Source: Acidobacteriota bacterium
GTDB taxonomy: Bacteria; Acidobacteriota; Thermoanaerobaculia; Thermoanaerobaculales; Sulfomarinibacteraceae
Length of the DNA: 35,985 nucleotides
Direction: 5' to 3'
NCBI GenBank assembly: GCA_022340775.1
Contig: JAJDNH010000085.1
Location: 1 to 35,985 of the forward strand
The notes beneath the pieces were generated by a model that had not been told where the DNA came from, did not search any database, and worked only from the letters and a program-made list of their open reading frames with translations. A program made the translations under genes and the position numbers. This document shows positions 1 to 35,985 of this stretch, piece after piece (position 1 is the stretch's first letter; every line of letters starts with the position of its first letter).

Positions 1-1
1 C

Positions 2-1441
2 GGTGCGACCCTGACCGTCGCCATGGGAGACCCGACGAACGTGTTCGCCATGGACGACATCACCTTTATTACCGGCTACCGCGTCGAGCCGGTCGTGGCC
101 TCGGAAGAGGCCTTGCGCGAGGCTATCGACAAGTACTACGGGACAACTCACGCGATCGAGCTCAAGAAGGTCATGGACGACCTGTCGACCGTCGAGGAAA
201 CGGCGTCGCTCGAAGTCTTGGAGGAGGACGAGGAGCTCGACGTAGCAACTCTCGAGGCCGGCGCGGAAGAGGCACCTGTTGTCCGGCTCGTCAACCTGAT
301 CCTGTCCGACGCCATCAAGCGCGGGGCCTCCGACATTCATATCGAGCCTTACGAACGCTCCTACCGGACGAGGTTCCGAATTGACGGCGTCCTGTACGAG
401 GTCATGAACCCGCCGCTCAAGCTCAAGGAGGCCATCACCTCCCGTGTCAAGATCCTGGCCAAGCTGGATATCGCGGAGAAGCGACTGCCCCAGGACGGGC
501 GAATCAGGCTCAAAACGAAGATGGAGGGCAAGGTAAGGGAGCTCGACTTCCGCGTGTCAACCGTGCCGACGCTGCACGGTGAGAAGGTGGTGCTGCGGCT
601 CCTGGACAAGGAGAACCTGCAGCTCGACATGACCCGACTCGGCTTCGAGAAGGCGAGCCTGAAGAGGTTCGAGGAAGCCATTTTCAAGCCGTACGGGATG
701 GTCCTGGTCACCGGCCCGACCGGCTCCGGAAAGACCAATACCCTGTACTCGGCGATGTCGAGAGTGAACACCCCCGAGGTGAACATCCTGACCGCGGAGG
801 ACCCGGTCGAGTTCCAGCTCCCCGGCATCAACCAGGTGCAGATGAAGGAGGGAATCGGCCTCAACTTCGCCGCCGCTCTGCGGTCCTTCCTGCGCCAGGA
901 CCCGAATATCGTCCTCGTCGGCGAGATCCGCGACTTTGAGACCGCCGAGATCGCGATCAAGGCAGCCTTGACGGGCCACCTCGTCCTTTCGACCCTGCAC
1001 ACCAACGACGCGCCGTCGACCATCAACCGGCTCATGAACATGGGAATCGAGCCGTTCCTGGTGTCGACTTCCGTCCAGCTGATCGCCGCGCAACGGTTGA
1101 TTAGGCGGATCTGCGAGAAATGCAAGGAAGTCGAGGACGTGCCGGTCCAGGCGCTGCTCAACATCGGCTTCCCCGAGGCTGAAGCGCCACAGATTCAGCT
1201 GTACCGCGGCCGCGGTTGTGATGTCTGTAACAACACCGGCTACAAGGGGCGGGTCGGGCTCTTCGAGGTGATGGAGGTCACCGACGACGTGAGAGAACTG
1301 ATCCTTTCCGGCGCTACAACGACCGAGCTGCGCCGCAAAGCCATGGAAGAAGGTATGATTACCTTGCGCCTCTCGGGTTTGCAGAAGATCAGAGACGGCG
1401 TCAGCACGATCGAGGAGGTTGTCCGAGAGACCGTCCTCTGA
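2..1441 (+). CDS. pilB: Type IV pilus assembly ATPase PilB, 5'-truncated by the window edge
   Basis: Hexameric cytoplasmic ATPase that drives pilus extension. The frame is open from base 2, and the residues before the first ATG (23) continue the family's N-terminal domain (LTVAMGDPTNVFAMDDI), so the true start lies upstream; roughly 90-100 residues are missing compared with the usual ~570. Visible in order: end of the MshEN/T2SSE N-domain, Walker A GPTGSGKT (nt 713-736), Walker B-like LVGEIRD (about nt 914-934), His box TLHTNDAPSTINR, and a tetracysteine zinc site (CEKC at nt 1112-1123, CDVC at nt 1217-1228). It is first of a pilB-pilT-pilC-pilS-pilR run, which favours PilB over a type II secretion GspE. 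pilT starts 19 nt after its stop. Confidence 0.95.
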   Translation, partial: GATLTVAMGDPTNVFAMDDITFITGYRVEPVVASEEALREAIDKYYGTTHAIELKKVMDDLSTVEETASLEVLEEDEELDVATLEAGAEEAPVVRLVNLILSDAIKRGASDIHIEPYERSYRTRFRIDGVLYEVMNPPLKLKEAITSRVKILAKLDIAEKRLPQDGRIRLKTKMEGKVRELDFRVSTVPTLHGEKVVLRLLDKENLQLDMTRLGFEKASLKRFEEAIFKPYGMVLVTGPTGSGKTNTLYSAMSRVNTPEVNILTAEDPVEFQLPGINQVQMKEGIGLNFAAALRSFLRQDPNIVLVGEIRDFETAEIAIKAALTGHLVLSTLHTNDAPSTINRLMNMGIEPFLVSTSVQLIAAQRLIRRICEKCKEVEDVPVQALLNIGFPEAEAPQIQLYRGRGCDVCNNTGYKGRVGLFEVMEVTDDVRELILSGATTTELRRKAMEEGMITLRLSGLQKIRDGVSTIEEVVRETVL

Positions 1442-1460
1442 GGAGAGAGAGAAAGTCGAC

Positions 1461-2576
1461 ATGGCGACCAGCCTGCACCAGCTACTGAAGACGATGGTCG
1501 AGCGCGGCGGCACGGATCTCCACGTCACGACCAACTCTCCGCCGGTCATCCGCATCGACGGCAACCTGCTACCCCTGAATCTGCCGCCTTTGACCGCTGT
1601 CGATACCAAGAAGCTCGCTTACTCCATCTTGACTGACGCTCAGAAGCACCGGTTCGAGGAGACTCTCGAGCTGGACATCTCATTCGGTATCAAGGGACTT
1701 GCAAGGTTCAGGGCCAACGTGTACATGCAGCGGGGTGCGGTGGCAGCTGCCTTCCGTCGGATTCCCTACGAGATCCTTGGCTTCCGTGAGCTGGGTCTGC
1801 CACCGGTCGTTGAATCACTGTGCGAGAAGCCGCGTGGCCTCGTCCTGGTCACCGGACCGACCGGCTCGGGCAAGTCAACCTCGCTGGCAGCGATGATCGA
1901 CAAGGTCAACAGGGAACGGCCGGTTCACATCGTCACCATCGAGGATCCTGTCGAGTACCTTCACTCCCACAAGAAGGCAATTGTCAACCAGCGCGAGCTG
2001 AACTCCGACACCCATTCTTTCCCCAACGCCCTGCGGTCGGTGCTTCGCGAGGATCCCGACGTCGTGCTGGTGGGCGAGATGCGCGACCTGGAGACCATTG
2101 AGTCTGCCCTCCGCATCGCCGAGACGGGCCATCTGACCTTCGCGACCTTGCACACCAACTCCGCCCCGCAGACCATCAACCGCATCATCGATGTCTTTCC
2201 GGAGCACCAGCAGGCGCAGATCAGGGCTCAGCTGAGCTTCGTGCTCGAGGGCATCATCTGTCAGACGTTGCTGCCGCGGTCATCCGGCAAAGGCCGGGTG
2301 CTGGCAACCGAGATCCTGATCCCGAACTCGGCGATACGAAACCTGATTCGGGAGGACAAGATCCACCAGATCTACTCGATGATGCAGGCCGGCCAGCTGC
2401 GTCACGGGATGCAGACCTTCAACCAGTCCCTGGCCACCCTGTACCACAAGAGGTTCATCACGCTCCAGCTGGCAATCTCGATCAGCTCACACCCCGATGA
2501 GCTCCAGGACATGATCAACCGGGGCATTGGCACTGTGTCGGCGACGCAGGAGACGCGAGCCACAAGGAGGTCCTGA
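1461..2576 (+). CDS. pilT: Type IV pilus retraction ATPase PilT
   Basis: Hexameric ATPase that powers pilus retraction (twitching). 371 residues from the ATG at 1461, the usual family length; the frame is open upstream but this ATG begins the conserved N-terminus (DLHVTTNSPPVIRIDG) and follows purine-rich AGGAGAGAG. Walker A GPTGSGKS is at residues 132-139, then the Asp-box region (IVTIEDPVEYLH), Walker B-like VVLVGEMRDLETI, the His box FATLHTNSAPQTINR, and the retraction-specific AIRNLIRE motif near residue 300. There is no tetracysteine site, unlike PilB. It is in operon with pilC, only 3 nt downstream. Confidence 0.96.
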   Translation: MATSLHQLLKTMVERGGTDLHVTTNSPPVIRIDGNLLPLNLPPLTAVDTKKLAYSILTDAQKHRFEETLELDISFGIKGLARFRANVYMQRGAVAAAFRRIPYEILGFRELGLPPVVESLCEKPRGLVLVTGPTGSGKSTSLAAMIDKVNRERPVHIVTIEDPVEYLHSHKKAIVNQRELNSDTHSFPNALRSVLREDPDVVLVGEMRDLETIESALRIAETGHLTFATLHTNSAPQTINRIIDVFPEHQQAQIRAQLSFVLEGIICQTLLPRSSGKGRVLATEILIPNSAIRNLIREDKIHQIYSMMQAGQLRHGMQTFNQSLATLYHKRFITLQLAISISSHPDELQDMINRGIGTVSATQETRATRRS

Positions 2577-2579
2577 TCC

Positions 2580-3782
2580 ATGCCGAGCTATGAATGGAAA
2601 GGACGCGATCGCAACGGCAACACCCAGTCCGGGGTTCTCATCGCAGACAGCAAGGATGCGGTGATTGCCGCCCTCCGGCGTCAGCAGATCGTGGTCACCA
2701 CGGTCAAGGAGAAGGGCAAGGAGATTGCGCTCCCGCGTCTCGGGGGCGGCATCAAGAGCAAAGACATCGCCGTTTTCACTCGCCAGTTCTCGGTGATGAT
2801 CGATGCCGGCCTCCCGCTCGTGCAGTGCCTTGACATCCTCGGCCAGCAGCAGGAGAACAAGGGCTTCCAGAAGGTCGTCCTTCAGGTACGTCAGGATGTT
2901 GAAGCCGGCTCGTCGCTGGCCGAAGCCATGCGCAAGCACCCGCAGGCGTTCGACGATCTGTATGTCAACATGGTCGCAGCCGGTGAGGCGGGCGGTATTC
3001 TCGATACGATCCTGCAGCGCCTCGCCATCTACATCGAGAAAGCGGTCAAGCTCAAGACTCAGGTCCGCTCGGCGATGATCTACCCGATCTCGGTGATCTC
3101 GATTGCAATCATCGTGGTCTACATCATCCTGTGGAAGGTCATCCCGGTCTTTGCCTCGCTGTTCCAGGGCCTCGGGGCCGACCTGCCGTTTCTGACTCTG
3201 TGGGTGGTGGCGGCCTCCAAGTTTATCGGGCGCTTCTGGTGGCTGATCATGGCCGTGGTCGCCGCAGCCGTTATCGGCCTGCGCCAGTACTACCAGACCG
3301 AGGCGGGACGCTATCAGATCGACGCGCTGCTCCTGCGGGCTCCGGTCCTCGGGATCATCCTGCGCAAGATCGCGATCGCCCGCTTCTGTCGCACTCTGGG
3401 CACCCTCCTGAGCTCGGGCGTGGCAATCCTGGAGTCGCTCGAAATCACCGCCCGGACCTCCGGAAACGCAGTCATCGAGGAGGCGATCCTCAAGGTCCGC
3501 AAGGCGGTCGAGGAGGGGAAAACCCTGGCCGACCCGCTCGCCCGCACCGAGCAGTTTCCACCGATGGTCTGTCAGATGATCGGTGTTGGGGAGCAGACCG
3601 GCGCGATGGACACGATGCTGTCCAAGATCGCCGACTTCTACGAGGACGAGGTGGATGCGGCGGTGGAGGGCATGATGAAGCTCATCGAGCCCGTCATGAT
3701 TGCCTTCCTGGGTGTCGTCATCGGCACCATCGTCGTGGCCATGTACCTGCCGCTGTTCACCCTGATCAGTAAGATCGGATGA
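2580..3782 (+). CDS. pilC: Type IV pilus inner-membrane platform protein PilC
   Basis: Polytopic inner-membrane platform that couples the PilB/PilT motors to pilin assembly. 400 residues. It carries the N-terminal YEWKGRDRNGNTQSGVLIA stretch typical of PilC/GspF and two T2SSF domains (about residues 65-190 and 265-390). Each ends in a hydrophobic segment (MIYPISVISIAIIVVYIILW; VMIAFLGVVIGTIVVAMYLPLF), with another membrane segment in between (WWLIMAVVAAAVIGL). AAGGAGG at 2564-2570, 9 nt before the ATG, fixes the start. The stop overlaps the pilS start by 4 nt (ATGA, 3779-3782), indicating translational coupling. Confidence 0.95.
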   Translation: MPSYEWKGRDRNGNTQSGVLIADSKDAVIAALRRQQIVVTTVKEKGKEIALPRLGGGIKSKDIAVFTRQFSVMIDAGLPLVQCLDILGQQQENKGFQKVVLQVRQDVEAGSSLAEAMRKHPQAFDDLYVNMVAAGEAGGILDTILQRLAIYIEKAVKLKTQVRSAMIYPISVISIAIIVVYIILWKVIPVFASLFQGLGADLPFLTLWVVAASKFIGRFWWLIMAVVAAAVIGLRQYYQTEAGRYQIDALLLRAPVLGIILRKIAIARFCRTLGTLLSSGVAILESLEITARTSGNAVIEEAILKVRKAVEEGKTLADPLARTEQFPPMVCQMIGVGEQTGAMDTMLSKIADFYEDEVDAAVEGMMKLIEPVMIAFLGVVIGTIVVAMYLPLFTLISKIG

Positions 3783-5527
3783 AGCAGCGGGAGACAGGGG
3801 CCCACAATCCGCCAGCGGGCGGGGTCTCGGCCCCGCCCGCTGTTGTCCTTCCCGGCCGCCAGCTCTTGTGGCTGATCGGCATCCGCCTCGTCGTCATCAC
3901 GACGCTCCTGCTCGGCGCCCTCATCATCCAAGTCACGACACGCATGATCCTGCCCCTCGGGGGCCTTTACATGCTGGTGCTCGCCACGTACTCCCTGTCC
4001 CTGCTCTACGTCGGCCTCTTCGCCCGAGGCGTCAGGCGGACGGTACAGGTCGCGGTGCAGCTGGTCGGCGACATCGCCATCGTCACCGGCTTTGTGTATG
4101 TGACCGGAGGACTCTACTCGCCGTTCTCCTTCCTCTACCTGATCGTGATCGCGGCCGCAGCACTTCTGCTCCGTGGCGGCGGCCTCATCTTCGCCGGCCT
4201 GTCCGCGGTCGCCTACGGTCTGATGGTCGACCTGATCGTGTTTCACCTGGTGCCGTTCCCCCCCAACCTTGTCGGCCAGCACGTCGTGCTGCCCTCCTCG
4301 CGCGTCCTCTACCAGCTCCTGATCCACGTCGTCGGCTTCGTCCTCATCGCCGTCCTCGTGTCCTATCTCAGCGAGTCCCTCCGCAGCGCTCACGACCGGC
4401 TCGAAGAGGAGCAGAGGCGATCGCAGCAGTACGCCGCCCTCACCGACCACGTCGTCCGGTCAGTCACCGCCGGTATCCTCGCCGTTGATCTCAACGGCGG
4501 TGTACTCCACCTCAACCCTGCCGGGTCCCTGATCCTGCACGTCGAGCACCCGGAGCAGACCACGGGCAGGCCGATCTCGGAGATCATGGCGCTCGAGGCT
4601 GTCGACTGGGGGCTCCTCCTGGCGCGAGCGGGTTTTGGCCAGCCGGTGCGTCTCGAAGCCCCACTGTCGGGAGGCCATGTCCGCCTTGGTCTCACCATTG
4701 GACCGCTGAATGACGCCCAGGACAGGCGCGTCGGCTTTGTGGTCAACTTCCAGGACCTGTCGGAGCTCGAGCGCGCAAACGAGAGAGAGCGGCTTCAGGA
4801 ACGGATGGCGGCGATCGGCGAAATGGCGGCTCGAGTCGCCCACGAGATCAAGAACCCGCTCGCGTCGATCTCTGGATCGGCTCAGATGTTGGTCACTCAC
4901 GAGGGCGTCGAGGCGACGGCCCACCGCCTCCTCGGTATCATCGTCGACGAGTCACAACGGCTTTCCCACATTCTCGACGGGTTTCTCGACTACACGCGAC
5001 CGAGGCCCACGACCATGGAAAGCTGCGATCTGGCTCCCCTTCTCAAGGACTGTGTCGAGCTGCTGGGAAGCTCGGATGAGACGCGCCCAAGCCACCACAT
5101 CGTGCTCGACATACCGGAACACCTGACGCTCGAGGGAGACGAAGACCTCCTCCGACAGGTGCTCTGGAACCTGTCGTTGAACGCACTTCAAGCCATGCCG
5201 GAGGGGGGCACGTTGGCCATCGCGGCCCGCAGCTCTGGCTCGTCGGCGACTCTCACCTGGTCGGACACCGGCTGCGGCATGCCCGAGGAAATCCGTACTC
5301 GGGCTTTCGAGCCGTTTGTTACCACCCACCAGTCCGGCACCGGACTCGGGCTGGCAATCGCCTACGCGGTGGTTGACGAACACGGAGGTTCCATAGACAT
5401 TGAGAGCGTGTCCGGTCGGGGAACCACCGTGAGCGTGACGCTCCCCCTGAAGGCCCGGTCGGGCACTCCTACACCGTCCGAAGCCGAGACCGGCGGTCAC
5501 GACCTGAGCGCGAGGAGACAATCGTAG
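3779..5527 (+). CDS. pilS: PilS-type sensor histidine kinase
   Basis: Membrane sensor kinase expected to phosphorylate PilR, encoded downstream. 582 residues: several hydrophobic segments between about residues 28 and 197, a short coiled linker, a PAS-like region (about 215-335), HisKA with phospho-acceptor His355 in the H-box (ARVAHEIKNPLAS), then HATPase_c with N-box NLSLNALQAM (464-473), G1 DTGCGMP and G2 GTGLGLAIAYAVVDEHGG. The start is fixed by the ATGA overlap with pilC. In studied bacteria PilS senses pilin in the membrane and tunes pilin transcription; that role is inferred here from position, and no pilA is in the window. Confidence 0.93.
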   Translation: MKQRETGAHNPPAGGVSAPPAVVLPGRQLLWLIGIRLVVITTLLLGALIIQVTTRMILPLGGLYMLVLATYSLSLLYVGLFARGVRRTVQVAVQLVGDIAIVTGFVYVTGGLYSPFSFLYLIVIAAAALLLRGGGLIFAGLSAVAYGLMVDLIVFHLVPFPPNLVGQHVVLPSSRVLYQLLIHVVGFVLIAVLVSYLSESLRSAHDRLEEEQRRSQQYAALTDHVVRSVTAGILAVDLNGGVLHLNPAGSLILHVEHPEQTTGRPISEIMALEAVDWGLLLARAGFGQPVRLEAPLSGGHVRLGLTIGPLNDAQDRRVGFVVNFQDLSELERANERERLQERMAAIGEMAARVAHEIKNPLASISGSAQMLVTHEGVEATAHRLLGIIVDESQRLSHILDGFLDYTRPRPTTMESCDLAPLLKDCVELLGSSDETRPSHHIVLDIPEHLTLEGDEDLLRQVLWNLSLNALQAMPEGGTLAIAARSSGSSATLTWSDTGCGMPEEIRTRAFEPFVTTHQSGTGLGLAIAYAVVDEHGGSIDIESVSGRGTTVSVTLPLKARSGTPTPSEAETGGHDLSARRQS

Positions 5528-5529
5528 CC

Positions 5530-5627
5530 ATGTCCCACAGCGACGACAGCCAGACCCGACATGGCCCGCGTGGCGCGGCCGGCCACGAGTCGGCAGCACC
5601 ACTCGGCCCCTCAAAGCGGGTATCGCC

Positions 5628-5631
<4 letters not shown>
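5530..5631 (+). CDS. Possible 33-aa leader ORF coupling pilS to pilR
   Basis: A 33-codon ORF (begins MSHSDDSQTRHG) fills the pilS-pilR gap. It starts 2 nt after the pilS stop, has GAGGAG at 5512-5517 (12 nt before the ATG), and its TGA overlaps the pilR GTG start as GTGA (5628-5631). The peptide is hydrophilic and matches no family I know. It may be a genuine small protein or only a translational relay that carries ribosomes to the GTG of pilR. The spacing and overlap are seen in the sequence; the function is inference. Confidence 0.35.
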
Positions 5632-6985
<1,354 letters not shown>

Positions 6986-6989
<4 letters not shown>

Positions 6990-7522
6990 GATCCTGGCAA
7001 GTACTCACGCTGCTGCTCGCTGCAGCTGCCCCTTTGGTTTCTTGCTCACAGCCCACTGCCATCGGCACCACCGCCAACGCCGGACCGGCGACACAGCGCC
7101 CGACACCGCAGGCGCTCACACACCTCGAACAGCCGCCGGCAGCAGTTCTCCCCGACGGAACGAGGATCGACCTCGAGCTGGCCATCACCCCCGAGGAACA
7201 CGAGCGGGGTCTCATGTACCGGCCTCATCTGGCTCCGGACCGCGGCATGCTGTTCCTCTTCGACAAGCCGGTCGTGCCCGATTTCTGGATGAAGAACACC
7301 TGGGTGCCGCTCGACATGGTGTTTCTCGGCGACGACGGCCTCGTTGTTGACATCGCCGACAACGTCCAGCCGTGCCGCGCTGACCCGTGTCCGGAGTACA
7401 GCCCGCGTGCCGCCTGTATCGCTGTGCTCGAGATCGCTGGGGGCACCGCTGCCGCGCACGGCGTGGTGCGGGGAGCCCACATCAGGCTCAGCGGTGTCGA
7501 GCAGTTCGAGAAGAACCCGTAG
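6986..7522 (+). CDS. DUF192-family lipoprotein
   Basis: 178 residues beginning with a lipoprotein signal peptide (LLLAAAAPLVSC, lipobox cysteine at 20), then a Pro/Thr-rich linker and a DUF192 domain (about residues 60-173). The domain shows the characteristic ERGLMYR, GMLFLFDKP, FWMKNTWVPLDMVFL and GVVRGAHIRL blocks. DUF192 proteins are small extracytoplasmic beta-barrels of uncertain function. The cysteines in VQPCRADPCPEYSPRAAC may form disulfides. The start overlaps the pilR stop by 4 nt, so it is the last gene of the pil transcription unit, although no pilus role is established for the family. It converges on the FmdB-like gene 25 nt away. Confidence 0.9.
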
Positions 7523-7547
7523 CGAGAGCGGCTGGAGCAGGGCTCAG

Positions 7548-7826
7548 CTACTTGCCAGGCTTCGGACCGTCGCCAGTAGCGGCCGGGGTTGGAGTGTCCT
7601 TGGCTCCGTCACCGGAGCCCGCTTGAGCGGCATCGTCCCGCCCCTTGCCCTTCCCATAGTCGGTGACGTACCAGCCGCTTCCCTTGAACTGGAGAGCAGG
7701 CACCCCCAGTAGCCGGTGCACCTCACCGGTGCAGTACGGGCACTCGGTCACCGGCGCGGCACTAACCGCCTGGATCCGCTCGAACCTCTTGCCACACTTA
7801 TGGCACTGATACTCATACAGCGGCAT
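7548..7826 (-). CDS. FmdB/CxxC zinc-ribbon protein with Pro-rich tail
   Basis: 92 residues. The N-terminus MPLYEYQCHKCGKRFE followed by ECPYCTGEVHRL is the FmdB-type regulatory zinc ribbon (two CxxC knuckles). A low-complexity Gly/Asp/Pro/Thr tail follows. The frame extends upstream, but the ATG at 7826 begins the conserved motif and follows GGAGGAGG. The family is common as a small hypothetical, proposed to bind zinc; the name derives from a putative regulator near formamidase genes and should not be taken as function. It lies 117 nt downstream of the DUF4388 gene on the same strand, possibly co-transcribed. Confidence 0.85.
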   Translation of the reverse strand: MPLYEYQCHKCGKRFERIQAVSAAPVTECPYCTGEVHRLLGVPALQFKGSGWYVTDYGKGKGRDDAAQAGSGDGAKDTPTPAATGDGPKPGK

Positions 7827-7943
7827 TTCCGCCTCCTCCGACACACTGGCCACGGAACCGCACCCTTGCCCGCTTCCCGTCCGGGAGACCGTTGCGCGAC
7901 CGGGGCGCATACGATTGGCGGGCCACACCTGCCCGGATCCCGC

Positions 7944-8723
7944 TCAATCCTCGGCTTCCTCCGCCCTCCGTACCTGGATCCTGATCCCGCTGCTGTGGGA
8001 CAGCTCGTCCTTTTCGACCATTCCCAGTGACGAGAGGGCGTACAGTACACGGGCGTTGACACCCGGCGACAGGGGCCCGTCTTCGCACAGCTGCAGCAAC
8101 GTCAACTTGCCGTCGACCATTTCCAAGAGGCGTTGCTCTTCCGGCTGGAGGCGAAGGCCCGACAGGTGGTCCCCCCTGCGGGCAGGCATGTACACAGCGC
8201 TTCTTCCCCCCAGGCGTGCGGTCACGCTCCTACCATCTGCGATCCGCCTGCATCCGGCAACGATCGCCGCCGGAGTCGGGATCTTGAGCTTGTACACCTC
8301 GTCGTCGCGGAACCGGCCGACCTGGAAGGTCACCTCTCCCTCCTCCCAGTCGAACATGCTCCACAAGATCACTTGTACATGCTCGCGTACCGCCGGACCG
8401 AGCTCCTCCGGAGCCAGGAATCCCAGCTCGACGAGAATCGTGCCGTGACGCTTGCCCGGCGACCGTGCCATCTCTCCGGCCGACACACGGAGCTGCGCCT
8501 TGGTGATCTTCCCCTCGGCCAAGAGGTGGTCGCCGAGACTCTCGCGCCGGTCGTTCGAGGTCGCGAAGATCACATCCCCATCGGAGATGAAGATCCTCTT
8601 CGTCACTCCCTCGTGGCGCAGCTCCATGACACCGGGCACCCGGTACCGGTGGATCGTCGCCAACATCTCGGGCAGGGGCGTCTGCGACAGGTTGCCCCTG
8701 TAGATGAACTCTCCCTCAGACAT
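7944..8723 (-). CDS. DUF4388-domain protein
   Basis: 259 residues. The N-terminal ~110 residues (FIYRGNLSQTPLPEMLATIHRYRVPGVMELR, FISDGDVIFATSNDRRESLGDHLL) match the DUF4388/PatA-N-like module often attached to response regulators and GTPase-linked proteins in Deltaproteobacteria and Acidobacteriota. The following MFDWEEGEVTFQVGRF segment is typical of its second half. The C-terminal ~90 residues look like a winged-helix/bundle (RLLEMVDGKLTLLQLCE, VNARVLYALSSLGMVEKDE). There is no receiver or enzymatic domain, so it is probably a stand-alone interaction protein. GAGGGAG just upstream supports the ATG at 8723. No function can be assigned. Confidence 0.82.
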   Translation of the reverse strand: MSEGEFIYRGNLSQTPLPEMLATIHRYRVPGVMELRHEGVTKRIFISDGDVIFATSNDRRESLGDHLLAEGKITKAQLRVSAGEMARSPGKRHGTILVELGFLAPEELGPAVREHVQVILWSMFDWEEGEVTFQVGRFRDDEVYKLKIPTPAAIVAGCRRIADGRSVTARLGGRSAVYMPARRGDHLSGLRLQPEEQRLLEMVDGKLTLLQLCEDGPLSPGVNARVLYALSSLGMVEKDELSHSSGIRIQVRRAEEAED

Positions 8724-8753
8724 CTAGCTCCCTCTCAGCGAGTGCCTCGGACA

Positions 8754-8852
8754 TGGCGGAAGCGCAAGGGAATCGAACCCTCCGACCGGCCCTCACCGGA
8801 CCGGCCCAACGGATTTGAAGTCCGCGGAAGCCACCAGGCCCCGTGCGCTTCC
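8754..8852 (-). tRNA. selC: tRNA-Sec (anticodon UCA), CCA encoded
   Basis: Hallmarks of bacterial tRNA-Sec are all visible on the minus strand. There is an 8-bp acceptor stem (GGAAGCGC with GCGCTTCC), a 6-bp D stem around a 4-nt TGGT loop, and a 5-bp anticodon stem with loop CTTCAAA carrying UCA (8816-8818). The long variable arm folds as a 7-bp stem (CCGGTCC/GGGCCGG) with a 5-nt loop. The T arm has GGTTCGATTCCC, and G73 precedes an encoded CCA (8754-8756). The length is 99 nt including CCA. UCA reads UGA, so this tRNA inserts selenocysteine with SelA/SelB/SelD, none of which is in the window. Confidence 0.97.
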
Positions 8853-8861
8853 CCGCGCGCT

Positions 8862-8867
8862 ATTCTA
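8862..8867 (-). promoter_or_regulatory. -10 box of tRNA-Sec
   Basis: TAGAAT on the minus strand (5 of 6 matches to TATAAT) lies 9 nt upstream of the mature tRNA-Sec 5' end. The expected -35 position overlaps the -35 of the divergent tRNA-Ala promoter; the hexamer there is poor (TCAATC). Confidence 0.5.
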
Positions 8868-8886
8868 CCACCCCGTCGCGCCTTGA

Positions 8887-8915
8887 TTGACACTGGAATC
8901 CCGTTCTGCTACAAC
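8887..8915 (+). promoter_or_regulatory. Sigma-70-type promoter of tRNA-Ala
   Basis: A perfect -35 TTGACA (8887-8892), a 17-nt spacer and -10 TACAAC (8910-8915) precede the mature tRNA-Ala 5' end (8928) by 12 nt, as expected for a short 5' leader trimmed by RNase P. Confidence 0.75.
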
Positions 8916-8927
8916 ATCTTCCCGCGT

Positions 8928-9003
8928 GGGGCCGTAGCTCAGTTGGGAGAGCGCATGAATGGCATTCATGAGGTCGTCGGTTCGATCCCGATCGGCTCCA
9001 CCA
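8928..9003 (+). tRNA. tRNA-Ala (anticodon GGC), CCA encoded
   Basis: A 76-nt cloverleaf with acceptor GGGGCCG/CGGCTCC, D arm TAGCTCAGTTGGGAGAGC, anticodon stem CATGA/TCATG with loop ATGGCAT, and T arm CGGTTCGATCCCG. The discriminator is A (9000) and the encoded CCA is at 9001-9003. Anticodon GGC (8961-8963) reads GCC/GCU alanine codons. Identity rests on the anticodon; the usual G3-U70 pair is also present (third acceptor pair is G-T). Confidence 0.97.
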
Positions 9004-9544
9004 GGTCAGTCTCTTGACAACCCGCAGTGCTGCATCCCTCCCGATGTGGCTTCCTCGCGCCGCCCTCCGGCCTCAGATGGCGGTTGGTGGAGAATCGGCA
9101 CGAGAGCAGAACCGTCCCTAGGACCGGCAGGCAACAAGCAGATAGCCCAGGTCAGCTTGCGCTTCACACGGAAACGCCGTATGGTGGTTGGGGGCCGGGG
9201 GGGCAGAAAGTCGGCCGGGCAACTGGCCCGGGACCTGCGGTCGTCAAGAGAATCCAGCGTGTGGGCCTGAAGCCGTCGGCTCGGGGGTCGTATCTCTCGC
9301 CATGAGCCGTCGCGGCCCCTCGGTGTGATCTCAGGCTCCAGGCGCCGACGGTCCTTCGATCCGAAGCTGTGACGGATCCAGGTGCGGCGATCATGTTCGA
9401 TGGGGCGGCCACAGGCCGGGAGTACGGTATTGCGGCAGCGTTCAAACCCGATGGAACGGCAGGGACTTTCGAGCAAGACGCAACCGCGTCGGTATGTTGG
9501 CCGCCGTCCCTGCGCAACTGGGTAACACACCGCGAGGACAAGGA
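9004..9544 (+). other. 541-bp gene-free stretch upstream of rho, probable long rho leader
   Basis: No ORF here resembles a known protein and I see no conserved RNA gene (tmRNA, RNase P, SRP or 6S signatures absent). It contains a G-rich run (9183-9203, tracts of 5 and 7 G), a hairpin CCGGGC/GCCCGG (9215-9231), and a hairpin GACGC-AACC-GCGTC (9477-9490) about 55 nt before the rho ATG. In characterised bacteria rho is autoregulated through termination in its leader, so a long untranslated leader fits; this is inference. Confidence 0.4.
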
Positions 9545-10753
9545 ATGAGTGAAGACGAGAAGCAACGGGCAGGGCAGGGCGGACGGCGATCCGGCGGGCG
9601 GCGTCGGAGGCGCCGGTCCCGACGCAAACCGACCTCAGCAAACGGCCCCCTGATTACGGTCCAGGGATTGTTGTGGTGCCGCGACCAGGGAGACGGCGTG
9701 CTGGTATCCCGGGCCACCAACTTCGTTCCCCAACGGACCGACCCCCTCGTGCCCGGCGACCTGATCCGGCCGCAACACCTCGAGAACGGCATCATGATCG
9801 AAGCTTCGGCGCGTGACGGCAGCCGCCCCCGAGTGACCGAGATCGGTTCGGTCGAAGGGCTCCCTGTCGAGGAGTACCGGGGCCGTGCACTGCCGTTCGC
9901 CGAGCTGATCAGCATCGACCCGGAGGAGCGGTTCAGGCTCGAGACGGAGCCGTCCTTGGTCGAGCCCCGGGTCACCGAGCTCGTGGCGCCCCTTGGCAAG
10001 GGTCAACGGTGCCTCATCGTCTCGCCACCCAAGGCGGGAAAGACCACTCTCTTGCAGCAGATGGCCCACGCCATCGCCACCAACCACCCGGACGCCACCA
10101 TCTTCGTGCTGTTGGTCGACGAGCGCCCCGAGGAGGTGACTGACTGGAGCCGCAAGATCGTGCGCGGCGAGGTCTTCGCTTCCTCCTCGGACCAGTCGCT
10201 GCAGTCACACATTCAGCTTTCCGAGGTGGTGATGGAGCGCGCCCGCCGCCTGGTCGAGATGGGAGAGGACGTCGTCGTGTTCATGGACTCGTTGACACGA
10301 ATGTCGCGAGCCTACAACAGCTCACAGAAGGGGTCCGGGAGGATCCTCTCCGGCGGCATCGACGCCAGAACTATGGAGCGCCCGCGCCGGTTCTTCGGCT
10401 CGGCCCGCAACGTCGAAGGCGGCGGAAGTCTCACGATTGTCGCTACATGCCTTATCGACACTGGCTCCCGCATGGACGAGGTAATCTTCCAGGAGTTCAA
10501 AGGAACCGGCAACATGGAGATCATCCTCGACCGGAAGCTGTTCGATAAGCGGATCTTCCCCTGCATCAACATCCCGCAGTCCGGTACCCGCAAGGAGGAG
10601 AAGCTGTACCCGCCGGAACAGGTGGAGAAGCTCTACCTCATGCGGCGCGCTCTCTCCGCCCTGCCACCCGCCGAAGCCATGGAGCTGCTGCTGCAGAAGG
10701 TGCGCGAGTTCCCCTCCAACGAGCAGTTTCTTGCTTCTCTCCAGCTACGTTGA
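9545..10753 (+). CDS. rho: Transcription termination factor Rho with atypical N-terminus
   Basis: Hexameric RNA-dependent ATPase/helicase that terminates transcription. 402 residues from the ATG at 9545 (AGGACAAGG just upstream); an ATG at 9494 would only add non-conserved residues. The ATPase core is fully recognisable: SPPKAGKT P-loop (160-167), [44 protein letters not shown] (Q/R loops) and [10 protein letters not shown]. Two features are odd. There is no N-terminal helix bundle, only a basic Gly/Arg segment (residues 10-28). The cold-shock-like RNA-binding domain has GDGVLVS where E. coli Rho has GFGFLRS, and Leu68 where E. coli has Tyr80. Monocistronic or followed by mqnE after 139 nt. 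Confidence 0.96.
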
Positions 10754-10838
10754 GGAAGCCTCACGTCTGGCGGCCCACGATGGATCTGCGATGCTGTCTC
10801 ATGTATTCTGTGGGGGAGGACCGCGAAAGGGGCCCACG

Positions 10839-10889
10839 ATGACCAGGGTCGTGACAGATCTTGACGCCGCTCGCGACCGGGAGCAGTGA
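10839..10889 (+). CDS. Possible 16-aa leader ORF before mqnE
   Basis: ATG at 10839 with AAAGGGG six nt upstream, 16 codons (MTRVVTDLDAARDREQ), TGA at 10887-10889, three nt before the mqnE ATG. The spacing suggests ribosome hand-over. It is too short to judge by content, and a chance ORF is likely. Confidence 0.22.
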   Translation: MTRVVTDLDAARDREQ

Positions 10890-10892
10890 CAG

Positions 10893-11984
10893 ATGCCTGC
10901 TGACCGTCGCCTGGATCCACTTGCCTCCAAGGTTGAGGCCGGTGAGCGGCTGACTCGCGAAGACGGTCTCCTGATCGCTACCTCTGAAGATCTCCTCGGA
11001 GTCGGCCGGCTCGCGAACCTGGTCCGTGAGCGCCTTCACCAAGACCGCACCTACTACAACATCAACCGCCATCTCAACCCAACTAACGTCTGTGTCGCCT
11101 CGTGCTCTCTGTGCGCGTTCTACGTGCCCTTCAGGCGGGCGAGCGATGGCTGGACCTACACCGTCGACGAGGCGGTGCGGCTGGCAGAGCGCGACGTCGA
11201 CCCCTCGGTCAGCGAGCTGCATATTGTCGGTGGCCTGCATCCCAAGCTCAGGGTCGACTACTACGAGGAGCTGTTCTCCGTTCTCAAGGAGCGCTTCCCC
11301 TGGATTCACATCAAAGCGCTGACGATGGTCGAGCTGGACTTCATCGCCTCAGCTAGCCGCATCGACCTCGACGAGCTCATCCGTCGCCTCAAGGCCGCCG
11401 GTCTCGACTCCTGTCCGGGAGGTGGCGCGGAGATCTTTGCGCCTCGCGTTCGCGACGTCATCTGCGACCACAAGACAGATGCTGGTCGGTGGCTGGAGAT
11501 TGCCGAGCTCGTGCACAAGAACGGGCTGCGCTCGAACTGCACGATGCTGTATGGCCACGTGGAGACGGCAGAAGAGCGGGTTGACCACCTCCTGGCCCTG
11601 CGCGAGCTGCAGGATCGCACCGGCGGCTTCCAGTGCTTCATTCCTCTCGCTTTTCACCCCGACAACACGCAGCTCGCACACCTGCCACCGACAGGGGGCC
11701 GACTCGACCTGCAGACCGTCGCTCTCTCCCGCCTCCTGCTCGACAACATCGCGCACATCAAAGCCTACTGGATCATGCTCGGCGAGAAGATAGCCCAGGT
11801 GGCCCTCCACTTCGGCGCCGACGATCTTGACGGCACGATCGTCGACGAGCGGATCACGCTGGCGGCCGGGGGCACGGCGGGTAGGGGCATGTCGCAGACC
11901 AGACTCGAGCAGCTCATCCGGGAGGCGCGACGGCAGCCGGTTCTCCGCGACACCTTGTACCGCCCTTTGGCGGCCGGGGGATAG
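10893..11984 (+). CDS. mqnE: Aminofutalosine synthase MqnE (radical SAM)
   Basis: Radical SAM enzyme that joins 3-[(1-carboxyvinyl)oxy]benzoate and SAM to form aminofutalosine, the second step of the futalosine route to menaquinone. 363 residues, a typical length. The [4Fe-4S]-binding CxxxCxxC is at residues 67-74 (CVASCSLC), preceded by YYNINRHLNPTN. ELHIVGGLHP, YGHVETAEERVDHL, FIPLAFHPDNT and KAYWIMLG distinguish MqnE from MqnC and CofH/CofG. GGGAG 10 nt upstream supports the ATG. A weak promoter-like pair (TGGATC 10781-10786, 17 nt, TATTCT 10804-10809) precedes it. No other mqn gene is in the window. Confidence 0.95.
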   Translation: MPADRRLDPLASKVEAGERLTREDGLLIATSEDLLGVGRLANLVRERLHQDRTYYNINRHLNPTNVCVASCSLCAFYVPFRRASDGWTYTVDEAVRLAERDVDPSVSELHIVGGLHPKLRVDYYEELFSVLKERFPWIHIKALTMVELDFIASASRIDLDELIRRLKAAGLDSCPGGGAEIFAPRVRDVICDHKTDAGRWLEIAELVHKNGLRSNCTMLYGHVETAEERVDHLLALRELQDRTGGFQCFIPLAFHPDNTQLAHLPPTGGRLDLQTVALSRLLLDNIAHIKAYWIMLGEKIAQVALHFGADDLDGTIVDERITLAAGGTAGRGMSQTRLEQLIREARRQPVLRDTLYRPLAAGG

Positions 11985-12679
11985 CTGGGGCCGCCCTCAC
12001 CCTCCTCCAGAGCGCAAGAGATGGCCCTTTGAAGCTCCGGCGGCCGGACGTCTGCCTCGGAACGGGCGACATCAGGAGAGCTCTCTGAAGCCCCGGCGGC
12101 CGCGCGGTCCGAAGCGACCGCACGTCTTGCGTCTCCGGTAGTCGCGAAGCAGCGAGCGGGGATCAGCGACTCGACGGCGACCGCCGGACCCTGCTCGAGC
12201 CGCCTCACCCAATCGTCGAGCGGATGCTCCGATCGCCAAGGGCCGGGGGAACGTCCCCTTCTCTGCAACACCGGCGCCCGGACGTCTGCTCTGCAGACGC
12301 CCGTCGTCACCTGCCGCGGAGCGGGCAAGAATCTCCATCGGTTCATCGCCCTCGCGGCCCGCTCCGGTCAGGCAACGAGGCGCCTCTCTCGCAGCTGAGG
12401 CCACACGGCCGACCGCGCTTCCCGCGGGTTGCCAAGCTCGAGGTTTTCCCCTGGCGGGTGGCCCATGTGACCGCGCTGCAGGTAAACCATCGAAGCATGG
12501 CACGCCCCGTCGAACGCACCATTCTCTGGAGTGCGCTAGTGGTGGGTGCTCCGGGTGGGAAGGGGTCCCCTTACTTCTTACTCCTCACGTCTCACTCTCT
12601 TGGGTGGGTGGGGGAGCGTCTTCCGTTTCCCGTTTCCCGTCTTCCCGGGCGGGCGGGACCTCCTCACCTCCTCACCTTC
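11985..12679. other. 695-bp stretch without a recognisable gene
   Basis: ORFs on both strands here are Arg/Pro-rich, overlap one another and match nothing I know. Local structure includes an imperfect 16-bp direct repeat (12031-12046 and 12087-12102, 15/16 identical) and a 12-bp direct repeat CCGGACGTCTGC (12044-12055, 12278-12289). There are two tight hairpins: GGGGA-ACG-TCCCC (12246-12258) and CGTCTGC-TCT-GCAGACG (12283-12299). The last ~110 bp become low-complexity. It may be a decayed gene, an uncharacterised RNA or non-coding spacer. Confidence 0.5.
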
Positions 12680-12697
12680 TCACCTGCTCACCTCACC
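12570..12697. repeat. Low-complexity tract: TTTCCCG and CTCCTCAC-type tandem repeats
   Basis: The tract starts with ACTTCTTACTCCTCACGTCT-like sequence, then GTTTCCCGTTTCCCGTCTTCCCG (about 12624-12647). Four 8-bp units follow, CTCCTCAC, CTCCTCAC, CTTCTCAC and CTGCTCAC (12660-12691), then CTCACC. On the minus strand this reads as GGTGAG-rich purine sequence. It runs into the 3' end of the cvpA-like gene, whose TGA (12680-12682) lies inside a repeat unit. There are no spacers, so it is not CRISPR. Confidence 0.7.
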
Positions 12698-13162
12698 GGG
12701 TGGATGGGCGGGAGGAAACACCAGCGCGGGGACCTTCATGAGCACGGTTGCGATCTTCGAGCGGGCGCACACATCGCACCACGTTGGCGACATCTGGGAA
12801 CCAAGGGCGAGCACCGCTCCCAGAAGGAGGGCAGCCAGGAGCGCGGCCAGCGCAGCCCCTGCCAGCCGGTTGAGCCAGCTCAGGTGCAGCGCCTGCAGGG
12901 TTCGCTCCAGACCCCAGCCCGCAGCAAACCCGAGGCCGACGCAGAGAAGAACCGGTGCCACTCTCCCAATCACGTCGGCGGGCCACCCCCAGCCGAGCCC
13001 CTCGCGCAGGCGCGCTGCGAAGCCGGCTCCGGCGGCCACGGCCAGGAACAGGCCGCCCAGAAAACCCCCGAGGCCGAAGACAATCCGCACCGCACCTTTC
13101 CAGAAGCCGCTGAGCGTGACCCCCAGCCACACCAGGAGCAGGGCCCAATCCAGCAGGGTCAT
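12680..13162 (-). CDS. CvpA-family membrane protein
   Basis: 160 residues with four hydrophobic segments (about 5-20, 27-46, 66-86 and 100-124). LLDWALLLVWLGVTLSGFWKGAVRIVFGLGGFLGGLF is the typical CvpA opening (membrane protein first linked to colicin V production), and WLNRLAGAALAALLAALLLGAVL is the typical third/fourth segment. The molecular role in the family is unsettled. The start overlaps the CBS gene stop by 4 nt (ATGA, 13159-13162), so the two are coupled. The C-terminal PPGEVSR and the stop are encoded by the GGTGAG repeat tract, suggesting that the native C-terminus has been altered. Confidence 0.8.
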   Translation of the reverse strand: MTLLDWALLLVWLGVTLSGFWKGAVRIVFGLGGFLGGLFLAVAAGAGFAARLREGLGWGWPADVIGRVAPVLLCVGLGFAAGWGLERTLQALHLSWLNRLAGAALAALLAALLLGAVLALGSQMSPTWCDVCARSKIATVLMKVPALVFPPAHPPGEVSR

Positions 13163-13581
13163 GGAAGCAGCCGTACCGTCAAACGGAGAAAGTCAGCCTC
13201 CGTGACCAGCCCCACGAGACGCCGCGTTTCATCCACAACCGGCAGGCAGCCATACTTGTTCTTGAGCAGAACGCGTGCCACCTCGGCGACCGGCCGATCC
13301 GGGCCGACGACCGCAACCCGCCGGTGCATGATGTCCTTGACCGGAATCGTCGAGAAGATCCGCCGCTGCTCGTCCCGGTCGATCTCGGCAAAGATCGAGA
13401 ACGAGGCTGCGAGCAGATCCCGGTGCGTCACCAGACCTACCAGCACGCCGTCGCGAACCACCGGCAGGTGGCGAATCCGTCCGCGTTTCATGCACCTCTC
13501 GGCATCTGCCAGGGTCTCATCCTCCGTCAGCGTTACCAGATCGGTGGACATGAGCTCCCTGACCTTCATGTGCCGCGGCAT
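13159..13581 (-). CDS. CBS-domain-pair protein
   Basis: 140 residues consisting almost entirely of two CBS domains: MKVRELMSTDLVTLTEDETLADAERCMKRGRIRHLPVVRDGVLVGLVTHRDLL and VKDIMHRRVAVVGPDRPVAEVARVLLKNKYGCLPVVDETRRLVGLVTEADFL. Such stand-alone pairs bind adenosyl nucleotides and act as regulatory modules for partner proteins. The ATG at 13581 is preceded by GGGAGGGG at 6 nt; an upstream in-frame ATG (13680) lies in unconserved sequence. The ATGA overlap with the CvpA-like gene suggests they work together, possibly as regulator and membrane component. 129 nt separate it from fabG. Confidence 0.88.
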   Translation of the reverse strand: MPRHMKVRELMSTDLVTLTEDETLADAERCMKRGRIRHLPVVRDGVLVGLVTHRDLLAASFSIFAEIDRDEQRRIFSTIPVKDIMHRRVAVVGPDRPVAEVARVLLKNKYGCLPVVDETRRLVGLVTEADFLRLTVRLLP

Positions 13582-13710
13582 GGAACCCCTCCCAGGCCAG
13601 TGTACCCCAGGACCTCGCCACCGCAGAGACCCTCGTCTGTGCTCTGAGCTCCGCTCACTTGCCTTCGGCCCGGGAGTCAAAGCCCCTCTCTCAGAGGTAT
13701 GGCCTGGCCT

Positions 13711-14448
13711 CTAGGTGTACAGGCCCCCGGAGACGTTGAGCACGGTACCGGTAATGTAGGAGCCGCCCGGCCCAACCAGGAAGGCCACCGCCTCGGCGAT
13801 GTCCTCGGGCGTCCCCAACCTCGGTATGGCCAGGCTCCTCAGCAGCGCCTCGCGCTGGGCGTCGGTGAGCTTGTCGGTCATCGGCGTCTGAATGTACCCG
13901 GGCGCTACCGCGTTCACGGTGACGCCCCGACTGCCGAGCTCGCGAGCAAGGCTCTTGGTGAACCCGATCAGACCTGCCTTCGATGCTGCGTAGTTGCACT
14001 GGCCGGCATTGCCCATCAAGCCGACCACCGAGGAAATACCGACGATCCGACCGGAACGTTGACGCATCATGATCCTCGCCACCGGCTGGGTCATCGTGAA
14101 GGCGCCGTCGAGGTTGATGGCGAGAACCTGCCGCCATTCCTCCGGCTTCATCCTCACAAGTAGCTGGTCACGGGTGATGCCGGCATTGTTGACCAGGATA
14201 TCGATCCGGCCATGCCTCTCGTGAATGCTCTTCACGGCATCGTCGACAGCCTCTGCACTGGTGACGTCGAACACCATTCCTTCTGCCGCACCGCCGTCTT
14301 TGCTAATGATCTCGACGGTCTCGCTGGGATCCATGACGTCGGTGCAAACGACGAGCGCACCCTCCCGTGCGATCCTCTTCGCAACGGCGCGTCCGATCCC
14401 ACGTCCGGCACCGGTCACCACCGCGACCTGGCCTGCGAGCTCACTCAT
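13711..14448 (-). CDS. fabG: 3-oxoacyl-[ACP] reductase FabG
   Basis: NADPH-dependent SDR that reduces 3-oxoacyl-ACP in fatty-acid elongation. 245 residues: cofactor motif TGAGRGIG (12-19), NNAG (87-90), and catalytic Ser140-Tyr153-Lys157 in SSVVGLMGNAGQCNYAASK, aligned with E. coli FabG at an offset of 2. The C-terminus TGTVLNVSGGLYT is family-typical. GGGAGGGACGC precedes the ATG. It is last of the yceD-rpmF-plsX-fabH-fabD-fabG cluster; acpP and fabF, which often follow, are not found before the CBS gene. Confidence 0.95.
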   Translation of the reverse strand: MSELAGQVAVVTGAGRGIGRAVAKRIAREGALVVCTDVMDPSETVEIISKDGGAAEGMVFDVTSAEAVDDAVKSIHERHGRIDILVNNAGITRDQLLVRMKPEEWRQVLAINLDGAFTMTQPVARIMMRQRSGRIVGISSVVGLMGNAGQCNYAASKAGLIGFTKSLARELGSRGVTVNAVAPGYIQTPMTDKLTDAQREALLRSLAIPRLGTPEDIAEAVAFLVGPGGSYITGTVLNVSGGLYT

Positions 14449-14534
14449 GCGTCCCTCCCCTGTCCGTGTGGCTGATCATCGCCAGGCCGACAACCCGGGT
14501 GCCACCGCTGTACCGGAGCCCCAGGAGACCCGCT

Positions 14535-15491
14535 TCACTCCGATGGCCCTGCAGTGACCAGGCTCTCGATCGCCTGTTCGATCTGCTCGGCAGTCCCGGC
14601 CGCCAGGCATACCGCATCACGGTCAACTCGCCGCACCAAACCTCCGAGAACGGTCCCCGCCCCGACCTCGACGAAGGTATCAAAACCGTCGCCCACCAGG
14701 CGGCGCACGGTGTCGGTCCACAGCACCGCCGAATCGACCTGGCGGATGAGGCCATCGCGGACCTCCTCCCCGGTCTGTACCGGCGATGCATCGACGTTCC
14801 GGTAAAGGGGAACATCCAGGTCGCTGAAGGGGAGCTCGCGGAGGGTCGGCTCGAGCCCGTCCCGAGCCGGCGCCATCAGCGGCGAGTGAAACGGCGCCGA
14901 TACGGGTAGGGGCAGAACGCGGCGGGCACCGCGCTCGCGGCACAAGACACCCGCTCGCTCAACCGCCCCCACCGAGCCTGCGATCACGATCTGGCCTGGA
15001 GCGTTGAAGTTGGCAGCAACGACGACGTCCGCCGCCGACCTCGAGGCCTCCTCACAGGCGGCGGTTACGTCGGCACCCTCGAGACCGATCACCGCCGCCA
15101 TGGCGCCCTCACCGACCGGTACCGCCTGCTGCATCAGACGCCCCCGCAGCCGTACCGTGGTCAGAGCATCGCTCAGGCTCAGGCCGGCGCCGGCTACGAC
15201 GGCGGAGTACTCCCCGAGGCTGTGCCCGGCGACCGCTTCGACCTCCAGGCCCGCAGCCGTGAGGATCCGCCACGCGGCAGTCGAGTGTGCGAGCAGTGCG
15301 GGCTGGGTATTCTCCGTCAGCCGCAGCGTCTCCTCCGGCCCCTCCCAGCACAGCGAGGATAGGGAAACCGCGAGGACGGAGTCGGCCGTCTCGAAGACGT
15401 CCCGGGCCACCGGCCACCGCTCGGCCAGGTCCCGGCCCATCCCCACATACTGGCTCCCCTGCCCGGGAAACAGTGCGGCCACGCGCCCCAT
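14535..15491 (-). CDS. fabD: Malonyl-CoA:ACP transacylase FabD
   Basis: Transfers malonyl from CoA to ACP, supplying the extender for fatty-acid synthesis. 318 residues, close to the usual ~310. Motifs are FPGQGSQYVGMG (8-19), nucleophile Ser91 in GHSLGE (89-94), LRGRLMQ with the substrate-carboxylate Arg, and catalytic His202 in APFHSPLM. It starts 8 nt after the fabH stop and 86 nt separate it from fabG. Confidence 0.95.
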   Translation of the reverse strand: MGRVAALFPGQGSQYVGMGRDLAERWPVARDVFETADSVLAVSLSSLCWEGPEETLRLTENTQPALLAHSTAAWRILTAAGLEVEAVAGHSLGEYSAVVAGAGLSLSDALTTVRLRGRLMQQAVPVGEGAMAAVIGLEGADVTAACEEASRSAADVVVAANFNAPGQIVIAGSVGAVERAGVLCRERGARRVLPLPVSAPFHSPLMAPARDGLEPTLRELPFSDLDVPLYRNVDASPVQTGEEVRDGLIRQVDSAVLWTDTVRRLVGDGFDTFVEVGAGTVLGGLVRRVDRDAVCLAAGTAEQIEQAIESLVTAGPSE

Positions 15492-15499
15492 CGGCGGCC

Positions 15500-16498
15500 T
15501 CAGTAGCGGACCAGGGCGGAGCCGCAGGTCAGGCCGCCGCCGAAGGCCGTCAGCAGGACGAGGTCGCCGCGCTTCATCCGTCCCTGCTCAATGGCATCGC
15601 ACATCGCGAGCGGGATGGATGCCGCAGACGTGTTGCCGACCCGATCGACGTTGGTGAAGACCTTGTCGCCGTTGAGCCCGAGCCTGGACCCAACAGCGTT
15701 GATGATCCGGATGTTGGCCTGGTGCGGGATGAAGAGATCGATGTCGTCAACGGTGACGCCCGCGCTATCCAGAACCCGCTGGCTGATGTCGGCCAGAGCC
15801 CGCACCGCCACCTTGAAGGTCTCGTTGCCGCGCATCTGAATGAACGGTAGACCTTGGTCGATCGCCTCCCGGCTGTGGGGAGGAACGCGGCAGCCTCCAC
15901 CCGGCATGGAGATCAGATCGGCGTAGCTGCCGTCGGTCTCCCAGTCGATTTGCAGGATACCGTCCCCCGCCTCCGCGGGCTCGAGGACGACCGCGCCGGC
16001 TCCGTCACCGAACAGGACGCAGGTCGCCCGGTCGGTCCAGTTCGTGTACCTGGTCAGGCACTCGGCGCCGACCACCAGCACCGTCTTCGCTTCCCCGGTG
16101 GCGATGAACTGCCGGGCCACGTTGAGTGCGTAGACGAATCCAGAGCAGGCCGCCGAGAGATCGAAGCAGGCGGCATTCGTCACTCCGAGCCGCGGTTGTA
16201 CGATGGCGGAGGAGGCCGGGATTGGCTGCTCCACGGTCGCCGTGGCCAAAATGAACAGGTCGACATCACCGGGCTCGACCCCAGCGTCCGCCATCGCATC
16301 GTGCCCTGCACGCTCGACCAGCTCGACCAGACCTTCATCGTCGGCTACGACGTGCCGTTCCTTGATCCCGGTTCGGGTCGTGATCCACTCATCGGAGGTG
16401 TCCACCATCCTCTCGAGGTCGTGGTTGCTGAGAACGCGCTCCGGCAGGTAACAGCCGAGACCTGCGATTCGCGCGGTGGTCGGAAACGAATCATGCAT
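15500..16498 (-). CDS. fabH: 3-oxoacyl-[ACP] synthase III FabH
   Basis: Initiating condensing enzyme joining acyl-CoA with malonyl-ACP. 332 residues with the catalytic triad Cys118 (AACSG), His259 (IPHQAN) and Asn289 (VGNTSAAS), N-terminal LGCYLPERVLSN, and DEWITTRTGIKERH. The ATG (16498) directly abuts the plsX TAG (16499-16501), implying tight translational coupling. Primer preference (acetyl versus branched) cannot be read from the sequence. Confidence 0.95.
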   Translation of the reverse strand: MHDSFPTTARIAGLGCYLPERVLSNHDLERMVDTSDEWITTRTGIKERHVVADDEGLVELVERAGHDAMADAGVEPGDVDLFILATATVEQPIPASSAIVQPRLGVTNAACFDLSAACSGFVYALNVARQFIATGEAKTVLVVGAECLTRYTNWTDRATCVLFGDGAGAVVLEPAEAGDGILQIDWETDGSYADLISMPGGGCRVPPHSREAIDQGLPFIQMRGNETFKVAVRALADISQRVLDSAGVTVDDIDLFIPHQANIRIINAVGSRLGLNGDKVFTNVDRVGNTSAASIPLAMCDAIEQGRMKRGDLVLLTAFGGGLTCGSALVRY

Positions 16499-17536
16499 CT
16501 AGGAACCCCCGCCCCCTTCGGCGACCTCGACGGTTGCCGGCATCTTGGCCTCGATCCTCTTCAGGACCTGGCTCTTCGCATACATCTGGGCCGACCGCAG
16601 GGCATTCCGAATCGCCTTGCTCGACGAGCGGCCGTGCCCGATCAGGCAGGGCCCACCCACACCGAGAAGCGGCGCCCCACCGTACTCAGAGTAGTCGACG
16701 CGACGTTTCAGGCTCCGGAATGCACCCTTCGCCATCAGGAGCCCGGCGCCGTACACCGGCGACCTCCGGGCTTCCTCCCTGAGGGTGGTCAGGATCATTT
16801 CTCCCAAGCCCTCGGCCACCTTCAGGATGACGTTGCCGGTGAAGCCGTCGCAGACGATGACGTCTACCTCGCCGCTGAAGACGTCGCGACCCTCGACGTT
16901 GCCGACGAATCGGACCCCGGCGCCGGACAAGATCCGAAACTGCTCGCGGCCACGCTTCCCGCCCTTGCCCTCCTCCTCGCCCACCGACATCAGGCCCACC
17001 CGCGGATCAGTCACGCCGAGCACATGCTCGGCGTACAGCGCACCCATGACCGCAAACTGCATCAGGTGGCGCGGGCGGCAGTCCACGTTGGCGCCGACGT
17101 CCAGCACCAGCGTGTGGCCGTTCCGCTGTGGGAGCAGCGCCGCCAAGGCCGGGCGTTCCACACCCTCGATCATCCCCAGCACCGACCGCGCTGCCACCCA
17201 GGCGGCGCCCGTGTTGCCCGCGGTAACCATGGCAGCTGCCTGGCCGTCTCGAACCAGCTCTGCGCACACGTTGAGTGGCGACCGTTTCTTCTGCCGCAAG
17301 ACGACCAACGGGGAATCGTCCATCTCGACAACATCGGGAGCATCGACGATCTCGAGGCCGTCCGGTAAGAAGCGGAAGCGGCCGAGCTCCCGGCGCACCC
17401 GACGCGCCGGGCCAACCAGGTACACGGACAGCCCCAGCGACTGAACTGCCTCCAGAGCCCCATTCACGGTCGCTGCTGGCGCGTCGTCACCCCCGGTGGC
17501 ATCCAGGGCGATGAACCGTCGCTCGTCCGCCGGCAT
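16499..17536 (-). CDS. plsX: Phosphate acyltransferase PlsX
   Basis: Peripheral membrane enzyme that converts acyl-ACP to acyl-phosphate for PlsY in phospholipid synthesis. 345 residues from the ATG at 17536; upstream in-frame sequence overlaps rpmF in another frame and is not homologous. Recognisable blocks are FIALDATGGDDAP, VTAGNTGAAWVAA, LVLDVGANVDCRP, RVGLMSVGEEEGKG, VIVCDGFTGNVILKVAEG, and GGAPLLGVGGPCLIGHGRS near the C-terminus. It begins 8 nt after the rpmF stop. Confidence 0.95.
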   Translation of the reverse strand: MPADERRFIALDATGGDDAPAATVNGALEAVQSLGLSVYLVGPARRVRRELGRFRFLPDGLEIVDAPDVVEMDDSPLVVLRQKKRSPLNVCAELVRDGQAAAMVTAGNTGAAWVAARSVLGMIEGVERPALAALLPQRNGHTLVLDVGANVDCRPRHLMQFAVMGALYAEHVLGVTDPRVGLMSVGEEEGKGGKRGREQFRILSGAGVRFVGNVEGRDVFSGEVDVIVCDGFTGNVILKVAEGLGEMILTTLREEARRSPVYGAGLLMAKGAFRSLKRRVDYSEYGGAPLLGVGGPCLIGHGRSSSKAIRNALRSAQMYAKSQVLKRIEAKMPATVEVAEGGGGS

Positions 17537-17544
17537 TGTGCGAA

Positions 17545-17730
17545 CTAGTCGAGCTCCTCGACCTCGACCACGGTTCGGCCCTTGTAGCTCCCGCAATGTG
17601 GGCAGACTCGGTGCGGTGGCTTGGGCTCGAAGCAGGTCGTACACAGGCTCCAGCCGGGGGGAACCAGCGCATCGTGCGCGCGGCGAGAATCGCGCCTCGC
17701 ACGAGAATGACGTCGCTTGGGATTGGCCAT
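17545..17730 (-). CDS. rpmF: 50S ribosomal protein L32
   Basis: 61-residue large-subunit protein. The [22 protein letters not shown] opening is diagnostic, and a zinc ribbon is formed by Cys30, Cys33, Cys43 and Cys46, so it is the zinc-binding (C+) form. GGAG 7 nt before the ATG. It sits between yceD and plsX in the widely conserved ribosome/lipid arrangement. Confidence 0.96.
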
Positions 17731-17763
17731 GACACAACTCCGTTCGGTGTTCTCGTTCTCTGG

Positions 17764-18309
17764 TTACGAGCCCGCGCTGCGGAGGTCACGGAGGGCCTCC
17801 CAGCGGGGATCTCCTTGAGGCTCACAGTGGCAGGCGCCCGCTATGTTCCGGTTCCCGCCACAGGTGGGACAGATCCCTGCACAGTCGTCCTTGCACGTCA
17901 CCCGCATCGGCAGAGCCAACAGAATCTGCTCCGCCGCCAGCTCCTCCAGGTCGAGCTTATCGCCGGCGAGGTACACGACGTCGAGATCCTCTTCTGCGAG
18001 CTCCACATCGTCTTCACGATCGTTCAAAGCCTCCGGTCGTTCGGTGGCCAACGTGAGCTGGAACGCCTCCGTAGAGTGCCACGCGACCGGTTCGAGGCAC
18101 CGCGAGCACAGGAGGTCCCCGGAGACCGCCATCTCTCCATCGAGGTCGAATGCTTCGTCCCTGCGCCGGATCACGAGGTCGAGACGCACCCTCACCGTCT
18201 CGGCCACGACGTCCGCGTCGAGCCGTGCGGCCGATACCTCGAGCTCCTCGCTCATCGCGAGCGGCTTGGTTTCAACCGGACTGAGATCGACCTTCAACCG
18301 TCCCCCCAT
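17764..18309 (-). CDS. yceD: YceD/DUF177-family protein
   Basis: 181 residues (182 if the GTG at 18312 is used). YceD family hallmarks are LKVDLSPVE at the N-terminus, DLLCSRCLEPV in the middle, DLDVVYLAGDKLDLEELAAEQILLALPM and the CKDDCAGICPTCGGNRN zinc-type motif. The family accompanies rpmF and has been linked to 23S rRNA accumulation in bacteria and plastids. It is the first gene of the fab/rpmF operon. No Shine-Dalgarno sequence is visible, and an extended -10 lies only 9-12 nt before the start, so the transcript may be leaderless. Confidence 0.9.
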   Translation of the reverse strand: MGGRLKVDLSPVETKPLAMSEELEVSAARLDADVVAETVRVRLDLVIRRRDEAFDLDGEMAVSGDLLCSRCLEPVAWHSTEAFQLTLATERPEALNDREDDVELAEEDLDVVYLAGDKLDLEELAAEQILLALPMRVTCKDDCAGICPTCGGNRNIAGACHCEPQGDPRWEALRDLRSAGS

Positions 18310-18321
18310 CACAAGACGGGA

Positions 18322-18330
18322 AGTATAGCA
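18322..18330 (-). promoter_or_regulatory. Extended -10 promoter of the yceD-fab operon
   Basis: TGCTATACT on the minus strand is an extended -10 (TGn + TATACT). TTTCCC 17 nt further upstream is a weak -35 (3 of 6). It ends 9 nt before the GTG (18312) and 12 nt before the ATG (18309) of yceD. Confidence 0.55.
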
Positions 18331-18378
18331 CTGAAACCAGAGAGGGAAAGCCCCCCATGGGGTGGGAGGGAACGCCGG

Positions 18379-19194
18379 CTATTCGGCCAGTCGGGCGGGC
18401 GCCGGGATCGGAAGCACCGATGGACCGAGGGCAACGCCCAGCAGACCGGCACCGACCGCCCACAGCGACACCACGGCCCAGGTCGGCCCGCCGATCACGG
18501 GTACGAACCGCACACAAACGAGGGCGCCGACACCGATAAAGGTGGAGATCGCGACGGGAAGGCGGACTCTGGCGACCCTGGCAACCAGCCACCCGCCGAG
18601 CGCGGCCCCGAGCAGCGTCAGCCCGAAGGCCTTCGCCGCTACGGTCAGCAGCATCAACATCGTCAGCACCGGGACCGCTACTCCCGGCCCCAGGCTGACC
18701 GCTGCCAGCAGCGCCATAATCACGGTGACGAAGACCATCACACCCACACCCAGCACACGCAAGCCCAGACGGTTCACGGTCCACGCTCCGGTGACAACCC
18801 GCGCAGGCAGCAACGCGGCCAAGACGGTCGCCACCACAAGCCAGACGCTCGCCAGCAGGAGGTCCATACCCAGGCGAACGGTCACCGGGACTGCCGAGCC
18901 CTCCTCTGTCAACACGCCGCCGGCCAGAGACTTGATCCCGATCACTCGTCCCTGAACCCGGGCTCCGGGATCACGTTGCACGGCACCGAATACGGCAACC
19001 ACGTGCCCGCGGACGTCGGCCTTCGGACCGAGCACGACGTTCGCTCCCATCGCCACCACATCACCATCCACCCTGCCGTTGACAGTGATCGGCTCGAGCA
19101 GCGAAGCTCGGCCCGGGCTCGCCGCGGCCGGGATCGTAGTCAGAGCGACCACGGCCCCCACGACGAGCACTCCCGCTCGGCGCTTCAACGCCAC
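18379..19194 (-). CDS. Bactofilin-like (polymer-forming) N-domain fused to membrane segments
   Basis: 271 residues: signal/anchor segment (RRAGVLVVGAVVALTTIPAAAS), then about 60 residues of short beta-repeat character (ITVNGRVDGDVVAMGANVVLGPKADVRGHVVAVFGAVQRDPGARVQGRVIGI) as in bactofilin-type polymer-forming domains. Four or five hydrophobic helices follow up to the C-terminus. The start is GTG at 19194 with AGGAG upstream, overlapping the anti-sigma gene by 10 nt. Proteins of this layout often accompany ECF sigma/anti-sigma pairs. Role unknown; an envelope stress or scaffold function under the linked sigma factor is inference. Confidence 0.75.
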   Translation of the reverse strand: MALKRRAGVLVVGAVVALTTIPAAASPGRASLLEPITVNGRVDGDVVAMGANVVLGPKADVRGHVVAVFGAVQRDPGARVQGRVIGIKSLAGGVLTEEGSAVPVTVRLGMDLLLASVWLVVATVLAALLPARVVTGAWTVNRLGLRVLGVGVMVFVTVIMALLAAVSLGPGVAVPVLTMLMLLTVAAKAFGLTLLGAALGGWLVARVARVRLPVAISTFIGVGALVCVRFVPVIGGPTWAVVSLWAVGAGLLGVALGPSVLPIPAPARLAE

Positions 19195-19712
19195 CCGGCA
19201 CTCCTGCGGGCTCGGCGGGCGAACAGGCCCACCATCACGGCCCCACCAACCGCAGCAGCTACGGCAGCCAGGCGGACGGCAAAGGGAACCGAGGCGGCGG
19301 CAGCCTTCGCTACAACCACAAGGGCAACGCTCCAGTCCGCGACCGCCCGCATGATGGCTACAGGTGCTTGCCCCGCCCAGCCTGGGAACAGCCGAGCCAG
19401 CCCGATCCCAGGTACACCACCCACGATAATGGCGCCCACGGCTCCGATCAGGAGGGCGGCAGCGACCGGTAGCCAGGCCAGGAGCGGACGGCGTGGCCGC
19501 GAGCCGATCGAAGACACGATGGACTTCTGCAGCTCGCGGTCTGGCTCTGGCGGCGCCTGTGACAGCAGCCGGTGCAGACGTCGCTCAACGGCGGCGATCT
19601 CCCGACACTCGGCGCACTCTTCCAGGTGCGGCCTGCAGGCTGGGGGAAGATCCTCGACACGGCCCCCCCATCGGACCAGCTCCTCGCGCACGGTTTCGCA
19701 GGTTGCCTGCAC
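19185..19712 (-). CDS. Zinc-finger anti-sigma factor (membrane)
   Basis: 175 residues. The N-terminal cytoplasmic zf-HC2-like region has Cys5 and His29-x3-Cys33-x2-Cys36 (HLEECAEC), typical of zinc-binding anti-sigma domains. Two or three hydrophobic segments follow (about 76-103, 120-165). GTG start with GGAAGGAG 7 nt upstream. It lies 30 nt downstream of the ECF sigma gene and overlaps the next gene by 10 nt. Expected to hold the sigma factor at the membrane until a signal releases it; the signal is unknown. Confidence 0.85.
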   Translation of the reverse strand: MQATCETVREELVRWGGRVEDLPPACRPHLEECAECREIAAVERRLHRLLSQAPPEPDRELQKSIVSSIGSRPRRPLLAWLPVAAALLIGAVGAIIVGGVPGIGLARLFPGWAGQAPVAIMRAVADWSVALVVVAKAAAASVPFAVRLAAVAAAVGGAVMVGLFARRARRSAGWR

Positions 19713-19742
19713 GGCTATGCTCCTTCCACTCTCCGGCGCGGC

Positions 19743-20321
19743 CTACAAGAAGTCGGCCAACGCACCCCGTAATACGGTGTGGGCTCGAAAAAGTTTGTTC
19801 TTCACGGTTCCCAGCGGCATCGACTCGAGATCGGCGATCTCCTGATAGCTCAGCCCGGCAAAGTGACGCAGCAGGATGAGCTCCCGGTACTCGGGCCGCA
19901 GGCCCTCGATGGCAGTCCGGAGCGCACCCGCCAGCGCTACGTTCTCGAAGTGGCCGAGGGGATCCTTCCCCAGGTCCGCCACCGCGACCTGCACCGGCTG
20001 CCCCTCCCTGTCCTCACCCTCCAACGACGTCGTCGCGAGTCGGCGCCGCCGTAGGTGATCGACGCCCAGGTTGTGGGCAATGCGGAACAGCCAGGTCGAG
20101 AAGCGGTACGCAGGATCGAAGCGATCGAGCGCGCCCCAGACCCTCAGGAACGTCTCCTGGGTGAGATCGCGGGCGACCTCAATATCTCCCACCAGCTGCG
20201 CCAAGAACCCGGTCACACGTCTCTGGTAGCGCGTCACCAGGGAGGTGACGGCAGCCTGGTCGCCTTCCAGGGCGAGGCTCACGAGGAGCTCGTCGGGGGG
20301 AGCGGTCCGCGCCTCAGTCAC
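19743..20321 (-). CDS. ECF-family RNA polymerase sigma factor
   Basis: 192 residues from a GTG start. Region 2 is clear (FLAQLVGDIEVARDLTQETFLRVWGALDRFDPAYRFSTWLFRIAHNLGVDHLRR), as is region 4 (LRPEYRELILLRHFAGLSYQEIADLESMPLGTVKNKLFRAHTVLR). Upstream in-frame sequence to 20543 is not homologous and runs through the divergent promoter region, so GTG 20321 is preferred. No Shine-Dalgarno; TATGAT ends 9 nt before the GTG. It is first of a three-gene unit with an anti-sigma factor and a bactofilin-like membrane protein. Regulon unknown. Confidence 0.92.
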   Translation of the reverse strand: MTEARTAPPDELLVSLALEGDQAAVTSLVTRYQRRVTGFLAQLVGDIEVARDLTQETFLRVWGALDRFDPAYRFSTWLFRIAHNLGVDHLRRRRLATTSLEGEDREGQPVQVAVADLGKDPLGHFENVALAGALRTAIEGLRPEYRELILLRHFAGLSYQEIADLESMPLGTVKNKLFRAHTVLRGALADFL

Positions 20322-20330
20322 GGCCGGGCC

Positions 20331-20336
20331 ATCATA
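20331..20336 (-). promoter_or_regulatory. -10 box of the ECF sigma operon, start-proximal
   Basis: TATGAT on the minus strand (5 of 6 matches to TATAAT), 9 nt before the GTG start of the sigma gene. No good -35 is visible at 17 nt. Consistent with a leaderless or near-leaderless transcript. Confidence 0.4.
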
Positions 20337-20384
20337 CAGGCATCCTCGAGGAGTGGAGGGACCTGGGAGCTGCCGGTCGCTCAG

Positions 20385-20413
20385 TTGTGGCACGCGTGAG
20401 TTCCGGCTAGACT
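20385..20413 (+). promoter_or_regulatory. Promoter of the VWFA-related gene
   Basis: TTGTGG (20385-20390), 17-nt spacer, TAGACT (20408-20413), followed 20 nt later by the ATG at 20434 with GGAGG (20420-20424) in between. It is divergent from the ECF sigma gene. Confidence 0.45.
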
Positions 20414-20433
20414 GCGCCCGGAGGCTTGTCGAT

Positions 20434-22179
20434 ATGCGACTCCGTATGCTTGTGTGGCCCCTGGTGCTGCTCCTGACCACCCCCGTTATTGCCTTGGCGG
20501 GCGCAAAGAAAACGCCGACTCCGCGGCCGATCGGCGGGCTCACATTCTCCGACAGCTACCAGCTCACGGTTGTCAACATCGATGCATTCGTCACCGACAA
20601 GAAAGGCAACCCCATTGAAGGCCTGACCAAGGACGACTTCAAGATCTACCAGGACGGCACCGAGCGGGAGATCACCAACTTCGTGGAATACACCCACGAC
20701 GTCTACCGGACCTTGTTTGCCACCCCAACTCCGGGCCTGGAGGTCCCAAAACCCACCCCGACTCCCGGGCCGGGAGAGGTCAGCCGGGCCGACATCAAGC
20801 CGATCTTCATGATGATCTATGTGGACAACCTCAACCTGCGCCCGCTCGACCGCAACCGGGTCCTGCGGCAGCTGCGCGAGTTCGTCCGCGACAACCTGCA
20901 GCCACCGATGCAGATGATGGTGGTGCGGTTCGACAGGTCGCTGAAGATCGTGCAACCGTTCACGACCGACCCGGGTGAGGTCCAGAACGCCCTTCGCAGC
21001 ATGCGCATGTCAACCGGAGGCAGGAAGACCCGCGACAACGATCGCCGGGATGTCATCGACATGATGCGCAAGGCCCAGGACCAGGAAAACGCCTCCGGCT
21101 CTGGCATCACGGGAACTCAAGGCAATTACGGCCGCGCCTACCAGCTCATGAAATCGTACGCCAACGAGGAAGCGAACAACCTCGCCTTCACCATCGGCTC
21201 ATTGCGCGAGGCCATTTCGATGCTCGCCGGGCTGCCGGGCCGCAAGTCCATCCTGTACGTATCGGACGGGCTTCAGATGATCCCAGGCATCGACCTCTTC
21301 TACGAGTACTCGAGCATCTATCACGACACCAGCATTCTCAGCCTGACAACCCGCTATGACCGCACCGACCTGTTCAAGTCCCTGGTGTCCTCCGCAAGCT
21401 CGCAGGGCGTGGCCTTCTACACCGTCGGTGCGCAAGGCCTCCAGGTTGTCGGCTCGGGCACGGCGGAGAGCCGATACGCCCAAGACCCACTGTCCTCGAC
21501 GGTTGGCACGAGCTCCTACAACGACTCGTTGCACTACATGGCGGACTCCACCGGCGGCCGCGCGATCGTCAACACCAACAACTTCTCCGCCGGCTTCAAG
21601 ACAATCGGACACGACCTCTACAACTACTACTCCCTTGGGTACAGCCTGACCTCAGCGGGCCAAGACAAGATCCACACGATTAAGGTCGAGCTCACGAACC
21701 ATCCAGAGTACACGCTGCGCTACCGCCGGCGGTTCGTCGAGAAGTCACGCGAGTCGCAGGTCCAGGACAGAGTGATGGCGTCGCTCATCACTCCGGTAGA
21801 CGACAACCCGATGGACATCGACATCGCGACCGGCACGCCGTCGCCGGCAACCAACGAGTGGTGGACGGTGCCGTTGCACATCTCCTTCCCGCTCGACAAG
21901 GTCGCCTTGCTCCCGGAAGGCCACGACTACGTTGGCCGCGTCATCGTGTTCGTGGCAGCGCGAGACCCGGACGGCAAGCAGTCCGATATCCAGCGCCAGG
22001 AGCACGAGGTGCGGATCCCGGCCGCCGACTACGACGCGGCAAAGAAGCAGCGGTTCGGTGTCGACCTCAGCATGCTGATGGCTTCCGGTACCTACCGGGT
22101 GGGCGTCGGCCTGCTCGACGAGGTGACCCAACAGGCCTCCTACCAGACCGTTGCCACCAGCGTCGCACCGACTCGGTAG
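20434..22179 (+). CDS. Secreted VWFA-related domain protein (Acidobacteriota type)
   Basis: 581 residues. Signal peptide (MLVWPLVLLLTTPVIALAGA), a TPTPRP linker, then a module like the VWFA-related Acidobacterial domain: VNIDAFVTDKKGNPIEGLTKDDFKIYQDGTEREITNF, followed by a von Willebrand A-like fold (about 124-380: IFMMIYVDNLNL, LAGLPGRKSILYVSDGLQMIPG, YHDTS). The metal-binding DxSxS motif is replaced by Asp131-Asn-Leu-Asn-Leu135. The C-terminal ~150 residues resemble a beta-sandwich (YSLGYSLTSAGQDKIHTIKVEL, RVIVFVAARDPDGK). GGAGG 9 nt before the ATG fixes the start over an upstream open frame. Function unknown; the family is strongly expanded in Acidobacteriota. Confidence 0.88.
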   Translation: MRLRMLVWPLVLLLTTPVIALAGAKKTPTPRPIGGLTFSDSYQLTVVNIDAFVTDKKGNPIEGLTKDDFKIYQDGTEREITNFVEYTHDVYRTLFATPTPGLEVPKPTPTPGPGEVSRADIKPIFMMIYVDNLNLRPLDRNRVLRQLREFVRDNLQPPMQMMVVRFDRSLKIVQPFTTDPGEVQNALRSMRMSTGGRKTRDNDRRDVIDMMRKAQDQENASGSGITGTQGNYGRAYQLMKSYANEEANNLAFTIGSLREAISMLAGLPGRKSILYVSDGLQMIPGIDLFYEYSSIYHDTSILSLTTRYDRTDLFKSLVSSASSQGVAFYTVGAQGLQVVGSGTAESRYAQDPLSSTVGTSSYNDSLHYMADSTGGRAIVNTNNFSAGFKTIGHDLYNYYSLGYSLTSAGQDKIHTIKVELTNHPEYTLRYRRRFVEKSRESQVQDRVMASLITPVDDNPMDIDIATGTPSPATNEWWTVPLHISFPLDKVALLPEGHDYVGRVIVFVAARDPDGKQSDIQRQEHEVRIPAADYDAAKKQRFGVDLSMLMASGTYRVGVGLLDEVTQQASYQTVATSVAPTR

Positions 22180-22223
22180 CCGGGGCGTGGCGGAGCGGCC
22201 CCCTCGGCCCTACGGGCTGATTC

Positions 22224-24701
22224 CTACTGAGCGCCTTGGGTGAGCTGCTGCAGCATCCGCTGGAGCATCGGCTGGTTCGGATCGATCTCGAGTGACCGCC
22301 TGATCTCGGTAACTGCGGTGGCGGCGTCGCCCGCACACGCCGCGGCCGTACCGTAGAAGGCATGGATCGGCCCGCTGTTGGGGAACTTTGCCGCCGCTTC
22401 ACGCCCGACCTCGACAGCCTCGGGGCACTTCTTCAGGCGGATCTTGGCCACAATGAGGTGCCCCCAGAACTGCTCATGCTCGGGATACTTCTTGACCGCC
22501 TTCTCGAGCAGCGCCTCGGCCCGCTCCTCCAGACCCAGCCGCTCATAGTCGGCCGCAGCGCGGTCCAGTGTCCGGTCCCGGTCACGCAGGCCCTTGTCGG
22601 CGGCGATCCACAGCTCGCGGTCCGCGTCGTCGTAGCGCTTCTGCTCCATGTACATCCGGCGCAGGTTGAAATGCGGACCCGGGCCCTCCGGGTTGAGGGC
22701 CATCGCGCGCTCGAGGAGCTTCTTGGCCTCGGCGTACTTCTTCTGGTTGAGCTTGATCACGGCCAGGTTGTTGATTTCCCCGTAGGTGGCCGTGGCATCG
22801 ATATCGGGCTCGGCGACGACAGGTGTCGGCGTCGCGGCCGGCGTCTCCACAGGAGCCGGCGACGGCGTTTCCCTCGCCGCCTCTCCCGCCGACACCAACG
22901 GCTGGTCGCCCCCGCCACTCAGGTAGCCGAGCGACTTCATCTTGGCGATGTACTCTGGGCTGACGGGGGCACGTTCGTTGCCGCCGGTCTGGTACGACGA
23001 CGGTGGCACCAGGGGGCCGTAGTCGATCGCCTTCAACGCCGTCTTCGGGGTACCTGGAAGAGGTGTGCCCCGCCAGTGCTCGTCGGCTGGTATCCCGATG
23101 ATGGCGGCAATCGTCGGCGCCACGTCGTACACCGACTTCCACTCCTTGACACGGCCCAGGCGCTTGACACCCTTGCCTGCCAGGAGGTAGACGGCGGGCT
23201 GCTTGTGCCACAGCGGCGCGGTCGGTCCGGCCGTCCCGGACAGCCCCCGGGGCCGGTCCTTGCCCCACTTGAAGCCGTGATCGGAGAGGATCATCACCGT
23301 GTACTCGTCGAGCGGACACGCGTCCACCACACGACCGATCCAACGGTCGATGATCTGGAAGTAGCGCGGGACCGACGCCGCCAGCACCGCCGCCTTGCCC
23401 GGATCGACGTTGAGGGTCGGCGGCGGCATGTACGGCGCCATGATGTGACCGATCTCGTCGGTTCCCTCGATGTAGACCATGAGCAGGTCCGGACGGTCTG
23501 CCGCCAGCATCAGCGCCGAGCCGAAGTAGAGGCGGGTCGCGATCAGCGTACGGCGAAAGCCGTCGACCGGGTCGTCCCAGCCTTGGCCCGAGTCGACCGC
23601 CGCCTGATAGGACGCCTCGGGGATGTTGATGAAGTAGCGAACGGTCTTCCAGTCGGTTTCCTTCTCCGCCCGGTTCCGCAGTTGGACGAACTTCTGCTCC
23701 TCGTCGGGGGGCGAGACCAGGTCCTTTTCCTCGGTCGTGAAGCCCTCCGTCGCCATGCCCCTGGTCAGGCTGTAGTACAGCCGGTCCGAGATCATCACAC
23801 CGTCCAGTCGCTCGGCCGGCCAGGTCGCCCACCATGCGATCACGTCGCTGGTCTTGCCAAGCGCTGACGACAGGTTCCAGACCGCCGGCACCTTGCGCTG
23901 GTGGCTGGTGGTCGGCACGATCTGGCCCGTCTTGGGGTCCCGCTGGACAAAGTCCAGGATCCCGTGCTCCTCCGGGGGGTAGCCGGTAGCCATGGTGGTC
24001 CAGATCAGGGGCGACAGCATGGGGACTAGGGTCTTCATCTCGCCCCAGGTTCCACTCTGCATCAACCGGCCCAGGTTGGGCATCAGGCCCTCGCGCACGT
24101 AGGGGAGAACGTGGTCCCAGCCGACCCCGTCGAGGCCGATGAGGACGAGCTTGCGGTGGACCACGGGAAGCCGGTCGCGGACCTTCCCGAGCAGGAACCC
24201 CCGCACCGCCCCGGCATCCGGTTCGAGCTTGACCGAGATGTCACCGAGCGGCACGCTCACGGCCTCGCCCACCGCGGCGCGTAGGCCCGCCGTCGGATCC
24301 TGCGGACACTCCGCCGGCGCCGCACCGGGGACAAAGCACCCGAGCGGGATCGTCGCGAGGTACTTCCGCATCGGCTCACGGGCCGCGGCCAGCAGCCCTT
24401 CGCGAGGGGTCGCTGCCGGCGCCAGCCGCCACCGGCCCACCGCGGGCCGAACGGCCAGCGAGACTCCGATCCGTACCCCTTCCCGGGAGGCGCCGTCGAG
24501 GGTGCCGCCGATCTTCCCGCCTGCGACCCGCTGAAACCGCCACCGCGGCATCCAGGCCGGACCACGAGCAGGCACCAGGAGGGTTCCATCCGAGGCCGAC
24601 CAGCCGAGCAGCGCCCCGTCGGCGCTCACCCACGCGCACGTCACCCACAGGGCGGCCGCCAGGGCGGCCGCGGCGATCAGCAGAAGCACAACCTTGCGCA
24701 T
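22224..24701 (-). CDS. Membrane-anchored alkaline-phosphatase-superfamily enzyme with TPR tail
   Basis: 825 residues. N-terminal anchor (VVLLLIAAAALAAALWVTCAWV). An extracytoplasmic region of ~150 residues (LVPARGPAW, VSLAVRPAVGRWRL, PLGDISVKL) loosely recalls SPFH-like domains. Then a type I phosphodiesterase/nucleotide-pyrophosphatase domain: metal ligand Asp191 (IGLDGVGWD), nucleophile Thr235 (SPLIWTTMATG), GTDEIGH, LSDHGF and WHKQPAVYLLAGKG. A Pro/Thr/Ala linker (about 610-640) leads to TPR repeats (EINNLAVIKLNQKKYAEAKKLLERAMALNPEGPG onward). Substrate unknown. No Shine-Dalgarno; TAGACT ends 6 nt before the ATG. Confidence 0.87.
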   Translation of the reverse strand: MRKVVLLLIAAAALAAALWVTCAWVSADGALLGWSASDGTLLVPARGPAWMPRWRFQRVAGGKIGGTLDGASREGVRIGVSLAVRPAVGRWRLAPAATPREGLLAAAREPMRKYLATIPLGCFVPGAAPAECPQDPTAGLRAAVGEAVSVPLGDISVKLEPDAGAVRGFLLGKVRDRLPVVHRKLVLIGLDGVGWDHVLPYVREGLMPNLGRLMQSGTWGEMKTLVPMLSPLIWTTMATGYPPEEHGILDFVQRDPKTGQIVPTTSHQRKVPAVWNLSSALGKTSDVIAWWATWPAERLDGVMISDRLYYSLTRGMATEGFTTEEKDLVSPPDEEQKFVQLRNRAEKETDWKTVRYFINIPEASYQAAVDSGQGWDDPVDGFRRTLIATRLYFGSALMLAADRPDLLMVYIEGTDEIGHIMAPYMPPPTLNVDPGKAAVLAASVPRYFQIIDRWIGRVVDACPLDEYTVMILSDHGFKWGKDRPRGLSGTAGPTAPLWHKQPAVYLLAGKGVKRLGRVKEWKSVYDVAPTIAAIIGIPADEHWRGTPLPGTPKTALKAIDYGPLVPPSSYQTGGNERAPVSPEYIAKMKSLGYLSGGGDQPLVSAGEAARETPSPAPVETPAATPTPVVAEPDIDATATYGEINNLAVIKLNQKKYAEAKKLLERAMALNPEGPGPHFNLRRMYMEQKRYDDADRELWIAADKGLRDRDRTLDRAAADYERLGLEERAEALLEKAVKKYPEHEQFWGHLIVAKIRLKKCPEAVEVGREAAAKFPNSGPIHAFYGTAAACAGDAATAVTEIRRSLEIDPNQPMLQRMLQQLTQGAQ

Positions 24702-24707
24702 CCGCGA

Positions 24708-24713
24708 AGTCTA
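24708..24713 (-). promoter_or_regulatory. -10 box immediately before the phosphodiesterase/TPR gene
   Basis: TAGACT on the minus strand with 6 nt (TCGCGG) to the ATG at 24701, the spacing described for leaderless genes. It is the same hexamer as in the VWFA gene promoter. No clear -35. Confidence 0.4.
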
Positions 24714-24871
24714 CCACCGAAACTCAGCGCCTCCCGACCGTGTGTCAGAGGCGCAGTCTGCAAGGCCCGAAGCGTTCGTGAGCGATCGCCGCGAGAGCAG
24801 CGAAACGCGAAGAGAACGGCGACGGCTGGCGTATCGCTGCTCGCAGTAGATCGCGAGCGAATGATCCGGGC

Positions 24872-24900
24872 AAAAAAAGGGGCGGCCCGAGGGCCGCCCC
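24872..24900 (-). terminator. Intrinsic terminator of the TonB-dependent receptor gene
   Basis: On the minus strand GGGGCGGCC-CTCG-GGCCGCCCC (9-10 bp GC stem, 24879-24900) followed by seven T (24872-24878), starting 20 nt after the receptor stop codon. Confidence 0.92.
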
Positions 24901-24920
24901 CAACGATCAGAGTGATCTGA

Positions 24921-27881
24921 TCAGAAGCTAATGCGAACGCCGAAGCGGACCTGCCGAGGCAGCGTCCAGCCGTTCGAAGTGTTAAACGAAGCGTTGGTCG
25001 CCGGGCGACCTTCCGTGTAGACGCCAACCGGAATCAAAGCGTTGTCCGGCGTCAGTGGCGGATACGGCATGCCGGTGTGCGGATCGAGAACCTGGTAGTC
25101 CATGCTGTAGTCATAGCGCAGACTGCGGGAGTTCTCCATCTGGTTGTTGAACACCCGGAAGATGTCCAGCAGCAGGTTCACCGTGACGTCGCCGCCGACC
25201 TTGATCGGGTAGCCGAAGTGGACGTCGGCCTCCCAGTCGGAGTTGACGCGTCCGAAGGCGCCGCGGCGCGACAGGTACATCTCCCAGTTGCGGTACCAGG
25301 AGTGGTAGCCCATCGCGGTGACCGGGGTGCCGGTCTCGTAGTAGGCCGACAGACCAAAGGTCAGGCCCCAGTCGAAGCGGTAGCTGCCGTCGACCTTGAA
25401 CTGCTGGCGCCGGTCGTTGGACAGGTAGCCGTTGTTGTTGACCGAGAAGTCGTAGTAGTCGTACGCCGAGTTCAGGTTCGGGTCGAGCTGGCCGGTCGAG
25501 GCCTGGAAGGTACCGTCGTAGTTGCCGCTCAGGCGCGAGTACAGCGCCGAGGCGATGAGCTGGAAGTTGTCGGAGAACCGCTTCTGCAGCGTGACCTCGA
25601 TGCCGGTGAACGTGCGCTTGGGCGCCGGCACGTGGTGCAGGTGGCAGTTGGGGTCGCCGTTCAGGCACTCGCCCGGGCCGCCCGGGTAGGAGTACCAGTA
25701 CGAGGCGTCGTAGGTGTAGCTCAGCGTGCCCATGCCGGGGTTGCCGATGAAGTAGTCGCCGTCCTGGGACAGCGCGTCCTCGATCACCCGGCCGAGGTCA
25801 CGGTAGATCCCCTTGACCGACAGCGACACGTTGGGTGCCAGCTCGTACTGGGCGCCGAGCACGTACTCGGTGATGTACTGGCCCTTGATGTCCGGGTCGA
25901 CGCGCGAGATGCCGCCGCCACGGATACGGGAGTACGGGCCCACCCAGCCGCCGGGTTGGATGTCGGCGGGGTCGTCGGACAGGTTGTAGATGAAGGCGTC
26001 GATCTCACCGCCGAACGAGCGGATCACGATGTCCATCGGGACGGTCTCGTAGAAGCGTCCGATGTGACCGAACAGCTTCGACTTGCCGTTGCCCATGAAG
26101 TCCCAGACGAAGCCGAGACGCGGGCCCCACTCGTTCTTGATGTCGGCCGACAGGCCACCGAACATGTTGTACAGCTTCTGCCGGTCGAGGCGGACGCCGA
26201 GGTTGAACGTCAGGTTCGACGTCGGCTGCCAGCGGTCCTGGATGTACATGGCGTAGTTGTCGGCCTTGGTGTTGACCGCACGCGGCCCGATGAGATCGGG
26301 CGTGATCTGGTCGACCGGCACCTTCTCCTTGAGGAAGTACTCGTGGGCGTAGTAGTAGTCGCCGGGGGACCCGTAGCGCCAGATCAGCTGGCCGCCACTG
26401 TACTCAGACAGGTTCTTGACCGTGATGTGCTCCCACTCGTAGCCGGCCTTGAACTCGTGCTGGCCGAAGAAGTCGCCCACGAAGTAGGAGACGTCGGCGT
26501 TGTACTGCTTGCGGGCGAAGTCCTGCGTGCTCTCGAAGCCGAGGCCGGCCTCGCCGCTGCCGGGCCAGCCGTGGACGGTGGTGCCGTCGTGGAGCGGGTC
26601 CGTGTTGTCGATGTAATCGACCAGGTTGGCGCCCGGGCCGCCCTGGCGGAGCTTCTCACGGTGCATGGCGTAGCGGGCGCTGACCACCCAGTTCTCGCCG
26701 AACACGCCGTTGTAGTCGGCCGTGCCGTCGGTGCCGCCGGTGTCCGCGGTGCCCATGTACGAGGTCGGGGGACCGGCGAAGCCGGCGCCGGCGCCGACGC
26801 CCGGGCCCGAGCGGGTGCGCGGGTCGCCGAAGGCCGCAGCCGCCAGCGAGTGGTTGTCGGAGATGCGCCACGTCAGCTTGGCCGCCCACAGGTCCTGGCG
26901 GACCGTGTCGTCGAAGGACTGGCCGAGGGGCGGACCGCCGACCTCGGTGAAGTCCTTGGTGACAGCCCAGTTGCGCACTTCCTTGACGTAGTCGTAGGCG
27001 GTGAAGAACCACAGCGCGTCCTTGATGATGTAGCCGCCGACGTCGACGCCGTAGTCCTCGCGGGTGAAGCCGGTCTGGGCGCGCGTACCGGAGACGCCAC
27101 CGGTGGCCGGGGCCGCCTTGAGGTTGGCCTCGAGCGAGTCAGAGTCGTAGTAGCCGAACACGTCGCCGTGGAACTCGTTACCACCGGACTTGGTGATCAC
27201 GCTGATGATGCCGCCGGTGTTGCGGCCGTACTCGGCCGAGTAGCCACCGGTCTTGACCTGGACCTCCTGGATGAACTCGAAGTTCAGCCGCTTGCCCTGG
27301 TCGGCGAGCTCGACGCCGGTCGTGTTGACGCCGTCGATGTAGTACGCGTTCTCGGCACCCGTCGAGCCGTAGAACGTCGTACCGGAGGCGTCGGTGTTCG
27401 AGCCCGGCGTCACGCTGGCGACCGACGCGTAGTTGCGCTGGATCGGCAGGTCAGCGTAGAAGCTCTGCGGCAGGTTGGTGCCGAGGGTCGTGCTGGTGGT
27501 GTCAACCAGCGGCGCCTCGCCACTGACCACGACCTCCTCCGTGAACGCCGACTTCAGGGTCACGTTCAAGGTGAAGATAGTCGCGATCACCACGCGGATG
27601 TTCTCCTGCTCCAGCTTCTGGTACCCGGGCAGCGAGAACACTGCCTTGTAGGTGCCTGGGGGCAGGAGGACGAACCGGTAGGTGCCGTCGGCCTCGGTCA
27701 CTGCGGTCTTCTGGCCCTGCATGTTGGGCGACGTCAGCAGCACGTTCACACCGGGCAGGGGCTGACCGCCCTCGTCCGTGACCGTGCCCTGGAGGCCGCC
27801 ACGGGTCGACTGTGCCATCAGGCTGCCGGCTGCGAGCAGGCAGACCAACATGGCAATCAGGAACTTTCCACGCACTCTCAT
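24921..27881 (-). CDS. TonB-dependent outer-membrane receptor, Oar-like
   Basis: 986 residues from the ATG at 27881; GGAGGGAAGAG upstream and a clean signal peptide (FLIAMLVCLLAAGSLMAQS) choose it over 27941. Order: carboxypeptidase-regulatory-like beta-sandwich (GGLQGTVTDEGGQPLPGVNVLL..., about 25-110), plug domain (GEAPLVDTTSTTLGTNLPQSF to TKSGGNEFHGDVFGYYDSDSL, about 120-250), then a large beta-barrel ending in Phe (RFGVRISF), as BAM substrates do. Oar-like receptors of Acidobacteriota and Myxococcota probably import or export large substrates; the ligand is unknown. CNGDPNC-like cysteines (ECLNGDPNCH) occur in one extracellular loop. Monocistronic, with its own promoter and terminator. 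Confidence 0.93.
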   Translation of the reverse strand: MRVRGKFLIAMLVCLLAAGSLMAQSTRGGLQGTVTDEGGQPLPGVNVLLTSPNMQGQKTAVTEADGTYRFVLLPPGTYKAVFSLPGYQKLEQENIRVVIATIFTLNVTLKSAFTEEVVVSGEAPLVDTTSTTLGTNLPQSFYADLPIQRNYASVASVTPGSNTDASGTTFYGSTGAENAYYIDGVNTTGVELADQGKRLNFEFIQEVQVKTGGYSAEYGRNTGGIISVITKSGGNEFHGDVFGYYDSDSLEANLKAAPATGGVSGTRAQTGFTREDYGVDVGGYIIKDALWFFTAYDYVKEVRNWAVTKDFTEVGGPPLGQSFDDTVRQDLWAAKLTWRISDNHSLAAAAFGDPRTRSGPGVGAGAGFAGPPTSYMGTADTGGTDGTADYNGVFGENWVVSARYAMHREKLRQGGPGANLVDYIDNTDPLHDGTTVHGWPGSGEAGLGFESTQDFARKQYNADVSYFVGDFFGQHEFKAGYEWEHITVKNLSEYSGGQLIWRYGSPGDYYYAHEYFLKEKVPVDQITPDLIGPRAVNTKADNYAMYIQDRWQPTSNLTFNLGVRLDRQKLYNMFGGLSADIKNEWGPRLGFVWDFMGNGKSKLFGHIGRFYETVPMDIVIRSFGGEIDAFIYNLSDDPADIQPGGWVGPYSRIRGGGISRVDPDIKGQYITEYVLGAQYELAPNVSLSVKGIYRDLGRVIEDALSQDGDYFIGNPGMGTLSYTYDASYWYSYPGGPGECLNGDPNCHLHHVPAPKRTFTGIEVTLQKRFSDNFQLIASALYSRLSGNYDGTFQASTGQLDPNLNSAYDYYDFSVNNNGYLSNDRRQQFKVDGSYRFDWGLTFGLSAYYETGTPVTAMGYHSWYRNWEMYLSRRGAFGRVNSDWEADVHFGYPIKVGGDVTVNLLLDIFRVFNNQMENSRSLRYDYSMDYQVLDPHTGMPYPPLTPDNALIPVGVYTEGRPATNASFNTSNGWTLPRQVRFGVRISF

Positions 27882-28012
27882 ACTCTTCCCTCCTTTTTCC
27901 TTGGACTCGGATGGACACACTGAAGAAGATGTTCCACGCATCCTGTCGGCCGGATCCTCCTTTCCTTCACCCTATTGCATGCGCCTCCCAAGGCGCCGCG
28001 AAAAGACGTGCA

Positions 28013-28043
28013 ATTTTACTGTTGCGGCCCGAGCCCCTGTCAA
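28013..28043 (-). promoter_or_regulatory. Promoter of the TonB-dependent receptor gene
   Basis: On the minus strand a perfect -35 TTGACA (28038-28043) and -10 TAAAAT (28013-28018), with a long 19-nt spacer. The predicted leader is about 125 nt and begins with a hairpin GCGCC-TTGGGA-GGCGC (27980-27995). The region 27882-28112 holds no gene. Confidence 0.6.
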
Positions 28044-28112
28044 GGCCGATGAGCAGCGTTTTTGGTCAATCTGTTCGGTTTTTCGGGCAGGATATCCAAA
28101 AAACCGTACACC

Positions 28113-28616
28113 TCACTCGATCTCCACCAACGGCGAGCCGGCTTCGACGGTGACGCCCTCCTCCACGAAGACTCCGGTCACGGTGCCGTCGCGCTGGGAG
28201 GTTAGCTCATTCTCCATCTTCATGGCCTCGAGGACTACGAGCGGCTGCCCAGTGACAACCGCGTCGCCGACCGCGACCCGGACCGCGACCACCTTGCCGG
28301 GGATCGGCGCTTCGATGCGCGCGGGCCCCTCCGCCGCAGCGTGAGCGCCGAGCTGGGCAGCCTCGACCGGCGGCAGAACCTCGAAGCTGAACTCGTGACC
28401 GTCGACGGCGACCCGCCATCGACGACGGGCCTCGCGCACGAACTCGAGCTCGTGGCTCGCACCGTTGTCGGCAAACCGCAGCGAGGCCACGGTGCCATCG
28501 AGCCGGAACAGCTCGACCGTGCGCGTCCGGCCGTCAATCGTGACCTGCAGACCCTCCCCGGTCGCCTCGACGTCGATCTCTCGCCCGCCCTCGAAACCCC
28601 GTACCACCCACCTCAT
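28113..28616 (-). CDS. Biotin carboxyl carrier subunit of acyl-CoA carboxylase
   Basis: 167 residues. The C-terminal biotinyl domain (about 95-167) contains EAMKMEN with the biotin-accepting Lys133. The N-terminal ~90 residues (RTVELFRLDGTVASLRF, WRVAVDGHEFSFEVL) resemble the BT linker domain of propionyl/methylcrotonyl-CoA carboxylase alpha chains rather than the AccB of acetyl-CoA carboxylase. The ATG overlaps the biotin carboxylase stop by 4 nt (28613-28616, ATGA). Together the two proteins equal the length of one fused alpha chain. The third gene of the carboxylase operon. Confidence 0.92.
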   Translation of the reverse strand: MRWVVRGFEGGREIDVEATGEGLQVTIDGRTRTVELFRLDGTVASLRFADNGASHELEFVREARRRWRVAVDGHEFSFEVLPPVEAAQLGAHAAAEGPARIEAPIPGKVVAVRVAVGDAVVTGQPLVVLEAMKMENELTSQRDGTVTGVFVEEGVTVEAGSPLVEIE

Positions 28617-30130
28617 CGCGGAAACCTCCCGTGGAGGACGCGAAGACCCTCCTCCCACCAGCCTCCATCCCCGGAATGGGCGAAGGGGTCGCGGGGCAGC
28701 CGGCCGGCGGCGAGGGTAGCAAGGCAGGCTGCAGCGATCGCCGCCACCTCGGCTGCAGCGCTCTCGCCGCTGCTCTGCATCTCCTCGACCCGTTGCGAGG
28801 CCAGCAGCTCGTCGAGGAAGCCGGTGTGGAACGCGGCCGCGGCGAACTCGGGAAGACGGACCAGCGGCCTGAACAGGGACAGCGTGGTCGCGATCCCTCC
28901 CACGCAGTACTCCGACAACGCGCGGCGAAGACGCGCCACTGCGACGCCCCGGTTCTCGCCCCAGATGACGAGCTTGGCGAGCATCGGGTCGTAGTCCAGC
29001 GGCACCGTGGAACCGGCCAGGACCCCCGAGTCGACTCGGACCCCGGGACCTGACGGACGCCGCATGTAGGTGATGCGTCCCGGCGACGGGGCAAAGTTGT
29101 GGAACGGGTCCTCGGCATAGATGCGGCACTCGATGGCATGCCCGCGTGCGCTCAGCTGCTCCTGCGTCCACGACAGCGGCTCGCCGAGTGCGATCCTGAT
29201 CTGCTCCTGCGCCAGATCGACGCCGTACACCGCCTCGGTGACCGGATGCTCAACCTGCAGGCGGGTGTTCATTTCCAAGAAGTACACCGAGCCGTCGGGG
29301 CCGAGCAGGAACTCGACGGTGCCGACCGAGTGATAGCCGGCCGCCTCGACAACCGCCAACGCCGCCGTGAACAGGCGCTCGCGAATCTCTGGGGTGACCG
29401 CCGGCGACGGGCACTCCTCGACCACCTTCTGGTGGCGCCGCTGCAGGGAACACTCACGCTCGCCGACCGCGACCGCGGCGCCGTACAGGTCCGCGACCAC
29501 CTGGACCTCGACGTGGCGCGGCCGGTCGACGAGCCGCTCGGCGTAGACCCGGCCGTCTCCGAAGTAAGCCTGTCCCTCGGACCGCGCCCGCTCCAAGGCA
29601 GGGCCGAGCTCGGTTCGGGCATCGACGCGGCGCATGCCCTTGCCGCCACCGCCCGCAACCGCCTTGAGGAGCACCGGCAGCCCGTGCTGGTCGACGAAAC
29701 GCTCCAACTCGGCAAGCTCGGCGACCGGCTCCATCATGCCCGGGATGAGCGGTGCCCCGGCCTTCTCGGCCAACCGCCGCGATGCGGTCTTCGAGCCCAT
29801 CAGGCGGATCGCCTCGGGTGGGGGGCCGACCCAAGTCAGCCCCTCCTGCTGCACCCGCTCGGCGAACTCGGGGTTCTCCGCCAGGAACCCGTACCCCGGG
29901 TGAACGAGCTGCGCACCGCTCTTCTTGGCTGCCGCAATCAGGCGGTCGACGTTGAGGTAGCTCTCGGCGGCCGGCGCCGGGCCAATCGGGTGGGCCTCGT
30001 CCGCCATCATCACGTGCGGCGCCAGCCGGTCGATCTCGGAGTACACCGCGACGGTTCCGATTCCCAGCTCGCGACAGGCGCGGATGATGCGAACGGCGAT
30101 CTCCCCCCGGTTCGCGATCAGCAGCTTCAT
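28613..30130 (-). CDS. accC: Biotin carboxylase subunit of acyl-CoA carboxylase
   Basis: 505 residues from the ATG at 30130 (MKLLIANRGEIAVRIIRACRELG). ATP-dependent carboxylation of biotin: pre-ATP-grasp, ATP-grasp (KAVAGGGGKGMRRV; HVEVQVVADLYG; ECSLQRRHQKVVEECPSP) and C-terminal domain (FLEMNTRLQVEHPVTE; AIECRIYAEDP). The last ~60 residues go beyond a plain AccC and resemble the start of the linker in fused alpha chains. The frame stays open to an ATG at 30235 that overlaps the carboxyltransferase stop; using it would add 35 residues encoded by a repeat-flanked insertion. Cytoplasmic, in complex with the adjacent subunits. Confidence 0.93.
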   Translation of the reverse strand: MKLLIANRGEIAVRIIRACRELGIGTVAVYSEIDRLAPHVMMADEAHPIGPAPAAESYLNVDRLIAAAKKSGAQLVHPGYGFLAENPEFAERVQQEGLTWVGPPPEAIRLMGSKTASRRLAEKAGAPLIPGMMEPVAELAELERFVDQHGLPVLLKAVAGGGGKGMRRVDARTELGPALERARSEGQAYFGDGRVYAERLVDRPRHVEVQVVADLYGAAVAVGERECSLQRRHQKVVEECPSPAVTPEIRERLFTAALAVVEAAGYHSVGTVEFLLGPDGSVYFLEMNTRLQVEHPVTEAVYGVDLAQEQIRIALGEPLSWTQEQLSARGHAIECRIYAEDPFHNFAPSPGRITYMRRPSGPGVRVDSGVLAGSTVPLDYDPMLAKLVIWGENRGVAVARLRRALSEYCVGGIATTLSLFRPLVRLPEFAAAAFHTGFLDELLASQRVEEMQSSGESAAAEVAAIAAACLATLAAGRLPRDPFAHSGDGGWWEEGLRVLHGRFPR

Positions 30131-30244
30131 AGCGGGATACTTACTGTCGCCTCCGGCGCCAGCGATATCCCGCTGCGGGGTGTGCTCCATCTTGCCTGCG
30201 GCAGGAGATCCCGGTTTCTTTGAAATGCCCTTCATAGCGGGATA
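30125..30244 (-). repeat. 15-bp direct repeats flanking a 90-bp in-frame insertion-like element
   Basis: TATCCCGCTATGAAG (minus strand) occurs at 30230-30244, where it contains the carboxyltransferase stop, and at 30125-30139, where it contains the biotin carboxylase ATG. The copies are exactly 105 bp apart (35 codons). The 90 bp between carry the 9-bp inverted copy of TATCCCGCT (30166-30174) and short palindromes (CTCC...GGAG around TGCC-TGC-GGCA). The insert is open in the biotin carboxylase frame. It looks like a palindromic element that split an ancestral ATGA overlap. Confidence 0.6.
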
Positions 30245-31779
30245 TTGCCGTGCTTCTTGGTGGGCATGGAGTCGCGTTTTGTCTCGAGCATGGCGAACGC
30301 AGCCACCAGCTTGCGTCGCAGCCGTCGCGGCGTGATGACCTCGTCGAGATAGCCGCGTTCGGCAGCCACGAACGGGTTCGCGAACTTGTCCTGGTACCCC
30401 TGAACGAGACGCTGGTGCTCCGCGTCGGCATCCTCGGCCTTCTGAATCTCGTTTCGGTAGAGGATGTTGACTGCTCCTTCCGGGCCCATGACCGCGATCT
30501 CGGCTGTCGGAAAGGCAAGGTTGACGTCGGTCCTGATGTGCTTGGAGCCCATCACGCAGTAGGCACCGCCGTACGCCTTGCGGGTGATGACCGTGACCTT
30601 TGGTACAGTCGCCTCAGCGAGGGCGAACAGTAGCTTGGCCCCGTGGCGGATGATCCCGCCCCACTCCTGTGCAGTTCCCGGGAGGAAGCCCGGCACGTCC
30701 TCGACAATCCACAGAGGAATGTTGAACGCATCGCAGAAGCGGACGAAGCGGGCGCCCTTCACCGAGGCGTTGATGTCCAGGGTACCGGCGAGGTGGTTAG
30801 GTTGGTTGGCGACCACGCCCACGCTGCGTCCGCCGAGACGTACGAAGCCAACGACGAGGTTCTTCGCGTAGTGCTCATGCACCTCGAGGAAGTCCCCATC
30901 GTCCGCGACGTGACGGATGACCTCCTTGATGTCATAGGGACGGTTGGGATCCGGCGGCACCAGCGTATCGAGCTCCGGCGCCTCGCGGTCCAGAGGATCG
31001 TCGGTGGGCACGACCGGAGGACGCTGGGAGTTGTTCGACGGGACATATGAGAGCAGGCGCCGGATCTGCGCCAGGCACTGGGCATCGGTGCCGGTCACGA
31101 AGTGGGCGACCCCCGAGACCGAGTTGTGGGTCATGGCGCCGCCCAGCTTCTCCTTCGTGACCTCCTCATGGGTCACCGTCCGGATAACCTCCGGTCCGGT
31201 GACGAACATGTACGAGGTCCCCTCAACCATGAGGACGAAGTCGGTGATGGCCGGCGAGTAGACCGCGCCGCCTGCGCAGGGTCCCATGATCGCCGAAATC
31301 TGGGGTACGACACCGGAGGCGAGCGTGTTGCGCAGGAAGATGTCCGCATACCCGGCCAACGACGCCACGCCTTCCTGGATGCGGGCCCCGCCAGAGTCGT
31401 TCAGACCCACGACCGGGGCGCCGACCTTCATCGCCAGGTCCATGAGCTTGCAGATCTTCTCCGCGTTGGCCGCCGACAGCGAGCCGCCGAAGACCGTGAA
31501 GTCCTGCGCAAACACGAACACCGGCCGACCGTCGACCCGGCCGTGACCACCAACAACGCCGTCGCCCGGGATCCGCTTTCTGGCCATGCCGAAGTCCCGA
31601 CAGTCGTGCTCGACCAGAGCGTCCATCTCCTCGAACGTGCCCTCGTCGAGGAAGGTCTCGATCCGCTCGCGCGCGGTCAGCTTCCCCTGCTCGTGCTGGT
31701 GGCTGACCCTGGCCTCGCCCCCGCCGGCGCGGTTGGCGGCGATCCTCTCCTCGAGGCGCGCCCGCACGTCATCCGACAT
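30232..31779 (-). CDS. Acyl-CoA carboxylase carboxyltransferase subunit (PccB/AccD-type)
   Basis: 515 residues from the ATG at 31779, with GGGAGGAG upstream; upstream open frame is not conserved. Transfers CO2 from carboxybiotin to acyl-CoA. Both crotonase-like halves are present: [33 protein letters not shown] and VTGPEVI in the N-half; [65 protein letters not shown] in the C-half. Cys408 (AYC) appears to occupy the position of Streptomyces PccB Asp422, a specificity residue, so acetyl- versus propionyl-CoA preference is open. First of a three-gene carboxylase operon. Confidence 0.94.
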
Positions 31780-31961
31780 CACCCACTCCTCCCTGCGTCC
31801 TCCCAACCAGGTACGCTGACGGCTCCGGAGCCCTCTCGCTGGCTGCTGGCGGCGGTCGGAGCCGCACGGGACCGCATTGTACCCCGTCCGCCCGTCGGCG
31901 GAGGTCGGACCTCGAACCGCACGGCCCATCGGATGGCGTCGCAGTCGGCGGCCGGCTCCGC

Positions 31962-31967
31962 TACCAT
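31962..31967 (+). promoter_or_regulatory. -10-like box immediately before the tldD-like GTG
   Basis: TACCAT with 6 nt to the GTG at 31974 and no Shine-Dalgarno sequence. It lies in the 194-bp divergent gap (31780-31973) between the carboxylase and tld units, which holds no gene. A minus-strand TACAAT (31875-31880) in the same gap could serve the carboxylase operon. Both are weak. Confidence 0.3.
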
Positions 31968-31973
31968 GCCGAG

Positions 31974-33278
31974 GTGCACGCTTCGGGGAACATCGAGCCG
32001 CCCTTCGATCCAGTTTGGTTGACGGGCGTCGCAGCCGCAGTCGCCGAGGCCGAAAACCGCGTGTCGCCGCGGCTCGAGGACGTGTACCTCGAACGCCGGC
32101 TCGATCTCAGGGTATCGGCTCGCAACGGTGCGCCCGTGGTCGAGGAGTGCCGCTCCGATGGTCTCGCCGCGCGATGGTCCGTCGGCAACCGAGACGTGCT
32201 CTTGGCTCGCACCGGCACCTCGGCCGAGGCGCTGCACGCCGTCCTGGCTCCGTACGGGCGCGGCTTGACCTTGCCCGAACGACGGCCGCTGCCAGCCGCT
32301 GAGCTCGACGCCCCACGCGAGTGGCGCCGCTGGGCACAGGAGCTGGTGACCAGAACCGGTGAGGATGCTCTCGACCTGCGCTTGGTGGAGCGCCGGTCGG
32401 CAGTCATCAGGCAGGGTTCCTGGTCGGCGGTGGAAACACCGCCGCTGGTGCGAGCCCGCCGAGTCGGCAAGAGCGCGTCGGCCCTGCTCGCCGTCCACGA
32501 TCATCCTTCGCTCGGCGAGTGGCTGCGAGAGCTACTGGCCCCGCCGCCAGCCCGTACCTGGGTCCCCGAGCCCCGTTCCCGCTTGCCGGTGTTGTTTACC
32601 GCCGGCACCGCAGGCGCCCTGCTGCACGAGCTCGTCGGCCACCTTGCGGAGTCCGATCTCACGGCCCGGGGCCTGTCACCGTTTGCCGCTCTGGGCGGAG
32701 CCGAGGTGGCACCTCACGGCGTGACCGTCATTGACGACCCGGGGCGCCAAGACCTGCCCGGGGCCTTCACGGTCGATGACGAAGGCGTTCAGGCGGGGCC
32801 CATTCAGCTCCTGTCCGACGGTGTTCTTGCCGGGTGGCTGTGCGACCGACGCGGCGGTCAGCTACTCAACCACCCGCCCGGACGAGGTCGGCGAGCGACC
32901 TGGGATCGTCCCCCCGTCGCGCGCATGTCCAACCTGATCATGGCCCCCGGCACGACGCGACCGCAGGACCTCGAGCGCGACCTCGAGAACGGCCTCGTGG
33001 TCTCCCGCCTCAGCGGCGCGACCGTCGACCCAACCTCCGGCCGAGTCGTGATCCGCATCGAACGCGGATGGGAGATCAGGCACGGACGCCGGCGGAGGGA
33101 GTTGGGGCAGCTCCACGTCACTGGCTCCGCGCTCAACCTGCTCGCCAACATCGACCCGGCCATTGGCGATGATCCGCAGCCGGAATGGCGCCTCGGTTGG
33201 TGTGTCAAGAACGGGCTCCCCATCGCCACCGGCTCCGAATCACCGACCATCCTGGTCCGCCAGCTCGAGGTACTCTAG
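31974..33278 (+). CDS. TldD-like metalloprotease subunit
   Basis: 434 residues from a GTG start (no earlier in-frame start). TldD/PmbA family; the zinc motif HExxxH is present as HELVGH (218-223), and the C-terminal [29 protein letters not shown] has the cysteine (Cys410) that serves as third zinc ligand in TldD. It is shorter than E. coli TldD (481). TldD works with TldE to cut unfolded or modified peptides, such as microcin B17 precursor. The tldE-like gene starts 5 nt downstream. Substrate here unknown; no peptide precursor is evident nearby. Confidence 0.87.
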
Positions 33279-33283
33279 ACGCG

Positions 33284-34660
33284 ATGGAAACCAACGACGA
33301 GCCTCGGCACGTCGACCGCCTGCGCCGCGCTACCGTCGCAGCCAGGGACCTGCTGGCACCGTCGCACGCGGCTCGCTGGGAGGTCTTCGCCAAGGCCTCG
33401 TCAACCCACCACATGGCCCGCAACGAGGGCTCACCACCGTTCGAGACCCTGACCGAAGAGACCGGTGTGGCGGTACGGACCTGTCATGGCGGCAGGTTCG
33501 GCTTTGCCGCGGCTTCCGGGATCGACAAGGCTGCGGCACGACGCGCCGTGGAGTCGGCACTGGCCTCCGCGCTGCCGTTTCCGCGCGATCCGCTGCCTCC
33601 GGAACGGCTGCTCGGCCTCGCCACCGTCCCGCCGGCGCCGCCGCCGACGCCGCGGGGATGGGCCAGTCACGCAACCGGCGAGCTGCGTGACGCGCTCCGC
33701 GCGCGCTCGGCAGGCCGCCTCGCGGTCCTCAGACTCGAGCTGCAGGAGGGTTCCTACTCGTGGATACTCACGACGGGAGAGGGCTTCATCGGCGCCCATA
33801 GCGGGAGCTCGTGCTCCATCCTGGTCGAGGTCGGGGACAGAGACGGGGAGGGCGGGGTCTGGCACGAATGGTTGTGGCTGCCCGATCCCGAGCAGTTCGC
33901 CGCCGAGGAGGCAGCCGCCAGCGTGGTCGATCGGGCGCTCTTGCGCGGTCCCGCCGGCGAGCCGCGGAGCGGCGTTCGCGACGTACTCCTCCACAGCGAG
34001 ATCAGTGCCCACCTGCTGGCAGAGCTGGCGCCTCTCTTCGTTGCCACACCGGGCCGCGCCGATCCGCTGGCGTCGCTCGTCGATCGCCAGGGACGTCTGG
34101 CGTCCGGGCTGCTGACGCTGGTCGACGACCGCTCGGGCGCGGGCGCACCGCTGGTGGCACCATGCGACGGTGAGGGCCTGCCGGCAAGACCGCTGACGCT
34201 CCTCGAGGAGGGGGTGCCCCGCCACCGCGTGGCCTGCTTCATGGACGCCGTCCTGTGCGATGAGACACCGCGCGGAGGTGCGGTCCGCTTGTCGTACCGC
34301 GATGCGCCGGCGAGCGGCCTCGCCAACCTCACCGTTGCGGCCGATACCGCGCTACCGCCCGCGCGGCTGCTGGCAGAGAGCGAGCGGCTGCTGTACCTTG
34401 TTCGCCCCGTCGGCCCGATCGAGGTGGTGGCCGAGATCGACAGCTTTCGACTCGTTGCGTCGGCGCTTTCGGTCGACCGCGGCCGTGTCGAGGGGTGGCA
34501 CCCGGTGGTCGAGCTACGCGGGAGTCTGGGATCGTTCCTGCGCCGCATCGAGGCGCTGGGGACTGACCGGCGCTGGTACCAGACGTCGTGCGGATACGTC
34601 GGCGCACCTTCGATGCTAATCCGGCGCCAACCCGTCGGCACCGGTGCCCGGGGAGGATGA
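33284..34660 (+). CDS. TldE/PmbA-like subunit
   Basis: 458 residues from the ATG at 33284, just after the tldD-like stop; an earlier in-frame start would overlap tldD deeply. Weak but consistent PmbA-family character: EVFAKASSTHHMARNEG..ETGVAVRTCHGGRFGFAAASGIDKAA at the N-terminus, VLLHSEISAHLLAELAPLF in the middle (where TldD has HExxxH, absent here as expected for TldE), and the C-terminal VVEIDSFRLVASALSVDRGRVEGWHPVVELRGSLGSFLRRIEALGTDRRW. Probable non-metal partner of the upstream subunit. It ends 6 nt before the YchF-like gene. Confidence 0.8.
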   Translation: METNDEPRHVDRLRRATVAARDLLAPSHAARWEVFAKASSTHHMARNEGSPPFETLTEETGVAVRTCHGGRFGFAAASGIDKAAARRAVESALASALPFPRDPLPPERLLGLATVPPAPPPTPRGWASHATGELRDALRARSAGRLAVLRLELQEGSYSWILTTGEGFIGAHSGSSCSILVEVGDRDGEGGVWHEWLWLPDPEQFAAEEAAASVVDRALLRGPAGEPRSGVRDVLLHSEISAHLLAELAPLFVATPGRADPLASLVDRQGRLASGLLTLVDDRSGAGAPLVAPCDGEGLPARPLTLLEEGVPRHRVACFMDAVLCDETPRGGAVRLSYRDAPASGLANLTVAADTALPPARLLAESERLLYLVRPVGPIEVVAEIDSFRLVASALSVDRGRVEGWHPVVELRGSLGSFLRRIEALGTDRRWYQTSCGYVGAPSMLIRRQPVGTGARGG

Positions 34661-34666
34661 GAGCCC

Positions 34667-35746
34667 ATGGAGATTGGGATACTCGGCCGTGCCGCTAGCG
34701 GCAAGACGAGCCTCTTCAACCTGCTCACTGGCAGCCGTGAGGCAACGGGTCCGGCGGGGGGTAGGGGACGTTCCCACCTCGGCGTGGCAACGGTTCCAGA
34801 TCAACGGCTGATCCGTCTCAGCTCCCTCTTCGAACCGCGCAAGACGACGCCGGCAACTGTCCGCTACGTCGACGTACCCTCGCTGCCCGATGCTCACGGC
34901 CGGGAGGACGCCCTCAACCTGGCCGAACTGCGCACGATGGACGCCCTGATGGTGGTTCTGCGCGCCTTCGTCAACGACGAGGTTCCGCACCCCAGCGGAT
35001 CGCTCGACCCGGTTCGCGATCTCTCCCACCTCGAGGAGGAGTTCCTGCTCCAGGATCAGATGGTGGTCGAGCGCCGCCTCGCTCGACTCGAAAAGGACCT
35101 CGCGAAACGCAAGGATCCAGACCTCGCGGCCGAGCAAAAGACCCTGCAACGCTGCCTCGCCGTGCTCGAGGACGGTCGGCCGCTGCGAACCGAACCGCTT
35201 GACGAGAACGAGCTCAAGCGCCTCCGTGGCTTCACCTTCCTGTCGCTCAAACCGCTGCTGGTCGTCGTCAACGTCGACGAGGCGAGGGTCGGCGACGATG
35301 TGCTGGCGGAGCCACAGTGGGATGACTGGCGGGGACGGCCCGCAACGGCTTTCACGACCGTGTGTGCCACGCTCGAAGGCGAGCTCGCCGAGCTCGAGGA
35401 CGCTGACGCCGTCGAGCTGATGGCAGAGCTCGGCATCGCCGACTCCGCGCTCGATCGTGTCATCCGCGAGTCATACCATCTCCTGGGCCTGGTCTCGTTC
35501 TTCACCGTCGGCGAGGATGAGTGCCGGGCATGGTCGATCCCGGACGGCACCGTGGCGGTGGACGCCGCCGGCATCATCCACACCGACATCCAGCGCGGCT
35601 TCATCCGCGCCGAGGTGGTGCCCTGGGAGGAGCTCCTCGACGCCGGCTCGATGGCGACCTGCCGTCAGCGCGGCACACTGCGTCTCGAGGGCAAAACCTA
35701 CGTCATCCGCGATGGGGATGTCGCCCACTTCCGGTTCGCCGTATAG
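34667..35746 (+). CDS. Divergent YchF/OLA1-like P-loop NTPase
   Basis: 359 residues, close to YchF (363). P-loop GRAASGKTS (7-15); helical insertion (about 115-185); NVDE (202-205) at the G4 position, matching YchF's atypical NxxE that favours ATP over GTP; C-terminal TGS domain well conserved (SFFTVGEDECRAWSIPDGT, GIIHTDIQRGFIRAEVV, YVIRDGDVAHFRF). The G3/switch II region is degenerate: DVPSL (69-73) replaces D-x-A-G-L, and the Gly-rich KGASKGEGLGNQ stretch of YchF is lost. Likely a YchF paralogue, not the housekeeping copy. In operon with the tldD/tldE-like genes. Confidence 0.85.
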   Translation: MEIGILGRAASGKTSLFNLLTGSREATGPAGGRGRSHLGVATVPDQRLIRLSSLFEPRKTTPATVRYVDVPSLPDAHGREDALNLAELRTMDALMVVLRAFVNDEVPHPSGSLDPVRDLSHLEEEFLLQDQMVVERRLARLEKDLAKRKDPDLAAEQKTLQRCLAVLEDGRPLRTEPLDENELKRLRGFTFLSLKPLLVVVNVDEARVGDDVLAEPQWDDWRGRPATAFTTVCATLEGELAELEDADAVELMAELGIADSALDRVIRESYHLLGLVSFFTVGEDECRAWSIPDGTVAVDAAGIIHTDIQRGFIRAEVVPWEELLDAGSMATCRQRGTLRLEGKTYVIRDGDVAHFRFAV

Positions 35747-35830
35747 GCGCGGCCGGAAGAGCCGATCCGAGCGCGAGGGCTTCGACCGACTTGACTCGAG
35801 CCACGGTAGACGGCGAGTGGGTAGCCTGTC

Positions 35831-35985
35831 TTACTGCTTCGGCGCCGGTATGGGCGTTGGGGTTGCCGCGGACGGCGTCGGCGTTGGACGGCGCGGCGGC
35901 CAGCCGCCGTCGTACCGCGGTGCCACCGCGCGGCTCCTCGACGTTTCCCCCGGCTGCGGCGCGGGCCGCCGGATCTGGACTCTCG
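35831..35985 (-). CDS. 3' end of a minus-strand gene with a Pro/Thr-rich tail (partial)
   Basis: The minus-strand frame ending in TAA at 35831-35833 is open to the window edge. It encodes at least 50 residues finishing in RRPTPTPSAATPTPIPAPKQ. Such Pro/Thr tails also occur in secreted proteins elsewhere in this window, so this is probably the C-terminus of an envelope or secreted protein. Convergent with the YchF-like gene (84-bp gap, no clear terminator). No domain is visible. Confidence 0.45.
   Translation of the reverse strand, partial: RVQIRRPAPQPGETSRSRAVAPRYDGGWPPRRPTPTPSAATPTPIPAPKQ

Follow-up and report, generated by a model that had tools for sequence, protein, structure and literature searches.

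A selenocysteine tRNA gene and the probable selenocysteine-decoding system of a bacterium of the Thermoanaerobaculia

The gene at positions 8754–8852 (minus strand) of the window, that is, of the whole stretch of 35,985 nucleotides analyzed here, which makes up one entire contig (C178), is almost certainly the selC of an ordinary and complete bacterial selenocysteine (Sec)-decoding system, the other parts of which lie on other contigs of the same assembly. The insertion of Sec is itself a prediction, and its probable targets are two peroxiredoxins of the PrxU type and one TlpA-like protein. The genes concerned, their in-frame UGA codons, and the hairpins behind these codons are present in the genome, an assembly of 3.83 Mb in 251 contigs with a completeness of 93%, from which genes may for that reason be absent.

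The tRNA-Sec gene

ARAGORN called a tRNA-SeC with the anticodon TCA at 8754–8852 on the minus strand of the window, and the Rfam model RF01852 matched at 8758–8852 of the same strand over its full length (model positions 1–91), with 74.9 bits against a cut-off of 47 (E 9e-14), which is the best match of this model in the whole genome. The preliminary description had read a tRNA-Sec from the letters alone, with no strand given, and had named a covariance-model search as the check; the agreement of the two programs bears this identity out.

Read from the raw sequence, the acceptor stem has 8 bp (GGAAGCGC/GCGCTTCC), the D stem has 6 bp, including two G.U pairs, and a 4-base loop (GGGGCC UGGU GGCUUC), the anticodon loop is CUUCAAA with the anticodon UCA at 8816–8818, the variable arm is long, the discriminator is G73, and CCA is encoded. 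The T stem (GAGGG/CCCTT) closes with a G.U pair, which gives the 8/5 form. A 9/4 form is also possible in this gene through a ninth acceptor pair, A-U, at which place four relatives (L220, L233, L240, and L241) have U opposite U; in either form the acceptor domain has 13 bp. The UCA anticodon, the 13-bp acceptor domain, the 6-bp D stem, the long variable arm, and G73, all found in this gene, are the structural features by which we judged a tRNA-Sec, following the passages on its structure in PMC7609411 and PMC5330540. Together with the full-length match over the cut-off and the encoded CCA, they are shared with bacterial tRNA-Sec (selC; RF01852), from which nothing notable differs, the T stem of this gene closing with G.U. 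As to its place, this selC adjoins a DUF4388 gene and a zinc-ribbon gene, on a contig apart from selA, selB, and selD. Single-strand RNA folding gave a z-score of −3.23 and did not recover the cloverleaf, and the covariance model was relied on instead.

RF01852 had 15 matches in the genome, three of them over the cut-off. Two of these three, at C193:27078 (49.1 bits) and C135:14562 (47.9 bits), are tRNA-Ser by ARAGORN and were rejected as tRNA-Sec, and among the eight best matches one, the gene at 8754–8852, is a tRNA-Sec by the same program. Because two tRNA-Ser genes exceed it, the gathering score of RF01852 taken alone overcalls tRNA-Sec.

Selenocysteine machinery in the genome and its distribution

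Profile searches of the genome found selA on contig C105 (479 bits, cut-off 267.9), selB on contig C133 (356 bits, cut-off 242.25), and selD on contig C99 (369.5 bits, cut-off 125), so that the three genes taken as the mark of the Sec-decoding trait occur together in one genome. The SelB protein has both the SelB winged helix (PF09107) and the SelB beta-barrel (PF25461). The preliminary description had tied the fate of the tRNA-Sec to a search of the genome for these three genes and had implied that their absence from its vicinity was odd; the search left the tRNA-Sec standing, and the oddity disappears with the finding of all three elsewhere in the same assembly.

The SelD of this genome, a Cys form, reads GLGCACK near its N-terminal end and makes up the C-terminal half of a protein of 760 aa, whose N-terminal half is a cysteine desulfurase of the NifS/IscS type. 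This fusion (locus L110:1447-3726 on C99) is encoded in a single frame. Among the 30 best-scoring SelD loci compared, one-frame NifS-SelD fusions were found in four (this genome, G053, G044, and G013), and in a further four selD is preceded by a NifS-like gene in a different frame. NifS-SPS (NifS-SelD) fusions have already been published (Mariotti et al. 2015, PMC4561486), and those treated in the relevant part of that paper likewise join an N-terminal NifS-type desulfurase to a Cys-form SelD; that part gives two prokaryotic cases, compared with this genome and three relatives in the 30 loci here.

From the families to which these genes belong, we infer the charging of the tRNA, the incorporation of Sec, and the activity of the enzymes. 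In the established bacterial route, outlined in passages of PMC7609411 and PMC5330540, SerRS serylates the tRNA, SelA uses selenophosphate to convert the serylated tRNA, and SelB carries the product to a UGA marked by a hairpin. Here, SerRS would charge the tRNA-Sec with serine, as its G73 and long variable arm suggest; SelA (C105) would convert Ser-tRNA-Sec to Sec-tRNA-Sec with selenophosphate from SelD (C99), to which the fused NifS/IscS-type desulfurase may hand selenium; and SelB (C133) would bring Sec-tRNA-Sec to UGA codons that are followed by a hairpin. The probable targets are the PrxU-type peroxiredoxins encoded on C109 and C19 and a lipoprotein-like thiol-disulfide oxidoreductase of the TlpA/ResA type with the motif FWFPTUGGC, encoded on C190.

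The distribution of the machinery was followed in 59 genomes sampled up to the level of the class, this genome included. selA had matches in 56 of the 59 genomes, over the cut-off in 55; selD had matches in 57, over the cut-off in 54; and tRNA-Sec was over the cut-off in 54. The patchy use of Sec that the preliminary description had supposed for the Acidobacteriota was therefore not borne out within the class sample, and it is very likely that this acidobacterial class decodes UGA as Sec almost throughout. An older survey lists three selenoprotein families and four selenoproteins for Acidobacteria (PMC1794560, Table 2), and the deep-Sep paper, where it deals with Occallatibacter riparius, gives three known selenoprotein genes for it (PMC12013277); on these counts, the use of Sec in the phylum was already known. 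No paper on Thermoanaerobaculia with selenium was among the top 10 literature matches, and the acidobacterial terms looked for in PMC5029168 were absent from it.

SelD shows a Sec/Cys switch between sister families. It has one in-frame TGA itself in 28 genomes, every one of which belongs to another family of the class, and in the family of the present genome, where it was over the cut-off in 17 of 20 genomes, none of the 17 has a TGA. G034, G044, and G053 have a UGA-containing SelD plus a second SelD without UGA.

A tRNA-Sec gene might also be a relic or orphan that persists after the use of Sec has been lost, or that serves otherwise, as a selC-like suppressor or an allo-tRNA. Such a fate would fit a window inside which no sel gene or selenoprotein was found, and allo-tRNAs, which turned up in a search for tRNA-Sec and are alike in structure, have been reported from Acidobacteria among others (PMC7609411, in its account of them). 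According to the same account, however, the acceptor domain of allo-tRNAs has 12 bp (8/4 or 9/3), against the 13 bp of this gene, which also has the UCA anticodon and G73. With selA, selB, and selD all over their cut-offs in the genome, three UGA-containing redox genes in which the UGA is conserved, and tRNA-Sec over the cut-off in those 54 of the 59 class genomes, we consider a relic or orphan very improbable and keep to the reading of a selC at work in a complete Sec-decoding system.

Genes with an in-frame UGA and their hairpins

Seven AhpC-TSA (PF00578) matches were found in the genome, three of which contain one in-frame TGA. Two of the three, on C109 and C19, read DFTFVUATE, and their U aligns with the Cys of the FVCPTE motif in PDB peroxiredoxins, which we take to be the peroxidatic Cys. 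The C109 copy is a PrxU by the model NF040737 (379 bits, cut-off 270); the scan with this model covered the C109 copy only, and the C19 copy shares 89% identity with it over 199 aa. The likeness to PrxU (NF040737) thus lies in the score over the cut-off and in the U at the peroxidatic position (FTFVUATE), and the difference in the two copies, 89% identical, held by one genome. At 69% identity or more, there were 21 PrxU matches, including the C109 query and its paralogue. At least one TGA was found in 20 of them (the query, the paralogue, and 18 in 18 other genomes), all 20 having U at the DFTFVU site, and the remaining match is a 52-aa C-terminal fragment without the site. A literature search for PrxU found no paper. 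One PrxU homologue (L168, G009:C78:8010-8606) has two in-frame TGAs, of which one is at the DFTFVU site.

The third TGA-bearing match, at C190:35928-37253, encodes a protein of 442 aa with a redoxin domain (PF00578, 73 bits; PF08534, 71 bits) that reads FWFPTUGGCRAELP, where U replaces the first active-site Cys (UxxC type). Judged by eye, its N-terminus resembles a lipoprotein signal (MRKRGLLVAAVAVAATIAPGCSK), and similar lipoprotein-like starts were seen in the same way in L186, L188, L193, L196, L242, and L243. The protein has about 300 extra N-terminal residues to which Pfam gives no match; that this part is TPR-like is only an impression.

Among the 59 class genomes, 16 TlpA-like matches, one in each of 16 genomes, this one included, start long before the redoxin domain. 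All 16 have one TGA, at the same codon of the gene; the class relatives are 39%–50% identical to the protein of this genome, and the match in G001 starts at residue 172. A search of the phylum (247 genomes, this one included, matches to E 1e-25) added five further genomes with 32%–42% identity, in which the matches start at query residues 25, 43, 201, 246, and 246. All five again have one TGA, which is at the same codon in three of them and, by BLAST alignment, in the last two. UGA is thus carried by all 21 TlpA-like matches, this one included, that reach well upstream of the redoxin domain, and no match of such reach without UGA was found in the class and phylum samples. The stop-free class matches start at query residue 291 or beyond and cover the redoxin part only; among them, G036:C409 is a C-terminal fragment of 83 residues (52% identity) that lies beyond the UGA site. 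There may thus be Cys forms in which the N-terminal part has diverged.

We tentatively suggest, from sequence comparison, that this TlpA-like lipoprotein (C190:35928-37253) could found an undescribed, Sec-only selenoprotein family present in at least four acidobacterial families, with UGA in 21 of 21 members and 32%–50% identity. "Undescribed" refers here to the NCBIfam scan, in which no model reaches its cut-off with the protein, to a literature search, and to the entries of one review (PMC13188914). Among these entries are the cd02966 "thiol-disulfide isomerase-like" UxxC and the "UGC-containing TlpA" selenoproteins. With such TlpA/ResA-like selenoproteins (PMC13188914; NF041054, ResA-like WAxxUGC), the protein shares the Redoxin/AhpC-TSA fold and the U in a UxxC-type active site; it differs from them in its N-terminal residues without a Pfam match, its lipobox-like start, and the motif FWFPTUGGCR, and it reaches 55 bits with NF041054 against a cut-off of 300. 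If the suggestion is true, a thiol-disulfide enzyme of these bacteria that lies outside the inner membrane would depend on selenium. With a conserved UGA and a bSECIS-like hairpin, and with no NCBIfam model at its cut-off, this candidate family would be a test case for Sec-only redox proteins.

The genome hence has three genes in which a single in-frame UGA occupies a catalytic position and is followed by a bSECIS-like hairpin, conserved in relatives, and since the sweep of the genome for Sec forms covered PF00384, PF02627, PF00578, and SelD only, this selenoproteome is a lower bound of at least three. Two molybdopterin enzymes (PF00384) and two CMD/AhpD-like proteins (PF02627) were matched in the sweep, none of them in a UGA form. 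Because the UGAs are conserved, an assembly error at the three codons is unlikely. The preliminary description had urged that TGA-truncated ORFs of this genome be re-examined, and rightly so, as its UGA-interrupted ORFs include probable real selenoproteins, the two PrxU and the TlpA-like protein. In such genomes, an automatic annotation is apt to cut PrxU and the TlpA-like gene short.

The hairpin that the TlpA-like genes can form has a 6-bp stem, with 3 bp more below it in most, and the loop AGUUG (AGUUA in L190 and L243), and lies 16 nt past the UGA; that of PrxU has a 7-bp stem and the loop GGUC (GGCC in L182) and lies 17 nt past the UGA. Both were compared with the bSECIS limits in a figure legend of PMC13188914: a loop of 3–9 nt, a stem of 4–16 bp, G in the first two loop positions, a distance of 16–37 nt from the UGA, and −7.5 kcal/mol. 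Counting ungapped stems only, 42 of 43 UGA sites, which are related and not independent trials, fell within these limits (18 of 19 TlpA-like and 24 of 24 PrxU-type), the failing TlpA-like site (L190) missing them by 0.2 kcal/mol. None of five Cys peroxiredoxins did so; two of the Cys forms, L172 and L175, fold near the place of the hairpin, with no G at either of the first two loop positions. As a background, the limits held at 832 of 7858 codons (10.6%) of 17 window genes, the chance rate in this GC-rich genome being about one in 10 codons. A second, more distant group of UGA-bearing peroxiredoxins (L176, L178, and L181), about 40% identical to PrxU, has a hairpin of its own, with 8 bp and the loop GGC, 20 nt past the UGA.

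Two alignments of the hairpins were tested against shuffles. The first held all 16 class TlpA-like matches, a false pattern match on the other strand of L196 being left out; the second held 21 PrxU sequences (20 with at least 69% identity, and L182 with 62%), the UGA-bearing L176, L178, and L181, with their other hairpin, and the Cys forms being left out. In the TlpA-like alignment, 97.9% of the cells are paired and two pairs are double-changed; out of 500 shuffles, none reached the cells paired or the covariation score, 60 reached the count of double-changed pairs, and 498 reached the further pair types. In the PrxU alignment, 100% of the cells are paired and two pairs are again double-changed, with five of 500 shuffles reaching the double-changed pairs, 211 the further pair types, and none the covariation score. 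These covariation counts come from sets in which related sequences were kept, and such values can arise from relatedness alone. Slid versions of both alignments had fewer paired cells and lower covariation scores. Folding of single sequences strongly supported the TlpA-like hairpin (z −4.73) and weakly the PrxU hairpins, with z −1.50 (15 of 200 dinucleotide shuffles as good) and z −1.25 (20 of 200), so that in stability neither PrxU hairpin region, taken singly, stands out clearly from its dinucleotide shuffles.

The window and its UGA codons

A Pfam scan of the 26 ORFs of the window found no SelA, SelB, SelD, or known selenoprotein, and none of the matches listed for the selA, selB, selD, PF00384, PF02627, and PF00578 models in the genome is on contig C178, in keeping with the preliminary description, which had seen no such gene here. 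The Pfam families in the window are T2SSE (two genes), T2SSF, a PilS-like histidine kinase, a sigma-54 regulator, DUF192, a zinc ribbon, DUF4388, an ATP-synthase-type ATPase, a CofH/MqnC-like protein, an acyl transferase, the FabH and PlsX types, biotin carboxylase, carboxyltransferase, and the TldD/PmbA and YchF types. The nearest named match of the FabH protein is from Acidobacteria bacterium RBG_13_68_16 (64% identity), which fits the Acidobacteriota. The DUF4388 gene (PF14332; 7944–8723, minus strand) is next downstream of the tRNA-Sec and shares its strand. The TGA of this gene is a real stop, and its link to Sec is so far one of position. Past this TGA, in the same frame, comes the zinc-ribbon gene (PF09723; 7548–7826, minus strand), presumably of the FmdB type and in a Cys form.

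Three in-frame TGAs with a coding signal on both sides were found in the final sweep of the window and rejected as Sec codons: the first marks where the T2SSE gene gives way to the T2SSF gene, and the second and third are antisense to the histidine-kinase and CofH-like genes. A laxer list held more candidates, the top ones of which were inspected by eye.

A general reassignment of UGA, or a suppressor tRNA reading it as, for example, Trp or Cys, would equally leave the frame open across the UGA in the three redox genes. In the window, however, the DUF4388 gene ends at UGA before a separate zinc-ribbon gene, and a T2SSE-family gene ends at UGA before the T2SSF gene at 2574, while the three UGAs stand at catalytic redox positions with bSECIS-like hairpins in a genome that has the Sec machinery. 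Reassignment is thus still less credible than a relic tRNA, and Sec remains the preferred reading of these three codons. Just as far-fetched is a selenoprotein hidden in the window through read-through of the DUF4388 TGA (7944–7946), past which the frame is open for 131 codons with a positive coding score, because that stretch is a gene of its own, encoding the zinc-ribbon protein that starts MPLYEYQC, the coding score drops between the two genes, and their relative frame varies among relatives. The zinc-ribbon gene was itself considered as a selenoprotein because the entries of the review in PMC13188914 include a UxxU selenoprotein of the FmdB family; it was rejected, both first-knuckle residues being Cys in 29 of the 30 copies compared and the remaining copy (L236) having a TGA at a point where its reading frame is also disrupted.

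On the other side of the tRNA-Sec, its divergent neighbor is a tRNA-Ala(GGC) gene at 8928–9003 on the plus strand (ARAGORN, Rfam), which as far as known stands outside the Sec system; of 23 tRNA-Sec loci scanned, 18 contain a tRNA-Ala(GGC). The tRNA-Sec, DUF4388, and zinc-ribbon genes occur together on one strand in 26 of the 29 loci of relatives compared (L213–L241), so far a conservation of position.
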